Shown piece by piece: positions 1 to 64,000 of a stretch of 64,000 bases of DNA (positions within the stretch are counted from its first letter, which is position 1; every line of letters starts with the position of its first letter). A program made the translations under genes and the position numbers. The notes beneath the pieces are model-generated. The model was given only the letters and a program-made list of their open reading frames with translations, searched no databases and was not told the DNA's origin. This stretch comes from Aquimarina brevivitae. GTDB lineage: Bacteria; Bacteroidota; Bacteroidia; Flavobacteriales; Flavobacteriaceae. The DNA is taken from assembly GCF_004216895.1 (NCBI RefSeq), contig NZ_SGXE01000002.1, positions 496,001-560,000 of the forward strand, in the 5' to 3' direction.

Positions 1-1
1 T

Positions 2-1915
2 TCTAAAGCTACTGGATATCCAATCGCTAAAATCGCAGCTAAATTAGCAATAGGGTATAACCTGGATGAGCTAGATAATCAGATTACACAATCTACTTCG
101 GCACTATTTGAACCTACGCTGGATTATGTGATTGTAAAAATTCCAAGATGGAATTTTGACAAGTTTGAAGGTTCTGATCGTACATTAGGACTTCAAATGA
201 AATCGGTAGGAGAGGTAATGGCTATTGGGAGGTCTTTTCAGGAAGCCTTACATAAAGCGACACAGTCTCTTGAAATTAAAAGAAATGGTTTAGGTGCAGA
301 TGGTAAGGGATATAAGAATTATGATCAAATAATTGATAAACTGACCTACGCAAGTTGGGATCGTGTATTTGTGATCTATGATGCAATCCAAATGGGAATA
401 CCATTAAGTAGGATTCACGAAATTACAAAGATTGATATGTGGTTCCTTAAGCAATATGAGGAATTGTACAATTTGGAAAAAGAAATTTCTACCTATACTA
501 TACAATCCCTTACTAAAGAGCTTATTCTTGAAGCAAAACAAAAAGGCTTTGCAGATCGACAAATAGCGCATATGGTAGGTTGCTATGAAAGTGAGGTGTA
601 TAATAAAAGAGAAGACCTTGGTATTAAACGGGTATATAAATTAGTAGATACGTGTGCTGCTGAGTTTAAAGCAGAAACCCCCTATTATTATTCTACCTTT
701 GAAGCAGAAGTTGAAACGCCAGATGGGAAGGTTTATGTTGCTAATGAGAGTAAGGTAACGGATAAGAAAAAAATTATTGTACTAGGTTCTGGTCCTAATA
801 GAATCGGACAAGGAATAGAGTTTGACTACTGTTGTGTACATGGTGTATTAGCCTCGGCTGAATGCGGTTACGAAACGATTATGATCAATTGTAACCCAGA
901 AACGGTGTCAACAGATTTTGATGTAGCAGACAAGCTATATTTTGAACCGGTATTTTGGGAGCATATCTACGACATCATTCGACATGAACAACCAGAAGGA
1001 GTTATTGTACAGCTTGGAGGACAGACGGCTTTAAAGCTTGCAGAGAAATTAGATCGTTATGGTATCAAAATTATAGGTACTAGCTTCCAATCTTTGGATT
1101 TAGCTGAAGATAGAGGTAGTTTTTCTACGCTATTAAAGGACAATAACATTCCTTACCCAGAATTTGATACCGCAGAAACTGCGGATGAAGCCTTGGCTGT
1201 TGCTGATCGATTAGATTTTCCTATTTTGGTTAGACCGTCTTATGTACTTGGAGGTCAGGGAATGAAAATCGTGATTAACAAACAAGAGTTAGAGGAGCAC
1301 GTAGTAGATCTATTACGAAAGATACCTAACAATAAATTATTGCTAGATCATTACCTAGATGGTGCTATTGAAGCGGAAGCGGATGCGATTTGTGATGGCG
1401 AAGATGTCTATATTATAGGTATAATGGAGCATATAGAACCTTGTGGAATACATTCAGGAGATTCTAATGCCACCTTGCCACCGTTTAATTTAGGTGAGTT
1501 TGTGATGCAACAAATTAAGGATCATACTAAAAAAATAGCGTTAGCCTTAAACACGGTAGGATTGATAAACATACAATTTGCGATCAAAGATGATATGGTA
1601 TACATCATAGAAGCTAATCCAAGAGCCTCTAGAACGGTTCCTTTCATTGCTAAGGCATATGGTGAGCCTTATGTGAATTACGCCACAAAAGTGATGCTAG
1701 GGGATAAAAAAGTAAAAGATTTTGACTTTAAACCGCATTTAGATGGTTATGCGATAAAACAACCAGTATTTTCTTTTAATAAGTTCCATAATGTCAATAA
1801 AAAGCTTGGACCTGAAATGAAAAGTACCGGGGAGAGTATATTATTTATTGACGATCTAAAGGATGATCAATTCTATGATTTATATGCAAGAAGAAAGATG
1901 TATTTGAGCAAGTAA
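2..1915 (+). CDS. carB: Carbamoyl-phosphate synthase large subunit, 3' part (5' end outside window)
   Basis: The frame is open from base 2, so only the last ~637 residues of a protein usually about 950-1,070 residues long are present. CarB makes carbamoyl phosphate from ammonia (from the CarA glutaminase), bicarbonate and two ATP, for arginine and pyrimidine synthesis. The visible part starts inside the first ATP-grasp half, at a SKATGYPIAKIAAKLA segment. It continues through the oligomerisation region, then the second ATP-grasp half with the GSGPNRIGQGIEFDY and GGQTALKLAEKL motifs and an EANPRASRTVPF metal-site motif. It stops soon after GYAIKQPVFSF, at a sequence ending YARRKMYLSK, so the C-terminal MGS-like allosteric domain of enterobacterial CarB seems to be missing. 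I infer that this short form is natural in flavobacteria, because no frameshift is seen and a terminator follows. Confidence 0.97.
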   Translation, partial: SKATGYPIAKIAAKLAIGYNLDELDNQITQSTSALFEPTLDYVIVKIPRWNFDKFEGSDRTLGLQMKSVGEVMAIGRSFQEALHKATQSLEIKRNGLGADGKGYKNYDQIIDKLTYASWDRVFVIYDAIQMGIPLSRIHEITKIDMWFLKQYEELYNLEKEISTYTIQSLTKELILEAKQKGFADRQIAHMVGCYESEVYNKREDLGIKRVYKLVDTCAAEFKAETPYYYSTFEAEVETPDGKVYVANESKVTDKKKIIVLGSGPNRIGQGIEFDYCCVHGVLASAECGYETIMINCNPETVSTDFDVADKLYFEPVFWEHIYDIIRHEQPEGVIVQLGGQTALKLAEKLDRYGIKIIGTSFQSLDLAEDRGSFSTLLKDNNIPYPEFDTAETADEALAVADRLDFPILVRPSYVLGGQGMKIVINKQELEEHVVDLLRKIPNNKLLLDHYLDGAIEAEADAICDGEDVYIIGIMEHIEPCGIHSGDSNATLPPFNLGEFVMQQIKDHTKKIALALNTVGLINIQFAIKDDMVYIIEANPRASRTVPFIAKAYGEPYVNYATKVMLGDKKVKDFDFKPHLDGYAIKQPVFSFNKFHNVNKKLGPEMKSTGESILFIDDLKDDQFYDLYARRKMYLSK

Positions 1916-1943
1916 TAGCTTAAACAGTACTTAATGTTTTTAT

Positions 1944-1970
1944 AAAAGAGCGCTTGTATAGCGCTCTTTT
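1944..1970 (+). terminator. Rho-independent terminator after carB
   Basis: A perfect inverted repeat (AAAAGAGCGC, 7-base loop, GCGCTCTTTT) is followed by a T-rich run. It lies 28 bases past the carB stop. Confidence 0.85.
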
Positions 1971-2037
1971 ATTGTTTTATTAACGCTATATAGTGTTGGA
2001 ATTTAATAACTTATAGTAACAATTAAAACTTATACTT

Positions 2038-2361
2038 ATGAAAAAATTAGTACTACTATTCAGCATTTTATGCTTTTTTTCTTTTAGCAACGATAACGAT
2101 AACGATAAGATTATCTATGAGATTGAACCAACGTTAACTTCAGATTGGATTATGATTAAAACCTATCCAGAGAAACAGGTGGTAAATGTAAAGATTATGG
2201 ATTTATCAGGTTTTTTACGGATAGAAAAGGAGGTTCATATGGATAAGAAAATTGATGTTACCTCATTACCTAATGGTACCTATATTGTAAAAATTTCTTC
2301 AGACCAACATGCGCAGATTGCCCAGTTTGTAAAGGGAGGAGATGCGGTAACAGTTCGATAA
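2038..2361 (+). CDS. Small exported protein made mostly of a T9SS type A-like sorting domain
   Basis: The protein has 107 residues. A hydrophobic leader (MKKLVLLFSILCFFSF) is followed by an NDNDNDK stretch encoded by a short hexamer repeat. The rest has the pattern of a type 9 secretion C-terminal sorting domain: alternating beta strands, a VVNVKIMDLSG strand and a DVTSLPNGTYIVKI strand. In most proteins this domain is the tail of a much larger cargo; here almost nothing precedes it. It could be a free-standing Por-tail-like beta-sandwich protein or the remnant of a truncated cargo. The leader is intact and it has its own intergenic spaces, so expression is plausible. No function beyond export is supported. 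Confidence 0.75.
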   Translation: MKKLVLLFSILCFFSFSNDNDNDKIIYEIEPTLTSDWIMIKTYPEKQVVNVKIMDLSGFLRIEKEVHMDKKIDVTSLPNGTYIVKISSDQHAQIAQFVKGGDAVTVR

Positions 2362-2408
2362 AGAATAATGATTTATTTAAGAATTAGAACTAATATCATA
2401 ATGAAAAC

Positions 2409-2948
2409 TTAGTTTTCACTGAAGGGTAAGCTTAATTCAACAGACACTCTATCTGCTAATTTGTAACTTATCAATCTTGGTACATCTATACCAAAATCTT
2501 CAGGAGCTATAAAAAATTTAGATGATAATAGTAAGAGGTTGTTTTCTCTTTCAATAATAGCATTTACGGAAATTTCTTTTGATATGCCGTGCAGCGACAA
2601 TATACCAGTAATACGATATGATTTCTGTATATTTTTGGGTTCAAAGTTTTCAAGAGTTCCCTGAAAGGTAGCCTTGGGATATTTATCTGATTCTACATAG
2701 TTTTCATTAAAGTGCTCTTCCATCAATCCATTTTTAAATTTGAATTTTTGTAGTAAAGACAATACTGCGATAGTACCATTTTCTGTATTTAAAATCGCTG
2801 AGACGTTAGAATTTATAGCTTTTATTTCAACAATAGATGAAGAGGAAGCATTAAACGCTATCTTTCCCTTTGATGAATAGTACTTTTTTTGAGCTAAACA
2901 CAGCGGACTTAATAGTAATAAGGAAAAATACAGTATGAGGTACTTCAT
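2409..2948 (-). CDS. YceI family periplasmic protein
   Basis: The protein has 179 residues with a cleavable signal peptide ending near LCLAQ. The mature part has the YceI lipocalin-like pattern: a KGKIAFNASSS strand, a central LLQKFKFKNGLMEEHFNENY segment and the YPKATFQGTLENF motif. YceI-type barrels bind long isoprenoid or fatty-acyl chains in the periplasm. The DUF5777 barrel and cytochrome c genes follow next door, an arrangement I recall from other Bacteroidota, which suggests a shared envelope or electron-transfer role. The physiological ligand cannot be told from the sequence. Confidence 0.85.
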   Translation of the reverse strand: MKYLILYFSLLLLSPLCLAQKKYYSSKGKIAFNASSSSIVEIKAINSNVSAILNTENGTIAVLSLLQKFKFKNGLMEEHFNENYVESDKYPKATFQGTLENFEPKNIQKSYRITGILSLHGISKEISVNAIIERENNLLLLSSKFFIAPEDFGIDVPRLISYKLADRVSVELSLPFSEN

Positions 2949-3260
2949 TGCGATTTTTATATTTATTCTTGTAAAACGATAATTGTAGAAGAGAATTGTA
3001 TGGTTTTTTCCTTTACTATCATTGTTTAAAAATAGTAAAAAGGATGTTTATAGCGATATCGATGGCATCTATCTTGAGTTATATTTTATTCGGATAAAAT
3101 TATCTGATTACAGATTAGTATGATGCAAGTTTTCTAAATTATTTTTTTGTTATTCCTAAATTGGAATACATCTAAAAATTATTAATAGTATTTTTAGCAG
3201 TCTCAAATAATGATAAACAATTTATCAACTGAGATTATAGTGAAAATAAATCATATCTCT

Positions 3261-4115
3261 ATGAAAAGATTAGTGTTGTTGCTTTTTTTGTTTCCAACTT
3301 TGGTATTAGCACAAGAGGATTTACTTGAAGAATTAGAAAATCAAGCAGAAGTAAGTCAAGAGGTGGAAGCTGCTTTTAAAGGTTTAAAGATTGTCAATTT
3401 TGAATCTACCAAATTAGTGCAAAAAAGAAATTTATATTTTATAGTTGCACATCGTTTTGGTACCGTAAAGAATGGTGTCGATGACTTTTTTGGGCTAGAT
3501 CAAGCCGTTACTCAATTAAAATTTATATACGGAATAACAGATGGGTTTAATGTAGGTATAGCTCGAAGTTCTTTTCAAAAAATCTATGGATTGCATCTTA
3601 AATACAATCTTTTACAGCAGCAGAAGGATGGCTTTCCTGTTACAATCGCGGGTTATAATCTGGTTACTGTAAATACCTTATTGGACGACCAAATATTACC
3701 AGGTGTTTCGTTTAACGATAGACTTTCTTATGTACATCAGTTTGTAATTTCTAAGAAAGTAACCAAAAACTTGTCTATAGAAGTTATACCTTCATTTCTT
3801 TACGAAAGCTACGTAAGATTTGATGATCAAGATAATGCTCAATATTTAATTGGGTTTGGCGGTCGCTATAAACTGACCAAGCGTTTTAGTCTCAATATAG
3901 ATTATGGGGCGCACCTCAATAGAAGTTCTCAGTCCTTATTTAAAAATCCATTATCTATTGGCGTTGATATTGAAACCGGCGGTCACGTTTTTCAATTGCA
4001 CTTTACCAATGCCCAGCCAATGTTCGAAAATGGATTTTTAGGACAAGCAGCAGGAGATTGGTCCGACGGAGATTTTTATTTTGGATTTAACCTTTCAAGA
4101 GTGTTTAATCTATAA
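3261..4115 (+). CDS. DUF5777 family outer-membrane beta-barrel protein
   Basis: I place the start at 3261 (MKRLVLLLFLF...), which gives a clean signal peptide ending at LVLAQ; an in-frame ATG at 3210 would add 17 unlikely residues before it. The mature protein (about 265 residues) opens with an acidic EDLLEELENQ stretch. It then has alternating amphipathic strands and recurrent aromatic-Gly turns such as IGFGGRYKLTKRFSLNIDYG, and ends with a terminal aromatic strand (FYFGFNLSRVFNL), as expected for an outer-membrane barrel. Its stop is one base from the convergent cytochrome gene, and it is divergent from the YceI gene. The cargo is unknown. Confidence 0.8.
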   Translation: MKRLVLLLFLFPTLVLAQEDLLEELENQAEVSQEVEAAFKGLKIVNFESTKLVQKRNLYFIVAHRFGTVKNGVDDFFGLDQAVTQLKFIYGITDGFNVGIARSSFQKIYGLHLKYNLLQQQKDGFPVTIAGYNLVTVNTLLDDQILPGVSFNDRLSYVHQFVISKKVTKNLSIEVIPSFLYESYVRFDDQDNAQYLIGFGGRYKLTKRFSLNIDYGAHLNRSSQSLFKNPLSIGVDIETGGHVFQLHFTNAQPMFENGFLGQAAGDWSDGDFYFGFNLSRVFNL

Positions 4116-4116
4116 T

Positions 4117-4506
4117 TTACTGTTCAAGTAAACCATCAGCAATCCAGTCTTCGATTATTTTTATGGTAGCATCTGGTAACCGACCACCTTCTTCAGGTGG
4201 AGGCATTACCCGTGTAAAGCTAGAAGTAAACATTCTGGGATAGAGCTCTCCATTGACTTCCGCATCTTTTACATCTTCGTAAGTAACCAATGACATCGGA
4301 GCCGATTGTGTAGGTGGATTAGAATGGCACTCAATACAATTGGCGTCTATAATCGCTTTTACATCAGCCACATAAGTAGTCGTTTTTCCGGGTATTGGAT
4401 CTGGGTCAATTTCTATAGGAGGTTCCGTAACGGCTTCTTCATCACTACCGCAGCTTACCAAGAAGAGGATAGCGAAAAATAACAATACATAAATTGGGGA
4501 CTTCAT
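4117..4506 (-). CDS. Cytochrome c-like domain lipoprotein
   Basis: The protein has 129 residues. The leader ends in a lipobox (LFLVSCG), so the protein is predicted to be membrane-anchored by lipid. After an acidic, Pro-rich linker there is one haem-c attachment motif, CIECH at about residues 57-61, and a later RVMPPPEEGG segment that can supply the axial Met. This is the usual layout of a small class I cytochrome c. It converges with the DUF5777 barrel gene one base away and probably carries electrons in the envelope. It lies 36 bases downstream of the thioesterase gene and may be the last gene of the rmuC transcript. Confidence 0.85.
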   Translation of the reverse strand: MKSPIYVLLFFAILFLVSCGSDEEAVTEPPIEIDPDPIPGKTTTYVADVKAIIDANCIECHSNPPTQSAPMSLVTYEDVKDAEVNGELYPRMFTSSFTRVMPPPEEGGRLPDATIKIIEDWIADGLLEQ

Positions 4507-4542
4507 AGCTTTTTATTTAATAACGAAAATATCGATTAATCA

Positions 4543-5085
4543 TTATATTTCCAATCGTACATTTTGAGATTTTAACTCAGTTATATAGGTTTTTTCATTA
4601 AAAACTGCATCCGTAAAACGATCCGTTCTTTCTTTGGACTCTTTTTTTCGATAAAAGCTTCGAGCATATCTTCGGATGTCGTTTTTACCCTTTAAAATCA
4701 AGCCTGGTATTTCTACATTATTTCCTTGGTCATCTTTGGCTACCATAGTAAAATAACTGGAGTTGCAGTGTTTAACTTTACCAGTTCTGACATTTTCCGC
4801 TTCTACCCTTACACCGACAACCATTGACGTCGATCCAGTGTAGTTGATTGAAGCCTTCATAGTGACTAATTCGCCCACTTCAATAGGTAAAAGAAAATCT
4901 ACTTTATCCACACTAGCAGTTACGCAATAGGTTTCAGAATGTTTAGAAGCGCAGGCAAAAGCAATTTGATCCATCAGCGATAAAATGTAACCTCCGTGAA
5001 TTTTACCACTAAAGTTAGAATGTGAGGGTAACATCAATTCCGAAATGGTAATCTGCGATTGTTTTATGGTTTTAAATCGACTCAT
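4543..5085 (-). CDS. Acyl-CoA thioesterase, hotdog fold
   Basis: The protein has 180 residues and hydrolyses acyl-CoA to free acid and CoA. A single hotdog domain is visible, with the HSNFSGKIHGGYILSLMDQIAF helix region (an HGGxxLxxMD signature) and the TASVDKVDFLLPIEVGE strand, as in the YciA / BFIT-type thioesterases. The C-terminal 45 residues are charged and lie outside the core fold. It starts directly after the stop of the upstream 122-residue gene, so the two are almost certainly co-transcribed. Chain-length preference cannot be judged. Confidence 0.85.
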   Translation of the reverse strand: MSRFKTIKQSQITISELMLPSHSNFSGKIHGGYILSLMDQIAFACASKHSETYCVTASVDKVDFLLPIEVGELVTMKASINYTGSTSMVVGVRVEAENVRTGKVKHCNSSYFTMVAKDDQGNNVEIPGLILKGKNDIRRYARSFYRKKESKERTDRFTDAVFNEKTYITELKSQNVRLEI

Positions 5086-5454
5086 TTATTTATTTCTAAA
5101 ATGGGGAGACTTTTCTTCGGTAACCTCGGTGATGAAGTACTTGGTATCTCCTAACCAGTTTATTTTTGCAAAACGCTCTTTATAGGTTACTTTGACGTAT
5201 CTACCTTGTAATTTTTCTAATTTTTCAATGAGTTGGTCATTTTTATCTTCAACCGAAAAGCTAAATATTTGTGCGCCACTGATTCCTTGGCTGATTTCGC
5301 CCTCCCATGTTTTAAATACCACTCCTTTATTGCTAAATTTAATTAGCTCCCCACTTCTGGTTCCCTCACTATAGGTAGCATAATAAATAAATGCATACCA
5401 AATCGCAAATAAGGCAAGGATGGAAATTACAATTATGGTGAAAACTTTTTTCAT
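5086..5454 (-). CDS. Conserved hypothetical single-TM protein
   Basis: The protein has 122 residues. An N-terminal hydrophobic helix (about residues 4-25) is either a membrane anchor or an uncleaved signal. It is followed by about 95 residues of beta-rich sequence, including GELIKFSNKGVVFKTWEGE and GRYVKVTYKERFA. Comparable small flavobacterial proteins exist, and some databases label them 6-phosphogluconate dehydrogenase; no such enzyme motif is present here, so that name should not be used. It sits between the 110-residue membrane protein and the thioesterase in a close-packed operon. Confidence 0.7.
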   Translation of the reverse strand: MKKVFTIIVISILALFAIWYAFIYYATYSEGTRSGELIKFSNKGVVFKTWEGEISQGISGAQIFSFSVEDKNDQLIEKLEKLQGRYVKVTYKERFAKINWLGDTKYFITEVTEEKSPHFRNK

Positions 5455-5460
5455 AATATA

Positions 5461-5793
5461 TTAATGTTCTGAATTGGTAAGTTTAATAATTTTTTTAATC
5501 AAACCAAGAACTCCTAATGCAAGCACTAAATACCCTAAAAATGATAAACCATTTAAAATATACATAAACAAAGTGATATGGTTCATTTGGTTATACATTA
5601 TAAAGATAAACAGTTGTGTACTTAAAACGCTAATAAGAATTGCTGAACTTCCGGCTACTAATAGTATTCCTTCTAAATTCCAACCTTTTTTTGATATGTA
5701 ATAAATGGCAAATGCTAATACTAGTACTATGGGAAGAATGTGAATTAAAGATAGCATAAACTCAATGATATTGGCTGTAAGATTGTTTTTCAT
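5461..5793 (-). CDS. Small integral membrane protein, about three TM helices
   Basis: The protein has 110 residues. Hydrophobic segments are seen at about residues 12-34, 40-66 and 75-100, with positively charged ends (ISKKGW, LIKKIIKL). I recognise no family motif. It lies 9 bases downstream of rmuC and 6 bases upstream of the 122-residue gene, consistent with co-transcription. Confidence 0.65.
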   Translation of the reverse strand: MKNNLTANIIEFMLSLIHILPIVLVLAFAIYYISKKGWNLEGILLVAGSSAILISVLSTQLFIFIMYNQMNHITLFMYILNGLSFLGYLVLALGVLGLIKKIIKLTNSEH

Positions 5794-5802
5794 GTTGTTG
5801 TT

Positions 5803-7191
5803 TTAGTCTTCAGTTGCGCGATTAAGCAACTTTTCGTTGATATGTTTCTTTTGCTTAATTCCTAATTTTTTGATGTTTTCTACCTTCTTGATTAAGTTTC
5901 CTTTTCCGGTTAGTTTTTTCATAGTTCCATCATAACTTCCCTGAACCGTTTTCAATTGGTTGCCTAACTTCACTAAATCGTCCGTTAAATTAACAAACTG
6001 ATCATAAAGCCTACCGGCTTGTGTTGCTATTTCTATAGCATTTTGTTGTTGTTTTTCATTATTCCACATAGAGTCTATCGTACGCAAGGTAGCCAGTAAT
6101 GTGGAGGGGGTTACAATAACAATATTTTTTTCAAATGCCCAGTTGTATAAATTATTGTCATAATTGATGGCTACAGCAAAAGCTGGTTCTATAGGTACAA
6201 ACAGTAAGACGAAATCTGGACTTTCTATTTCATAAATGTCCTGATAATTCTTAGCACTTAGCTGTTCGATATGTTTTTTTAGTGAATCAACGTGTTTTTT
6301 TAATTCGATATTTTGTTCATCACCTTCAGCATTTACAAACCGCTCATAAGCAGTGAGTGATACTTTAGAGTCAATCACCATTTTTTTATTATCCGGTAGA
6401 TGAATTACTACATCGGGCATAATACGCTGTCCATCAGCAGTGGTGAAGCTTTGTTGTACAAAATACTCCCGGTCTTTCTCCAACCCTGATTTTTCTAGAA
6501 CACGTTCTAAGACCAACTCTCCCCAGTTCCCTTGCATTTTGCTATCACCTTTCAAGGCTCTAGTCAGATTATTGGCTTCTTTACTCATCTGTAGATTGAG
6601 ATCTTTAAGCCCTAAAATTTGTTGTCGTAGCGCTGCGTGATAGTCGATACTTTCCTTATGGGTTTGATCGACTTTTTTCTCGAAAGTTTGAATTTTTTCT
6701 TGTAAAGGACTAAGTATATTTTTAATATTTTCTTTGTTCTGCTCTGTAAATTTATTGGATTTTTCGTCCAATATTTTATTGGCTAAATTTTCAAATTCTT
6801 TGGAGAATTTTTCTTGTAGTTTGGTTACCTCTTCCTTTTGTTCTTGATTTCGTACTTGAAGATTTTCAAATTCTGAATTTCTTCTGGTTAACTCGTTTTG
6901 CAAAAACTCTTTTTCTTTACGAATTTGATAGATTTCCTCGTTGGCTTTTGCTAATTGTGTTTCTTTTGAGGCCAGGTTAGCTTCAAATTGAGTTTTTAAA
7001 AAATCTAACTGTGTTTCTCCAACTTTTTTGCTGTCTTCTACTTGGGATTGGGCTTGATGCAGTTTATCTGCCAGGCTACCAACCACATTTTTATTTTTAA
7101 GCGCTGCTATATATTTACCTATAAATATACCAACTACTGTACCTAGTACTATAATCCCTATTGAAGTAAGAATAAGAGTGTATTCTGTCAT
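5803..7191 (-). CDS. rmuC: DNA recombination protein RmuC
   Basis: The protein has 462 residues. One N-terminal TM helix (about 5-27) is followed by a long coiled coil (about 30-210, rich in Lys, Glu and Gln). The RmuC nuclease-like domain then holds the family signatures GNWGELVLERVLEKSGL, MPDVVIHLPDNKKMVIDSKV and FVLLFVPIEPAF. RmuC proteins limit recombination at inverted repeats and are thought to act as membrane-anchored, PD-(D/E)XK-like nucleases; the acidic and Lys residues of VVIHLPD...VIDSK fit that. It appears to be the first gene of a minus-strand operon with the two small membrane genes and the thioesterase. Confidence 0.93.
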   Translation of the reverse strand: MTEYTLILTSIGIIVLGTVVGIFIGKYIAALKNKNVVGSLADKLHQAQSQVEDSKKVGETQLDFLKTQFEANLASKETQLAKANEEIYQIRKEKEFLQNELTRRNSEFENLQVRNQEQKEEVTKLQEKFSKEFENLANKILDEKSNKFTEQNKENIKNILSPLQEKIQTFEKKVDQTHKESIDYHAALRQQILGLKDLNLQMSKEANNLTRALKGDSKMQGNWGELVLERVLEKSGLEKDREYFVQQSFTTADGQRIMPDVVIHLPDNKKMVIDSKVSLTAYERFVNAEGDEQNIELKKHVDSLKKHIEQLSAKNYQDIYEIESPDFVLLFVPIEPAFAVAINYDNNLYNWAFEKNIVIVTPSTLLATLRTIDSMWNNEKQQQNAIEIATQAGRLYDQFVNLTDDLVKLGNQLKTVQGSYDGTMKKLTGKGNLIKKVENIKKLGIKQKKHINEKLLNRATED

Positions 7192-7208
7192 TAAAAATTA
7201 TCTTTTTT

Positions 7209-7216
7209 CAAAGATA
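7209..7216 (-). promoter_or_regulatory. Putative -7 promoter box upstream of rmuC
   Basis: Read on the minus strand this is TATCTTTG, matching the Bacteroidota -7 consensus TAnnTTTG. It ends 17 bases before the rmuC start. I did not find a good -33 TTTG partner, so support is partial. Confidence 0.4.
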
Positions 7217-7270
7217 AATATTTACTTGATAACGTTGCTGATGTAATTGGAGATTAACGATTATTAAGTA

Positions 7271-8353
7271 CTAATTATTTACTCGATAAGTTACCCTTCT
7301 GTTGGTAATTACGCTGCAAGATTTGGTTACTAATGAAACTATAACTCTATTCGTACTTACACAGCCACTTGTAGTATTTCTTGTTTCTGCATAATAACTG
7401 CCTGCTGTCGAAGTCGTATATGAAGTATTGTCTGATAATAATAAAGTACCTCCCGTGGCGGCATCATACCAATCTACAGTTTCTCCGGGACCAACGGTAA
7501 CTGTTAGAGTTCCTGAGCTACCGCTACATATGGTTTGATCTCCATTACTGGTTGGAGTAGTAGGATTGCCGCTTACTGTAACATCAACCGAATTTGTATC
7601 ACTGTATCCGTTAGTATCTGTTACGGTTACTGTATAAGTATAAGTACCTGTACTGGTAATACCTGATTCTGTAGGATTTTGTACAGCAGAACTAAATGAA
7701 TATCCTCCCGGCCCTACACCAGACCAACTAAAAGTAGCAGTAGTACTTCCTGCTCCCGAAGGGTTTGCAAAAAGATTTAAAGTCTGACCCACACAAATAG
7801 GTCCATTGGAAGATGGAGTAGCACTTAGCGTACCTCCACCATCGTTGATATCTCCAAATTCGTTATCTACACCGCCACCTCCGTTACACGATGCATAAAC
7901 GACACCTCCAATCGATAGTGTTTTTGTGGCATTACAAGGACTATCTTCTACCAATCTTCCTCCCTGAAGGACTATTGATGCATCTGAGGGTAAAGCTAAA
8001 TTAGTATTGTTACTTGTCCATTCCATAAAACCACCGGTCACCAGAGTTATCGATGAGGTATCTAAAGAAGAGTTTGAACTTATAAACAAAGTACCAGACC
8101 CAACTGTGAGAGAATTAAAGGTATTAGGAATACTTGAATTTAATGTTACATTATATCCCTGAATAAAAACGTCGTTAGTTCCCGCAACCTGACCAGGATA
8201 AGTTGTCGCGGTTACCCAAGAAGTTCCATTATAAACTTCCCATATACCTACATCTGTCCAGTTACCAGAAGCTACAGTTCGATAATCATTTACCGATTGC
8301 GCATTAATTACAGATACGACAAAAAGTAATAAAACAGTATAAATTCTTTGCAT
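7271..8353 (-). CDS. Secreted Ig-like / PKD-like domain protein
   Basis: The start at 8353 (MQRIYTVLLLFVVSVINAQ) gives a clean signal peptide; an in-frame Met five codons upstream would spoil it. The protein has about 360 residues. It begins with an outer-surface type region (YRTVASGNWTDVGIWEVYNG) common in flavobacterial secreted proteins. A PKD/Ig-like domain follows (about 180-265, CVGQTLNLFANPSG), then a second Ig-like domain (about 270-350, TICSGSSGTLTVTV and ETVDWYDAATGGTLL). It ends at RRVTYRVNN without a recognisable type A or type B sorting tail, so how it reaches the surface is unclear. A structural or adhesive role is inferred only. Confidence 0.75.
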   Translation of the reverse strand: MQRIYTVLLLFVVSVINAQSVNDYRTVASGNWTDVGIWEVYNGTSWVTATTYPGQVAGTNDVFIQGYNVTLNSSIPNTFNSLTVGSGTLFISSNSSLDTSSITLVTGGFMEWTSNNTNLALPSDASIVLQGGRLVEDSPCNATKTLSIGGVVYASCNGGGGVDNEFGDINDGGGTLSATPSSNGPICVGQTLNLFANPSGAGSTTATFSWSGVGPGGYSFSSAVQNPTESGITSTGTYTYTVTVTDTNGYSDTNSVDVTVSGNPTTPTSNGDQTICSGSSGTLTVTVGPGETVDWYDAATGGTLLLSDNTSYTTSTAGSYYAETRNTTSGCVSTNRVIVSLVTKSCSVITNRRVTYRVNN

Positions 8354-8469
8354 AGATATCAATATCACTGCGCAAATAACGAAAAAAAGTAGGTAATAGC
8401 CTAATATTTAAGAATAAATTGTGTTTTTTATCGGTAAAAAACGTTTTATATCGATATTTTTTTATGGTT

Positions 8470-9324
8470 TTACCCTCGTATTTTGTAGCTGCCTGTTTTT
8501 TCGTCAAATAGAATAAGATCGTCAGGAAATAGGGAAGAAAAAGCTTTACATTGTATCAATTCTTTGGGTCTTCCAAATTCAAAACCTTCAGGATTCATAA
8601 CCATCATTTTATCGCAAAGTTGTATAGCAAAATCAATATCATGAGTAGAAAATAAAATGGTTTTTTTAGTTTCAAAAGCAAGTCGTTTTAATAGCTTTAA
8701 AATATAAGCTCTATGATAGACATCTAAATGTGTGGTGGGTTCATCAAGTATGATAAATGGAGTATCTTGTGCAATAGCCCTGGCAATAAGTACTTTTTGC
8801 AATTGTCCATCGCTAAGCTCAAAGCATCGTTTAGCAATCAAATCAGTGATATGTGTAACCTCGATTGCACGTTTTACCTTTTCTACATCGTCTTCGGCCA
8901 GTTTACCCACCCAATTCGTATACGGTAGTCTTCCTAAGGCTACAAGTTCCTGCACGGTTAGGTTCTTGGATGCTATCTGTTCGGTTAACACCACACTTAG
9001 CTGCGAGGCAAGTTCTAGATTCTTATACTCCTCTAATTTTTTGTTAGATAATAAAATTTTACCGTGTAACTGTGGTTGTACTCCAGATAGGGTTCTTAAT
9101 AAGGTGGATTTACCTATACCATTTGCACCCACAAGACCGATGAGCTCTCCTTCGTATAGCTGAAGATTAATATCTGCAGCTACAACGAGCAAATCTTTCT
9201 TGGTTCGATATCCTATAGAAAGGTCTTCTGTTTTTAAAACGATATTTAGCTTTTCTGTCTCGATAGTATTAAAATAACATTTTACGTTTTCGTACCAGTA
9301 ACCAAATGACCACTGGTGCTCCAA
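8470..9324 (-). CDS. ABC transporter ATP-binding protein, probable vitamin B12 importer
   Basis: This is the ATPase of a BtuCDF-type importer. Seen directly: Walker A GANGIGKST (about 66-74), signature LSDGQ, Walker B FIILDEPT, and the switch His in STHDIDF. The family also includes haem and ferric-siderophore importers; the adjacent cobalamin riboswitch and BtuB-type receptor favour B12. The start is odd. The only upstream in-frame ATG (9324) makes a 56-base overlap with the permease gene and adds ~28 residues not typical of the family. The expected start, just before VLKTEDLSIGY, is an ATC codon at 9243-9241. Either the long start or a rare non-ATG start is used. Confidence 0.88.
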   Translation of the reverse strand: MEHQWSFGYWYENVKCYFNTIETEKLNIVLKTEDLSIGYRTKKDLLVVAADINLQLYEGELIGLVGANGIGKSTLLRTLSGVQPQLHGKILLSNKKLEEYKNLELASQLSVVLTEQIASKNLTVQELVALGRLPYTNWVGKLAEDDVEKVKRAIEVTHITDLIAKRCFELSDGQLQKVLIARAIAQDTPFIILDEPTTHLDVYHRAYILKLLKRLAFETKKTILFSTHDIDFAIQLCDKMMVMNPEGFEFGRPKELIQCKAFSSLFPDDLILFDEKTGSYKIRG

Positions 9325-10300
9325 TTAATGAGGTAATTGCATTGATAGGCAACGTATATTCGGTAAACGGTAATTGTGCCACCGTATCGCAAATGAGCAT
9401 AATAATGCTACCCATTAAGAGTACAGCTGGGACTAAGATTTTATGGTCAGAGGTATGGTATAATTGTCGTGTTAAATGAGGTACTGCCAACCCAATAAAC
9501 GCAATTGGGCCAGCAAATGCCGTAATTCCACCTGCTAACAATCCTGTAGCTATTATGATGATGAGTCGACTAACTTTGATATTTAATCCCATGCTTTTAG
9601 CATAATTTTCGCCTAGTAGCAAGGTGTTTAAAGGTTTAATACTAGCTATGGTTAGTAAAATACCGAAAGAAAATATAATTACAAATAATAGTAAATCGTG
9701 CCAAGACAAGTTGCCGAGACTTCCAAATCCCCAAAATATATATTGTTGTAGTTGTTGTGCAGGAGCAAAATAGGATAGCACGCTTACTACTGCGGCAGTA
9801 ATACTCCCAAACATCAAACCGATGATAAGTATAGCCATAGTGTCTTTTACTCGTATCGATACCAGCAACACAGCAAAAAGTACAATGATACTACCTAAAC
9901 TTGCAGCAATTACCAGCCCCCATTTCGAAATTAAAAAATCGGATAGGACCAAGCTTAAACTACTACTCCCCAAAATCAATAGGGCTACCCCAAGACTTGC
10001 CCCTGAGCTTATTCCTAAGACAAAAGGTCCCGCAAGAGGATTTCTAAAAAGGGTTTGCATCAATAGACCAGATACGCCTAATCCACTGCCCACCAGTACT
10101 GCGGTTATTGCTTTTGGCAAACGGTAATCTAAAACAATCAAGCGCCACGATTCCTTTTCTACGGCTCCACCTGTAAGGCTATAAAAAATATCTAACCAGG
10201 GAATAATCACAGAGCCAAGACTGATATTAGTAATGAAGCAAGCAGCCATTACTATAAATATAAGAAAAAAGGTTAGCGTATATGATTTGCGTAAGGTCAA
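9269..10300 (-). CDS. FecCD/BtuC-type ABC transporter permease, probable vitamin B12 importer
   Basis: The protein has 343 residues with about ten hydrophobic helices, the FecCD fold. Family signatures are LDYRLPKAITAVLVGSGLGVSGLLMQTLFRNPLA near the N-terminus and GPIAFIGLAVPHLTRQL in the coupling region. Two copies would form the inner-membrane channel with the ATPase. It directly abuts the binding-protein gene upstream (next base), and its 3' end overlaps the ATPase gene. B12 as the substrate is inferred from the riboswitch and receptor next door. Confidence 0.9.
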   Translation of the reverse strand: MTLRKSYTLTFFLIFIVMAACFITNISLGSVIIPWLDIFYSLTGGAVEKESWRLIVLDYRLPKAITAVLVGSGLGVSGLLMQTLFRNPLAGPFVLGISSGASLGVALLILGSSSLSLVLSDFLISKWGLVIAASLGSIIVLFAVLLVSIRVKDTMAILIIGLMFGSITAAVVSVLSYFAPAQQLQQYIFWGFGSLGNLSWHDLLLFVIIFSFGILLTIASIKPLNTLLLGENYAKSMGLNIKVSRLIIIIATGLLAGGITAFAGPIAFIGLAVPHLTRQLYHTSDHKILVPAVLLMGSIIMLICDTVAQLPFTEYTLPINAITSLIGAPVVIWLLVRKRKMLF

Positions 10301-11431
10301 TTAATTCAGTTTTTCAAAAAAATAAAGGTCGTAATTTTTTAGTAATTCGGGGTGTGCAATTTTAACGATATCTTTTAAAATTAAATCGGGACGCATCGGC
10401 CCAAGCTCATAATATAATACACCTCCATTTAATCCCTTTTTAAGGGTTGGCGAATATACTTTTTTATTTTTATATGCGTCAAATAGGCTGTAGTTATGAT
10501 TTTTGCTAGCCAATTGGGCTAAAGAATTAGCACTCCCAGAGCTAAACCAAATATCGGCATTTTGTGCCGTATCTAAGGCACTTTCAAAACTTAATGCTAT
10601 GCTACCTGTTTTATCAGTATTTTTCCATAGGTAATTTGTTTGGGCATCTTTATACATTTGAGCAAGAAAACTATGACCCCCTGGCGCATACCAAACATCC
10701 TTAAACATATCACCAGATAATACCGTAGGTTTCTTTGTTACGGAAATCGCATTTTGTTTCACCTTCTGATATTCTTGCGCAATAGTGGTAAATATACTGT
10801 CTGCTTTTTGTTCTTTGCCATAAAAGGCAGCAATAAATTTTATCCATTCTGCTCGTCCCAAAGGATGTTGCTCGGTCCACGATCCGTTCATCACCACTGG
10901 GATACCGGTTTTACCTATAAGGTCATACGCTTTGGTGTCGCCGGTCGTCGAAAATCCAATAACTACATCAGGATCAAGTTCTAATACAATTTCAGTGTTT
11001 AGATCCCTTTCGGAGCCTAATTCTTTTACTTGTCCTTTTTCAATTAAGCGGCGTGTCTTTTCGGAAGTTATATAATTGGTGTTGGGAAAGCCCACTAGAG
11101 AGCCTTCTACTTCTAAATACTCTAAAATCGGAATATCCGTTGATGAGGTAATTATTGTTTTTTCTATCGGTACTGGAATAAAAATCGCTTTTTCTGCAAT
11201 TGTTGGTCTTTGGGTGCCTTTAGGATATAATATATAGGTAAGACTTTTCTTAGATTCTGGCCAGGGAGAGGAAACCTCTATTTTTTTATACGTATCAAAC
11301 GTTTTGATACTGAAACCTGAGGCATATGTAACCTCTTGTTCCTGAAGTGTATAATCTGTTGAGGTAGTTTCTTGTTTTTTTATACAAGAATTGAAGCTAA
11401 ACAAAAGGAAGAAAAAGGTAAGGTAACGCAT
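10301..11431 (-). CDS. ABC transporter substrate-binding lipoprotein, probable B12-binding
   Basis: I prefer the start at 11431 (MRYLTFFFLLFSFNSCIKK), which puts the lipobox Cys at residue 16; the ORF can open 12 codons earlier. The protein has about 376 residues with two Peripla_BP_2 lobes. Diagnostic pieces are IITSSTDIPILEYLEVEG, the LELDPDVVIGFS strand and a C-terminal YYELGPMRPDLILKDIVKI helix. As a lipoprotein it would hand ligand from the periplasm to the permease. It is the first gene of the three-gene import operon and is divergent from the riboswitch-controlled receptor gene. BtuF-like function is inferred from context; iron-siderophore binding is the main alternative. Confidence 0.85.
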   Translation of the reverse strand: MRYLTFFFLLFSFNSCIKKQETTSTDYTLQEQEVTYASGFSIKTFDTYKKIEVSSPWPESKKSLTYILYPKGTQRPTIAEKAIFIPVPIEKTIITSSTDIPILEYLEVEGSLVGFPNTNYITSEKTRRLIEKGQVKELGSERDLNTEIVLELDPDVVIGFSTTGDTKAYDLIGKTGIPVVMNGSWTEQHPLGRAEWIKFIAAFYGKEQKADSIFTTIAQEYQKVKQNAISVTKKPTVLSGDMFKDVWYAPGGHSFLAQMYKDAQTNYLWKNTDKTGSIALSFESALDTAQNADIWFSSGSANSLAQLASKNHNYSLFDAYKNKKVYSPTLKKGLNGGVLYYELGPMRPDLILKDIVKIAHPELLKNYDLYFFEKLN

Positions 11432-11551
11432 TCTTTTTTTTGTAAAAGTACTAAATGGAATTTTCAATTAGAAGCATAACAGTATTCAAAAGAGATTATG
11501 AACAATTGATTATATGAATTCATTTAAAAATTATATTTTCGCCCTGAATTT

Positions 11552-11778
11552 TGGTTCCTCTTCATGAAACAAATGAAAAGGATTAAAAGGGAATCAGGTG
11601 AAATAAGTTTTGTTTACTTAAAAATTATCAATCCTGAGCTGTTCCCGCAACTGTAAGCTTGTTTGTGTAAAGCAAACGTATCCGAAAGGAGGTTGTTATT
11701 AAAACTTCAAATACCACTGTCCAGAAAAATACTAAGGATGGGAAGGTCAATAACAATACGCAAGCCAGGAGACCTGCC
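11552..11778 (+). promoter_or_regulatory. Cobalamin (adenosylcobalamin-type) riboswitch
   Basis: The leader of the TonB receptor gene holds the conserved blocks of the cobalamin riboswitch in order: GGGAATCAGGTGAAA, a long variable arm, ATCCTGAGCTGTTCCCGCAA followed by CTGTAA, the CCACTG box at 11714-11719, GGGAAGGT at 11740-11747, and AAGCCAGGAGACCTGCC at 11762-11778. When B12 is bound, such elements lower expression of the downstream uptake gene. The element starts about 85 bases upstream of the divergent binding-protein gene and is read only towards the receptor. The exact 5' end is approximate. Confidence 0.95.
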
Positions 11779-11869
11779 TTAATTCGTTAATCAAACTTTC
11801 GGGATAAAGGTTTGGGTATGGGTAAACTACATACTTTTTTCCCTTAATTTTTAAATTAAGTAAATTAAA

Positions 11870-13828
11870 ATGAACAAATCAAAAGTATTAGCAGCTTTAT
11901 GTATAGCTGTTAATGGGGCATTTCTTTTTGCACAGCAAAAAGAAACGGAACAAGACGTTGAAGCATTAGAAACAGTAGTTATTTCTGATTCCAAATTTGC
12001 TTTAGAACGCGAAAAAAGCGGAAAAGTAATTACAACAATCTCTCAGCAAGAATTAGAGCGCAGCCAGGGGCAATCTGTAGCAACTGTGCTAAACCGCGTT
12101 GCAGGAATAGAGATTAATGGTAGCAGTAGTGCGCCAGGACAATCACTCAGTTATTTTATACGAGGAGGTAGAAATCGGCAAGTTGTAATCCGGGTTGATG
12201 GTTTAACAGTCAGTGATCCTTCTTTTATCACCAACGAATTTGACCTTCGCTTGCTAGCTGTAGATAATATTGCAAATATCGAAATACTGAAAGGGGCTTC
12301 CAGTACATTATACGGGTCTGGTGCTTCTACTGCTGTGATTAATATCACCACTAAAAAACCAAAGGATAACCGTATCAATGCAAATTTTCAATCGACTATT
12401 GGTACTAACCAGTCGCAAGAAGATCAGGATTATGATCTCAGTGAATTCGTAAATTCCGTGGGCCTTAATGGAACGCTCCATAAACTAACCTACGTTGTAG
12501 GATTTAGCAATCATTTTGCAGATGACTTATCGGCAGCAGAGAAATTACCAAATGATACCTCTGATGCTACATTCAAAGATGATGCATTTTCTAGATATAA
12601 TGTTAATGCAAGGGTAGGATATACCTTTTCAGAGGCGTTCAAATTAGAAGTATTTGGTAGTCTTAATGAATTTAAGAATCAATTTGATAGCGGAGCTGGT
12701 GCTGATGCAGAATTTGACTCGGATAGCGAGCAGATGGAAGCGGGTTTTGTAGCCACATATTCCTATAAAAATGGAAATTTCGTCATAAATAATCGGTATT
12801 CTTTACTGGAAAGAACGTTTTTAGCGGATACTTATGCGACCCTAACGGATAGTAGGTTTTATTCATATGATATGTATAATAAATATAGTATTGATAATAC
12901 ATTTTACACCGTTGTAGGGGTTAACGGATCAAATAGTGATTACAATGGTTTTAGTGCAGCCTCAAGAAATGATGACTTTGTACAAACTATAAATGATAAT
13001 CAAGCAGATTTCGATATTATTGATCCTTATGCAAACTTGGTCTATACTTCAGATTTTGGTTTTAACATCAACGTAGGGGCACGATTAAACATACATAGTG
13101 AATACGATAATCAATTGGTATACAGTATTAATCCTTCCTATAGCTATACGTTTGACAATAGTTATATCAAGGGACTGTTTTCGTATTCTACCGCATATAT
13201 TACTCCTTCTTTATTTCAACTCTACTCACCTAATTTTGGAAATACGGACTTGGAACCCGAAGAAAATAGTACTATAGAGTCAGGTATAGAGTTTTCAAGA
13301 AATAACAACTTGAGGTTAAGCGTGGTCTACTTTTCAAGAAAAGAAAAGAATTTTGTCAATTTTGTGGATACCGGAGGTTTTGTTTTTCAATACCAAAATG
13401 TAAGTGAAGATTTCGATACTTATGGATTAGAAGTTGAAGCCACTGCTAAATTATTGGATAATAAATTAGATGTTTCTGGTAATTTCACCTATACTAATTT
13501 AGATGATGTACAATCTTCAGTTCGTATACCTGAAATAAAAGCAAATGCAAATATTGGCTATCAGCTAAGTTCTAAAGCCTATTCTTCTTTGAATTTCCAA
13601 TATGTAGATGCTAGAGATGATAGCTTCTTCAATTTAAATACTTTTTCTTCAGAAGACGTAGTGCTAGACTCTTATATGCTTTTTGACTGGTACGTTAATT
13701 ATCAGCTGTTAGAAAACATGAAGATTTTTGCCGCGGTAACAAATATTACTAACGAAGAATACCAAGAGCTTTTTGGATTTGGTACTCGAGGTAGAAATGC
13801 CAAGATAGGTTTCAACCTCAGTTTTTAA
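11870..13828 (+). CDS. btuB: TonB-dependent outer-membrane receptor, probable vitamin B12 receptor
   Basis: The protein has 652 residues: a signal peptide (to about LFAQ), a TonB-box-like ETVVISDS, a plug domain (about 45-165; VLNRVAGIEINGSSS, FIRGGRNRQVVIRVDG, NIEILKGASSTLYGSGAS) and a 22-strand-type barrel ending in Phe. Its size is close to that of BtuB and it lacks the STN and carboxypeptidase-regulatory extensions of SusC-type receptors. The cobalamin riboswitch in its leader is the main evidence for B12 as the substrate, and the BtuCDF-like operon is divergent. A strong terminator follows immediately, so it is probably a single-gene transcript. Confidence 0.9.
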   Translation: MNKSKVLAALCIAVNGAFLFAQQKETEQDVEALETVVISDSKFALEREKSGKVITTISQQELERSQGQSVATVLNRVAGIEINGSSSAPGQSLSYFIRGGRNRQVVIRVDGLTVSDPSFITNEFDLRLLAVDNIANIEILKGASSTLYGSGASTAVINITTKKPKDNRINANFQSTIGTNQSQEDQDYDLSEFVNSVGLNGTLHKLTYVVGFSNHFADDLSAAEKLPNDTSDATFKDDAFSRYNVNARVGYTFSEAFKLEVFGSLNEFKNQFDSGAGADAEFDSDSEQMEAGFVATYSYKNGNFVINNRYSLLERTFLADTYATLTDSRFYSYDMYNKYSIDNTFYTVVGVNGSNSDYNGFSAASRNDDFVQTINDNQADFDIIDPYANLVYTSDFGFNINVGARLNIHSEYDNQLVYSINPSYSYTFDNSYIKGLFSYSTAYITPSLFQLYSPNFGNTDLEPEENSTIESGIEFSRNNNLRLSVVYFSRKEKNFVNFVDTGGFVFQYQNVSEDFDTYGLEVEATAKLLDNKLDVSGNFTYTNLDDVQSSVRIPEIKANANIGYQLSSKAYSSLNFQYVDARDDSFFNLNTFSSEDVVLDSYMLFDWYVNYQLLENMKIFAAVTNITNEEYQELFGFGTRGRNAKIGFNLSF

Positions 13829-13837
13829 ATAAAAAAT

Positions 13838-13860
13838 CCCCTTCTTTTACATAGAAGGGG
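13838..13860. terminator. Bidirectional terminator between btuB and the S41 peptidase gene
   Basis: CCCCTTCT and AGAAGGGG form a perfect 8-bp stem with a 7-base loop. T-runs follow on both strands, so it can end transcripts from both convergent genes. Confidence 0.88.
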
Positions 13861-13869
13861 AACATTTTT

Positions 13870-15312
13870 TTATTTCATTTTTTTCGGGTCGAACTTTGTA
13901 TACATGCGTTCATAATCTGGATTGATCATATTACTATCTCCTAAGTTCTCTAAGATATTAAAATCTTGTAGAGGAGCTATCCGATTGCCTAAAATGTAAT
14001 CTGCTGCCGTTTGTAATAAAGGTTCATTCAACTCTCCTAATGTACCTGCATTAGCATAATCCTCTGCAAGTTCTATATCAGGGATAAATCCTTCGTAGTA
14101 GTCGGTATACCCCACAGAATTTGCCGATTTTAGAACTAACGGCTGAATGGCGTAGGTGTGACCTGGATTAGCGCCTTGTCTACCGAAATTGTTAGAATCG
14201 TATAAGGTAATTGAAGCCTGAAATTTACCTCGTGTCGCTGTTCCGATTTGAATCACTTCAATATAAGGATCAAGTCCATTGATAACCAGTTCACTAGCCG
14301 AAGCAGAACTTCTTGTGGTTAATACAAAAAGTCTACTAAGGTTGAGACTATTAATAGCAGCTCCTGTTCTGATCGTATTATCAAATAAGTTAGTATCACC
14401 AAATTGTGCCTGTCGATCTTCATTCCATTGCTCTGTGGAAAAAACCTGACCATTAAATTGACCGGTGATCATACTCGATAAGTCGATTGCTGTAGTAACT
14501 GAACCACCACCGTTGTAGCGTAAATCTAAAATAAGATCAGTAACTCCAGCAGATTGAAATTGTCCAAACGCCTGATTTAATTGCGTATCAAAATCACCGG
14601 TAAAGCCATTATACATAAGGTAGCCAACGGGGTTTCCACCAATATCAAGTGTTTTTGCAATATACACTGGATTTTCTGTGTACTGTACTTTAGTTAATGG
14701 AATGGATTCTCCGGTAGGTGTAACCGTATTACCATCAAAAGTAGCCAATCCTATAGTATAAGATTCGCGATCGATTAAGCTTCTAAAGTTTTGATCATCT
14801 ATTTGGATACCATCTATGGTATTAAATATGTCACCGCGTTGTATTCCTTTGGTTTCCGCATCCGTACCGGGAAGTACATAACGAACAAAACCAAAGACTA
14901 AGGATTGATTAGGCTCTGGATAACGCACTAAGCCAAATTCCATTCCATTATTTAAGGTAATACCGTCTAGTGCTTGCTCTAAAGCAATATAATTATCCAC
15001 CAAAAAGCTAAAGTCATCCACCGGTAGTCCACTAGCAGCATCGATATCATCTGTTACAATATCCTCAAAAATAGTTTCAGGAGAAGTGAATCCGTTTAAG
15101 TAATCCGTATACTCTTGATTAGAATTAAAGCGATCATTCGCCAAATCCGGTACTAATCCTTTGTATAGATAAAAGGCATTCATGCCTTTCCATATATAGT
15201 CCTTTATCTCTAAACTAGTGGCAAAACTGGGCGAATCATCATTATCACTAAAACAACTTACCCATACTAAGCTGATGGTAAAAAGTAAAGTAAACAATAA
15301 AGTCTTTCTCAT
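13870..15312 (-). CDS. S41 family (C-terminal processing type) peptidase lipoprotein
   Basis: The start at 15312 (MRKTLLFTLLFTISLVWVSC) places a lipobox Cys near residue 20, so the protein (480 residues) is probably lipid-anchored. It has an N-terminal helical region, a PDZ-like segment (about 185-225, GTDAETKGIQRGDIFNTIDG) and the S41 core. In the core, the LDLRYNGGGSVTTAI motif, the Ser-containing TRSSASASELVING and the following TATRGKFQ (candidate catalytic Lys) are intact. Such peptidases cut near C-termini of envelope proteins or degrade small peptides. The gene is convergent with btuB; no operon partner is seen. Confidence 0.88.
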   Translation of the reverse strand: MRKTLLFTLLFTISLVWVSCFSDNDDSPSFATSLEIKDYIWKGMNAFYLYKGLVPDLANDRFNSNQEYTDYLNGFTSPETIFEDIVTDDIDAASGLPVDDFSFLVDNYIALEQALDGITLNNGMEFGLVRYPEPNQSLVFGFVRYVLPGTDAETKGIQRGDIFNTIDGIQIDDQNFRSLIDRESYTIGLATFDGNTVTPTGESIPLTKVQYTENPVYIAKTLDIGGNPVGYLMYNGFTGDFDTQLNQAFGQFQSAGVTDLILDLRYNGGGSVTTAIDLSSMITGQFNGQVFSTEQWNEDRQAQFGDTNLFDNTIRTGAAINSLNLSRLFVLTTRSSASASELVINGLDPYIEVIQIGTATRGKFQASITLYDSNNFGRQGANPGHTYAIQPLVLKSANSVGYTDYYEGFIPDIELAEDYANAGTLGELNEPLLQTAADYILGNRIAPLQDFNILENLGDSNMINPDYERMYTKFDPKKMK

Positions 15313-15411
15313 ATAATTTTCTTTATAAAACCTTAAAAATAGCAAGTTTATTATAATTTTTTGATTTCAATGTAACAAATTAAAGGTATAGTCGTCTCCC
15401 TTATATAAAAC

Positions 15412-15428
15412 TAACAGTACTGAAGTTG
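15412..15428 (+). promoter_or_regulatory. Candidate regulatory motif TAACAGTACnnnAnTTG, copy 1
   Basis: TAACAGTACTGAAGTTG lies 32 bases before the ECF sigma start. Close copies occur upstream of the LytTR gene (21422) and the secreted endonuclease gene (55224). The function is unknown; it could be a promoter element or an operator. Confidence 0.35.
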
Positions 15429-15460
15429 TAAAATAGTTTTAATAACAACTAACCAATAGA

Positions 15461-15970
15461 ATGAAAGAAAGCGCATTTATAGCACTTACTAACGGATTTA
15501 AGGATAAGCTTTTTCGCTTTGCAAAAAGGTTATTGGTAAGTCAGGAGGAGGCAGAAGATGCCACACAAGAGGTGCTGTTGAAATTATGGAAAAACAAAGG
15601 CAAAATAGGTGAGTATAAAAATATTGAGGCCTTTGCGATGACAATGACAAAAAATTATTGTTACGATAAGTTAAAAGCTAAAGAAAATAACAATTTAAAA
15701 ATCGTACACAGTAATTACAAGGACGAACGACCATCTTTGCAGCGACAAGTAGAAGCTAAAGATAGTGTTAGCTGGGTTGGTAAAATATTAGATACGTTAC
15801 CAGAGCAACAAAGAATGATCATTCAACTTAGAGATATTGAAGAATATGATAATGCGGAAATTGCCAAAATGTTAGATATCAATGAATCAGCAGTACGAGC
15901 AGCAATAAGCCGAGGAAGAAAAAAAATTAGAGAAGAATTAACAAAAAAGCACAATTATGGAGTTGGCTAG
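15461..15970 (+). CDS. ECF-type RNA polymerase sigma factor
   Basis: The protein has 169 residues. The sigma2 region is seen at about 10-75 with the core-binding DATQEVLLKLWKNKG motif. The sigma4 region (about 112-165) has LPEQQRMIIQLRDIEEYDNAEIAKML followed by a recognition helix INESAVRAAISRGRKKI. No extra N- or C-terminal domain is present. The gene overlaps the next one by 14 bases, so sigma factor and membrane protein are translationally coupled, as in sigma / anti-sigma pairs. Two DUF4252 genes follow and are probably part of the regulon. The inducing signal is unknown. Confidence 0.9.
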   Translation: MKESAFIALTNGFKDKLFRFAKRLLVSQEEAEDATQEVLLKLWKNKGKIGEYKNIEAFAMTMTKNYCYDKLKAKENNNLKIVHSNYKDERPSLQRQVEAKDSVSWVGKILDTLPEQQRMIIQLRDIEEYDNAEIAKMLDINESAVRAAISRGRKKIREELTKKHNYGVG

Positions 15971-16394
15971 AATTGAAAAATTATTGGATAAGTATTTTGA
16001 AGGCGAAACGACCATTTCTGAAGAAAAAGAATTAAAGGTTTACTTTACCGGAGAAACTGTGCCGTCGCATCTGGAGAAATACAAAGATCTGTTTGGCTAT
16101 TTTTCAGCTCAAAGTAATGTAGTAGCTACTAGGGCAACCACATTACCCAAAGCAAATAATCTCAGATTTTTATATCCATTTATCGGAGTAGCTGCATCAG
16201 TAGCGATTGTATTAGGAGTATTTTTCTATAACCCTAATACCACGGAAGCTACAGGAACTTATGAAGATCCAGAAGTAGCACTTCAAAAAACTAAAGAAGT
16301 CCTCAATTTAGTTGCACAATATATGAATGAGGGCAAAAAAGATCTGGTGTATCTGAATGAATTCGAAAACACCACCAATAAACTATTAAAATAA
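15957..16394 (+). CDS. Single-TM protein, probable anti-sigma factor
   Basis: The protein has 145 residues. The N-terminal cytoplasmic part (LLDKYFEGETTISEEKELKVYF) has the pattern seen at the start of many Bacteroidota anti-sigma proteins. A TM helix lies at about 72-92 (YPFIGVAASVAIVLGVFF), followed by a short periplasmic tail with a helical stretch (DPEVALQKTKEVLNLVAQYM). There is no zinc-binding HxxxCxxC motif. The 14-base overlap with the ECF sigma gene supports an anti-sigma role, which remains inference. The two downstream DUF4252 proteins may be envelope partners of the periplasmic tail. Confidence 0.75.
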   Translation: MELARIEKLLDKYFEGETTISEEKELKVYFTGETVPSHLEKYKDLFGYFSAQSNVVATRATTLPKANNLRFLYPFIGVAASVAIVLGVFFYNPNTTEATGTYEDPEVALQKTKEVLNLVAQYMNEGKKDLVYLNEFENTTNKLLK

Positions 16395-16452
16395 AGAAAT
16401 AATCAATACTCAAACAATCAATCAAGATTAAGAGTTTTAAAACGAACGTATT

Positions 16453-16992
16453 ATGAAAAAGTTAGTAATTATTTTTATGATGGCACTTGTACCTTATTTA
16501 TCGGTAGCACAAGGAGCATTTGACAAATATGAAAACATGAAGGATGTTTCATCAGTAGTCATCACCAGTAAAATGTTTAAGTTATTAAGCAAAATCGATG
16601 TAGAGTCAAAAGACGCAGAAGTACAAGAGTATATGAATCTTGTCGAAAAGATAAACAACATTAAGGTTTTTGCTACCTCTAGTGCTGATGTAGGAAAGAA
16701 GATGAAATCGGATGTAGATAAATACCTTAATAGCTCTTCATTAGAAGAATTGATGCGAGTGAATAGCGATGGGAAAAATGTGAAATTTTATTCCAAACCA
16801 GGTAAAGATGAAGATCACGTTAGCGAATTGTTTATGTTCATTGATGGTGTAAAAGAAGCAGGCGATGAAGGACCAAATACTGTGGTACTTACTTTAGTTG
16901 GCGATATTGATTTAAAACAAATTTCTAAGTTGACCGATAAAATGAACATCCCTGGAGGAGAAGAGCTTAAAAAAGTAGAAAAGAAAAATTAA
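16453..16992 (+). CDS. DUF4252 family exported protein
   Basis: The protein has 179 residues with a signal peptide (MKKLVIIFMMALVPYLSVAQ). The DUF4252 pattern is clear: VSSVVITSKMFKLLSKID, then EYMNLVEKINNIKVFATSS, a Ser-rich turn, MRVNSDGKNVKFYSKP, and a final beta strand LTLVGDIDLKQISKL. Members are common in Bacteroidota beside ECF sigma genes and have no known enzymatic activity. The same family recurs in the next gene, whose leader is a lipobox rather than a signal peptidase I type, so one copy is soluble periplasmic and the other lipid-anchored. Confidence 0.85.
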   Translation: MKKLVIIFMMALVPYLSVAQGAFDKYENMKDVSSVVITSKMFKLLSKIDVESKDAEVQEYMNLVEKINNIKVFATSSADVGKKMKSDVDKYLNSSSLEELMRVNSDGKNVKFYSKPGKDEDHVSELFMFIDGVKEAGDEGPNTVVLTLVGDIDLKQISKLTDKMNIPGGEELKKVEKKN

Positions 16993-17076
16993 ACAATAGT
17001 TAGTGCATAAATGGGCTTCGAAGTTTAGCTTCGAAGTCTATTTGATCTAAACCATAATCAATCAAAAAAAACAATT

Positions 17077-17616
17077 ATGAAATATATAACCAAAATATTA
17101 GCATTGCTTTGTTTGTCTATAGTAGTGCTAAGCTGTAACAACGAACCATCCTTACAACAATACTATGTGGATCATCAAAATGATCAGGATTTTATTGCAG
17201 TAGATATTCCTTCAAGCTTATTGAATAAGGATAAAGTGGAACTTTCTAAAGATGAAAAAGAGGCCTTAGAGAGTATAAAAAAAGTTAATTTTTTGGCAAT
17301 TCCATTAAACGAAAACAATAAAAATAGAATAGCTGAAGAATCTGAAGCAATTAACAAGATACTAAGTGCTGAGAAATACCAAACCCTAATGCGATTTGGT
17401 TCTAATGGTATGCGAGCAGTGCTGAAATACCAAGGAGAAGATGATGATATCGATGAGGTTATTGTATTTGCAACAGATCAGGAAAAAGGATTAGCCTTAG
17501 TACGCTTATTAGGCGACAATATGCGACCAGAAAAAATGGCAATGCTTATGAAATCTGTAGAAAAAGGAAATGTAAACCTCAGTGCTTTTGAAAGTATTGC
17601 GAAATCCTTCGATTAG
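17077..17616 (+). CDS. DUF4252 family lipoprotein
   Basis: The protein has 179 residues. The leader ends in a lipobox (IVVLSCNN, Cys near residue 20). The rest follows the DUF4252 pattern but diverges from the upstream paralogue: FIAVDIPSSLLN, ESIKKVNFLAIPLNE, MRFGSNGMRAVLKYQGEDDD and LVRLLGDNMRPEKMAMLM. It lies 84 bases after the first DUF4252 gene with no terminator between, and a bidirectional terminator ends the cluster. It is probably controlled by the ECF sigma factor four genes upstream. Confidence 0.85.
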   Translation: MKYITKILALLCLSIVVLSCNNEPSLQQYYVDHQNDQDFIAVDIPSSLLNKDKVELSKDEKEALESIKKVNFLAIPLNENNKNRIAEESEAINKILSAEKYQTLMRFGSNGMRAVLKYQGEDDDIDEVIVFATDQEKGLALVRLLGDNMRPEKMAMLMKSVEKGNVNLSAFESIAKSFD

Positions 17617-17634
17617 GTTAAAATGATATAAAAC

Positions 17635-17667
17635 AAAAAAGCTTTAGAGAAATCTAAAGCTTTTTTT
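17635..17667. terminator. Bidirectional terminator between the DUF4252 cluster and purB
   Basis: A perfect GCTTTAGA / TCTAAAGC stem with a 4-base loop is flanked by A6 on the left and T7 on the right, so it works in both directions. Confidence 0.9.
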
Positions 17668-17672
17668 ATGTT

Positions 17673-19016
17673 TTAAATACCTGTGTAATTGGCAGGTGTA
17701 ATTTGTTTTAATTCGTTTTTAATCGCATCTGACACGGATAATGTATCAATAAATTCAGCAATAGAGTGTTGGTTGATTTTCGCGTTCGTACGCGTTAATC
17801 CTTTAAGTGCTTCATAAGGATTTGGATATCCTTCTCTTCGTAATATAGTCTGTATTGCCTCAGCAACTACTGCCCAGTTGTTTTCTAAGTCCTGAGCAAA
17901 TTTCTCTTCATTTAAAAGTAATTTGTTTAACCCTTTTAAACTTGCCTGAAAAGCGATTAAGGTATGTCCAAAAGGTACCCCAATATTTCTTAATACCGTA
18001 CTATCCGTTAAATCGCGCTGCAAACGACTAATAGGAAGTTTTGAAGCTAAGTGTTCAAATAGGGCATTGGCAATACCTAAGTTACCTTCGCTATTTTCAA
18101 AATCGATCGGATTTACCTTGTGTGGCATAGCTGAAGAGCCTACTTCTCCTTTTTTAATTTTTTGTTTAAAATAATCCATAGAGATGTAGGTCCAGATGTC
18201 ACGATCCAAATCAATAAGTATGGTGTTTATTCGTTTTAATCCATCAAAAAGCGCTGCTGCGTGATCGTAATGTTCGATCTGCGTAGTAGGGAAGGAGTGA
18301 TGTAACCCTAATCTAGATTGTACAAAATCAGTTCCAAAAGCTTTCCAATCTATCGAAGGATAAGCTACTTTATGGGCATTATAATTACCGGTAGCTCCGC
18401 CAAACTTGGCTGCACTAGGTATGTCTTTGAGTTGTTCGAATTGTGCTTCAAAACGTGCAACAAAAACTGCAAATTCTTTTCCTAAACGAGTAGGAGATGC
18501 AGGTTGTCCGTGCGTTCTTGCCAACATAGGGATGTCTTTCCAAGCCGCAACTAGTGACTTTAATTTTTCAAGTAGTTCTTGAAAAACAGGGATATAAACA
18601 TCGCTTATGGCTTCTTTAATACTAAGTGGTATGGCAGTATTGTTAATATCCTGAGAGGTCAGTCCAAAATGAATAAACTCTTTATGCGCTGACAACCCAA
18701 GAGCATCAAATTTTTCTTTGATAAAATATTCTACCGCTTTGACATCGTGATTGGTAACTTTTTCAATGTCCTTTATAGCCTGCGCATCAGCTGCAGTAAA
18801 ATGTTTATAAATAGCTCTAAGCTTATCAAATAGTGCAGTGTCAACTCCTTTTAATTGTGGTAAAGGTAACTCGCATAATGCGATAAAATATTCTATCTCA
18901 ACGAGGACTCTATATTTAATAAGCGCTTCTTCACTAAAATAAGCACTCAGTGCTTTTGTTTTAGAAGCATATCTACCATCAATAGGAGATATAGCTTGTA
19001 GTGCAGATAAGGACAT
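17673..19016 (-). CDS. purB: Adenylosuccinate lyase
   Basis: The enzyme catalyses two beta-eliminations in purine synthesis: SAICAR to AICAR plus fumarate, and adenylosuccinate to AMP plus fumarate. The protein has 447 residues from the start at 19016 (MSLSALQAISPIDGRY). An ATG at 19046 is in frame but falls inside the promoter box at 19044-19051, so it is unlikely. Visible motifs are the N-terminal SPIDGRYASKT, the catalytic His region TRTHGQPASPTRLGKEFAVF preceded by GLTSQDINNTA, and the fumarase/lyase signature GSSAMPHKVNPIDFENSEGN. It is convergent with the DUF4252 cluster. Confidence 0.96.
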   Translation of the reverse strand: MSLSALQAISPIDGRYASKTKALSAYFSEEALIKYRVLVEIEYFIALCELPLPQLKGVDTALFDKLRAIYKHFTAADAQAIKDIEKVTNHDVKAVEYFIKEKFDALGLSAHKEFIHFGLTSQDINNTAIPLSIKEAISDVYIPVFQELLEKLKSLVAAWKDIPMLARTHGQPASPTRLGKEFAVFVARFEAQFEQLKDIPSAAKFGGATGNYNAHKVAYPSIDWKAFGTDFVQSRLGLHHSFPTTQIEHYDHAAALFDGLKRINTILIDLDRDIWTYISMDYFKQKIKKGEVGSSAMPHKVNPIDFENSEGNLGIANALFEHLASKLPISRLQRDLTDSTVLRNIGVPFGHTLIAFQASLKGLNKLLLNEEKFAQDLENNWAVVAEAIQTILRREGYPNPYEALKGLTRTNAKINQHSIAEFIDTLSVSDAIKNELKQITPANYTGI

Positions 19017-19043
19017 AATGTTGTGTTGTTTTTTTGAAAGCTG

Positions 19044-19051
19044 CAAAGATA
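19044..19051 (-). promoter_or_regulatory. Putative -7 promoter box for purB
   Basis: On the minus strand this reads TATCTTTG, a match to the Bacteroidota TAnnTTTG box, 27 bases upstream of the chosen purB start. It argues against the longer purB start. Confidence 0.5.
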
Positions 19052-19092
19052 GGCGATAAGATCGAATTTAGAAATTTAGTTATCAATTAGAT

Positions 19093-19782
19093 TTAAACTC
19101 TATCCATCATAGATACGGTATTTAAAATACAATGTGCCAGTATAAGTGGCCACAGGTTTCTGCCGAATTTAACGTAAGCTATACCCATTATAAGCCCTAT
19201 AAACCCAGTACTCAGGGATCTTAAAGAAAAATCATAAGAGTGCCTGAATCCAAAAATCGCGGCTTGTAGCATTACTGCCAAAATGGTAGCGATAGAAGTA
19301 AAAGAAAAAACACGTTCTAACCAATTCAGTAAAAATCCTCTATCTAATAGCTCTTCTAAAGCTGATTCGAGTAAGATTAAAGGTAAAATTTGAAAAAACA
19401 GTGGCCAATTATCTTTTAAATTACCAAATTTAGAAACGGCTTCAGCGGAAGAATTATCTGGCTTTATGGTTTCAGAAAAAGCATCTTTTAACAGTTCTAC
19501 ACCTATCATTGTAATGATAACAGTCACTAAAATTAAAAGCGAAATTCCGATCATTCTTAATAGACTATTTGGTTTAGTTAATCCTAAATCTTTCCAGCTT
19601 ATATTTCTTGACCTCATTCTCCAGTTTGCAACGATTAAAGTGGTTAATGACCAAAACAACCCATTAACAATAAAGCTTAGTTTTGGAAAATATAATTCCC
19701 TTATTAAAAACATAACCGTTACATAAAGGATTAGGTCAACTAGAAAAGCAAGTTGCGGTGTGGTTCTGAGCTTTGATTGCAT
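19093..19782 (-). CDS. CPBP family intramembrane glutamic protease
   Basis: The protein has 229 residues with about seven hydrophobic segments. The family's three motifs are present in the C-terminal half: EELLDRG (the EExxxR motif), FGFRHS, and HCILN near the end. The family includes eukaryotic Rce1 and bacterial Abi-type proteins. Some members process prenylated proteins or mature bacteriocins; others have no known substrate. The gene sits alone between purB and a small helical-repeat protein, with no peptide gene nearby, so the substrate is unknown. Confidence 0.85.
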   Translation of the reverse strand: MQSKLRTTPQLAFLVDLILYVTVMFLIRELYFPKLSFIVNGLFWSLTTLIVANWRMRSRNISWKDLGLTKPNSLLRMIGISLLILVTVIITMIGVELLKDAFSETIKPDNSSAEAVSKFGNLKDNWPLFFQILPLILLESALEELLDRGFLLNWLERVFSFTSIATILAVMLQAAIFGFRHSYDFSLRSLSTGFIGLIMGIAYVKFGRNLWPLILAHCILNTVSMMDRV

Positions 19783-19892
19783 GAAGTGAAGTGCTATAGG
19801 TTGTAGGATATAAGTAGGAATTTTTATCCTTTTGTTACACCCTTATTGTAATAATGTATAAATGATACGACCCTTATAGCGAATAATACGTA

Positions 19893-20447
19893 TTAAGTAA
19901 GCTCCTTTAATACTTTGCGCGCTCTTGCTTTATACGCAGCGCTACCTTTGTCGTAGTTTTGTAGTAATAAGAGCTTTAATTCTGGGTGCACCCACTCAAC
20001 ATCGTTGCCTAATAAATATAAGGAGGTCATTGCGTAGGCCTTGGCCGCTACTTTTTGGGAAGTAATTAACCAATCGAAGCAAAGCGCGACCATTTTCTCT
20101 TTTTGTGCTAATGTTAAATTTAGTGTTGTTGTTTTTTGCTTGTAGTACGCATAGGTTAAATATTCACAGATTTTTGCCATAGGGCGTACGGCAGGATCTT
20201 GATAAACCAGTTTAGCACAGCTAAGAAATGCATTGATGTGAGGCAGTAGCACGCTAAGATCTTTACCACAGACAAATTCCAATACCCAGGCAGCCTTACA
20301 GGATATGTCTTCATCTATCTTTCCGCAAATATCTATTACATCTGGGATGGATTCAGGATGCCTTAGTAGGTATTCCGCGACTTCATTTCTTTTTGCTCTT
20401 GAGTGATTAAGTGTCTCTAATAGTTGTATTTCTATGAATGAAGACAT
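19893..20447 (-). CDS. Conserved hypothetical protein, HEAT-like helical
   Basis: The protein has 184 residues with no signal peptide or TM segment. The sequence is almost entirely helical with repeat-like units (RNEVAEYLLRHPESIPDVIDIC, CKAAWVLEFVCGKDLSVLLPHI, VAAKAYAMTSLYLLG), suggesting a short HEAT-type solenoid. Similar flavobacterial proteins encoded near purB sometimes inherit the label adenylosuccinate lyase; no lyase motif is present. The gene lies 10 bases after the sirtuin gene and is probably co-transcribed with it. Function unknown. Confidence 0.65.
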   Translation of the reverse strand: MSSFIEIQLLETLNHSRAKRNEVAEYLLRHPESIPDVIDICGKIDEDISCKAAWVLEFVCGKDLSVLLPHINAFLSCAKLVYQDPAVRPMAKICEYLTYAYYKQKTTTLNLTLAQKEKMVALCFDWLITSQKVAAKAYAMTSLYLLGNDVEWVHPELKLLLLQNYDKGSAAYKARARKVLKELT

Positions 20448-20457
20448 TGGTTTTTGA

Positions 20458-21138
20458 TTAATTGTTTAATAGCTCTTCCGCTACCTTTGGCACGCCTATC
20501 GTAGCCTTCTCTTCGTAAATCTTTAAATTTGGTTGAGGCGCAATCGCTGGATTAGGATCGATAAAATACATGGGGGTTCCGTGTGCTGCGTATTGCACTA
20601 AGCTTGCGGCAGGATATACTTGCATAGAGGTGCCGATGATCATTAGAATGTCTGCTTCGCTAGTAATTTCCATAGCCCTTTCCATCATAGGTACTTGCTC
20701 TCCAAACCAAACAATATGTGGTCGTAATTGGCTGTTATGCTCACAATAATCCCCGATACATAGGTCTGTTTTCCAATCCAAAATGAGATCTTCGTCAAAT
20801 TGACTCCGTACCTTTAATAATTCACCATGCAAATGAATTACCTTACTACTACCTGCACGTTCATGCAGGTCATCCACATTTTGCGTAATAATAGTAACCT
20901 CAAATTGATCCTCGAGCTCTTTTAGGGCGTGGTGGGCTTTGTTTGGAGTTACGGTTAATAATTGAGCTCTCCGTTTATTATAAAAATCGAGCACTAAAGC
21001 TGGATTTTTTTCCCAACCTATAGGCGAAGCTACTTCCATAATATCGTGACCTTCCCACAGACCATCATCCCCTCTAAAGGTGTTGATCCCACTCTCGGCA
21101 CTGATACCTGCACCGGTTAATACCACAATCTTTTTCAT
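20458..21138 (-). CDS. cobB: NAD-dependent protein deacylase, sirtuin
   Basis: The enzyme removes acyl groups from lysine using NAD+, giving nicotinamide and O-acyl-ADP-ribose. The protein has 226 residues and is cytoplasmic. The NAD motifs GAGISAESGINTFRG and TQNVDDLHERAG, the catalytic His in IHLHGEL and the LRPHIVWFGE strand are all seen. It has FYNKRR after the first helix; the Tyr-x-x-Arg pair marks class III (SIRT5 / CobB type) enzymes that prefer succinyl or malonyl lysine. The zinc-binding four-Cys set is incomplete (only two Cys in that loop), which also happens in enterobacterial CobB. Confidence 0.93.
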   Translation of the reverse strand: MKKIVVLTGAGISAESGINTFRGDDGLWEGHDIMEVASPIGWEKNPALVLDFYNKRRAQLLTVTPNKAHHALKELEDQFEVTIITQNVDDLHERAGSSKVIHLHGELLKVRSQFDEDLILDWKTDLCIGDYCEHNSQLRPHIVWFGEQVPMMERAMEITSEADILMIIGTSMQVYPAASLVQYAAHGTPMYFIDPNPAIAPQPNLKIYEEKATIGVPKVAEELLNN

Positions 21139-21535
21139 GCGTTACCTTTTTAATCTTTGGAAAATTACACAAAATTCATTGGTTGTAAAACCTATTGGGT
21201 CATAAGAATAGCTATAAGGTTTCTAAGTAGGTACACATCAGTTATAGATCATACAGATCTGTAACATTTTTAGGGTACTGATATGAAGCTACCAGAGCAT
21301 TAAATACAATTGTAATACTAAGTATCCTCTTTTTTCGTTCTAGAGAAGTGATTATTTTTTATCGTTTAATTGTTTGATTTAAACGATGATAAGTATTTGA
21401 AATATATAAAATAGTAAAAATTAACAGTACTTAAATTGCGGTAATACCGCATCAGTAAAACCTACAATTAGAGTATCTTGTAGGAAGAATATGACATTAT
21501 TACTAAACAACTTTTATTAATTAATCCTATACCAA
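21139..21535 (+). other. 397-base intergenic region with two inverted repeats before the LytTR gene
   Basis: No gene is seen. Near the right end lie a TAACAGTACTTAAATTG motif (21422-21438), a short inverted repeat GCGGTAATACCGC (21438-21450), and a 7-bp stem CCTACAA ... TTGTAGG with a 10-base spacer (21461-21484). All three are 50-115 bases upstream of the LytTR regulator start and could be its promoter or operator. The left part, next to the sirtuin start, shows nothing I recognise. Confidence 0.5.
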
Positions 21536-22273
21536 ATGAAATACCCCTACATTATTATAGATAACGATGAAAAATCGACATCATCCATTCAATTAGCATT
21601 AGAGGATCGAGCAGATTACATATGCACAGGTATCGCTAAAGATGAAGAGCATGCCATAGATCTTATTTTAGAAAGAAGGCCAAGATTGGTGTTCTTGGAA
21701 CCAGAGGTAAATGGAAGTCAGCGTGCCAAAACCTTATATTCCATAATTAGTGAATTGCCGAAATACATCAATGAGTTGCCTCAATTTGTTGTGGTAACCA
21801 AAACAGCTGATTATGCGATTGAAGGGATACGAAATAATGTGTTAGATTATATCCTTAAACCTCTGTCTAAGAGTCATATGCTTAGGATGCTAATGCGTTT
21901 TGAGAAGAATATAGATCATACTGCAGATAACACCCTGTGCTTTAAATCGTATGGCGATTATCGCTTTGTTGATGTAGACGAAATCTTGTACCTTAAAGCG
22001 GATAATAACACTACTGATTTTATAATGAGTGATGGCTCCAAGGTAGAAGCTTTTAAAACCTTAAAGCATTTTCAAAATCTGCTACCGGATCATTTTGTAC
22101 GTATACATAACAGTTATATCATCAATACCAATTATGTGTCGAGGATTCATTTTGGAAAAGCCAAATGCGAGATTAAGAACAGTACGGCTATGATCCCTTT
22201 CTCTAGATCCTATAAAAATAATGTAGAAGAAATTAAAGATAATTTAGCCAAGAAAAGTTTAATACAGATTTAA
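21536..22273 (+). CDS. LytTR-type response regulator with an atypical receiver domain
   Basis: The protein has 245 residues. The receiver domain (about 1-120) keeps the acidic pocket (IIDNDE) and the conserved Lys (NVLDYILKPLSKSH), but the usual Asp acceptor is replaced: RLVFLEPEVNG puts Glu at residue 55. The C-terminal LytTR DNA-binding domain (about 140-240) is complete, with FKSYGDYRFVDVDEILYLKAD and HFVRIHNSYIINTNYVSRI. A Glu here often mimics phosphorylation, so the protein may be constitutively active or controlled without a kinase. No LytS-type kinase gene adjoins it. Confidence 0.88.
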   Translation: MKYPYIIIDNDEKSTSSIQLALEDRADYICTGIAKDEEHAIDLILERRPRLVFLEPEVNGSQRAKTLYSIISELPKYINELPQFVVVTKTADYAIEGIRNNVLDYILKPLSKSHMLRMLMRFEKNIDHTADNTLCFKSYGDYRFVDVDEILYLKADNNTTDFIMSDGSKVEAFKTLKHFQNLLPDHFVRIHNSYIINTNYVSRIHFGKAKCEIKNSTAMIPFSRSYKNNVEEIKDNLAKKSLIQI

Positions 22274-22290
22274 ATTCTTGTGATAAAATT

Positions 22291-22322
22291 AAAAACCCTA
22301 TTGCTATGTAAATAGGGTTTTT
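22291..22322 (+). terminator. Rho-independent terminator after the LytTR gene
   Basis: AAAAACCCTATT and AATAGGGTTTTT form a 12-bp stem with an 8-base loop, 17 bases past the stop. Confidence 0.85.
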
Positions 22323-22678
22323 GTATTTTCCCAACCCAAGTTATTTACAAGGCCCCTGTGTTTTTAAATCAGTAGTTTTTTTCCTACAATAATTTACCTA
22401 CTGATAGTAAATCACCCCATCTACCCGCATACGAATGCAATCTACTACTCCTATAGTGTCAGTTACTAAAGACACCTTAATATATTAGGCGCGAGGCCCT
22501 TATTGCTATACATTTGTAGTGTACAATTGAGGTAATAATCAGTGAAGTACAATAATAACAAGAAGAAATTCTTAACCGTTACGTAACGAAATTTATAAAC
22601 ATTGCCCCAACAAGTATGACCGACGGGTGATACGTGTTAACAAACTAAAAGACTAAAAAAACAAAAAAACAAAAGATT
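22323..22678 (+). other. 356-base intergenic region with a putative promoter for the small lipoprotein gene
   Basis: No gene is seen. A TACATTTG box at 22509-22516 matches the TAnnTTTG promoter consensus, but no convincing -33 box is present. It would give a leader of about 155 bases. Inside that leader is a perfect 12-bp palindrome, CGTTACGTAACG (22577-22588), followed by a purine-rich stretch just before the ATG. Confidence 0.4.
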
Positions 22679-22870
22679 ATGAAAACTATTAAATTACTTG
22701 CAGCAATACTATTCTTTAGCCCATTATTCATCGCTTGTGAAGCAGATTCAGTAGAAAATGAGGATGTAAGTTTAGAAATTATAGATGTATTTGGTAATGA
22801 GGATGAGAGTGATGATACTACCAGAGAATATGGTACAGAAGATGAAAGCGATGATACTGTAAGAGGTTAA
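22679..22870 (+). CDS. 63-residue acidic repeat lipoprotein
   Basis: The leader (MKTIKLLAAILFFSPLFIAC) ends in a lipobox with Cys at about residue 20. The mature part is only ~43 residues and very acidic. It ends in two copies of an EDESDDT-R unit: NEDESDDTTREYGT and EDESDDTVRG. I recognise no family. It has its own terminator and directly precedes the TPR histidine kinase gene, which suggests, but does not show, a link to that sensor's envelope part. Signal-peptide quality and codon use make a real gene likely despite its size. Confidence 0.7.
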   Translation: MKTIKLLAAILFFSPLFIACEADSVENEDVSLEIIDVFGNEDESDDTTREYGTEDESDDTVRG

Positions 22871-22891
22871 GATATTAAGACATACTCATTA

Positions 22892-22917
22892 TAAAAAGGA
22901 GCGATTAGCTCCTTTTT
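22892..22917 (+). terminator. Rho-independent terminator after the small lipoprotein gene
   Basis: AAAAAGGAGC, a 5-base loop and GCTCCTTTTTT form a hairpin with a T-run. It separates the lipoprotein transcript from the histidine kinase gene. Confidence 0.85.
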
Positions 22918-22956
22918 TATTGTTAAAAATGAGTATTTTTATTTAAAAGTTTAGAG

Positions 22957-25020
22957 ATGTCATTAAGGTATATCTGTTGGAGGAAATTATTTGTTTTTGA
23001 TTTTATATTGTTAATACTCTTCAGTTGTAACACTAACCAAACTGATGCAGATAATGCTATATTACAGAATGATAATTTCCAGTCATATCTAATAATAGGA
23101 AAAGATTCTAACTATGATAAGGAAACAAGATATAATGCGCTTGACAAAGCCTATAAATCTCTGAATACATTTGATAATGATTCGTTAAAAGTGAGAAGCC
23201 TATCTAAATTGGCTCTAGCCTTTAATGCAATTGGAGAAGAAGAACATTACGAAAAACTCAACAGAAAGTCTTTAAAGCTATCTGAAGAAATAAATGATTC
23301 TTTGGGAATGGCAAGAGCATATGACAATTTAGGGGTTTATTATCGTAAAAAGAAATTAGATAGTGCTTACCAATTTTATTATAAGGCCGATGGTATTTAT
23401 CAAAAGTTAGAAAAAAGTCAAAAATATCAAAAAGACAGTTTGGCATTTGAACATGGAAGAGTGCTTATTGATTTAGCAAAAATTTCAAGAACAGTAAAAG
23501 ATTATAGTGAAAGTGATGACCTGACTATAAGAGCTATACAAAAGTTTGAACAATCAGGAAATGAACGATATATTCCAATGTGTTATACTTCTTTAGGAAT
23601 TATAGCTAAATATATGGGTAGGTTTGAAGAGTCTATTGACTATCATAAAAGAGCTATTGAATCTGCTAAAAATACTGATAAAGAAAAGCAATATGCGGTC
23701 ACTGGGTTTAATAATATTGGTACTGTTTACAAAACGATAGGTCAATTTGACAAAGCTAAAGATTACTATAAAAAGGGGTTAGAATATCAAGATTATCTTT
23801 TGGAAAAACCCAAAACTAAAGCAAGGTTATTAGATAACTTAGCATATGTAAAATTTTTGGAAAATTCGGAAGATAAAGATGTAGTTGATATTTTACTTAA
23901 TTCCTTAAAGATAAGAGAGGAAAATAACGATGTTTTTGGTATTGGAACAAACACATTACATCTCGCGGAGTATTATCATAAGAAAGGTCAGGATAGCTTG
24001 GCAAAAATGTATGCAATAAGAGCTAAGAATGCCTCTGAGAATATAAATAACAACGAAGAACTTTTAAGTTCTTACAAATTGCTAACAGAAGTTTCGGATA
24101 GTAAGGAGGGCTTGGAGTATGCAAGGAGTTATATTAAACTCAATGATAGTATAGTTAATGACGAGCGCACTTTTAGGGATAAATTTGCTCGTATAAAATT
24201 CGAGACCGACGAATTAGAGCAAGAAAAAGCGGAGATTAGTAAAGAAAATGAGTTTTTGGTCATTGCTGTACTAGGATTAACTGCCTTATTTTTATTAGTC
24301 TATATCATCTTCCGCCAGCAGCAGAGTAATAAAGAATTATTATTTGCACAGGCACAGCAGGAGTCAAACGAGGAGATCTACCGTCTGCTATTGAATCAAC
24401 AAGTGAAATTAGAGGAGGGGCGGCAGTTGGAGCAGCAACGAATGTCCGAGGAGTTGCATGATGGGGTGCTAGGTCGATTATTTGGAGTGCGATTAAGCTT
24501 GGATGGTATCAATCAGCGGGCTAACGATGGATTTACCGAGGCACGCAATAAATATATCGAAGAGCTCAAATCAATAGAAAAGGAAATACGCCTGATCTCT
24601 CACGATTTAGGTACAGACACCCTTACCCCAGATGTAGCGTATATTGATGTGGTCGAAAGCTTAATTAGTGATTTATGCCACGCCCACAAAATGGAATTTG
24701 AATTTAGTAATGATGAAAATATCGATTGGGAAGAAGTAGAGGATCAAAAAAAGGTAAACCTGTTGCGAATTTTACAGGAATCGCTTCAAAATATATTTAA
24801 ACACGCTAATGCTACAGAGGTAAAAATTAGTTTCGGCTATGAAGACGGTAAAATAAACCTTACCATATTAGACAACGGTGTCGGATTTAAAAGCACTAAA
24901 GTAAAACGCGGTATTGGTCTCAAAAATATTACCAACCGTGTACGACAGATGAGTGGAGTGGTAGATTTTATCAGTAATCAGGGGGATGGCACCAAGGTAG
25001 ACGTAAGTGTGCCGATGTAA
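22957..25020 (+). CDS. TPR-containing sensor histidine kinase (HisKA_3 type)
   Basis: The protein has 687 residues. An N-terminal hydrophobic leader ends at LFSCNT, so lipidation or export is likely. About 350 residues of tetratricopeptide repeats follow (for example YTSLGIIAKYMGRFEESIDY and FNNIGTVYKTIGQFDKAKDY), then one TM helix (about 430-450) and a coiled coil. The cytoplasmic dimerisation region carries the phospho-acceptor His in MSEELHDGVLGRLFG (near 500), and an HATPase_c domain has the N box LQESLQNIFKHANA and G boxes LDNGVGF and GIGLKNI. The sensor part therefore lies outside the cytoplasm. The partner regulator lies 180 bases downstream. Confidence 0.93.
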   Translation: MSLRYICWRKLFVFDFILLILFSCNTNQTDADNAILQNDNFQSYLIIGKDSNYDKETRYNALDKAYKSLNTFDNDSLKVRSLSKLALAFNAIGEEEHYEKLNRKSLKLSEEINDSLGMARAYDNLGVYYRKKKLDSAYQFYYKADGIYQKLEKSQKYQKDSLAFEHGRVLIDLAKISRTVKDYSESDDLTIRAIQKFEQSGNERYIPMCYTSLGIIAKYMGRFEESIDYHKRAIESAKNTDKEKQYAVTGFNNIGTVYKTIGQFDKAKDYYKKGLEYQDYLLEKPKTKARLLDNLAYVKFLENSEDKDVVDILLNSLKIREENNDVFGIGTNTLHLAEYYHKKGQDSLAKMYAIRAKNASENINNNEELLSSYKLLTEVSDSKEGLEYARSYIKLNDSIVNDERTFRDKFARIKFETDELEQEKAEISKENEFLVIAVLGLTALFLLVYIIFRQQQSNKELLFAQAQQESNEEIYRLLLNQQVKLEEGRQLEQQRMSEELHDGVLGRLFGVRLSLDGINQRANDGFTEARNKYIEELKSIEKEIRLISHDLGTDTLTPDVAYIDVVESLISDLCHAHKMEFEFSNDENIDWEEVEDQKKVNLLRILQESLQNIFKHANATEVKISFGYEDGKINLTILDNGVGFKSTKVKRGIGLKNITNRVRQMSGVVDFISNQGDGTKVDVSVPM

Positions 25021-25200
25021 ATAATGCTATTTTGCATCCGTATAAATTAGGCTACTTGTAGATCAGGATAAAAAAAGTTTGTATTTTAGTAGCGAAGGAG
25101 ACTTTTATTTTACTTTTAAAGACTCCACGTATTACTGTTTTTGTTGGTTGATGTTCGGTGAAATAATTAAACAACTGACAACTTAAATAATTTAGTATAC

Positions 25201-25872
25201 ATGAAAAAAAAGCTTAAAGTATTGATGATAGATGATCACCCCATGATCATCGAGGGATATAAAAATACGTTATTAGGTGAGAATCAAAATGAATATCAGA
25301 TCAAGATCGATATTGCTTCCAATTGCGACGAAGCTTATGATTTAATTTTAAGTAGCGCTAAGGGTAATGCATATGATATGCTCTTTATTGATATAAAGCT
25401 TCCGCCATCGTCTGATGGTACTATAACCTCTGGAGAGGATTTAGCGAAGCACGCTAAAGAATTACTACCTAAAGCAAAGATTATTATTTTGACGATGCAT
25501 AGAGAGGATCACCGTATCCACAATATTTTAAAGAATATTAATCCTTCTGGTTTTTTAATTAAAAGTGATTTGACCTCCAGTGAGCTCTTACAAGCTTTTA
25601 ATAATATAGTAAATGGTACACCATACTATAGTGCTACGGTAAATAACCACTTCCGTAAAATGATGAATAACAATTTTTCTTTAGATGAGAAAAATTTAAA
25701 AATATTATACCACTTATCCCGTGGGGTAAAGACTAAAAACTTACCTAATTTTGTAAGTCTTTCTTTAAGTGCTATTGAAAAGCGAAAGAACCAAATTAAA
25801 GAAATGTTCTCTATACCAAAGGCAGATGATCAAAAACTTTTAGAAGAGGCAAGGAAAAGAGGTTTCGTATAA
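25201..25872 (+). CDS. Response regulator, NarL/FixJ-like
   Basis: The protein has 223 residues. The receiver domain (about 1-130) has acidic pocket MIDDHP, acceptor Asp64 (MLFIDIKLP), Thr/Ser switch ILTMH and Lys in GFLIKSDLTSSEL. The C-terminal ~70 residues occupy the place of a LuxR-type HTH (NLKILYHLSRGVKTKNLPNFVSLSLSAIEKRKNQIKEMF), but the usual LTxRExEVL start is replaced by LDEKNLKIL, so the DNA-binding part is divergent. It is the likely partner of the TPR kinase encoded upstream. Targets unknown. Confidence 0.9.
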   Translation: MKKKLKVLMIDDHPMIIEGYKNTLLGENQNEYQIKIDIASNCDEAYDLILSSAKGNAYDMLFIDIKLPPSSDGTITSGEDLAKHAKELLPKAKIIILTMHREDHRIHNILKNINPSGFLIKSDLTSSELLQAFNNIVNGTPYYSATVNNHFRKMMNNNFSLDEKNLKILYHLSRGVKTKNLPNFVSLSLSAIEKRKNQIKEMFSIPKADDQKLLEEARKRGFV

Positions 25873-25902
25873 AAAAGACTTAACATTACTTGTATAATTT
25901 TT

Positions 25903-25930
25903 AAAAACCGTCATCTTGTGACGGTTTTTT
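25903..25930 (+). terminator. Rho-independent terminator after the response regulator
   Basis: AAAAACCGTCA and TGACGGTTTTT form an 11-bp stem with a 5-base loop. Confidence 0.87.
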
Positions 25931-26000
25931 AATATCAACTGGCGCTTTGCTGTTTCGAAAATAATTTTAGTTATAGCGCATTTATGATACATAAAATAGT

Positions 26001-26678
26001 ATGATAGATTTAGAGCTATTAGCATATTTAGAAGCGTGTATGACAGACAGGCGAAAAGAACTCTATAAAAGCGTTTTAAAGGAGCGAACAAATCATTTTA
26101 CAGTAGCTATTGAAGATGTATATCAATTGCATAATACCAGTGCAGTGATTCGGAGCTGTGATGTTTTTGGTATTCAAAATGTACACGTAATTGAAGAGAT
26201 AAATGCCAAGCGTATTGATCGAGAAATTGCTATGGGAGCTCAGAAATGGGTGGATATTAACCGGCATGCTACGACAAAGGTGTGTATCAAAACATTACGC
26301 AATAAAGGATATCAAATCATTGCTACCACACCGCATAACGACTCCGTAACGCTTGCTGATTTTGATGTTAGTAAACCTGCTGCTTTTTTCTTTGGACAAG
26401 AACAAAAAGGATTGAGCGATCAGGTTTTTGATCAAGCTGATGGTTTGATTCATATACCTATGGTGGGTTTTACGGAAAGCTTAAATATTTCGGTTTCGGC
26501 AGCGATTATTTTGCAATCTGTTACCAGTAAGCTAAAAAGAAGTGAAATTGCCTGGCAATTATCAGAAGAAGAAGTGTTAGCTAAACGATTGGATTGGGTG
26601 AAAAAAAGTGTCAAAAGCTATGACCAGGTAGTAGCTCGTTTTTACACGTTGCAACAGCAAAAGCAAAATAAGGATTAG
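26001..26678 (+). CDS. TrmH/SpoU family RNA 2'-O-methyltransferase
   Basis: The protein has 225 residues. The SpoU SAM-binding knot region is clear: HNTSAVIRSCDVFGIQNVHVIE (motif 1), FFFGQEQKGLSDQVF (motif 2) and IPMVGFTESLNISVSAAII (motif 3). Its length and the N-terminal extension fit TrmH, which methylates Gm18 in tRNA, but the family also includes rRNA methyltransferases, so I do not give a symbol. It is convergent with the carboxypeptidase-regulatory protein, overlapping it by 4 bases. Confidence 0.88.
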   Translation: MIDLELLAYLEACMTDRRKELYKSVLKERTNHFTVAIEDVYQLHNTSAVIRSCDVFGIQNVHVIEEINAKRIDREIAMGAQKWVDINRHATTKVCIKTLRNKGYQIIATTPHNDSVTLADFDVSKPAAFFFGQEQKGLSDQVFDQADGLIHIPMVGFTESLNISVSAAIILQSVTSKLKRSEIAWQLSEEEVLAKRLDWVKKSVKSYDQVVARFYTLQQQKQNKD

Positions 26679-27427
26679 TCACGTTCTAATACGCGATACT
26701 CTTCATAGCACTCGCTAATCGCATCTAAAATTTGAAGGTCATTGGCAAATTTTATAAAATCCGCGGAGTAATTACAATTTCTTAGAATTTCATCGATATC
26801 CAAGCGTTCTACTTGCAATAAAGCAGTAAGCGTTGCTCTGTCAAATTTATTTTCCAATAGATTGCGAATTTCATCGTCTTTTTTCATTTTTCGGAGTTTT
26901 TTGAGCTCCTTTGATCGTTTTGAAAAAATACTATACAAAAAATCTGCGGGATTAAATATAGCACCCAGTACCTTGTTGACCGCACCGGGTTGCTTACTTC
27001 CTCCTTCATATCCTGAATTGAGTCCAGAAATACTGTACCTGTAATTGTTGTAAACAGGAATACGCTTAGCATCAATTTCTAAATATCCGGTAAGTTGAAC
27101 ATCTGCTAGTACCACCTCTTCTAAGGCGATACCTAGTTCTGTCATTTTAATTTTTACAGCACCGAATTTGATCCAGTCATTAGTAACACGGACCTTAAGT
27201 GGTTTAAAACCAATATATGAAAAGTAAAGCGTGTCATTAACTTCAGCCTGTACCGTAAACTCCCCATCGGGTTTGGTTACCGTTCCTATTACTTGACTAA
27301 GGTTAATGACATGGACATTTTGTAGCACCCTATCGTCCGCAGCATTTAAAACGGTACCCGAAACACTGTTCTGAGCCGTTGCATAAAGCGTACATAAGGT
27401 GAAAATGAATAAAAGTTTACTCTTCAT
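26675..27427 (-). CDS. Exported protein with a carboxypeptidase-regulatory-like domain
   Basis: The protein has 250 residues with a signal peptide ending at CTLYATAQ. An Ig-like carboxypeptidase D regulatory domain follows (about 20-100): SVSGTVLNAADDRVLQNVHV, IGTVTKPDGEFTV and LYFSYIGFKPL. The remaining ~150 residues have a YRYSISGLNSGYEGG stretch and a charged helical region; no enzyme motif is seen. This architecture is common in Bacteroidota envelope proteins of unknown role. Confidence 0.8.
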   Translation of the reverse strand: MKSKLLFIFTLCTLYATAQNSVSGTVLNAADDRVLQNVHVINLSQVIGTVTKPDGEFTVQAEVNDTLYFSYIGFKPLKVRVTNDWIKFGAVKIKMTELGIALEEVVLADVQLTGYLEIDAKRIPVYNNYRYSISGLNSGYEGGSKQPGAVNKVLGAIFNPADFLYSIFSKRSKELKKLRKMKKDDEIRNLLENKFDRATLTALLQVERLDIDEILRNCNYSADFIKFANDLQILDAISECYEEYRVLERD

Positions 27428-27495
27428 ATATACTATAGACGTTCTTTTAGCGAAAATATGACATAAAAATCAAGCCAAACTTATAATAGTGTTAA

Positions 27496-29256
27496 TTATT
27501 TTCGATCACTACGTTTTCTGCTATCTCTTTTTCGTCCACTTTTTTGCTTTCCAGCATTGTCATTTTTTCTCTTTCCGCTGAACCTTTCTTCTTTACCAAA
27601 GTTTTTTCTTTTTCTTCCGCCGCCTTTTCTTTTTCCGCCTCTTCCTGCTCCTCTGGAATCTTTGGATACTTCAACATTAATCTTTCTTCCTTGCATCTGA
27701 AAATCTCCAAATACAGCAAGTACTTTGTCTACGTGCTCCTCATCAGTGTTAAAAAACGAAAAGTTTTGCTTTACATCCACTCGGCTTACGGCGTCTTGTC
27801 CTAATTCCAATACTTCTTTAAGGAAGTCCTTTAATGACATCCAATCAAAACCATCTTTTTCTCCTACATTAATAAAGTATCTCGTTGAACCAGCTCCTGA
27901 GCCAGAGAAAGTATCTCGACCGTTATCGCCTCCAGTTACATTCAAATCTTTCGATTTTTTGTAGTAATTATGGAATCGACTAAATTCTACTGTGAAGAAT
28001 TTTTTAATCAATTCTTCTTTGGTAAAATCTTCTAACACTTCATTAATGGAAGGTAGATAGGCATCAATCTCGTGATTTATTTCTGATTTTTTAATATCAT
28101 TAGCCAAATGAAATAACTGAATTTGACATATTTCCTCACCACCAGGTATTTCTTTCTTTTCAAAACTTTTTTTGATAATACGTTCTATATTGCGAATTTT
28201 TCGTTCCTCACTTTTAGATACGATTACCATAGATACTCCGCTTTTTCCTGCTCTACCTGTTCTACCACTTCTATGGGTATAGGTTTCTATTTCGTCTGGT
28301 AACTGATAATTGATTACGTGGGTTACATCATCTACGTCAATACCTCTTGCAGCTACATCTGTAGCTACTAGCATTTGTATTTGGTTATTTCTAAAACTTT
28401 TCATCACCAAATCTCTTTGGTTTTGACTTAAGTCTCCGTGTAAAGCAGCAGCATTATACCCATCTACAATTAGGTTTTCGGCAACCTTTTGAGTATCTCT
28501 TTTTGTTCTACAAAAGATAACAGAAAATATATCAGGATTGGCATCAGCTAATCGTTTTAATGCCAGGTAACGATCTCTGTGGTTGACTACGTAGTACTCA
28601 TGAGATACATTTTTTGATCCTGTGTTTTTATGCCCTACTGTTATTTCAACAGGTTTATTCATAAAACGCTTAGCGATTTCTGACACTTCTTTGGGCATAG
28701 TGGCAGAAAATAACCAAGTATGTTTTGATTTTGGAGTATGGGATAAAATGGTTTTGATATCCTCATAGAACCCCATATTCAGCATTTCGTCAGCTTCGTC
28801 TAGGATGCAATATCCAATATTAGAAATGTCAACTAATTTTCTGTTGATCATATCTTGCATTCGGCCTGGAGTGGCCACAACAATCTGTGATCCTTTTTTA
28901 ATTTGTTTAGCTTGATCGGTAATACTAGCACCTCCATAAATAGCTGTAACATTTAGCTGAGGAATGAATTTAGCGTAGTTTTTTAACTCATTTGTTATTT
29001 GCAAACAGAGTTCTCTGGTAGGAGAGAGGATTAATCCCTGGGTTATCTTACTATCGGCATTGGTTTTTTCGATAAGAGGAAAACCGAACGCTGCGGTTTT
29101 TCCAGTTCCTGTTTGTGCAAGTGCAACCATATCGGTTTCTTCATTTAACAAAACAGGGATGGCCTTTTCTTGTACATCACTAGGGGTTTCGAACCCCATT
29201 TCCTTTACTGCTTTAAGAATTTCTTCGCCAAGGCCTAGCGCTTCAAATTTGTTCAT
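27496..29256 (-). CDS. DEAD-box RNA helicase with DbpA-type C-terminal RNA-binding domain
   Basis: The protein has 586 residues. Helicase motifs in order are AQTGTGKTAAFGFP (motif I), PTRELCLQ (Ia), ILDEADEML (II), FSATMP (III), IIFCRTKR-like (IV), ATDVAARGIDVDDVTHVINY (V) and HRSGRTGRAGKSG (VI). A DbpA-like RNA-binding fold lies at about 455-530 (RYFINVGEKDGFDWMSLKDF). The tail is a long Lys/Arg/Gly-rich stretch (about 537-586) suited to non-specific RNA binding. Such helicases act in ribosome assembly or mRNA turnover. A TAnnTTTG promoter box sits directly upstream. Confidence 0.95.
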   Translation of the reverse strand: MNKFEALGLGEEILKAVKEMGFETPSDVQEKAIPVLLNEETDMVALAQTGTGKTAAFGFPLIEKTNADSKITQGLILSPTRELCLQITNELKNYAKFIPQLNVTAIYGGASITDQAKQIKKGSQIVVATPGRMQDMINRKLVDISNIGYCILDEADEMLNMGFYEDIKTILSHTPKSKHTWLFSATMPKEVSEIAKRFMNKPVEITVGHKNTGSKNVSHEYYVVNHRDRYLALKRLADANPDIFSVIFCRTKRDTQKVAENLIVDGYNAAALHGDLSQNQRDLVMKSFRNNQIQMLVATDVAARGIDVDDVTHVINYQLPDEIETYTHRSGRTGRAGKSGVSMVIVSKSEERKIRNIERIIKKSFEKKEIPGGEEICQIQLFHLANDIKKSEINHEIDAYLPSINEVLEDFTKEELIKKFFTVEFSRFHNYYKKSKDLNVTGGDNGRDTFSGSGAGSTRYFINVGEKDGFDWMSLKDFLKEVLELGQDAVSRVDVKQNFSFFNTDEEHVDKVLAVFGDFQMQGRKINVEVSKDSRGAGRGGKRKGGGRKRKNFGKEERFSGKRKNDNAGKQKSGRKRDSRKRSDRK

Positions 29257-29274
29257 ATAATTTCAAATAAGCGG

Positions 29275-29282
29275 CAAAGGTA
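29275..29282 (-). promoter_or_regulatory. Putative -7 promoter box for the DEAD-box helicase gene
   Basis: Minus strand TACCTTTG (TAnnTTTG consensus). A TTTG at 29308-29305 lies 22 bases further upstream as a candidate -33 element, slightly wider than usual spacing. Confidence 0.5.
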
Positions 29283-29424
29283 CGCTTTATTATTCTTTCC
29301 TTAACAAATAATCAGGATATTATTTTCTCTACAGTTGAGAACTATTTTCTTAAACCTAAGCGAGTTATAATATTGAATTCGACAAGGTATGATCAAAATG
29401 GTTCAACTAATAACGTACCATAAG

Positions 29425-30474
29425 CTACTCTACCAATTCGATTTCAAAAAGTTTACTCCAATTCTTTCCGGTTACATAGAGTTTACCGGTGTTATTATTA
29501 TAGGCAATACCGTTTAATACATCAAGATCAGGATGTTGTTTGACTTGGTTCCTTAAGCCTGCTAAGTTGATGACCGCCTCCAACGCGCCATTTTTTGGAT
29601 TTATAATGGCGATACCGTCTTTTTGCCAGGTGTTAGCGTAAATCTTTCCATTTACCCATTCCAATTCGTTAAAACGAGTTTTTACACTTTTATTAGTAGT
29701 GATTTGGATATACTCTATTTCTTTTAAGGTCTTGGGATCCAAAATCCATATTTTTTCAGTACCGTCGCTCTTGTAAATTTTTTGTCCATCATTACATAAT
29801 CCCCAACCTTCTTTACTTTGGTTGTAATCAAAGCTTCCTGTTTTTTCTAAATCCTTGAGGTTGTAAATAAATCCTTTCTTGGCTAACCAGGTAAGTTGAT
29901 AGATTTTATCATTAATGATGGTGATCCCTTCTGCAAAGTAATCCTGAGCAATTTCTTTTTTTACCAAAACTTCTCCAGTCTGGTAATCGGTTTTTCGCAG
30001 GGATGACAACCCGTTCTTTCCAGTACTTTCATATAAGGTGTCTTGATGAAACTCCAATCCCTGGGTAAATGCATTCCTATCGTGTGGATAAGTTTCAATG
30101 ATTTTATAAGAATATAATTTAGGTGCCTTATCATTGATAAAAAGTAATTTCTTAGAAACCGTATCTATATTACCCTGATAAAAGACCTGTGCTTTAATGT
30201 AGTGATTACCCAGTTTCTCGTCATCCAACTTTTCTGTAAAACTCAAAGTTGTCGTTCCTTTTGTTTTTTTAGCCTGTAATGTATAGGTCACCGAATCTAT
30301 GGGGATGTTTTCTAAGCTAATAATAGAAGCCGTTATTTCATCTCCAAGTTTATAAATACCTTTTTCATTATTCATTTTTATGGTGAAAAGCGTTTTTTTC
30401 TTTTCGGGATTACTTCCGCAAGAAAAGTTCAATACAGCTAAAAAGGTGACTAATAATATTTTACGAAAACACAT
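29425..30474 (-). CDS. Glutaminyl-peptide cyclotransferase lipoprotein
   Basis: The protein has 349 residues. The leader ends in a lipobox (LNFSCGS). The first ~110 residues form a beta-rich region, perhaps Ig-like. Residues ~115-349 match the plant/bacterial glutamine cyclotransferase family, a five-bladed beta-propeller: YPHDRNAFTQGLEF, YESTGKNGLSSLRKTD, EGITIINDKIYQLTW, FNELEWVNGKIYANTW and LNGIAYNNNTGKLYVTGK. The enzyme cyclises N-terminal Gln of exported peptides to pyroglutamate. This may matter for type 9 secretion cargo, whose N-termini are often pyroglutamate. It is divergent from the SRP RNA gene. Confidence 0.92.
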   Translation of the reverse strand: MCFRKILLVTFLAVLNFSCGSNPEKKKTLFTIKMNNEKGIYKLGDEITASIISLENIPIDSVTYTLQAKKTKGTTTLSFTEKLDDEKLGNHYIKAQVFYQGNIDTVSKKLLFINDKAPKLYSYKIIETYPHDRNAFTQGLEFHQDTLYESTGKNGLSSLRKTDYQTGEVLVKKEIAQDYFAEGITIINDKIYQLTWLAKKGFIYNLKDLEKTGSFDYNQSKEGWGLCNDGQKIYKSDGTEKIWILDPKTLKEIEYIQITTNKSVKTRFNELEWVNGKIYANTWQKDGIAIINPKNGALEAVINLAGLRNQVKQHPDLDVLNGIAYNNNTGKLYVTGKNWSKLFEIELVE

Positions 30475-30529
30475 GAGTTCTACTTAATTTTGAAGCAAGA
30501 TATTTATTTTAATCGGGTTTAAAAAATCA

Positions 30530-30559
30530 TTGTTTTATAGTAGAAAGATTGTATATTTG
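30530..30559 (+). promoter_or_regulatory. Putative promoter of the SRP RNA gene
   Basis: TATATTTG (30552-30559) is a full match to the Bacteroidota -7 box TAnnTTTG. A TTG core (30530-30532) lies 19 bases upstream at the -33 position. The box ends six bases before the RNA. Confidence 0.65.
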
Positions 30560-30564
30560 CACCC

Positions 30565-30658
30565 GGCAAGTCCTACACAACCAGCTCCTGTCGAATCCTC
30601 CAGGGCGGGAACGCAGCAAAGGTAGACGGTTGTAGCGGTGTGATGTAGGTAGCTTGCC
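30565..30658 (+). ncRNA. ffs: Signal recognition particle RNA, bacterial small (4.5S) type
   Basis: About 94 bases. Outer ends GGCAAG and CTTGCC pair. The next part (TCCTACACAACC with GGTTGTAGCGGTGTGATGTAGG) continues the long stem. The apical domain contains CTCCAGGGCGGGAACGCAG followed by CAAAGGTAG, the pattern of the Ffh-binding loop in Bacteroidota SRP RNAs. A T-run follows directly and serves as terminator. It acts with Ffh and FtsY in co-translational membrane targeting. End positions are set by the terminal pairing. Confidence 0.93.
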
Positions 30659-30771
30659 TTTTTTTGTGCGCTATATTGAAATCTTTTTCTTCAAAAGTAT
30701 ACCTTAAAGTCACTATTTCTTTTTTATCTAAAATTAATAGTATTATTGCACAAAACTAATCTTCTTCATAT

Positions 30772-31587
30772 ATGAAAACCAACGCCAAAGTAGTTTTAAT
30801 AACCGGCGGTTCATCAGGAATTGGAAAGTCAATTGCCGCCTATTTATCCAAAAATGGATATGTGGTTTATGGAACCAGTAGGAATCCTGAAAAATATGCC
30901 TCCATAACTGATTTCAAATTATTACAACTGGATGTGGGTGATAAAGCAACTATTAAAAGTGCTGTTGATCAAATCGTAGCTCAAGAAGGACGTTTAGATG
31001 TTTTGATTAACAATGCAGGCGCTGGAATTACTGGGCCCATTGAAGAAATCCCTGAAGAAGAGATACAACGCAATTTCGTAACGAACTATTTTGGACCTAT
31101 AAACGTGATCAAAAATGTATTGCCGGTAATGCGAATGCAGCAAAGTGGTCTTATTATAAATATTACCTCTATTGCGGGGTATATGGGGTTGCCCTATCGC
31201 GGAATATACTCAGCTTCTAAAGCAGCTTTGGAGATTACTACTGAGGCCTGGCGAATGGAACTGAAGTCTTTTAATATTGAAATGACGAACGTAGCCCCTG
31301 GAGATTTTGCAACAAATATAGCAGCAGGCCGCTATCACGCTCCTGTAATAGAAGGTTCGCCCTATGAACAGCCGTATGGAAAAACATTGCAGTTAATGGA
31401 TGCGCATGTGGATGATGGTAGTGACCCTCTTCAAATGGCTAAAGCGATACAATCCATAATTATCAAACAAAAACCCAAAGTACATTATAAGGTAGGTGCA
31501 TTTATGCAAAAATTTTCTGTGGTGTTAAAGCGACTCTTGCCGGATAAGACCTATGAAAAATTGTTGATGAATCATTATAAGTTGTAA
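30772..31587 (+). CDS. Short-chain dehydrogenase/reductase (SDR)
   Basis: The protein has 271 residues. Classical SDR features are the NAD(P)-binding TGGSSGIGKSIAAYL (about 10-24), LINNAGAGITGPIEE, catalytic Ser in ININITSIAGYMG-like context and Tyr-Lys in YRGIYSASKAALE, and the NVAPGDFAT segment. Arg/Ser after the second strand (TSRNPEKY) suggests NADP preference. The C-terminal 60 residues, with KVHYKVGAFMQKFSVVLKRLLP, resemble a subgroup with broad or unknown substrates. It stands alone between the SRP RNA and the transaldolase-like gene. Confidence 0.9.
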   Translation: MKTNAKVVLITGGSSGIGKSIAAYLSKNGYVVYGTSRNPEKYASITDFKLLQLDVGDKATIKSAVDQIVAQEGRLDVLINNAGAGITGPIEEIPEEEIQRNFVTNYFGPINVIKNVLPVMRMQQSGLIINITSIAGYMGLPYRGIYSASKAALEITTEAWRMELKSFNIEMTNVAPGDFATNIAAGRYHAPVIEGSPYEQPYGKTLQLMDAHVDDGSDPLQMAKAIQSIIIKQKPKVHYKVGAFMQKFSVVLKRLLPDKTYEKLLMNHYKL

Positions 31588-31673
31588 TTTAATATTCATA
31601 AAATAAGAAACAAAGCCATTGATTATTTATATCTTCGTGGCCAAATAATTGTAATATTTTAAATCAACATCAG

Positions 31674-32327
31674 ATGAAATTTTTTATAGATACAGCCAAT
31701 CTCGATCAGATCAAAGAAGCTCAAGATTTAGGAGTACTAGATGGAGTAACTACCAATCCGTCGTTGATGGCTAAGGAAGGCATCACAGGAAGAGAAAACA
31801 TAATCAATCACTATAAAAAAATATGTGATATCGTTACCGGTGATGTAAGTGCAGAGGTTATTGCTACAGATTTTGAAGGTATCATCAAAGAAGGAGAAGA
31901 ATTAGCGGCATTACACGATCAGATTATTGTTAAGGTTCCTATGATTAAGGAAGGGGTTAAAGCAATTAAATATTTTAGTGATAAGGGTATCAAAACCAAT
32001 TGTACCTTAGTTTTTTCAGCAGGGCAGGCTTTATTAGCAGCTAAAGCTGGAGCAACATATGTTTCACCATTTATTGGAAGGTTGGATGATATTTCTACTG
32101 ATGGTCTAAACCTAATTGCTGAAATACGATTGATTTATGATAACTACGGATTTGAAACCGAAATTTTAGCAGCTTCCGTAAGACATACAATGCACGTATT
32201 GGAATGTGCTAAAATAGGAGCTGATGTGATGACTGGACCGTTGTCTTCTATCGAAGGATTATTAAAACATCCATTAACGGACATTGGTTTAGCTAAATTT
32301 TTAGAAGACTATAAAAAAGGAAACTAA
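31674..32327 (+). CDS. Transaldolase-like / fructose-6-phosphate aldolase family protein
   Basis: The protein has 217 residues, the short TalC/MipB form. Motifs are [29 protein letters not shown], Schiff-base Lys87 in [28 protein letters not shown] and [10 protein letters not shown]. The family splits into true transaldolases (pentose phosphate pathway) and fructose-6-phosphate aldolases. The residue after the strand-5 region that separates them is not decisive here, and bacterial members of this length outside enterobacteria are usually transaldolases. No other sugar gene is near. Confidence 0.92.
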
Positions 32328-32365
32328 ATTAGGGTACTCCTTTTATTGAAATACAATAATTTATT

Positions 32366-33850
32366 TTAAGGTAAAGCTGCAGTCAATTGAGTTGCAGCTT
32401 TTTCTTTTGAGTTTTTGTAGTTTCTCAGGGTATTAATGAGTTGAGTTTCAAAAATAGGAGAGAACAGGTTGGCGTGAGCGTCTATAATATAACCGCTCTC
32501 ATCGATTAAAACTACCTTTTCTTTGTTATAGATTACGAATTCTTCTGTAGCGCATTTAGGGTGCTTAAACTCATATTCGGTAAGGGGGTTGTAGTTGTAA
32601 CGCTTGATCATTCCCTGCCAATTTTTTGTTTCTTCATCATTAATATTTACCGCAATAAAATCAATCTGTGGATAGAGTTTACTGTAGTAAAGCGCAGTTT
32701 TATGCGCTTTGATAGAATGATTGATATCATCTAAAGACCAAAAATAAAGCGCAGTTACAGGTTTGTTTAATAGAGATATAAGGTTGATTTCCTCTCCATC
32801 TGAGGTGATAAGCGCTTGATTAGGCACTTTACTACCTGGTTTTAGCTTATTGGTAGCGTTAGCCAGTTTAATCATATCCTTCTGTGAAGGTTCATTAGAA
32901 CTGACTTTAAGATAATAATTAAGTACTTCTTCAGAATATTCTTCGTTTCTGCTATCTAATAAAAAACGTGCGGTGATGCCACGCTGCATATTGTTTTTGA
33001 TATAAGGCTCAGTAACTACACTATCCACCAGCTGCAATTTATAATTGGTATTACCCACCGGATCTTGATAAAAACTTTTACCCTTGGCGTGGTTAACATA
33101 GGCTGCATTAGTGAAGTAATGATTTAAAAATCGATTATAGGAATACAACCTTTTTAAATCTGTATCATTAAAATCAATCTGCTTTCGGTAATCAAAAAAA
33201 GTGGAGGGTAAATCTTTTATTTCAGTCAGATCTGTAATTCCATAATGCCTGTAATGATAGAGTTCATAACGGGCGTAATAATCATATTCAAAGCTTGCTT
33301 TTAATATTTTTTGTGAAAACTCACTAAGCTTAATTTTTTTATTTAATCGTTTAAATTCCTTCAAACGAATTTTATATAGCGAATCCTGTTGTTTTATAAA
33401 TGCTTGAGGATCCATTCGAAAACCAGATTGCTGCAATTGATTGCGCTCTTCTTCATTCTGTAAGAATGATTCAATCAAAAAGTTGTTTTTCTTTGCTCCA
33501 TCTCCTGTAAAAACTAGGGATTCGTCAAATTCAAAGGTGTTTAATCGTAATAATAAACTGTCACCTTTTTCAATTAGTAAGAGCTGGTTTTCTGGATTGT
33601 GTTTAAAAGAATAAACACCATTCTCTATATCTTTTGTTTTGTATAAAAAACGATTGTTTGTATCTAATTTTACCGTATCCCCGATTCCTCTTTCCGAAAA
33701 AAGAATTATATAATCAGCATTAGGGTTGACTACTTCGCCACCAATATAGGTATACTCACGCTTTGGAGTGTCATTTGATCCAATACATCCAAAACAAAAA
33801 ATAAGGGGTGTAATAAATAGAAATAAAAGCTTCAGGGGACTTTTGAACAT
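32366..33850 (-). CDS. Thioredoxin-fold lipoprotein lacking the CxxC motif
   Basis: The protein has 494 residues. The lipobox is at LIFCFGC (Cys ~22). A beta-rich domain (about 33-115, YTYIGGEVVNPNADYIIL) resembles DUF4369-type N-domains. A helical middle (about 130-330) follows, then a TlpA-like thioredoxin fold (about 345-485: LISLLNKPVTALYFWSLDDI, IDFIAVNINDEETKNWQGM, VVLIDESGYIIDAHANL). Where TlpA/ResA proteins have WCxxC, this one reads LDDIN, so it cannot do thiol-disulfide chemistry. A role as a binding or scaffold protein in the periplasm is inferred. Confidence 0.8.
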   Translation of the reverse strand: MFKSPLKLLFLFITPLIFCFGCIGSNDTPKREYTYIGGEVVNPNADYIILFSERGIGDTVKLDTNNRFLYKTKDIENGVYSFKHNPENQLLLIEKGDSLLLRLNTFEFDESLVFTGDGAKKNNFLIESFLQNEEERNQLQQSGFRMDPQAFIKQQDSLYKIRLKEFKRLNKKIKLSEFSQKILKASFEYDYYARYELYHYRHYGITDLTEIKDLPSTFFDYRKQIDFNDTDLKRLYSYNRFLNHYFTNAAYVNHAKGKSFYQDPVGNTNYKLQLVDSVVTEPYIKNNMQRGITARFLLDSRNEEYSEEVLNYYLKVSSNEPSQKDMIKLANATNKLKPGSKVPNQALITSDGEEINLISLLNKPVTALYFWSLDDINHSIKAHKTALYYSKLYPQIDFIAVNINDEETKNWQGMIKRYNYNPLTEYEFKHPKCATEEFVIYNKEKVVLIDESGYIIDAHANLFSPIFETQLINTLRNYKNSKEKAATQLTAALP

Positions 33851-33968
33851 TAATAATTTACTTTACTGACTGACAGTCAAAAATAGCGGTATTGTACTGT
33901 TACTGATGTTAATGAATAGTTAATTGTATAATTCAGGAGGAATGTTTCCGGTTATGAAACGATTTTTC

Positions 33969-33976
33969 TACTTTTG
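33969..33976 (+). promoter_or_regulatory. Putative -7 promoter box for the ABC-F gene
   Basis: TACTTTTG matches TAnnTTTG, 35 bases upstream of the start. A TTTC at 33945-33948 is a near match for the -33 box at 20-base spacing. Confidence 0.5.
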
Positions 33977-34008
33977 CCGCAAAAATAATATATAACTATT
34001 TAATATAA

Positions 34009-35637
<1,629 letters not shown>

Positions 35638-35638
35638 T

Positions 35639-35668
35639 AAAAAATCCTGCTCTATGCAGGATTTTTTT
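35639..35668. terminator. Bidirectional terminator between ABC-F and TetR genes
   Basis: AAAATCCTGC, a 5-base loop and GCAGGATTTT form the hairpin, with a T-run on the right and an A-run on the left. It overlaps the last bases of the convergent TetR gene. Confidence 0.85.
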
Positions 35669-36266
35669 ATGCTTTTAAACCTTCTAGTTTTAGATACATA
35701 TATTCCTTTATCATTTCTCCTAAAACGATATCTGTATTATTAAAAAAGTGATGATCGGTTATCAGTTGACGTATAAAATATTCATCTAATTTACAGAGTA
35801 GGTCTACAGAGATTGGTTTGAATTGTTTGTTTTGAATCTCTGTGGTATAAAATACCTTTAAATCGTTAAGTAGTATCATTAAAAATTCTTCGATAATTTG
35901 CCAGGCCGTTGGAAAATGGATCTTTAATTGATTGAGGTAAAAAGGGGAGATATCCTGAGCTCCTTTAACCAATACATCAACTAAGTTTTCATATTGATTG
36001 CGGTAATCTTTGGTGTTCTTATGTAATGCTTTTCTATAGGTTTTTAAACTATCAATTCTTACTTGAGTAATGTATTCAAAGATTTCTTCTTTTGAGGTAA
36101 AATATTGATAAACGGTTGATTTACTTTTATTGAAAAGGGAGGAGAGATCGTCTATGGTCAACGAACCTAATTCTGTATGTACCAATTTGGGTAGAATGGC
36201 TTGTGTCCACTGCTCTACCTTTTGGCTCTTTACTTTTCTCTTTTTTTCAATTGCTTTTCTCCCCAT
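35667..36266 (-). CDS. TetR/AcrR family transcriptional regulator
   Basis: The protein has 199 residues. The N-terminal HTH (about 20-65) reads LVHTELGSLTIDDLSSLFN then KSKSTVYQYFTSKEEIFEYI, the TetR pattern with the recognition helix STVYQYF. The C-terminal ~130 residues form a helical ligand-binding domain without family-specific motifs. It is divergent from the GMC oxidoreductase gene with a 91-base gap holding an inverted repeat, so it most likely represses that gene and itself. A role in sterol or other lipid response is inference from the neighbour. Confidence 0.9.
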   Translation of the reverse strand: MGRKAIEKKRKVKSQKVEQWTQAILPKLVHTELGSLTIDDLSSLFNKSKSTVYQYFTSKEEIFEYITQVRIDSLKTYRKALHKNTKDYRNQYENLVDVLVKGAQDISPFYLNQLKIHFPTAWQIIEEFLMILLNDLKVFYTTEIQNKQFKPISVDLLCKLDEYFIRQLITDHHFFNNTDIVLGEMIKEYMYLKLEGLKA

Positions 36267-36285
36267 AAATTTAAATCTTCAAATA

Positions 36286-36313
36286 TCGAACTAAAATTTA
36301 TGTTTTAGTTTGA
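36286..36313. promoter_or_regulatory. Candidate TetR operator, inverted repeat
   Basis: AACTAAAA and TTTTAGTT are perfect 8-bp arms around a 6-base spacer. With one mismatch the arms extend to 11 bp (TCG ... TGA). It lies 20 bases upstream of the TetR start and 44 bases upstream of the oxidoreductase start, well placed to control both. Confidence 0.5.
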
Positions 36314-36357
36314 TTTTGTTGTATTTTTTCAATTTAAATATAAAAGTTGATAAGTTA

Positions 36358-37920
36358 ATGACTTCAGAAGAAATATACGATTATGTAATTATTGGTAGTG
36401 GATTTGGTGGGTCTGTTAGTGCGTTGCGTTTGGCAGAAAAAGGCTATAAAGTTTTAGTTATTGAAAAAGGTAAATGGTATAAGCCTAAAGATTTTCCAAA
36501 ATCGAATTGGAATTTGAAGCGATGGTTATGGGTTCCTTTTTTACGTTGGTTTGGAATAATGAAAATGTCTTTTTTTAGACATATCGTGGTGATTTCTGGT
36601 ACCGGGGTAGGAGGAGGATCGTTAGTCTATGGCAATACGTTACCTGTCCCCAAATCTGAATTTTTCACTACAGGATCCTGGAGTAAGCTTGACAATTGGG
36701 AAAAAGTGCTTAAACCCTATTACAAAATAGCAAGTAAGATGCTGGGTGCTACAAAAAACCCAAAACTCTTTGAAGGGGATGTAGCTTTAAAAAAAATTTC
36801 AGAAAAACTTGGGCTTCAGCAACAGTTTGACGCTACAGATGTCGCTATATACTTTGGAGAATCTGGTAAAACTACTAAGGATCCTTATTTTAAGGGTGAA
36901 GGTCCAGACCGAACAGGGTGCACATTTTGTGGAGCTTGCATGACCGGTTGTAGGGTAGGAGCAAAGAATACATTGGATAAAAATTATCTTTACTTAGCAC
37001 AGCAATTAGGTGTCACCGTTTTGGCAGAGCAAGAAGTATTTGATGTAAATTCTTTAACCGATGATTCCTATCGTATACATTATAAAGACTCGACAAAAGT
37101 TTTTAAAAGCAAAAACACTGTTATGGCTAAAGGAGTAATTTTTGCAGGTGGTGTGTTAGGAACAATAAAGCTTTTACTTAAATTGAAAAATACGTCCTTA
37201 CCCAATCTTTCTGAGCGATTGGGGCAGGATATAAGAACAAATAACGAAAGTTTGATAAGCGTTACGACAAAGGATACATCAAAGGATTTATCAAAAGGAG
37301 TGGCCATAGGTTCCATTTTGCATACGGATAAAAATAGTCATTTAGAAGTAGTTCGGTATGCAAAGGGCTCAGGTTTTTGGCGATTATCACATCTTCCCTT
37401 TGTTCACGGTAATAATACACTAATCCGAATCGCAAAAATGATACGCAATATTATTAGGGATCCTTTTTCTTATTTTAGAGCATATACGGTAAAGGATTGG
37501 GGTAAAAGTACGGCGATCTTACTTTTCATGCAATCGATAAATACTACATTGCAGTTTAGTCGTAATAAATTGGGAGTAATGAATACCAACCTGTCTGAGG
37601 GTAGTAAGCCTTCTGCCTTTATACCAGAGTCTATGCGCTTGGCAAAACAATATGCAAGTCAAATCAATGGAAAAGAAACAGTATTTGGACTAGAGCCATT
37701 GGCAGGTATTCCATCCACTGCACACATTCTTGGGGGAGCACCGATGGGAGCTACAAAAGAGGAAGGTGTTATAGATAAAAATAATAAGGTTTTTGGATAC
37801 CCTAATATGTACATCTGTGATGGATCAATGATTTCAGCAAATCCTGGAGTAAATCCATCCCTATCAATAACAGCTATTACCGAATATGCTATGAGTAAAA
37901 TACCAACTAAAACAAAGTAG
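36358..37920 (+). CDS. GMC family FAD oxidoreductase, cholesterol-oxidase-like
   Basis: I choose the start at 36358 (MTSEEIYDYVIIGSGFGG); a frame opening at 36310 would add 16 residues encoded by the operator region. The protein has 520 residues. The FAD-binding fold begins VIIGSGFGGSVSALRLAEKG, with a second GMC-type motif GTGVGGGSLVYGNTLP. A Cys-rich stretch (TGCTFCGACMTGCRVGAKNT) and the C-terminal NPGVNPSLSITAITEYAM are typical of the cholesterol-oxidase-like subgroup. These enzymes oxidise alcohol groups of lipids or sterols. The divergent TetR gene suggests induction by the substrate. No signal peptide. Confidence 0.88.
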   Translation: MTSEEIYDYVIIGSGFGGSVSALRLAEKGYKVLVIEKGKWYKPKDFPKSNWNLKRWLWVPFLRWFGIMKMSFFRHIVVISGTGVGGGSLVYGNTLPVPKSEFFTTGSWSKLDNWEKVLKPYYKIASKMLGATKNPKLFEGDVALKKISEKLGLQQQFDATDVAIYFGESGKTTKDPYFKGEGPDRTGCTFCGACMTGCRVGAKNTLDKNYLYLAQQLGVTVLAEQEVFDVNSLTDDSYRIHYKDSTKVFKSKNTVMAKGVIFAGGVLGTIKLLLKLKNTSLPNLSERLGQDIRTNNESLISVTTKDTSKDLSKGVAIGSILHTDKNSHLEVVRYAKGSGFWRLSHLPFVHGNNTLIRIAKMIRNIIRDPFSYFRAYTVKDWGKSTAILLFMQSINTTLQFSRNKLGVMNTNLSEGSKPSAFIPESMRLAKQYASQINGKETVFGLEPLAGIPSTAHILGGAPMGATKEEGVIDKNNKVFGYPNMYICDGSMISANPGVNPSLSITAITEYAMSKIPTKTK

Positions 37921-38001
37921 GTTTCCAAATGTTATAAATATTATGCTATTGAAACATAATTAGTATCTTGCGCGCAGAAAGGGAATGTATAATATTAATG
38001 T

Positions 38002-38598
38002 TTGATCGTGAATTCTACCGTAAGCGACCAACTTATTCTAAACCAACTTAAGGAGGGAAAAAGTAGCGCCTTTGAAGCTGTATTTAGGCAGTATTTCAAA
38101 GTGTTAGTAGTATATGCCAAAAACTACACCAAAGACCTGGACGCCGCCCAGGATATAGCACAGGAGGTGTTTGCTAACCTTTATGAAAAAAGAAATTCTT
38201 TAACTATACATACTTCTCTTAAAGCTTTTTTATATGCCTCAGTACGTAATCGTTGTTTGGACCAACTAAAATCTCACCAAATTCAGGCGCGACATAAAGA
38301 AATGATAAAGCACACTTCTTCAGAAATCGACGATGATACAGAGCTTATCTATAAAACAGAGTTGCAAGAAAAGATTTACCTGGCTATAGCTAAACTTCCT
38401 GAGCAGAATCAAAAAATATTTAGAATGAGTCGGCTCGATGGAAAAAGCAATCAAGAGATTGCAGATGAGCTAAAATTAAGTAAAAGAACGGTAGAAACAC
38501 ACATAAGTAATGCCTTAAAAACTATAAAATCGCTAATTTTTATAGCTTCTATAGTTCTGATAATCATATCTATAAAAACTTTTTTTAAAAAATTTTAA
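38002..38598 (+). CDS. ECF-type sigma factor of the Bacteroidota-expanded family
   Basis: The protein has 198 residues. The start is TTG at 38002 or GTG at 38008; no ATG is in frame nearby. Sigma2 (about 22-90) holds AAQDIAQEVFANLYEKRN, and sigma4 (about 125-180) holds LPEQNQKIFRMSRLDGKSNQEIADEL followed by LSKRTVETHISNALKTIK. A hydrophobic segment (about 178-192) plus a Lys-rich end follows, often seen in this family. Downstream FecR and STN-type TonB receptor genes suggest a Fec-like cell-surface signalling cascade, with this sigma factor as the output. Confidence 0.9.
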   Translation: MIVNSTVSDQLILNQLKEGKSSAFEAVFRQYFKVLVVYAKNYTKDLDAAQDIAQEVFANLYEKRNSLTIHTSLKAFLYASVRNRCLDQLKSHQIQARHKEMIKHTSSEIDDDTELIYKTELQEKIYLAIAKLPEQNQKIFRMSRLDGKSNQEIADELKLSKRTVETHISNALKTIKSLIFIASIVLIIISIKTFFKKF

Positions 38599-38712
38599 TT
38601 TTTAGTTACGTGTTTAAGTGATCCTGTTCGTCATACTAATGAACAACAGGAAGAATTTTTAGTGCTTGTTGTTTTTAAACATATAATAACCTAAAAATTA
38701 AAAATTTTAATC

Positions 38713-39144
38713 ATGAAAAAACTCACTTTTACACTCCTCTTGGCAATCACAGCTACATTATTTTCTTGTCAAACCGATGATGATGCTACACCACAAGATC
38801 CAATTATGGGGAATTGGCAATTAAAAAGCGAATCGGCAAACGGTATAATCATTGGCGATGATGACTGTCGTATGCAATCTACTATTACATTTTCAGCTGA
38901 TAAATACAATTATGAAGATTTTGATGAAAATGAAAATGGAAATTGTATTAAAGCTTCAGGAGCAGGAGTATGGAAATATTTTGGTGATGGAGTTTATGGA
39001 ATTGCGGATAGTGAAGAAGAAGGATTTGACTCAGATGAGTTTTTTACCCCCATATTTGATGGCGATGAAATGACCATTCGACTTGAATTCAATACAGGAG
39101 AGGACTTTCAGTTTATTTATGAAGTAGTTTACGTAAGATCATAA
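38713..39144 (+). CDS. Lipocalin-like lipoprotein, copy 1
   Basis: The protein has 143 residues. The leader ends in LFSCQTDDD (lipobox Cys ~19). The mature domain opens with IMGNWQLKSES and continues with alternating strands (STITFSADKYNYEDFDENENG, GVWKYFGDGVYGI, MTIRLEFNTG, FIYEVVYVRS), matching small lipocalin-like lipoproteins of Bacteroidota. A close relative is encoded 309 bases downstream (39453). Ligand unknown. It probably belongs to the regulon of the adjacent sigma factor. Confidence 0.8.
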   Translation: MKKLTFTLLLAITATLFSCQTDDDATPQDPIMGNWQLKSESANGIIIGDDDCRMQSTITFSADKYNYEDFDENENGNCIKASGAGVWKYFGDGVYGIADSEEEGFDSDEFFTPIFDGDEMTIRLEFNTGEDFQFIYEVVYVRS

Positions 39145-39155
39145 AGTCGAAGCAC

Positions 39156-39326
39156 ATGAATTCATTTCCAGATTACTTATTAGATAAATTAATGACGGAA
39201 TATCAACTGGGCAAAACTACAACGGAAGAGTCCCTGTTTATTGAAGATTGGATCTCTCAAATGCAAGCAAACATTTCGATTTGCGAAAATGTAAAACAAT
39301 TATGGGTACACGGAATACTTTTGTAG
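39156..39326 (+). CDS. 56-codon FecR N-terminus-like fragment
   Basis: The reading frame starts ATG 12 bases after the first lipoprotein gene. It reads MNSFPDYLLDKLMTEYQLGK, then TTTEESLFIEDWISQM, and ends VKQLWVHGILL. The LLxK...G..T.EE......W pattern is the cytoplasmic N-terminal helix bundle (DUF4880-like) of FecR anti-sigma factors, as in the full FecR encoded at 40586. There is no TM segment or FecR domain. It is either a decayed FecR gene or a free-standing mini anti-sigma / sigma-binding peptide. The following 126 bases show no continuation that I can recognise. Confidence 0.5.
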   Translation: MNSFPDYLLDKLMTEYQLGKTTTEESLFIEDWISQMQANISICENVKQLWVHGILL

Positions 39327-39452
39327 CCTACTAATCATCTAATTAATATTTAAAAAATAATAACGATAAAATGAAATGGCAACACGTCTTTTCAAAGAGG
39401 ATGTTTTGTCTGAGAATTAACTTAAAATAGAACTATAAAACAATTTAGCATC

Positions 39453-39890
39453 ATGAAAAAAATCACTTTTACACTACTCCTTTCATTCACAGCAATTTTA
39501 TTTTCTTGTCAGAACGATGATGATAACTATGATCCTATTGTCGGAAAATGGCAATTAGAAACAGAGTATATTAATAATACACCAATACCTTTTGAGGATT
39601 GTGAAGATGAACTAACAGTTTATTTTCGATCAAATCAAAATTTGGAGATTACATACTATGAATTTGAGTTTGGACAAGAAACTTGTATTGAAGAAGTTGA
39701 GTTTGCTAAGTGGAAACCTGTAGCAGATGGATTCTATCAAGTAATTTATGTTGATGAGGAAACAGGGGAAGAAGATCTTGAAGCAGAATCTTTTAAGCCC
39801 CAATTTCAAAATAACACCATGATTATCGAATTTGAGGATTCTTTTGATTCGCAAACTATATCATACAGGCAAGTATTTAAAAGAATATAA
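39453..39890 (+). CDS. Lipocalin-like lipoprotein, copy 2
   Basis: The protein has 145 residues and is a paralogue of the protein encoded at 38713. It shares the leader (MKKITFTLLLSFTAILFSCQ), an acidic start (NDDDNYDPIVGKWQLETE), a central CEDELTVYFRSNQ region and the end ISYRQVFKRI. DNA upstream of both copies is also similar near the start codon (ATCATGAAAAAA-type). The two copies and the FecR-like fragment between them look like the product of a local duplication. Confidence 0.8.
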   Translation: MKKITFTLLLSFTAILFSCQNDDDNYDPIVGKWQLETEYINNTPIPFEDCEDELTVYFRSNQNLEITYYEFEFGQETCIEEVEFAKWKPVADGFYQVIYVDEETGEEDLEAESFKPQFQNNTMIIEFEDSFDSQTISYRQVFKRI

Positions 39891-39979
39891 TCTTAACTAT
39901 TGTAATCAATTTAACAGGAAATTTCAACATTTAAAAATAGCGAGCGAACTGCGCTTAGCATACTTAAACATAAATCAAA

Positions 39980-40513
39980 ATGAAAAATTTAATTATAGTT
40001 ACATTACTTATTTTATCCATTTCAGCTTCGGCACAAGATACCGAGGTGTACGGAACTTTAAATAGAAACAAACACGAAATTAGACTTGATGCCTCTGAAC
40101 TCATTATATTTCCTGCCTTGGAGCTTAATTACGAATATGTTATTAGTAAATACTCAGGAGCTGGAATTGGTTTAAGCTATAGTTTTGATGATGGGTACAG
40201 TGAATATCAGAAATTTTCAATACATCCTTATTACAGACAATATTTTTTCAATAAAAAAGATTTTGGAGCTCGCGGTTTGTTTGTTGAAGGATTGTTAAAA
40301 ATTGCAGGTGGAGAGGATTCTAGGTCTAGTATGGAAATAGAAGAAGACTGGTTTAATGTTGGTGCCGGTCTTGTCGTAGGACAAAAATGGGTAAGTGAAA
40401 ATGGATTCGTTTTTGAAATACACTTTGGAGGAGGACGATATTTTGATGAAAATGAGGATAGAGGACAAGGCTTCTTAAGAGGTGGTATATTAATAGGTTA
40501 TCGTTTGTTTTAA
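39980..40513 (+). CDS. Small outer-membrane beta-barrel-like protein
   Basis: The protein has 177 residues with a signal peptide (MKNLIIVTLLILSISASAQ). Strands alternate with Gly/aromatic turns (ELNYEYVISKYSGAGIGLSYSF, FSIHPYYRQYFFNKKDFGARG, EDWFNVGAGLVVGQKWVSENG) and the protein ends in RGGILIGYRLF, an outer-membrane C-terminal signature ending in Phe. It resembles the DUF3575-like group. It sits within the ECF/FecR block. Function unknown. Confidence 0.75.
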   Translation: MKNLIIVTLLILSISASAQDTEVYGTLNRNKHEIRLDASELIIFPALELNYEYVISKYSGAGIGLSYSFDDGYSEYQKFSIHPYYRQYFFNKKDFGARGLFVEGLLKIAGGEDSRSSMEIEEDWFNVGAGLVVGQKWVSENGFVFEIHFGGGRYFDENEDRGQGFLRGGILIGYRLF

Positions 40514-40585
40514 TATTAAATTCAAAGAGATTTATTATGTAATTTTTAATTATTATTTATTTTAGCTCATTTTAAAACGCATTTT

Positions 40586-41572
40586 ATGCAGCTGCAACCA
40601 GAGGAACATATATTTCAATTATTGCTACGCTTTATCGAAGACGATCTTAGTCCAGAAGAAAGTAAGCAAGTGTTGCAGTGGATCAATGCTTCTGAAGAAA
40701 ATACAACGTATTTTGAAGAGCTAAAACAAACCTATCAAAACGCTGAAGAAATTGAAGATTTTGACAAAATCGACGTAGACCGTCAATGGGAGGTTTTTAG
40801 TCAAAACAACTTAAATCAGTCTCAACAAACAAAATCTTCAATTTCTTTTTATATCAAAATTGCTGCTGCAATAGTTGTGCTATTAGGAATAGGGTTTTTG
40901 TTACCGACTCAATTTAATAATGAAGTAACACTTATCGCTGGTCCTGATCAAAAGACAGAATTTTTATTACCAGATAATTCTAAGATTTGGCTTAATAAAG
41001 GAAGTGAACTTACTTATTCGAAATCTGATTTTAACCAAACCGAACGACAAGTAACTCTAAAGGGAGAAGCTTTTTTTGAAGTAAAAAAAGATGTACTTAA
41101 ACCTTTTGTGGTACATACCAATCAAACCAAAACAAAAGTTTTGGGTACTTCTTTTAATCTTAAAAGTGATAGTAGCACTGGAGTTACTGAGCTCATGCTG
41201 TTAACAGGAAGTGTATCGTTTAGTAGTGATTCGGATAGTGTGATATTAGTCCCTGGGGAGAAGGCTAAATTTGTAAAAGGAAAAAAAATACAAAAAACAA
41301 CCAGCTACAATTTGAATATTCCTGCTTGGAAATCAGGTGTTTTAATGTTTGATCAAACACCATTAGCTCAGGTTTTGACAGATCTTGAGACCTTCTATGA
41401 TAAAAAAATTACGATTCAAAATAAACAACTTGAAAAATGTAAACTAACCTCTACTTTTGATAATCAGTCTTTAAATAGTGTTTTAGAAGAGCTTGTATTA
41501 CTCTTTAACTTCACTATAGCTGAACCATCTCCAGAAGTCATACAGCTTCAGGACGGCAGTTGCCTTCATTAA
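40586..41572 (+). CDS. FecR family anti-sigma / signal-transfer protein
   Basis: The protein has 328 residues. A cytoplasmic N-terminal helical region (about 1-75) is followed by a TM helix (about 89-108, YIKIAAAIVVLLGIGFLLP), the FecR domain (about 113-215: LIAGPDQKTEFLLPDNSKIW, GEAFFEVKKDVLKPFVVHT, LGTSFNLKSDS) and a C-terminal DUF4974 domain (about 255-325). In Fec-like systems it reads the receptor's periplasmic STN domain and controls the sigma factor. The STN receptor is encoded 36 bases downstream. The ECF sigma gene is 2 kb upstream rather than directly adjacent, which is less usual. Confidence 0.92.
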   Translation: MQLQPEEHIFQLLLRFIEDDLSPEESKQVLQWINASEENTTYFEELKQTYQNAEEIEDFDKIDVDRQWEVFSQNNLNQSQQTKSSISFYIKIAAAIVVLLGIGFLLPTQFNNEVTLIAGPDQKTEFLLPDNSKIWLNKGSELTYSKSDFNQTERQVTLKGEAFFEVKKDVLKPFVVHTNQTKTKVLGTSFNLKSDSSTGVTELMLLTGSVSFSSDSDSVILVPGEKAKFVKGKKIQKTTSYNLNIPAWKSGVLMFDQTPLAQVLTDLETFYDKKITIQNKQLEKCKLTSTFDNQSLNSVLEELVLLFNFTIAEPSPEVIQLQDGSCLH

Positions 41573-41608
41573 TTACATTCATAATATTTTATTTAAAGTC
41601 ATTTTTCA

Positions 41609-44200
41609 GTGCAAATTAAAATCCTGCGTTCCCTATTTTTAGTATTTTTCTTTTTAAGTGCATTTTTGTCTTACGGGCAGGAATCCATTCTTGATAAAAA
41701 AATTGATTTCTCAGAAAATGATGTCACTTTAAATGATATTATTCATAAACTTGAAAAAAAACTGAATGTAACTTTTAGTTATGCTAATGATTTAATAAAT
41801 CTTGACAAAAGGTTTTCGATACAAGTTACAGACCAACTTGTATCAGAAGTGCTTCGACGGTTATTCCCTTCAGATGCTTTTAAATTTAGATCCATAGGAA
41901 ATAAGATTGTCATTTACAAACGCCCCGTTCGTTACACCATCAGTGGTTATATCACAGAGTTTGGTACTGGAGAACACCTGTCTGACGTGTCCGTTTATAT
42001 ACCAGAACTTCAAACTGGTATTACTACAAATACTTATGGCTTTTATTCCATTTCACTGCCTCAGGCAAATCATCAGGTTTATATTTCTTTATTAGGATAT
42101 GAAACTATGACCAAGCAAGTAAATTTAAATCAAGATCTTAATCTTAATATAGAGCTTGTTCCAATAGTAGAATATTTGGATGAAGTAATTGTTAATGTCT
42201 CAGGAGAAGATGGTGTGAGTGAAATTACGCAGATGAGTTTTAACAACATGAAAAACTCCTATTTTCAGGATGTACCTGTTTTATTAGGAGAAAAAGATGT
42301 TATAAAAACGCTCCAATTGCTTCCCGGTGTGAAATCAGGTAATGATGGGAGTGCTGGGTTTTACGTAAGGGGAGGAGCTCCAGATCAAAATTTAATTATT
42401 CTGGATGAATCTATTGTCTACAACTCCAATCATTTATTCGGCTTTTTTTCCATCTTTAATGGCGACGCCATTAAATCCGTTGATATTTATAAGGGCGGTT
42501 TTCCTGCGCGATATGGAGGTAGATTGTCTTCAGTGATTCAAATTGATACCAAAGATGGGAATAAGGAACAATTAGAGGGTAAGATTAACGTAGGACTGAT
42601 CACGTCTTCATTTACCTTAGAAGGGCCTTTAAAAAAAGAAAAGACTTCGTTTTTGATTAGTGGTCGAAGAACGTATGCAGATTTACTTTCGCTACCCTTC
42701 CAAGCTGATAGTGATAATAGAGTTTTATATCACTTTTCTGATCTTAATTTTAAACTTCATCATATTATTGATCAAAAAAATAAGCTATTTTGGAGTAATT
42801 ATTATGGTATTGACAAATTTTCCATTGAAGAGAACCTAGATGAATTGGAAGGTGAAAACCAAGCATTAATTTCTTGGGGAAATATTACCTCAACCTTGCG
42901 TTGGAATCACCAATTTACCAATAAACTATTTGCTAATACCTCCTTAATTTTTAGTAATTACGTTTTTAAGTCTTCGAATGAGGATAATTTTGAAGAGGAT
43001 CCTTATTACTACGAAAATAGAACAGGAATTAACGATTATGGAATAAAGCTAGATTTTGATTATTATCCAACTCCTGATCATACGGTAAAATTTGGGTTAG
43101 CTTCAACCTATCACGATTTTACGCCTAAACGCACAGAGTTTACAGATATTGATAATCAAAATCAAATTTTTGTACAAAAAATTAGATCATTAGAAAGTGC
43201 TTTATATGTAGAGGATGATTGGCAATTAACTAATAAACTTAGTATTTATCCAGGGTTGCGATTGAGTCATTTTCAGTTTAAATCTTCGGGATATTTTAGA
43301 CCAGAATTGCGAATGGCTACAGCATATAAATTCAATTCAACTACAGCAATAAAGTTTTCTTATGTCAAAATGAATCAATTTATACATCGTTTATCTAATA
43401 CCGGACTAGGGTTGCCTACCGACTTATGGGTTTCTTCCACGGATCAATATGATCCGCAGTCTTCGCAACAGGTTGCTTTAGGGTTTGCTAAAGATTTTAA
43501 TCAAAATATGTATTCATTTACCGTGGAAACCTATTACAAGAAAATGAATGACTTACTAGAATATAAAGAAGGGGTCTCCTACATAAATGTTAATGAATTA
43601 GAAAATAGCGAACAAGTAGATTTTACAGAAGACCTTACTTCTGGCCAGGGATGGGCCTATGGAATTGAACTGTTACTTCGTAAACGAAAGGGACCATTAA
43701 CCGGTTGGCTTGGCTATACCTTATCCTGGTCAGAACGACAGTTTGCAGAGTTGAATGCCGGTAAACGCTTTAGAGATCGATATGATCGCCGGCATGATAT
43801 TTCATTAGTAGGCGTCTATAAACCATCCGAAAAAATAACATTGTCTGGTTCCTGGGTGTTTTCTTCGGGGATTAATTTTAATGTTCCTCAGTATATTGGA
43901 ATACCGCCTAATGACAACTTACCTATAATAGATTTGTTTCCAGGAGATTCTTATGAATTTAGTTCACAAAAGAATAATTTTAAAGGTGAGGACCATCATA
44001 GACTTGACTTAGGAATTCAGTTTCACAAAAAGAAGAAAAATAGAGAGCGAACGTGGGGATTTTCATTTTATAATGTCTATGCCAGAAAAAACCCTTTTTT
44101 CTATGCCGTTTCAGAAGATGAAGATCAAGGAAGAAAAACTCTTCAAAAGCTTTCGATCTTTCAATTTATACCTTCATTTAACTATTCACTAAAGTTTTAG
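41609..44200 (+). CDS. STN-type TonB-dependent receptor with carboxypeptidase-regulatory domain
   Basis: The protein has 863 residues with a GTG start. Order of domains: signal peptide (to about LSYGQ); STN domain (about 28-95, VTLNDIIHKLEKKLNVTFSY) for signalling to FecR; carboxypeptidase-regulatory-like domain (about 105-185, YTISGYITEFGTGEHLSDVS); plug (about 215-330, VIKTLQLLPGVKSGNDGSAG, FYVRGGAPDQNLIILDE); and barrel to the end (SFNYSLKF). The length and the DUF4249 lipoprotein gene 3 bases downstream define a common flavobacterial receptor/lipoprotein pair of unknown substrate. It is probably both transporter and sensor. Confidence 0.93.
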   Translation: MQIKILRSLFLVFFFLSAFLSYGQESILDKKIDFSENDVTLNDIIHKLEKKLNVTFSYANDLINLDKRFSIQVTDQLVSEVLRRLFPSDAFKFRSIGNKIVIYKRPVRYTISGYITEFGTGEHLSDVSVYIPELQTGITTNTYGFYSISLPQANHQVYISLLGYETMTKQVNLNQDLNLNIELVPIVEYLDEVIVNVSGEDGVSEITQMSFNNMKNSYFQDVPVLLGEKDVIKTLQLLPGVKSGNDGSAGFYVRGGAPDQNLIILDESIVYNSNHLFGFFSIFNGDAIKSVDIYKGGFPARYGGRLSSVIQIDTKDGNKEQLEGKINVGLITSSFTLEGPLKKEKTSFLISGRRTYADLLSLPFQADSDNRVLYHFSDLNFKLHHIIDQKNKLFWSNYYGIDKFSIEENLDELEGENQALISWGNITSTLRWNHQFTNKLFANTSLIFSNYVFKSSNEDNFEEDPYYYENRTGINDYGIKLDFDYYPTPDHTVKFGLASTYHDFTPKRTEFTDIDNQNQIFVQKIRSLESALYVEDDWQLTNKLSIYPGLRLSHFQFKSSGYFRPELRMATAYKFNSTTAIKFSYVKMNQFIHRLSNTGLGLPTDLWVSSTDQYDPQSSQQVALGFAKDFNQNMYSFTVETYYKKMNDLLEYKEGVSYINVNELENSEQVDFTEDLTSGQGWAYGIELLLRKRKGPLTGWLGYTLSWSERQFAELNAGKRFRDRYDRRHDISLVGVYKPSEKITLSGSWVFSSGINFNVPQYIGIPPNDNLPIIDLFPGDSYEFSSQKNNFKGEDHHRLDLGIQFHKKKKNRERTWGFSFYNVYARKNPFFYAVSEDEDQGRKTLQKLSIFQFIPSFNYSLKF

Positions 44201-44203
44201 CGC

Positions 44204-45040
44204 ATGAAAAAATATATTTTCATATCATTATTTTGCAATGCTATTTTATTTTTTGGCTGCGAGCCAGTAACAAATTCTGATATTGAATTTGACCCAGAAC
44301 CATTGACGTTAATTAATGGGTTTATTTCTCCAGAAAATGATATTATTAGCATTGAGGTTTTTAGAACGGCATCAATATTTGATCAACAAGAACCATTGCG
44401 GGAAGATTTGGTAATATCAAATGCTATAGTTACGTTAACTAATGAAAACCAAGAAACTATTATATTACCTTTCAATGAGTTAGAGTTACATTATGAGATC
44501 AGCAGTAATGATTTTAGTGTAGAGCCTGGGAAACAATATGATCTTAAAGTAATTGTAGGTCAAAATGAATATTTAGCCACTACTTTAGTTCCAGAAAATA
44601 CTATTGAGAGTATTAGCGCAGAGAAAATAACAGTAGATAATTCTGCAGAGGTTCAGTTTACTTATTTAAAAGTAGAGTTTAGAGATATCCCAAATATTAG
44701 AAACACTTATATAGTAGGTGCAGAAACTTTTGACGGTTTTAGTACTAGAGAAGTCTTTTTTGAAGATAATAAGTTTATTACCGATACTAATTTGAATAAT
44801 GATTTACTTTCAGTAACTTCTTTTTTACCTAGTATAAGCAATAATGATTTAGAAGTTGAAGTGGTTATCCTTAACATGCAGCCAATTGTTTTTCAGTTAA
44901 TCAGGGCGCTAGAATTTAACGATTTTAATAATGGAGATCCATTCTCTCAACCCATAGTGCCTCCAAATAATATTGAAGGTGATGGTGGTTATGGAGTATT
45001 TGGAAGCTATAGAGTAACTACTGAAACCTTTCGATTATAA
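44204..45040 (+). CDS. DUF4249 family lipoprotein
   Basis: The protein has 278 residues. The lipobox is at LFFGCEP. The family pattern is visible: FDPEPLTLINGFISPENDIISIEVFRT near the N-terminus, AIVTLTNENQETIILPF, and YDLKVIVGQNEYLATTLVP, indicating Ig-like beta domains. DUF4249 proteins are typically encoded right after STN-type TonB receptors and probably sit on the receptor as a surface lipoprotein, comparable in position to SusD although unrelated in sequence. Gap to the receptor gene is three bases. Confidence 0.88.
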   Translation: MKKYIFISLFCNAILFFGCEPVTNSDIEFDPEPLTLINGFISPENDIISIEVFRTASIFDQQEPLREDLVISNAIVTLTNENQETIILPFNELELHYEISSNDFSVEPGKQYDLKVIVGQNEYLATTLVPENTIESISAEKITVDNSAEVQFTYLKVEFRDIPNIRNTYIVGAETFDGFSTREVFFEDNKFITDTNLNNDLLSVTSFLPSISNNDLEVEVVILNMQPIVFQLIRALEFNDFNNGDPFSQPIVPPNNIEGDGGYGVFGSYRVTTETFRL

Positions 45041-45067
45041 AATCATAATGATGTAAAAGATAAACTT

Positions 45068-45280
45068 TTAGTTATCCTTACCCTGCATAAAAAAATGGCG
45101 ATATACTAAAAAGGCACCATATGCTATAAAAATGATCATAAACCAAGACCGAAAAGTCCAGGTTTCTTCTTTTTGATATTGATTAAACAATCGAAGACAT
45201 CCAAAAATAACAAGTGAAATTCCTATGAGTAAATCCCAGGTTTTACGTTGTTTATCATTTGAATCATTGGATGGTCGCAT
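45068..45280 (-). CDS. Small two-TM protein
   Basis: The protein has 70 residues, with hydrophobic segments at about 17-32 and 44-62 and a charged N-terminus (RPSNDSNDKQRKTW). It starts one base after the stop of the DUF2007 gene, so the two are co-transcribed. No family recognised. Confidence 0.65.
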   Translation of the reverse strand: MRPSNDSNDKQRKTWDLLIGISLVIFGCLRLFNQYQKEETWTFRSWFMIIFIAYGAFLVYRHFFMQGKDN

Positions 45281-45281
45281 A

Positions 45282-45509
45282 TTATGACAAACTTTTTTCG
45301 ATTATAGGTATTGCTTCATCAACATCGGTTTTTTTGACAAAAAGCTGTATATGATGTGGAATTCCACCTCCAAAACCAGCCATCATTCCGGATTTCATAT
45401 CATCTCTGGTAATGCATTGTATGCCCCGTTCTTCCAGTAAACCTTGTAAGAATTGAATATTGATTAGACTCCCCGTATATACTCTCTCATATTCACTTTC
45501 TGGAAACAT
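45282..45509 (-). CDS. DUF2007 family small protein
   Basis: The protein has 75 residues, soluble. The ferredoxin-like DUF2007 pattern is seen: YERVYTGSLINIQFLQGLLEERGI, then IQLFVKKTDVDEAIPIIEKS. In the middle, a Gly/Met-rich loop (MKSGMMAGFGGGIP) is less conserved. Such proteins are often called putative signal-transducing proteins, without known partners. The neighbours are two membrane protein genes in the same orientation. Confidence 0.8.
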   Translation of the reverse strand: MFPESEYERVYTGSLINIQFLQGLLEERGIQCITRDDMKSGMMAGFGGGIPHHIQLFVKKTDVDEAIPIIEKSLS

Positions 45510-45520
45510 AGTGGTGGTTG

Positions 45521-46261
45521 TTAGGCATTAAAATACTTACTATTCCAAATCGCCGTGTTGAAATTTTTTCCTGTAGCAAATCCATAATAGATGACTACAG
45601 CAGCAACAGATTTGAACATAAACAAAAAAATCATAATAAAATTAGAAAAACTATAGGTCTTTCCAAACAATCCTTCTGGCACCATAAAGGTAAGGAAAAG
45701 ACTCACTAAAAAAGTAAGCACAATTAAATTTTCAAAACTTTTAAAAAACCACATCATAAATTTACGAAGCGGATGGAGATCATTACCCCATTTATCAATT
45801 AAGTAAAAATAGTCGTTACCCATAGGCGCAAAAAGTAATGGGTCATCTGCATTCTCCAGTTTAAAAAGTTTAGAAGGAGCAACAATTTTAAACCCTTTCA
45901 ATGTAATATTATGCGTTTCTTGAAGTTGTTCGATCTCTTTATGGGTTTTATTAGGAAACTTTCCTTTGAAATACTTAGTATCCAAAAACCGAAGTCTATA
46001 ATCAATACATATTTTTTTGATATGATCTAAGTGATAAATTCTATCAGTTTCCAGCTTATCAAAAATAAATGGATTAGAAGTTGTACTTTCGAAAGTTTGC
46101 AATTCATCTAGGATTAAAGCCTCACTAGGTTTATGAAATTCTAAAATTTGTTGTACCTGGCTATTCCAATCTGTAGGGTTAAAATTTTTAGCTCTGGTTT
46201 TTTGTAGCTGTTGTTCTAAATTAATTCTGGGAAGTTTCATTTTCTTTTTCTTTAGCTCCAC
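45521..46261 (-). CDS. Conserved hypothetical membrane protein
   Basis: The protein has 246 residues, or 239 from an alternative Met at 46240. The first ~170 residues are soluble and basic, with GFKIVAPSKLFKLENADDPL followed by FAPMGNDYFYLIDKWGNDLH. Two TM helices follow (about 175-195 and 203-232). I recognise no named family. It lies 11 bases upstream of the DUF2007 gene, so a three-gene operon with the two small genes is likely. Confidence 0.65.
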   Translation of the reverse strand: MELKKKKMKLPRINLEQQLQKTRAKNFNPTDWNSQVQQILEFHKPSEALILDELQTFESTTSNPFIFDKLETDRIYHLDHIKKICIDYRLRFLDTKYFKGKFPNKTHKEIEQLQETHNITLKGFKIVAPSKLFKLENADDPLLFAPMGNDYFYLIDKWGNDLHPLRKFMMWFFKSFENLIVLTFLVSLFLTFMVPEGLFGKTYSFSNFIMIFLFMFKSVAAVVIYYGFATGKNFNTAIWNSKYFNA

Positions 46262-46331
46262 TAAATTAACGATTTACATCTTTTTTTACAATAGCTAAGA
46301 TTTTTTATAGCTAAGTAAAACCAATCTAAAT

Positions 46332-46361
46332 AAAAAAGAGGGCTTATAAACCCTCTTTTTT
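46332..46361 (-). terminator. Rho-independent terminator after pheT
   Basis: AAAAAAGAGGG, an 8-base loop and CCCTCTTTTTT form an 11-bp stem, 27 bases past the pheT stop. Flanking A- and T-runs mean it would work on either strand. Confidence 0.87.
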
Positions 46362-46387
46362 ACTTAATTATGAATTACTTCAATAGC

Positions 46388-48814
46388 TTAGCGTAATTCT
46401 GCACCTAATTTTGATTCAAAATTAGATTGTAATTTTTTCATGATTTTATCAATCTGTTTATCTGTTAAGGTTTTTTGTTCATCTTGCAGAATAAAACTCA
46501 CTGCGTACGATTTTTTACCCTTTGGTAGATTGCTACCCTGATACACATCAAATAAACTAATTTCTTTAAGCAACTTCTTTTCAGATTGCTTAGCAATAGT
46601 ATAAATGTCTTCAAACCGAACGGTGTCATCCAATAATAACGCAAAATCGCGTCGTACTTCAGGATATTTAGGGATTTCCGTAAACTTTGCCTTATTGCGT
46701 TTCGTCAATTCTAATACGGTATCCCAATCGAATTCAGCATATAGAACTTCCTGTGCTATGGAAAACTTTTTAAGTACCGATTTTTTAATTACGCCTAATT
46801 CTACTAGTTTATTTTTACCCAAATTTAAACTAATACCTTCAGCAAACATATCGTTTTTTATAGTCGCAGTAGTAAGATTGCTAAAGCCAAGTCGCTCTAA
46901 TATACCAAGCGCCGTTGCTTTGAGATAGAAAAAATCAACACGCTGGGCTGCTCTTGTCCAGCTTTCTTCTGTTCTATCACCAGAAATAAAAACGGCTAGA
47001 TGTTTGTTTTCGATTCTATCTTCACCGAAGTGGTGATAGGTTTTACCAAATTCAAATAGCTTAAGGTTGGCACGCTTTCGATTGATATTATAGGAAATAG
47101 CCTCTAATCCTGAAAACAGCATAGACCTTCTTAAAATAGCCAAATCAGAACTCAATGGGTTTAACATCTCTACATTGTGCTCATCCTTTAGTTGACCTGT
47201 TACTTCATTGTATGTCGCTGTTGTCAATGAATTGGCCATTATTTCATAAAACCCCTGACCAATCAGCTGATCCGCAATCTTATTTTGAACACTATGATCG
47301 GCGAATTTATCTATGTTTGCAATGGATGCATTTAACTTGTCTTTGGAATCGATATTATTATAACCGTATACCCTAAGAATTTCTTCAATAACATCTACTT
47401 CTCTCACTACATCATTTCGGTAAACCGGAATATTAAGTCCTAGACCAGATTCGGTAACGCTTGTGATTTTAATGTCTAATGAAGATAAAATGGATTTAAT
47501 GGTGTCCTGATATAATTCTTCGCCGATTAGTTGAGTTACTTTATCAAAAGAAAGAAATACCTGATGATCTTCCATTTTTTTAGGATAAAAATCCAATAAT
47601 TCACTAGTAATCTCACCTCCAGCTAATTCTTGAATTAACAAGGCAGCTCGTTTAAGCGCATAATCTACGCTGTTGGGATCTATTCCCCTTTCAAAACGAA
47701 AAGAAGCATCAGTGTTAAGTCCATGTCTTTTTGCTGTTTTTCTAACACTCACAGGGTCAAAATAAGCACTTTCTAAAAATATAGCACTTGTACTTTCTGT
47801 AACCCCAGAGTTTACTCCACCAAAAATACCTGCAATACATAAAGGCTTCTTGGCATCGCATATCATAAGATCTTCTGCATGCAACTCACGTTCTACTTCG
47901 TCTAATGTGGTAAACTTAGTGCCTTGAGCTACAGTTTTTACTTCTATTTTTCCACCTTCGATTTTTGCAGTATCAAAAGCGTGCAGCGGCTGTCCTAGTT
48001 CATGTAACACATAGTTGGTAACATCCACTACAATGTTTTTTGGCGTAAGTCCTATTGCTTTTAATCTATTTTTTAACCAATCCGGAGATTCGGTGACTTC
48101 TAATCCAGAGATGGTAAGCCCGCAATATCGGGGTGCTAGCTCGGGATTTACTACTTCAATATCAATTTTATGTGTTCTGTTGGCAACATAAAAATTGCTT
48201 ACAGACGGTGTTTTAAGTTCTAGTTCAAATCCTTTTTGTTGTAATCCTGCTTTAAGATCTCTGGCAGTTCCCCAGTGACTCATAGCATCTGCTCTGTTAG
48301 GAGTTAAACCAATTTCAAAAACAAGATCATTTTCTATGTTAAATAATTCGGCAACTGGCGTACCCACTTTAAAACTTGGATCGAGTACAAGTATTCCATC
48401 GTGATCATTACCAAGTCCTAACTCATCTTCTGCACAGATCATACCGTGGCTGGATTCGCCTCGTATCTTTCCTTTTTTGATTATCCATTCCTTACCTTCA
48501 GCATCATATAATTTGGTACCAATGGTAGCAACGGGTACTTTTTGTCCCTCCGCTACATTTGGAGCTCCACATACAATCTGCACTGGATCTCCTTGGCCAA
48601 CATCTACTTTGGTTAATTTCAATTTATCTGCATTAGGGTGCTTCGTACATTCTAGTACGTGACCCACAACTACGCCTTCTAAACCACCTTTTACACTTTG
48701 AAAAGGTTCAATACCTTCAACTTCGAGACCTAAATCGGTTAATAATTCACCGGTCTCTTCTGCAGTCCAGTCAATATCGATAAACTGTTTAATCCAGTTA
48801 AATGAAATCTTCAT
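46388..48814 (-). CDS. pheT: Phenylalanine-tRNA ligase beta subunit
   Basis: The protein has 808 residues, the full family length. With PheS it forms the (alpha-beta)2 enzyme that charges tRNA-Phe. Domains in order: N-terminal MKISFNWIKQFIDIDWTAEE; tRNA-binding OB fold (about 40-155, VGHVLECTKHPNADKLKLTKV, IVCGAPNVAEGQKVPVA); B3/B4 editing domain (about 210-390, DVTNYVLHELGQPLHAFD); B5 (about 405-475); core; and the FDX-ACB anticodon-binding domain (about 710-808, YPEVRRDFALLLDD). pheS is not in this window, so the two subunit genes are separated, which is common in this phylum. Confidence 0.96.
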   Translation of the reverse strand: MKISFNWIKQFIDIDWTAEETGELLTDLGLEVEGIEPFQSVKGGLEGVVVGHVLECTKHPNADKLKLTKVDVGQGDPVQIVCGAPNVAEGQKVPVATIGTKLYDAEGKEWIIKKGKIRGESSHGMICAEDELGLGNDHDGILVLDPSFKVGTPVAELFNIENDLVFEIGLTPNRADAMSHWGTARDLKAGLQQKGFELELKTPSVSNFYVANRTHKIDIEVVNPELAPRYCGLTISGLEVTESPDWLKNRLKAIGLTPKNIVVDVTNYVLHELGQPLHAFDTAKIEGGKIEVKTVAQGTKFTTLDEVERELHAEDLMICDAKKPLCIAGIFGGVNSGVTESTSAIFLESAYFDPVSVRKTAKRHGLNTDASFRFERGIDPNSVDYALKRAALLIQELAGGEITSELLDFYPKKMEDHQVFLSFDKVTQLIGEELYQDTIKSILSSLDIKITSVTESGLGLNIPVYRNDVVREVDVIEEILRVYGYNNIDSKDKLNASIANIDKFADHSVQNKIADQLIGQGFYEIMANSLTTATYNEVTGQLKDEHNVEMLNPLSSDLAILRRSMLFSGLEAISYNINRKRANLKLFEFGKTYHHFGEDRIENKHLAVFISGDRTEESWTRAAQRVDFFYLKATALGILERLGFSNLTTATIKNDMFAEGISLNLGKNKLVELGVIKKSVLKKFSIAQEVLYAEFDWDTVLELTKRNKAKFTEIPKYPEVRRDFALLLDDTVRFEDIYTIAKQSEKKLLKEISLFDVYQGSNLPKGKKSYAVSFILQDEQKTLTDKQIDKIMKKLQSNFESKLGAELR

Positions 48815-49061
48815 CAGTTAAATTTTCTTTTAAGGCGGTAAAGATACTATATTGGGGATAGGATACAAATTGCGGAAACAGGTTTTACATAAAAAATACA
48901 ATACTTTTTCAGGGAAGAACCCTTAAATACTTTTGGAATTTAAATAAGCATCGTAATTCCTTAATTCTTAAAACTGAGTATGAAGTCGAAATACTTACAT
49001 TTAATATAGTTGAACTAAAGATATATTTACTATATTTTGTATTTTAGCATAAATTTAAGAT

Positions 49062-49409
49062 ATGAAAAATATAAGTCCCCAATTGTTTTTGCTTACTTTT
49101 TTGATTTGTCTGTTTTGTAGTTCTAATCTAAGCGCTCAAGCGCAGAAAGAAAAAGGTTCAACGACTACTAAAGAAAAAGTGAATAGTAGTGAAAATTCAA
49201 ATAATAAAAATAAGGCTACAGACGGAATTGATTATGAAGATGAGGAAGTAAATGAGAAAGGAACCACTGCTACCTCTGGCGAAAATAAAGATGTAAACGC
49301 AATCTGGGCAGCATATCAGCGCAAGCTTAAAAATAAAGAAAAAAAGGGTATAAAAAAACCAATGCCCAATGCTAAGAAGAAAAAGGAAAAAGAACTTCGT
49401 GAAATGTAA
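49062..49409 (+). CDS. Small exported Lys-rich protein
   Basis: The protein has 115 residues with a signal peptide ending near SNLSAQ. The mature part is low-complexity and polar: Lys/Ser/Asn/Thr-rich, then a DEEVNEKGTTATS stretch, a short helix (AIWAAYQRKLKNKEKKG) and a basic tail (MPNAKKKKEKELREM). No domain recognised. It precedes the TlpA-like gene by 59 bases in the same direction and may be co-transcribed. Confidence 0.65.
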   Translation: MKNISPQLFLLTFLICLFCSSNLSAQAQKEKGSTTTKEKVNSSENSNNKNKATDGIDYEDEEVNEKGTTATSGENKDVNAIWAAYQRKLKNKEKKGIKKPMPNAKKKKEKELREM

Positions 49410-49468
49410 AATCAATTAGTTCTTTGTAAATGATTTTAATTTAATTTTTTCTTTTAAAAATATATTTT

Positions 49469-50698
49469 TTGAAAATTCAATTCTTATTTCTTTCGCTTTT
49501 CATATTAGTTGCCATTGGTTGTAAAAAAGATACTTCAACAAAAGAGTATGCACTCAAAAGTGGTCCTTGGAGAGCTACTTTAACGGTGCAGGATGATCAA
49601 GAACTTCCCTTTCTTTTTGAAGTTTTGGAAGATCAATCCATTCAAATTTTTAATGCAGAAGAAGTTATAGAGCTCCAGGATATAGTCATAAAAAAAGATT
49701 CTGTTTTTATAAAATTTCCTGTTTTTGAAGGCTATATCGCTGCCAGGTTTTTGGATTCATCGAAGTTAACCGGGTTATTTATAAAGGAAGAGTTAGGAAG
49801 AAAAGTTCCGTTTAATGCTCAATTTGGTCTTCAGGATAGATTTGAAATTAACGAATCACCTTCACAAAATATAACGGGAGGCTGGCAAACCGTCTTTAGT
49901 CCTGATCATAAAGATGAACGATATATTGCAAAAGGAATTTTTAAACAAAATGACAATATAGTAACCGGGACTTTTAGAACTACTACGGGCGATTATCGCT
50001 ACCTAGAAGGTGTACTGAACAAAGATGAATTACAACTATCTACCTTTGATGGTGCGCACGCATTTTTGTTTAAAGGTACTATTAAGGATTCTATGATTAC
50101 GGGTAATTTCTATAGTGGTTCACACTGGAAAGAACCATTTATAGCAAAAAAGAATGATGAATACGAATTACCGGATGAAGATTCTTTAACCTATTTAAAA
50201 AAGGGATACGAAAAGCTCAAATTTAGATTTCCCAATACGAAGGGAGACACACTTAGCTTTGATAGCGAACGATTCAAAAACAAAGTTAGTATCATTCAAA
50301 TTATGGGTACCTGGTGTCCCAATTGCTTAGATGAGTCTAAGTATCTCGCTAATTTTTTTAAAGAAAACAAGAATAGCGATTTAGAGATTGTTGCCTTAGC
50401 TTTTGAATATGCTAAGACTAAAGAAAAAGCCATAACAGCAGTTGAGAAATTTAAAAATGCTGTTGGTATACCCTATCCAGTATTGATAGCGCAATACGGT
50501 TCTTCAGATAAGGGAAAAGCCCAGGAAAAATTACCAATGTTAAATCACGTTTTATCGTACCCTACAACCATTATTGTAGATAAGAAAGGGAACGTTCGGA
50601 AGATCCATACTGGGTTTAATGGTCCTGCTACTGGCACTAAATATGAAGCGTTTAAAATTGAGTTCGAAACTTTAGTAAAAGAACTTTTAGCAGAGTAA
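49469..50698 (+). CDS. TlpA-like thioredoxin-domain lipoprotein with intact CPNC
   Basis: The protein has 409 residues with a TTG start. The lipobox is at ILVAIGCKKD. A beta-rich N-domain (about 25-230) with repeated strands precedes the thioredoxin fold (about 255-405), whose active site is GTWCPNCLDESKYL near residue 283; the cis-Pro strand is YPTTIIVDKKGNVRKIH. It should act as a periplasmic thiol-disulfide reductase, for example in cytochrome c maturation or stress repair. It contrasts with the CxxC-less relative encoded at 32366. Confidence 0.88.
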   Translation: MKIQFLFLSLFILVAIGCKKDTSTKEYALKSGPWRATLTVQDDQELPFLFEVLEDQSIQIFNAEEVIELQDIVIKKDSVFIKFPVFEGYIAARFLDSSKLTGLFIKEELGRKVPFNAQFGLQDRFEINESPSQNITGGWQTVFSPDHKDERYIAKGIFKQNDNIVTGTFRTTTGDYRYLEGVLNKDELQLSTFDGAHAFLFKGTIKDSMITGNFYSGSHWKEPFIAKKNDEYELPDEDSLTYLKKGYEKLKFRFPNTKGDTLSFDSERFKNKVSIIQIMGTWCPNCLDESKYLANFFKENKNSDLEIVALAFEYAKTKEKAITAVEKFKNAVGIPYPVLIAQYGSSDKGKAQEKLPMLNHVLSYPTTIIVDKKGNVRKIHTGFNGPATGTKYEAFKIEFETLVKELLAE

Positions 50699-50774
50699 CT
50701 ACCAAAAAAATCAGTACTTTTAGATTGATAGTCTAAACTATTTCAAGTAACACTACCAAATCAAATACTAAGAA

Positions 50775-52868
50775 ATGAGTAAAGGTGTATATATAGCAAC
50801 CATAGAACCAAATAGCGGAAAATCATTAGTTGTACTAGGCCTAATGAGAATGTTATTGGGCAAAATTGCCAACGTAGGTTATTTTAGACCGATCATAGAT
50901 GATCCCAGAGATAGCGAAATGGATAATCATATCAATACCGTAATTTCTCATTTTGAATTAGACATAAATTATAAGAAAACGTACGCATATACACGTAGTG
51001 AGGTTTTACAAAAATATAATCAAGGTAGAGGGGGAGAAATCATAGATACCATTATTCAAAAATATAAGGCACTCGAAGATACTTTTGATTTTATTCTTGT
51101 TGAGGGTACTGATTTTTCTGATGAAGGAAGTATAATTGAATTTGATATTAACGTAATTATCGCTAAAAACTTAGGAATACCTGCCATCATTGTATCTAGT
51201 GGAGAGGGGAATACCAATGCAGAAATTGCCGGAAACCTTAAATTAGCGTATGATGCCTTTTATAATAAGGATGTCGAGGTAATTGCGGTATTGGCCAATA
51301 AAGTAGATAAAGGCTGTGAAGAAGACCTTAGAATTGTTTTAAAGAATACGCTAGATGCTAAAGTACAGCACATTATCATTCCTAGGATTGATTCTCTTAT
51401 ATACCCTACCATCAAAGAGATTGTTAATGAACTAAATGGGAATGTGCTTTTTGGTAAAGAATACCTCAATCACCAGGCCGGAAGTTTTGGGGTAGGTGCT
51501 ATGCAGTTACGCAACTATCTAACACACCTCAAAGAAAATAGTTTAGTTATAACTCCCGGGGATCGTGCTGATATTATTTTAGGAGCTCTACAGGCAAATA
51601 TCTCTGATAATTACCCTAAAATATCCGGAATCATTTTAACCGGTGGTCTCATACCAGAGCGTTCCATAATGAAACTCATCGAAGGTGTTGCCCCCACCGT
51701 TCCTATTGTTTCTGTTCCTCAGGGAACCTTTGCAGTAACCAATATGGTCGGTAATATCAAGTCTAAAATTTATGCGGATAATTATCAAAAAATCAACACT
51801 TCTATAGGCGCCTTTGAGCAGCATGTGGATGAGAATAATTTGATAGACCCACTTATAACTTTTAAAACAGACGTGCTTACCCCAAGAATGTTTCAATACA
51901 ATCTTTTGAAAAGAGCATTAAAGCATAAAAAGCATATTGTACTGCCTGAGGGTGAAGATGACCGTATTTTAAAAGCAGCGGCTAGGTTACAGGCATACGA
52001 TGTGGTAGATTTAACGTTAATTGGTGAGATCCATAAGCTAAAAGAAAAGGCTGATAAACTTGATATACCCTTAGATTTTGATAAAGTAAATGTCATATTT
52101 CCTACAAAATCACCGCATTTTGATGACTATGTGAATACTTTTTATGAATTAAGGAAGCATAAAAACGTGAACTTGGATATGGCTAGAGATATGATGGCTG
52201 ACGTTTCTTATTTCGGTACAATGATGATTTATAAGGGACACGCAGATGGTATGGTTTCTGGCGCGATTCATACTACCCAGCATACCATTAGACCGGCGCT
52301 TCAGTTTATTAAAACAAAACCAGGGGTTAAAGTAGTATCCTCTGTGTTTTTTATGTGTCTGGAAGATCGTGTTTCTGTTTTTGGAGATTGTGCGATTAAT
52401 CCTAATCCAAACGCGGAAGAGTTAGCGGAAATCGCCATATCTTCGGCAGATTCAGCAGCGGCATTTGGTATTGAACCAAAAGTTGCTATGCTGTCGTATT
52501 CTTCGGGAACTTCTGGTAAAGGAGCGGATGTGGATATCGTTAGAGAAGCTACTGAAATTGTTAAAACTAAAAGACCAGACCTCAAAATAGAAGGTCCAAT
52601 ACAATATGATGCTGCAGTGGATATGCGGGTCGGAAAGAGTAAATTACCAAATTCGGAGGTAGCGGGTCAGGCAAGTGTTTTGATTTTTCCGGATTTGAAT
52701 ACAGGTAATAACACCTATAAGGCTGTACAACGCGAAACTGGGGCTTTGGCGATCGGACCGATGTTACAGGGTTTAAATAAACCCGTTAATGATTTAAGCC
52801 GAGGGTGTACGGTTGATGATGTATACAATACCGTTATCATAACTGCGATTCAGGCGCAAGGCTTATAA
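50775..52868 (+). CDS. pta: Phosphate acetyltransferase
   Basis: The enzyme converts acetyl-CoA and phosphate to acetyl phosphate and CoA. The protein has 697 residues, the long form. An N-terminal P-loop-like domain (about 1-210; GVYIATIEPNSGKSLVVLGLM) is followed by a DRTGG domain (about 215-330) and the C-terminal catalytic PTA domain (about 370-695; HIVLPEGEDDRILKAAARL, DGMVSGAIHTTQHTIRPALQ, SYSSGTSGKGADVDIVREA). ackA follows 28 bases downstream, so the pair forms the reversible acetate/acetyl-phosphate pathway that yields ATP. Confidence 0.96.
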   Translation: MSKGVYIATIEPNSGKSLVVLGLMRMLLGKIANVGYFRPIIDDPRDSEMDNHINTVISHFELDINYKKTYAYTRSEVLQKYNQGRGGEIIDTIIQKYKALEDTFDFILVEGTDFSDEGSIIEFDINVIIAKNLGIPAIIVSSGEGNTNAEIAGNLKLAYDAFYNKDVEVIAVLANKVDKGCEEDLRIVLKNTLDAKVQHIIIPRIDSLIYPTIKEIVNELNGNVLFGKEYLNHQAGSFGVGAMQLRNYLTHLKENSLVITPGDRADIILGALQANISDNYPKISGIILTGGLIPERSIMKLIEGVAPTVPIVSVPQGTFAVTNMVGNIKSKIYADNYQKINTSIGAFEQHVDENNLIDPLITFKTDVLTPRMFQYNLLKRALKHKKHIVLPEGEDDRILKAAARLQAYDVVDLTLIGEIHKLKEKADKLDIPLDFDKVNVIFPTKSPHFDDYVNTFYELRKHKNVNLDMARDMMADVSYFGTMMIYKGHADGMVSGAIHTTQHTIRPALQFIKTKPGVKVVSSVFFMCLEDRVSVFGDCAINPNPNAEELAEIAISSADSAAAFGIEPKVAMLSYSSGTSGKGADVDIVREATEIVKTKRPDLKIEGPIQYDAAVDMRVGKSKLPNSEVAGQASVLIFPDLNTGNNTYKAVQRETGALAIGPMLQGLNKPVNDLSRGCTVDDVYNTVIITAIQAQGL

Positions 52869-52896
52869 AAATTCAGCAAATTAAAAGAAAAAGTAC

Positions 52897-54084
52897 ATGC
52901 AAGTTTTAGTTCTAAACTCAGGAAGTTCATCTATAAAATTTCAATTGTTTACCATGCCTCAGGAAGCAGTTATTTGCTCTGGAATGGTAGAAAGAATTGG
53001 CATGGAAAATGCTAAAATCTCTTATGAAGCAAAAGCACAAAAGTTTGAAGAAGTTGTTGCAATTAAAGATCATAAGGATGGATTACAGCGTATTGCTCAA
53101 TATCTTTTAGATGATGAAAGAGGGGTCATTTCATCTGCTGCAGATATCCAAGTGGTAGGCCACCGAGTGGTTCACGGAGGAAGTACTTTTACGGATACAG
53201 TAATTGTAAATGATAAGGTAAAAGACAAAATAGCACAATTAGCGTCACTTGCTCCACTTCATAATCCTGCAAATTTGCAAGGAATCGTGGTTGCGGAAAC
53301 TATTTTTGATAAGGCCACACAAGTAGCTGTGTTTGATACCGCTTTTCATCAAACTATTCCTTTAAAAGCTTATAAATATGCGATTCCCAATAAATTTTTG
53401 GAGGAACATAAGATTAGAAAATACGGCTTTCATGGCACCAGCCATAAATATGTGTCCGAAAAGGCCATTGCATATATAAAGAAACCTCAATCCAAAATAA
53501 TAACCATTCATTTGGGTAACGGATGTAGTATGACTGCTATCAAGGATGGTAAGAGTATTGATCATTCCTTGGGTTTTGCCCCAATGAATGGTTTAATAAT
53601 GGGTACCAGAAGTGGCGATATTGATCCAGCTATAATTTTTCATTTAGTTAATAGTCTTGGGTATACTATAGATCAAGTAAATGATGTATTGCAAAAGGAA
53701 AGCGGAATGTTAGGCCTAACAGGTTATAGTGATTTAAGAGATATTGAAGCAGCTGCAGCTAAAGGAGAGCAATATGCTATAGAAGCTTTGCAAATGAACG
53801 CCTATCGCATCAAAAAATTTATAGGAGCTTATGCTGCAATTATGAATGGTCTAGATGCTATTGTTTTTACCGCCGGTATTGGTGAAAATTCTGATGTGAT
53901 TAGAAAGTTAGTATGTAATGATATGGGATTTTTGGGTATTCACTTGGATGATGAATTAAATACAATTAGATCTAAAGAAATCAGGGATATTTCGGCATCC
54001 AATGCTAAAGTCAAGGTGTTAGTCATTCCGACTAATGAAGAGCTTGAGATAGCAAAGCAATCTTTTCAACTTTGTACTTCATAA
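52897..54084 (+). CDS. ackA: Acetate kinase
   Basis: The enzyme interconverts acetyl phosphate plus ADP with acetate plus ATP. The protein has 395 residues. Signatures are VLVLNSGSSSIKFQL at the N-terminus, VVGHRVVHGGSTF, FDTAFHQTIP, the YGFHGTSHKYV motif, IIHLGNGCS-type phosphate loop (TIHLGNGCSMTAI), MGTRSGDIDPAI and FTAGIGENSDVIR. All catalytic motifs are intact. It is co-transcribed with pta, and a terminator follows the stop at once. Confidence 0.97.
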   Translation: MQVLVLNSGSSSIKFQLFTMPQEAVICSGMVERIGMENAKISYEAKAQKFEEVVAIKDHKDGLQRIAQYLLDDERGVISSAADIQVVGHRVVHGGSTFTDTVIVNDKVKDKIAQLASLAPLHNPANLQGIVVAETIFDKATQVAVFDTAFHQTIPLKAYKYAIPNKFLEEHKIRKYGFHGTSHKYVSEKAIAYIKKPQSKIITIHLGNGCSMTAIKDGKSIDHSLGFAPMNGLIMGTRSGDIDPAIIFHLVNSLGYTIDQVNDVLQKESGMLGLTGYSDLRDIEAAAAKGEQYAIEALQMNAYRIKKFIGAYAAIMNGLDAIVFTAGIGENSDVIRKLVCNDMGFLGIHLDDELNTIRSKEIRDISASNAKVKVLVIPTNEELEIAKQSFQLCTS

Positions 54085-54086
54085 AA

Positions 54087-54116
54087 AAAAGGCAAATCCT
54101 TTTGAATTTGCCTTTT
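54087..54116 (+). terminator. Rho-independent terminator after ackA
   Basis: AAAAGGCAAAT, an 8-base loop and ATTTGCCTTTT form an 11-bp stem directly after the ackA stop. It may also end the convergent small-peptide transcript. Confidence 0.82.
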
Positions 54117-54136
54117 GAAGAATAATGATCTTTATT

Positions 54137-54331
54137 TTAGTAAAGTATGCATCTTCCATAACCCCATCTAGAATCGCAATATCCTGGCTCGCAGAAACTA
54201 CCACCAGGAAAGCTGATTTGGCAACCTCTACCAGATGTACAGCAAGAGATGCTTCCCCAAGCTCCTTTAATGCTTTTTAATTCTCCTCTACTTAGCGTTT
54301 GCACACCTTTTAAATCTAAAATTTTTTTCAT
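54137..54331 (-). CDS. Orphan Cys-rich bacteriocin-like peptide precursor
   Basis: The peptide has 64 residues. The leader MKKILDLKGVQTLSRGELKS followed by IKGA matches the double-glycine-type leaders of Bacteroidota bacteriocin-like peptides (a KKIL.LKGVQ.LS..E.K.I.G pattern), here with GA in place of GG. The ~38-residue core starts WGSISCC and contains six Cys and many Gly, which suggests three disulfides or modified thiols. No C39 peptidase/ABC exporter, modification enzyme or immunity gene is nearby, so export and processing must rely on genes elsewhere, if it is active. The function could be antimicrobial or signalling. Confidence 0.7.
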   Translation of the reverse strand: MKKILDLKGVQTLSRGELKSIKGAWGSISCCTSGRGCQISFPGGSFCEPGYCDSRWGYGRCILY

Positions 54332-54482
54332 TGTGTAATTATTTTAAGTTAGGATTTAAATATAGCGTAAATTACCTTAATTGTTTTGTGGTAAAAACGC
54401 AATTCTTATACGGTTTGGCAATTACCTGGCAAGGGTAAATGTGTACAAAAATTGATATTTTAGTAAAAACATAAATTAATTC

Positions 54483-55211
54483 ATGGAAGAGAAAACGGTT
54501 TCTGCAGCGATATCCTATCGAAGGTCAATACGTGTTTATAAAGATGAAAAAGTAGATCAAGAAATAGTAAAGCAGTGTATTAAAAATGCTGTTTTGGCAC
54601 CAACAAGTAGTAATTTACAGCTTTGGGAATTTTATCATATTACAGATGTAAACATTTTAAATAAAATGAAACGTGCTTGCCTTGATCAGAATGCAGCAAA
54701 AACTGCAGATCAATTAGTGGTTGTAGTGACTCGAAAAGATCTTTGGAAAAAAAGAAGAAACGCAAATATTAATTTTCTTAAAAATCATTACGGTAGTAAA
54801 CCAGAGGATCAATACTCCAGAAGAGAAAAGTTAGCCCTTAATTATTACAAAAAGTTAATACCGGTTGTGTATTTCGATTTATTGGGCATATTGGGTTGGA
54901 TGAAGTATGCCTTTTTTAATATCGTTGGTTTATTTAGACCAGTTTATCGACAAGTAAGGCATAGTGACCTTAGGGTAGTTGCTCATAAAAGCGCTGGTTT
55001 AGCAGCAGAAAATTTTATGATTAGTATGGCTGCATTAGGTTATGATACTTGTCCTATGGAAGGTAGTGACACATTAAGAGTAAAGAGAATTCTTGGTTTG
55101 CCATATGGAGCTGAGATTAATATGGTCATTGGATGTGGTATTAGAGATGAAAAGGGAGTCTATGGCCCTCAATTTAGAGTTCCTTTTGAAGAAGTGTATC
55201 ACAAAAAATAG
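54483..55211 (+). CDS. Nitroreductase family FMN protein
   Basis: The protein has 242 residues. The nitroreductase FMN-binding start AISYRRSIRVYKDEKVDQE is followed by KNAVLAPTSSNLQLWEFYHI, and later by AAENFMISMAALGYDTCPME and a C-terminal NMVIGCGIRDEKGVYGPQ. A hydrophobic insert (about 120-150, VYFDLLGILGWMKYAFFNIVG) is larger than usual and may contact membrane lipid. The family reduces nitro compounds, quinones or enones with NAD(P)H; the substrate is not evident. Confidence 0.87.
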   Translation: MEEKTVSAAISYRRSIRVYKDEKVDQEIVKQCIKNAVLAPTSSNLQLWEFYHITDVNILNKMKRACLDQNAAKTADQLVVVVTRKDLWKKRRNANINFLKNHYGSKPEDQYSRREKLALNYYKKLIPVVYFDLLGILGWMKYAFFNIVGLFRPVYRQVRHSDLRVVAHKSAGLAAENFMISMAALGYDTCPMEGSDTLRVKRILGLPYGAEINMVIGCGIRDEKGVYGPQFRVPFEEVYHKK

Positions 55212-55223
55212 GAAATAAATTAT

Positions 55224-55240
55224 TAACAGTACAGTAGTTG
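55224..55240 (+). promoter_or_regulatory. Candidate regulatory motif TAACAGTACnnnAnTTG, copy 3
   Basis: TAACAGTACAGTAGTTG lies 158 bases before the endonuclease start. It matches the copies upstream of the ECF sigma (15412) and LytTR (21422) genes. Confidence 0.3.
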
Positions 55241-55398
55241 TTTAAGTAGTTGTCTTTCAGACGTTATACTAATCGTTTTTCATTAATTTAATTGGTTTTC
55301 AACAGTCTAGATAACCTTTTGATAACGTTAGGGTTAGCGAGTTATAGGAAAAATTGTAATAGCTTTCCATTCAAATTCACTAACTAACCCTTTACACA

Positions 55399-57966
55399 AT
55401 GAAAAGATTAGTCATCGTGCCATTATTACTGTTTTTTATAATGGCCTATGCACAGGTACCCCCGTATTACAATGATGTTAATTTATCACTTACTGGACAA
55501 GCTTTATTCAACGAATTAGGAGATAAAGTATCTACATCGCATACTACTTTCTTAACCTATACCCCTGGGGTTTGGGAAGCACTCAAACAGTCAGATATTA
55601 ATCCGGCAAATCAAAGTAAAGTTCTTTTATTGTATGGCTTCTCAGACAATGATGGAAATTCCACTACGGACAGATCTAGAGCTATTGATAATAATGGTGG
55701 TGGAGTAACGCAATGGAATAGAGAACACACCTATCCTAAATCGCTTGGACAACCTAACCTTGGTACCGAGGGGGCGGGTGCCGATGCGCATCATTTACGT
55801 CCTTGTGATGTACAACGTAATTCGGATAGAAGTAATCGCAAATTTGCAGCTGGCAACGGCAATTCTGGTATCACTCCTCAAGGGCATTGGTATCCTGGAG
55901 ACGAATGGAAAGGGGATGTTGCCAGAATGATGATGTATATGTATATCCGGTATGGTAGTCAATGTTTGCCCAGTAATGTTGGAGTAGGTAATTCGTTATC
56001 CACAGATGCTAATATGATTGATCTTTTTTTACAATGGAATGTTGAGGATCCTGTTTCTGATTTTGAACTTCAACGAAATCCTGTTTTAGAGTCACTACAG
56101 GGAAATAGAAATCCTTTTATTGATAATCCAGCGTTTGCCACGCAAATATGGGGCGGACCACAGGCAGAAGATCGGTTCGGAACCAGTGATCCTGATACCG
56201 AAGCTCCAAGTATACCTGTGGGTTTGGTAGCAACTGATATTACTACTAATACAGTTACTCTAAGCTGGAGCCCCGCTCAGGATAATGTTGGAGTAACCCA
56301 ATATTCAGTATTTCAGAATTCGACTTTAGTTACAACCGTAGGATCTAATTCTGCAACCATTAGTGGATTAAGTGCTGCCACAAATTATACATTTGCGGTC
56401 AATGCAAGGGATACCGCAGGCAATACCTCCCCTTTAAGTACAGCGTTAGCTGTAACTACGAATTCAGCTTCAGGTTCAGGTACCATTTCAGAGCTCATTA
56501 TTTCGGAATATGTTGAGGGTTCATCATACAACAAAGCACTAGAAATAGCCAATTTTACAGGGCAATCAGTAGATTTATCACAATATGTCATACGCAAGCA
56601 GACTAATGGTTCTGGTAGTTGGGGTGGGGATTTATATCTTTCGGGTATGTTGGCACATGGTGCAGCTTATGTGATTGCAAATAGTAACGCCAGTAGTGCC
56701 TTACAAAGCAGAGCAAATCTGTTGGACAATTCAGGTTCGCTAAATTTTAATGGTAATGATCCCATTGGATTATTCAAAGGCAACACATTGATTGATATTG
56801 TTGGAAATTATAATGGAGGAACAGCTATTTTTGGAAAAGATCAAACGCTAAGAAGAAAGTCAAATATACAAGAGCCTTCTTCATCTTATCAATCAGGTCA
56901 ATGGGAGGTTTTCCCTCAAAATACATTAGTAGGGTTAGGAGATCATCAATTTGATGGCGTAGGCTCGGATACCGTTCCGCCAACAGCGCCAGCTAATGTT
57001 GTGGCAAGTCAAGTTACCCAAAATTCGTGTGTACTTTCCTGGGATCCATCCAACGATAATGTAGGGGTCTTTGCTTATGAAATCTATGCGAATAACACCT
57101 ATTTGGGAGCAACGACAAACCGCTCCTTTACCATTTCAGATTTAAATCCAGCTACAACCTATAATTTCATCCTACTTGCCTATGATGCTGCTAATAACGT
57201 ATCATCAGCTTCAGGTGTTTCCGTAACTACCTTGGCAACCTCATTAACCTACTGTGCTAGTCAAGGAAATAATACCAATTATGAATATATTGATTACGTT
57301 AGCATTTCTGGTATAGATAATGTAACAGGACCTAGCACGGGGTATGCAAATTATACTAGTCAAGTAGCAAATCTTAATTACGGTACCAATACTATAGTTA
57401 TTAGTGCAGGTTTTACTAGTAGTGCTTATACCGAATTTTGGTCTGTTTGGATTGATTTTAATCAAAACGGTACTTTCGAAGCCGCTGAGCGTGTGGTTAA
57501 TGGTTCTTCGTCCAGTGCAGAACAGTTATATGCTAATTTTACGGTTCCTACAACTGCAGTGGCAGGCAATACAAGAATGCGCGTTAGTATGAAATGGAAT
57601 AGCGAACCCTCTCCTTGTGAAACCTTTGGGTATGGAGAAGTTGAAGATTACACAGTTTCCATAGGTAATGGAAGAAGTAATTCGGTGCCATCCAATGCGC
57701 TTAAGTTACCGTTAGAAAATGAAAAACCTATATTTGACTTAGTGCTGCACCCTAATCCGGTAACAAGTACCTTGTCTATTGTGTGTAAGGATCGGAGGGC
57801 AATGGATTTTAAATTAACAGATAGTAGTGGTAAAGTTGTCAAGTCATTCACAAGTAGAGATCAATCTGAAATTCACTTAAATCTATCTAATTTGGCTTCT
57901 GGATTGTATATACTTTCTGCGTTTGATGGTAATCGCAAGATTTTTAAAAAATTAATTATTGAATAA
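55399..57966 (+). CDS. Secreted endonuclease I with Fn3, lamin-tail, GEVED and T9SS sorting domains
   Basis: The protein has 855 residues with a signal peptide ending at MAYAQ. Residues ~20-260 form an endonuclease I (EndA/Vvn-type) domain with the NREHTYPKSLGQ and ADAHHLRPCDVQRNSDRSN active-site stretches. Then come a fibronectin type III domain (~270-355), a lamin-tail domain (~360-510, ELIISEYVEGSSYNKALEIA), a second Fn3 (~525-615), a GEVED domain (~635-770, FWSVWIDFNQNGTFEAAERV, GYGEVEDYTVSI) and a type A sorting tail (~785-855, LVLHPNPVTSTLSIV). It is predicted to degrade extracellular DNA at or beyond the cell surface, giving nucleotides or phosphate. Confidence 0.93.
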   Translation: MKRLVIVPLLLFFIMAYAQVPPYYNDVNLSLTGQALFNELGDKVSTSHTTFLTYTPGVWEALKQSDINPANQSKVLLLYGFSDNDGNSTTDRSRAIDNNGGGVTQWNREHTYPKSLGQPNLGTEGAGADAHHLRPCDVQRNSDRSNRKFAAGNGNSGITPQGHWYPGDEWKGDVARMMMYMYIRYGSQCLPSNVGVGNSLSTDANMIDLFLQWNVEDPVSDFELQRNPVLESLQGNRNPFIDNPAFATQIWGGPQAEDRFGTSDPDTEAPSIPVGLVATDITTNTVTLSWSPAQDNVGVTQYSVFQNSTLVTTVGSNSATISGLSAATNYTFAVNARDTAGNTSPLSTALAVTTNSASGSGTISELIISEYVEGSSYNKALEIANFTGQSVDLSQYVIRKQTNGSGSWGGDLYLSGMLAHGAAYVIANSNASSALQSRANLLDNSGSLNFNGNDPIGLFKGNTLIDIVGNYNGGTAIFGKDQTLRRKSNIQEPSSSYQSGQWEVFPQNTLVGLGDHQFDGVGSDTVPPTAPANVVASQVTQNSCVLSWDPSNDNVGVFAYEIYANNTYLGATTNRSFTISDLNPATTYNFILLAYDAANNVSSASGVSVTTLATSLTYCASQGNNTNYEYIDYVSISGIDNVTGPSTGYANYTSQVANLNYGTNTIVISAGFTSSAYTEFWSVWIDFNQNGTFEAAERVVNGSSSSAEQLYANFTVPTTAVAGNTRMRVSMKWNSEPSPCETFGYGEVEDYTVSIGNGRSNSVPSNALKLPLENEKPIFDLVLHPNPVTSTLSIVCKDRRAMDFKLTDSSGKVVKSFTSRDQSEIHLNLSNLASGLYILSAFDGNRKIFKKLIIE

Positions 57967-57983
57967 TTATTTGTAAATTTATA

Positions 57984-58018
57984 ATAAGCCCCACTAAAAA
58001 CTAGTGGGGTTATTTTTT
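57984..58018 (+). terminator. Rho-independent terminator after the endonuclease gene
   Basis: CCCCACTA, a 5-base loop and TAGTGGGG form an 8-bp stem that extends through AATAA/TTATT with a one-base bulge, then a T6 run. It isolates the following four-gene cassette. Confidence 0.85.
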
Positions 58019-58139
58019 ACAATTAAACCATAGTACTGTTGTGGTTTATACGTATCTGAAATTGAATCTAAGTTTGTAGCTTAGATTAGACTTATAACAA
58101 CCACTTAGAACTTATCAATAAATAACACGATCATTACTC

Positions 58140-58421
58140 ATGGAAGAAATAGAAATACGGGTTAGAGCCGTTAAGACGCTTCTTGAAGCCTTCAGGTTAG
58201 AGCGGATTTTATATATAATAATCTCTTGCTTGTCTGTCATTATTCTGCTTTCTGTGCCTATTTATATCATTTTTAGGGCACCCGATAAAATAGAATGGGT
58301 AGTAAGTTTATTTGTTCCGGCAGGTGCCATTACTATTTCCATTGGAAAATTGCTTAAAATGTGGAACCAAGCCATAAACTTTGTTAGTAATATAAAAGAG
58401 GAAGAAGATGGAAAAGCGTAA
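58140..58421 (+). CDS. 93-residue two-TM protein, first gene of the YEATS cassette
   Basis: A charged N-terminal helix (MEEIEIRVRAVKTLLEAFRL) leads into TM1 (about 24-45, YIIISCLSVIILLSVPIYII). A short loop (RAPDKIEW) and TM2 (about 53-70, WVVSLFVPAGAITISIG) follow, then an amphipathic C-terminal helix with an acidic end (NIKEEEDGKA). By charge, both ends face the cytoplasm. The gene overlaps the next by 14 bases, so translation is coupled. No family is recognised; its size and layout fit either a membrane effector or an anchor subunit. Confidence 0.75.
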   Translation: MEEIEIRVRAVKTLLEAFRLERILYIIISCLSVIILLSVPIYIIFRAPDKIEWVVSLFVPAGAITISIGKLLKMWNQAINFVSNIKEEEDGKA

Positions 58422-59049
58422 CAAAGGTAAAGGACTATCGGTAATAACCTCCTTAGGTATACTCTTTATGCTTGTAGGTTTTATGTATTTAGTATATTCT
58501 CTAAAAACACTAAATGATAGTTTAAAAGATAAAAAAGAGGAATTATCCGAACTTACGGAGAAAATTAAATCGAACACAGATTCACTGCATTATATTGAGG
58601 AAAAATTAAAACTCAAACAAAACTTATTAGATAGTATTATAGATCAAATTGAAGCTTCAGACAATCAAGCGCTACAGTTGAAAATCGATAATAAAATCAG
58701 TATTAATCAGGCTTTAGAAAATACTTTAAAAACAAAAAGTCTTGTTAAGAATTATACTCAGGTAGTGTACATACAGGTAAACGATCAAAATACCGAAAAG
58801 TACTTAAACGAGATTAAGCTATTGGAATCCTTAAAAGAAAATAATTATAAAGCTTACGGTTATGATATGCAGAAAAAAAGAGCTAATAATACAGTTCGTT
58901 ATTTTCACCCTAAGGATAGTGTCAATGCAGTACGATTAGGAGAAACAATTACTAGGTTAACGGGTATTAATGTTAAAACCCAGTACATCACGGGTCTCGA
59001 ACGCAAGGTGCCAGACAATCAACTTGAGGTGTGGTTGAATAAAAATTAA
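58408..59049 (+). CDS. One-TM coiled-coil protein with a C-terminal sensor-like domain
   Basis: The protein has 213 residues. A basic N-terminus (MEKRNKGKG) and one TM helix (about 12-31, ITSLGILFMLVGFMYLVYSL) precede a coiled coil (about 33-80, heptads of Leu/Ile with DKKEELSELTEKIKS). A helical linker follows. A compact C-terminal domain (about 117-213) alternates strands and helices: VVYIQVNDQN, KYLNEIKLLESLKENNYKAY, NTVRYFHPKDSVNAVRLGET and a final strand LEVWL. The last domain has the look of LytR_C/SPOR-like small folds, which is inference. By the positive-inside rule the coiled coil and C-terminal domain would be outside the cytoplasm. Confidence 0.78.
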   Translation: MEKRNKGKGLSVITSLGILFMLVGFMYLVYSLKTLNDSLKDKKEELSELTEKIKSNTDSLHYIEEKLKLKQNLLDSIIDQIEASDNQALQLKIDNKISINQALENTLKTKSLVKNYTQVVYIQVNDQNTEKYLNEIKLLESLKENNYKAYGYDMQKKRANNTVRYFHPKDSVNAVRLGETITRLTGINVKTQYITGLERKVPDNQLEVWLNKN

Positions 59050-59075
59050 AATAAACCTTTGTAACCCTTACTAAA

Positions 59076-59450
59076 ATGGAAAATATAAGAGATTACCTTT
59101 CGAAAAAAAATAACCAAACCACCAATTCGATTGCCTATATTGTATTGTTTGTTTTCAGTATATTCTTAGCAATTATTCTTTATAAAGCCATTTCCTTATA
59201 TACTAACGATGGTAAAATGACAGAATATGGCGAGAAATGGTTGGAACTTTTTAATAATGGTTTTCTATTATTAGGAGGAGCGTTAACTACATTAATAGGA
59301 TATTATTTTGGTAATAAAGGGAGTGAAGTTGCACAGTCTAATGCAGAAAAATTACTCAAGGAAGCTGAGGAAAAGCTAAAACGTTTAGAGCAGGAGGCTC
59401 CAACTGAAGAAGAAAGTAATGTTAGTGGTATGCAACCTATTAATCAGTAA
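59076..59450 (+). CDS. 124-residue two-TM protein with a coiled-coil tail, third gene of the cassette
   Basis: A polar N-terminus precedes TM1 (about 19-41, IAYIVLFVFSIFLAIILYKA), a ~20-residue loop (NDGKMTEYGEKWLELFN) and TM2 (about 60-79), which contains GGALTTLIGYYFGNKGSE, a motif found in many small bacterial membrane proteins. A cytoplasmic helix follows (NAEKLLKEAEEKLKRLEQEA) and then a flexible tail. It starts 26 bases after the coiled-coil gene and ends 3 bases before the YEATS gene. Its tail could dock the soluble YEATS protein at the membrane; this is inference. Confidence 0.75.
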   Translation: MENIRDYLSKKNNQTTNSIAYIVLFVFSIFLAIILYKAISLYTNDGKMTEYGEKWLELFNNGFLLLGGALTTLIGYYFGNKGSEVAQSNAEKLLKEAEEKLKRLEQEAPTEEESNVSGMQPINQ

Positions 59451-59453
59451 GTT

Positions 59454-59786
59454 ATGGAACAGAAGTACAATCTCAAAGCAATTCTCAATACTAATTATGA
59501 GCCGATTACCTTTCGACTTAAAGGAAAACCACATTATCAAATTTTTCTTCAAATTGAATCCTCTAGTTTTGACCCTGGTTTGGATCAAGTAACGTATGTA
59601 GAGTATAAATTGCACAAGACGTTTAAAAACAGAACTCGAATAGCGAAGTCGAAACATAACAATTTCGAAATTGAAATTAAAGCCTGGGGTACTTTTGTAG
59701 TACAATGTACGGTTGGTCAAAAGGACGCGGAACCATTTGTGTTTTCTCAGGATATTAAGGATGTGCTCGAAAAGAAAGCGGTGTAA
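59454..59786 (+). CDS. Stand-alone prokaryotic YEATS-domain protein
   Basis: The protein has 110 residues, soluble, with no signal peptide. The YEATS beta-sandwich signature is visible: VEYKLHKTF at residues 49-57 (the V-x-Y-x-L-H-x-[TS]-F strand and turn), then a basic loop (KNRTRIAKSKHNN), FEIEIKAWGTFVVQCTV at 71-87 (the F-x-l-x-x-x-GWGxF strand pair, with Ala for the first Gly), and a helix at the end. Eukaryotic YEATS domains read acylated lysine on histones; prokaryotic ones have been proposed as sensors in conflict systems. It is the last gene of a tight membrane-protein operon. The family call rests on motif reading and needs a profile search. Confidence 0.72.
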   Translation: MEQKYNLKAILNTNYEPITFRLKGKPHYQIFLQIESSSFDPGLDQVTYVEYKLHKTFKNRTRIAKSKHNNFEIEIKAWGTFVVQCTVGQKDAEPFVFSQDIKDVLEKKAV

Positions 59787-60025
59787 TCTTATAGGTCTGT
59801 ACCTTTTATTTATCTATAATAAATCTAATTATCAATTTCTTTTATGTCGTATTTGGGTCATCAATAGAAGTAAAAGCCTTTCTTAACCTTACTTGATAAA
59901 AGTATTGATGATTCGTGGTTTGATGGTATTATAAATGATCAAAAAAATAGTATTTTCCCTAATCATTCATATTTTTTTAAACTAAGTTGATTTGGTCTTT
60001 AGGTAAAATCTAAACCCATTCTTTA

Positions 60026-60033
60026 TACCTTTG
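60026..60033 (+). promoter_or_regulatory. Putative -7 promoter box for corA
   Basis: TACCTTTG matches TAnnTTTG, 52 bases upstream of the start. No clear -33 box at the right spacing. Confidence 0.4.
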
Positions 60034-60085
60034 TGAGAAGTATTGAAATAAAAAATAAAATAGTAGTAAAGTATTTTTCTAATAT

Positions 60086-61150
60086 ATGGGTAGTGAAAAC
60101 TTTTTTAGGAAAAAAGATATAGGTTCTATACCTGGTACCGTGGTGTACGTCGGTGATAAATCCGCAAGTGATTTATATATTGAAGTATTTGATTATAATG
60201 AAGAGGATTTAGTTGAAAAGGAGCTAAAAAATATAACTGAAGTATGGGAGTTTGATACGTCTAGTAATGTTACCTGGATTAATATTAATGGGCTTAGCCA
60301 CGTAGAAACTATAGAACAAATAGGGAAGCATTACAATTGGCACCCTTTGATGTTAGAGGATATAGCCAATACACGGCAACGTCCCAAAATTGATGAATAC
60401 GAGGAATACCTATATGTGGTTTTGAAAATGCTGTATTTTACGCACGAAGGTGCCCTTGCTGTAGAACATATTAGTTTTGTGGTAGGCGAAGATTATGTAG
60501 TGTCTTTTCAGGAAATGGACGGAGATGTGTTTAGTGAAATCCGGGAACGACTCCGGTCAGGAAAAGGAAGGATACGCAAAATGAATGCGGATTATTTACT
60601 GTACAGTTTAATGGATGCTGTAGTTGATAATTATTTTAACCTTATAGAAGTATTTGGGGATAAGGTTGAAGAGCTTGAAGATGATCTTTTTGAAGATAAT
60701 ACTCACGAAGATACAGCTTATGAAATACAAGTACTTAAGAAAGAGATTCTTCAGATTAGACGCGCCGTCTTTCCACTGAGAGATGTGGTGAATCGAATAG
60801 AAAAGATGGAGAGCAAATTCGTGACGGATAAAACTATGATTTTTATCAAAGATTTATACGACCATATCATACAGGTCTCAGAGAATGTGGATATTTATCG
60901 CGAAATGATTTGGGGTTTAATGGATATGTATATGACGACCATTAGTAATCGTATGAATGAGGTGATGAAGGTATTAACCATTATAGCAACTATATTTATC
61001 CCTTTAACCTTTATTGCCGGTATTTATGGGATGAATTTTGAATTTATGCCCGAGTTAAAATATAAGTACTCCTATTTTATTCTTTGGGGGGTTATGATTC
61101 TTATATTTTTCGGTTTACTTTATTACTTTAAAAGAAAAAAATGGCTGTAG
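60086..61150 (+). CDS. corA: CorA-type magnesium/cobalt transporter
   Basis: The protein has 354 residues. A large N-terminal cytoplasmic domain (about 1-245) includes WININGLSHVETIEQIGKHY and HPLMLEDIANTRQRPKIDEY. A long stalk helix leads to two C-terminal TM helices (about 292-315 and 328-347), with the signature YGMNFEFMPEL between them; GMN is the ion-selectivity motif. It forms a pentameric inner-membrane channel for Mg2+ (also Co2+ and Ni2+). The gene stands alone with its own terminator. Confidence 0.95.
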   Translation: MGSENFFRKKDIGSIPGTVVYVGDKSASDLYIEVFDYNEEDLVEKELKNITEVWEFDTSSNVTWININGLSHVETIEQIGKHYNWHPLMLEDIANTRQRPKIDEYEEYLYVVLKMLYFTHEGALAVEHISFVVGEDYVVSFQEMDGDVFSEIRERLRSGKGRIRKMNADYLLYSLMDAVVDNYFNLIEVFGDKVEELEDDLFEDNTHEDTAYEIQVLKKEILQIRRAVFPLRDVVNRIEKMESKFVTDKTMIFIKDLYDHIIQVSENVDIYREMIWGLMDMYMTTISNRMNEVMKVLTIIATIFIPLTFIAGIYGMNFEFMPELKYKYSYFILWGVMILIFFGLLYYFKRKKWL

Positions 61151-61164
61151 AAACAGCCATTTTT
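61137..61164 (+). terminator. Rho-independent terminator overlapping the end of corA
   Basis: AAAATGGCTG, a 6-base loop and CAGCCATTTTT form a hairpin that includes the corA stop codon. Confidence 0.83.
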
Positions 61165-61191
61165 AGTTTTAAATTTTATGTATGATTTAAA

Positions 61192-61521
61192 CTACATAGC
61201 TTTTAAAGCTGTAATTGTTTTATTCTCGATTTCATAAGTATCACCATCCTCGTCGGTTTCAGAGGACACCTCTGTAGTATAAGTTATTTTAAACTTTTTC
61301 CCAACCAGTTTTGAACCTTTAAGATCAAAACTTTTTAAAATCTCTGGCTTTACCTTTTCAAAAAACATAGAATCTTCGTCACCGTACTCATCTATAAACA
61401 TAAAGCTATAAGAGTCACCTTCATAACCTTCATAAGTCCCGGTGATCTCTTGTGTGTCTGCTTGTGCAGCAACTTTGTTAAAACTAACTACTACTAACAA
61501 AATGAAAAATAAATTCTTCAT
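61192..61521 (-). CDS. Small exported protein, paralogue pair member A
   Basis: The protein has 109 residues with a signal peptide ending at KVAAQ. The mature ~90 residues form a beta-rich domain: GTYEGYEGDSYSFMFIDEYG, FFEKVKPEILKSFDLKGSKL, VGKKFKITYTTEV and KTITALKAM. It is clearly related to the product of the gene at 61826 in the same strand and order of strands. No named family recognised; function unknown. Confidence 0.72.
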   Translation of the reverse strand: MKNLFFILLVVVSFNKVAAQADTQEITGTYEGYEGDSYSFMFIDEYGDEDSMFFEKVKPEILKSFDLKGSKLVGKKFKITYTTEVSSETDEDGDTYEIENKTITALKAM

Positions 61522-61825
61522 AATTAAAAATAAAATTAAAATGTAAACTGAATTTGAATTTGGGGTCCGAAAGTTATATCACCTCAAGTTCGGAGCTTTT
61601 AGATTCCTTTAGGCTATAAAGGTTTTCTGTGATATGTAGTAGTTACTTTTTTCCGCAGTATCATTTTTAAAATACATATCAAATGTAAACTAAAAATCAA
61701 TACGAAAAACATTTATTTTGAGGAAATGTAACTTATTAGTACTATGCTAATAATAGGGGAGTGGGGATAGGTTTCCTTACCTTTTTTGAGGCAAGAAGGA
61801 TAGTAATGTAATGCTTATATCTCAA
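61522..61825 (-). other. 304-base intergenic region between the paralogous secreted-protein genes
   Basis: No gene or RNA is recognised. The stretch is AT-rich. There is no hairpin with a T-run directly after the upstream gene's stop, so read-through from 61826 into 61192 is possible. Confidence 0.4.
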
Positions 61826-62191
61826 TTATAAGCCTGCAAAAGATCGCATAGGCTTAAGATCAATAATAGTTCTCTCTTTTGCTATTTTTTTGGCCTTTTT
61901 TTGATCTGAAGTTAATGTTGCTAAATAAGCAATTTCAAACTTACCACCGATTGCTGAATTATCTTTCAGATTAAAACTTTGCAATACATTAGAGCTTACT
62001 TTATTAAAAAAGATGATAGCCTCTTCACCGGTCTTGTTGAGATAGGTAAAACTATAGGTATCGTTTTTAAAACCGTCATATATACCTATTATAAGGTAAA
62101 AATCGTTGGCGCTGTTGTCATCTTCTTGGGCTTGGACGTTTGTAAAACCCAGGACGAACGCGAAAATTAAAAGAGTAAATTGTTTCATCAC
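61826..62191 (-). CDS. Small exported protein, paralogue pair member B
   Basis: The protein has 121 residues (two adjacent Met start codons) with a signal peptide ending at NVQAQ. The mature domain parallels member A: GIYDGFKNDTYSFTYLNKTG, FFNKVSSNVLQSFNLKDNSA, GGKFEIAYLATLT and RTIIDLKPM. A short extra tail (RSFAGL) is present. The two genes probably arose by tandem duplication, with about 300 bases between them. No function is known. Confidence 0.72.
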   Translation of the reverse strand: MMKQFTLLIFAFVLGFTNVQAQEDDNSANDFYLIIGIYDGFKNDTYSFTYLNKTGEEAIIFFNKVSSNVLQSFNLKDNSAIGGKFEIAYLATLTSDQKKAKKIAKERTIIDLKPMRSFAGL

Positions 62192-62462
62192 ATCTTACTA
62201 TTAGAAATTACTATGAAATAGAAATCTAAAACTATGCCAGTATGCTGTAGAATCTTATTATTCTATACGATAAAAAATATAAAATGGTTTTTTTGCGTAG
62301 TGTATAGCTTAAATTTCCCCACTTTAAATATAGGATAAATTGTAATATTAGCGGTCCTATTTAACGTAAATTTATTGATTTTCAATACAATAAAAACAAT
62401 AACGTTTTTTTGAGTAGTTTTAAAAATATTGCAATAATTTTGATGAAAAATTATCCAGTACA

Positions 62463-62990
62463 ATGCTTTTATATAGAAATGAATTATTAGCTACGCTTAT
62501 TCTTTTGGTCGTTATGGTGTTAATTATCTTCTTAACCAAACGATCAATAAGAAGATTTTCGTTTATCCGCGCAATTGAACCTAATCGTAGAAAAGTGATT
62601 TATTATTTAACCAACTTGATTACCTATGGTTTAACTATGGCCGTACTGGCTGTAATATGGGGAGTAGACTTAAAAGAGTTTTCTCTTTTTATATCTTCGA
62701 TACTTGCTGTAGTAGGTATCGGCTTCGTAGCGCAATGGTCCATTCTATCGAACTTGACAGCTAGTGTAATTCTATTTTTTAGTCATCCCGTACGATTAGG
62801 CGATAGAATACGGGTGCTAGATAAAGATTTTGACTGGACTGGAGAGGTAAAGGATATTACTAGCTTTTATTTATTTATGAAAACGGATGATGGTAGAAAT
62901 ATAACTTTGCCAACCTCTTTGGTGATACAGAAAGGAATAGAAATCCTTAAAAAGGAAGAAAAACAACTGGAGTCAGATTTTGAGGATTAA
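62463..62990 (+). CDS. Minimal MscS-type mechanosensitive channel protein
   Basis: The protein has 175 residues, far shorter than E. coli MscS (286). Three TM helices are seen (about 8-26, 46-64 and 72-100). The third holds the pore-lining pattern (ISSILAVVGIGFVAQWSILSN), followed by the start of the MscS beta domain (HPVRLGDRIRVLDKDFDWTG, VKDITSFYLFMKTDDGRNIT, LPTSLVIQKGIEIL). The C-terminal alpha/beta cage domain is absent. It may be a natural minimal channel; the terminal acidic tail is intact and no frameshift is evident. Confidence 0.87.
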   Translation: MLLYRNELLATLILLVVMVLIIFLTKRSIRRFSFIRAIEPNRRKVIYYLTNLITYGLTMAVLAVIWGVDLKEFSLFISSILAVVGIGFVAQWSILSNLTASVILFFSHPVRLGDRIRVLDKDFDWTGEVKDITSFYLFMKTDDGRNITLPTSLVIQKGIEILKKEEKQLESDFED

Positions 62991-63038
62991 AAAAGGAATA
63001 TAATAGTGCTACTGAACCCTAATGCCTTTTTTTGAATA

Positions 63039-63593
63039 CTAAATCTCTTTGAATTTGCCTTGTTTAAAGAAACCATTTCCTTTATTGTGTATGGTACACT
63101 TAGATAATTTTTCAGATAGGGTTAATAACGTATTAAAATCCTTGGGGTTATCACAATCCACAAAAATCTCTTCAATCCCAGTAATGCTCAAATCTTTTAG
63201 ATCACTACCGCTAATCTCGGTTTCGTGGATTTGAAGTGATTTTAAATTAGGCATTTGGTTAAAATAAACGATGCTTTTTGCAGTAATATACGTTTCCTTT
63301 AATCGTAGGTGTTTTAAATTATTAAGTTTTGTAAGGTGAACTATGCCCAGATCGCTAATGGAGGTGAAGGTGAGATTTATGTTTTCTAGTCCACTACAGT
63401 CACCTATAAACTGTAAACCGTAGTCGGTAATATTAGTACCATTTAAAGAAATAGAGGTAAGGTTAGGAAATAGTTTAAGTTTTTTAAGTTCTTTCATATC
63501 TTCAATTTCTTTATACAAGGATTGAAAAGAAAAATGTGTAATATTCCTTTTAAAGCTTTCATCACAAATCGTGATACGTTCTTTATTGCGCAT
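63039..63593 (-). CDS. Leucine-rich-repeat protein
   Basis: The protein has 184 residues with no signal peptide. Five or so LRR units of about 23 residues are visible: LKLFPNLTSISLNGTNITDYG, IGDCSGLENINLTFTSISDL, LTKLNNLKHLRLKETYITAK and FNQMPNLKSLQIHETEISGS. The LxxLxLxxTxItdxgl pattern is that of cysteine-containing-like bacterial LRRs. It probably binds protein partners in the cytoplasm. It starts 4 bases after the stop of the upstream truncated gene and is co-transcribed with it. Confidence 0.8.
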   Translation of the reverse strand: MRNKERITICDESFKRNITHFSFQSLYKEIEDMKELKKLKLFPNLTSISLNGTNITDYGLQFIGDCSGLENINLTFTSISDLGIVHLTKLNNLKHLRLKETYITAKSIVYFNQMPNLKSLQIHETEISGSDLKDLSITGIEEIFVDCDNPKDFNTLLTLSEKLSKCTIHNKGNGFFKQGKFKEI

Positions 63594-63597
63594 TAAC

Positions 63598-64000
63598 CTA
63601 TTGGTTTTTTACTATTGTTGCTGCTGCCGTATTCAGCGTAAGCGTATAGGTTTCTCCAGACATAAAGTTAGCGCAGGTATATACAACAGTCTCTTTGGTT
63701 GGTTCTTTATCGTTTTGTGCTTCAATGGAAAACAAGCAGCTTTCTTTTATATAACGCTCTTTCTCTTGGAGTGTGTTAGTTTTATCAAAGTTTAGTGCGA
63801 TGAAGCCACTCTCAGTACCCGCTGCGCATCTACCTTTACCAGTAGTGTTTGATCGATAGTTGTATGCTAAGATGATAGTTGTAGGGGAACTCGCTATAAT
63901 TTCATACTCCCAGTTATCAGCACCTATAAAACTTAGATCTAATCCACCATTTCCAAAAAGTAGGTATTTTTTGGATTTTCTAATTTCCAGGTCTTGATCA
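63598..64000 (-). CDS. Hypothetical protein, 3' part (5' end outside window)
   Basis: The minus-strand frame is open from the window end to a TAG at 63600-63598, giving the last 133 residues. The sequence is beta-rich: DQDLEIRKSKKYLLFGNGGL, DNWEYEIIASSPTTIILAYN, GTESGFIALNFDKTN, and it ends SGETYTLTLNTAAATIVKNQ. Four Cys occur (GRCAAG, ESCLF, YTCANF among them). No family recognised. The gap to the LRR gene is 4 bases, so the two form one operon. Confidence 0.7.
   Translation of the reverse strand, partial: DQDLEIRKSKKYLLFGNGGLDLSFIGADNWEYEIIASSPTTIILAYNYRSNTTGKGRCAAGTESGFIALNFDKTNTLQEKERYIKESCLFSIEAQNDKEPTKETVVYTCANFMSGETYTLTLNTAAATIVKNQ

Follow-up and report, generated by a model that had tools for sequence, protein, structure and literature searches.

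Introduction

C39 leader peptides, their exporters and models of Bacteroidota leaders are already known. The closest described systems are the double-glycine peptides of the class II bacteriocin and microcin type, in which a leader of recognisable pattern ending at a GG, GA or GS site precedes a short core, and a C39-ABC exporter with an HlyD-type partner is encoded in the genome. Gly-Gly, Gly-Ala and Gly-Ser are listed as sites of the C39 domain in the available part of PMC6363468, which gives Val-4, Leu-7 and Leu-12 as recognition residues and cites a ComA consensus of L-12, E-8 and L-7. Small secreted proteins with GG or GA leaders, EbfG1-4, are also served by a C39 exporter, PteB, in Synechococcus elongatus, where, according to the part of PMC4997328 available, the genes lie beside the exporter and have a role in biofilms. 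Similar leaders occur in the NCBIfam families NF047798 (leader_Chryseo, "bacteriocin-like protein") and NF047792 (CCPGW), and leaders of the GG type are found as well in the graspetide and rSAM precursors of Bacteroidota (PF14406, TIGR04149).

The locus reported here lies in a window of 64,000 nucleotides (the whole stretch of Aquimarina brevivitae DNA that was analysed). It shares the leader pattern, the type of cut site, the short core and the presence of a C39-ABC exporter with HlyD-type partner in the genome with the class II bacteriocins and microcins, but it has neither an adjacent exporter nor an evident immunity gene, its six-Cys core is covered by no Pfam or NCBIfam model over cut-off, and it belongs to a syntenic tandem family. 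In contrast to EbfG1-4, to which no sequence relation is claimed, it does not lie beside an exporter. What is new is a six-Cys family that is syntenic and expanded in tandem, and whose probable partners in export and oxidative folding are conserved in the genus without being linked to it; among the papers listed by literature searches, none dealt with this family in its title or abstract, and "Aquimarina" with "cysteine-rich peptide" gave no paper. Precursor mining beside the machinery would pass over such a peptide, as its probable exporter and disulfide enzyme are encoded elsewhere.

Results and Discussion

The peptide gene and its neighbourhood

The features of the locus, in window coordinates, are the following.

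52897..54084, plus strand: ackA (acetate kinase), conserved converging neighbour, not part of the peptide system
54087..54116, minus strand: terminator-like hairpin where the peptide gene and ackA converge (1 found, 0.3 expected)
54137..54331, minus strand: precursor peptide gene, 64 codons plus stop, supported by the ORF, homologues and purifying selection
54140..54259, minus strand: predicted mature core, codons 25-64, Cys pattern CC-x5-C-x9-C-x4-C-x8-C
54260..54331, minus strand: leader, codons 1-24, ending ..LSRGELKSIKGA
54343..54351, minus strand: TAACTTAAA, a short way upstream of the peptide ATG; a similar element is seen by eye in many relatives
54483..55211, plus strand: nitroreductase-family gene, divergent neighbour; a related gene is present in 3 of 15 relatives
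55399..57966, plus strand: endonuclease I with T9SS tail, conserved flanking gene on the side opposite to ackA

The initial annotation had read a six-Cys peptide precursor at 54137-54331, and the ORF was confirmed: it runs on the minus strand from an ATG start and codes for a product of 64 aa with a leader ending in GA, MKKILDLKGVQTLSRGELKSIKGA, followed by the core, WGSISCCTSGRGCQISFPGGSFCEPGYCDSRWGYGRCILY. The predicted core (40 aa, ≈4.36 kDa, pI ≈7.8) has six Cys and probably holds three disulfides. The gene starts 151 bases from the start of the divergent nitroreductase-family gene and the hairpin separates it from the converging ackA, so that a separate transcription unit is the simplest reading. 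A promoter scan of the peptide gene's strand did not find a sigma-70-type site, and the word TAACTTAAA is no rarer in the window than expected by chance (3 found, 3.14 expected).

Nine proteins encoded between 46.4 and 61.5 kb were scanned, namely PheT, a thioredoxin-like protein, Pta, AckA, the nitroreductase, the T9SS-tailed endonuclease I, CorA and two without Pfam match. None of these nine is a peptide exporter, a maturase or an evident immunity protein, as had been noted from the letters of the sequence, nor is any an ATP-grasp or radical-SAM enzyme. The adjacent dedicated exporter and immunity gene that would mark a class II bacteriocin or microcin are thus absent from the nine neighbours, an absence that counts mainly for the exporter, given that immunity genes can be unrecognisable.

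The leader

Relative to the predicted cut, the leader carries L-12, E-8, L-7, I-4, G-2 and A-1. By inspection, hydrophobic residues at -12, -7 and -4 are combined with E-8, the leader ends in GA (IKGA), and a C39-ABC exporter is present in the same genome. Judged by its residues, the window leader fits the published rule (L-12/E-8/L-7/[VIL]-4 followed by GG, GA or GS). Many relatives have Q rather than L at -7, which the rule, as given in the available part of PMC6363468, does not predict.

The window peptide had no match in Pfam or with TIGR04149 and only sub-threshold matches in NCBIfam, with NF047798 over residues 13-24 (18.8 bits, cut-off 23.5) and with NF047792 (13.5 bits, cut-off 80). 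Out of 46 family members, 11 matched NF047798 at E<=0.1, five gave weak PF14406 matches (best E 0.0083) and one matched TIGR04149 (E 0.028). The window peptide itself has neither a model match nor, among the nine neighbours scanned, a modifying enzyme that would assign it to the graspetide or rSAM precursors.

A six-Cys family at a fixed site

The initial annotation had stated that a lack of homologues with this leader in related genomes would refute its reading. On the contrary, relatives at 15 loci, all titled Aquimarina and 57-78% identical to the window peptide, were retrieved when 84,980 species genomes were scanned with a pattern that detects close relatives only. The six Cys are invariant in all 16 sequences, in which CEPGxC and much of the leader are also kept. 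With relatives at 15 loci and the six Cys invariant throughout, the peptide ORF is real, far beyond chance. No match to the peptide was found in phage and plasmid collections.

In the 15 Aquimarina genomes the relatives are sited between endonuclease I and ackA-pta. Counting the window, endonuclease I flanks the peptide within the stretch read at 16/16 loci and ackA flanks it on the opposite side at 15/16, the exception (L008) being a contig that ends ≈1.4 kb past the match; an extra gene lies between peptide and ackA at four loci (L004, L005, L011, L012). The same stretch carries two to five leader peptides in tandem, nearly all of them with six Cys, in 14 of the 15 relatives. The term "orphan" thus holds for the A. 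brevivitae genome, with its one copy, and fails for the family, which is tandem and syntenic in relatives, nor is the peptide solitary by nature, as had been suggested.

By profile search (E<=0.001) the family was detected in 51 of the 66 genus genomes, with up to 26 matches per genome and a single one in the window's genome; most genomes of the genus therefore keep it, at a fixed site in those examined. In an even draw of 299 genomes from the taxonomic family, 26 matched at E<=0.01, and beyond the genus these matches were mostly weak and made via the leader. Those peptides that were read resemble the family in their leaders, which mostly end in GG, and differ from it in their cores.

The leader pattern was applied to 45 loci (the window, its 15 relatives and those genus loci that scored best, with some genomes represented twice) and yielded at least 141 peptides, 83 of them distinct. 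Six Cys are present in 82 of the 83, and the one peptide with 2 Cys was omitted from later analyses, dN/dS included. Two core layouts were recognised, one with CC first and CEPGxC, the other with C-x5-6-CC and CDxGYC. By eye, some sequences combine the first part of one layout with the last part of the other, as might result from an exchange of segments.

The initial annotation had treated GA in place of GG as an anomaly. Among the 83 distinct peptides, GA is the norm (56, against 17 with GS, 5 with GT, 2 with GG and one each with GR, GK and GE), the leader pattern itself demanding G or A at -2. Since Gly-Ala is among the C39 sites in the available part of PMC6363468, and the leader fits the recognition residues given there, GA is to be expected and is not odd.

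When the window core was compared with four same-type orthologues (L001, L002, L003, L009), pS was 0.74-0.91 and pN 0.08-0.10. The dN/dS values were 0.07, 0.05 and 0.06 in the three computable comparisons, the synonymous sites of L001 being saturated. Values of 0.05-0.07 versus orthologues point to strong purifying selection on the core itself. Summed over 139 pairs, dN/dS was 0.32 for the leader and 0.48 for the core, sums restricted to pairs whose pS is below 0.5 and drawn from orthologues and paralogues alike.

Structure prediction with AlphaFold from 46 sequences reached a pLDDT of 61 and a pTM of 0.40, with beta-strands at low confidence. In the PDB, Foldseek found nothing at E<=0.001, nor did a profile search of its sequences at E values up to 10. 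Given the weak prediction and the lack of a PDB match, no fold is claimed.

Exporters and a VKOR protein elsewhere in the genome

A remote C39 exporter had been proposed to serve the peptide, and the suggested genome search for C39 peptidase/ABC exporters was performed. It returned three intact exporters, together with a fourth protein having a weak C39-like domain.

Exporter A, contig 3, ≈163 kb: C39-ABC with HlyD-type partner
Exporter B, contig 1, 420 kb: C39-ABC, with two GG-type leader peptides at a distance of 3-7 kb and a thioredoxin-like gene next to it
Exporter C, contig 1, 784 kb: C39-ABC; a protein encoded nearby matches nitrile hydratase below threshold

By inspection, Q9, C15, H and D of the peptidase are retained in exporter A. 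In the fourth protein VKOR is fused to thioredoxin; it exceeds the cut-off of PF07884 and falls narrowly short of those of PF03412 and PF13462. With the first Cys of this fusion at residue 194, cysteine peptidase activity is ruled out for its C39-like domain. Both exporter A and VKOR are encoded away from the peptide gene.

In the cluster of exporter C (contig 1, ≈774-794 kb; L032), HlyD-like, outer-membrane-like and cyclic-nucleotide-binding-like genes were read without model search, and the nitrile-hydratase-like (sub-threshold) protein near the exporter is leader-type.

The search for further leaders, also suggested at the outset, retrieved peptides with other cores by sub-threshold leader matches and by pattern. 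They lie on contig 2 at 907.2 kb (L017:1489-1683, putative cut GS), contig 7 at 59.4 kb (L039:2440-2610, putative GG), contig 4 at 158.5 kb (L041:2500-2658, putative AG) and contig 1 at ≈424 and 428 kb (L034:13224-13436 and 16623-16796, putative GG in both). When the leader model was run on the genome, 10 matches were obtained at E<=10, all of them below cut-off, and matches likewise arose in 8 of 14 control genomes; these peptides are therefore to be taken as candidates only.

Co-distribution in the genus

At an identity of at least 80%, a cut-off chosen after the table had been seen, exporter A was found in 50/66 genus genomes (in part only in G330), that is in 49 of the 51 peptide-positive genomes and in 1 of the 15 peptide-negative ones (both 49, peptide only 2, exporter only 1, neither 14). 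The two peptide-only genomes are 55% (G320) and 78% (G336) complete, and the exporter-only genome, G356, has exporter A at 80% identity and VKOR as well, and no peptide. When the 58 genomes at least 90% complete were considered, the same four counts were 48, 0, 1 and 9. At E<=1e-100, exporter A or a relative of it (47-74% identical, or a fragment) was detected in 6/15 negatives, among them G356 with its 80% identity, and in 50/51 positives. VKOR was present in 52/66 genomes at E<=1e-50 and in 48/66 at >=41% identity, giving, in the order both, peptide only, VKOR only and neither, 50, 1, 2 and 13 by the former threshold and 47, 4, 1 and 14 by the latter.

PheT, a marker covering 64 of the 66 genomes, was used to place these counts. 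Its identity to the window was 65-69% in 13 of the 15 peptide-negative genomes (73% in G356, no match in G324) and 71-76% in the peptide-positive ones, except G336 (66%) and G320 (no match). The co-distribution is thus largely one phylogenetic split, perhaps with a few later events, and within the main clade exporter A and the peptide are both almost universal. Because of this main split and of the post hoc 80% cut-off, the Fisher P values computed for co-occurrence are not used as probabilities, as they do not count independent events, and for the same reasons the distribution supports the link between peptide and exporter A short of proof. The proposal of a remote exporter is hence borne out as far as three intact exporters are present and one of them tracks the peptide genus-wide, while its link to the peptide is supported and not proven.

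Proposed mechanism and alternatives

The leader, the exporter, the cysteines and VKOR make export and disulfides likely. The reading that we favour, with a probability of roughly 0.68, is that of a secreted disulfide mini-protein whose C39 leader is cut after GA by the remote contig-3 exporter, with VKOR perhaps helping, and which acts on other cells. A type I exporter, most likely exporter A (the genus-conserved C39-ABC and HlyD pair at ≈163 kb of contig 3), would bind the 24-residue leader through its C39 peptidase and cleave it behind Gly-Ala. The core of ≈40 residues and six Cys, freed outside the cytoplasm, would fold into a three-disulfide, probably beta-rich mini-protein, perhaps aided by the VKOR-thioredoxin protein with its N-terminal C39-like domain devoid of a catalytic cysteine. 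Among the actions that the secreted peptide might have on other cells, antagonism of the class II microcin-like or defensin-like kind is put somewhat ahead of signalling or a role in biofilms, on account of the many different cores per genome. If confirmed, this would provide a three-gene hypothesis (peptide, contig-3 exporter and VKOR) together with 82 distinct natural six-Cys precursors.

The near constancy of the core across species and the lack of an evident immunity gene allow for a signalling or biofilm role. A secreted signal or community factor within the species (e.g., in biofilm formation), rather than an antimicrobial, is accordingly a reading with a real, if minority, chance of being right. 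The great constancy of the core between orthologues and the lack of an evident immunity gene beside the peptide both agree with it, and EbfG1-4 with their C39 exporter PteB are a tested precedent, in which one leader ends in Gly-Ala according to the available part of PMC4997328. On the contrary, an expansion that reaches 26 matches in a single genome and spans many different cores looks more like a repertoire of weapons.

C39 exporters can be promiscuous, and the true exporter of the peptide might be one of the other two C39 systems, the contig-3 exporter being coincidental. Exporter B has two other leader peptides of the GG type at some 3-7 kb and a thioredoxin-like gene as its neighbour. We regard this as unlikely, as close relatives of B (>=70% identity, with more distant ones at 30-39% in other genomes) and of C (E<=1e-150) were each found in 5/66 genomes, versus 51/66 for the peptide; as universal partners both were rejected on distribution. 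With LanM relatives in 1/66 genomes, the comparison of these distributions (5, 5 and 1 of 66) with that of the peptide leaves exporter A and VKOR as the only tested partners able to serve the family genus-wide.

That the gene is a relic or a spurious ORF, no longer used in a small genome, would agree with its one copy in A. brevivitae versus several in most relatives, but reading frame, six Cys, leader and synteny are all intact and the substitutions versus orthologues are mostly synonymous, which makes this explanation very improbable.

It is scarcely credible that the peptide is the substrate of a LanM-like enzyme, i.e., a class II lanthipeptide with thioether cysteines: a LanM-type protein is indeed encoded in the genome (contig 2, 876-879 kb) and class II lanthipeptide leaders can likewise end in GG, GA or GS, but LanM relatives (E<=1e-60) occur in one genus genome versus 51 with the peptide, on which distribution the reading was rejected, the gene is neither adjacent to the peptide gene nor co-distributed with it, and the core has, against six invariant Cys, no invariant Ser or Thr and one nearly invariant Ser (S40). 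The LanM-type protein itself (DUF4135 and LANC_like; contig 2, 876291-879197, L146:8291-11197) has no obvious precursor adjoining, and its gene is perhaps a recent acquisition.

VKOR, exporter A and other leader peptides

Going back to the preferred reading, with its remote exporter and VKOR, the coordinates of the two genes were compared across the genus. In 8/66 genomes (G317, G322, G340, G346, G347, G348, G349 and G351) a VKOR paralogue lies 14-47 bases upstream of exporter A on the same strand; in the three that were read directly, a DUF6734-type gene adjoins it. This paralogue is 28-34% identical to the VKOR of the window's genome, where no exporter-adjacent paralogue was found at E<=1e-50.

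Cys-containing leader peptides were detected directly downstream of the other VKOR (not the exporter-adjacent paralogue) at 3 of the 13 VKOR loci examined, out of 52 VKOR-positive genomes, by a strict pattern run on both strands; two more loci (L131 and L136), missed by the strict pattern, have a leader peptide by a looser one. The strict pattern retrieved no leader peptide in 30 PheT control loci (160 kb) and none in 18 exporter flanks (168 kb), from which L140 (genome already counted) and L143 (exporter paralogue) were omitted. Looser patterns gave one leader peptide in L139, where the exporter is ≈4 kb away, and another close to the exporter paralogue of L143. VKOR is thus tied to leader peptides, but these are not members of the six-Cys family.

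A broader view, which we offer tentatively and consider rather doubtful, would have one highly conserved C39 exporter, which removes every leader, and VKOR-thioredoxin enzymes, which grip the same leaders with a dead C39-like domain, serve the whole six-Cys repertoire, the arrays at ackA being a fixed site where cores are made by duplication and segment exchange. The dead C39-like domain would then direct disulfide formation to the leader peptides that it grips and, if this were true, such a leader-reading domain would be a mechanistic answer to the folding of such peptides in Gram-negative bacteria.

The leader peptides read downstream of a VKOR-thioredoxin gene are at L141:9200-9394, L127:1018-1200 and 1237-1431, L133:3139-3345, L131:3231-3410 and L136:3271-3450. 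A gene of the DUF6734 type was also observed beside VKOR and a C39 exporter at L137:10438-11718, L138:9946-11229 and L142:6279-7553; the Pfam match was tested in L137, and the genes in L138 and L142 look alike.
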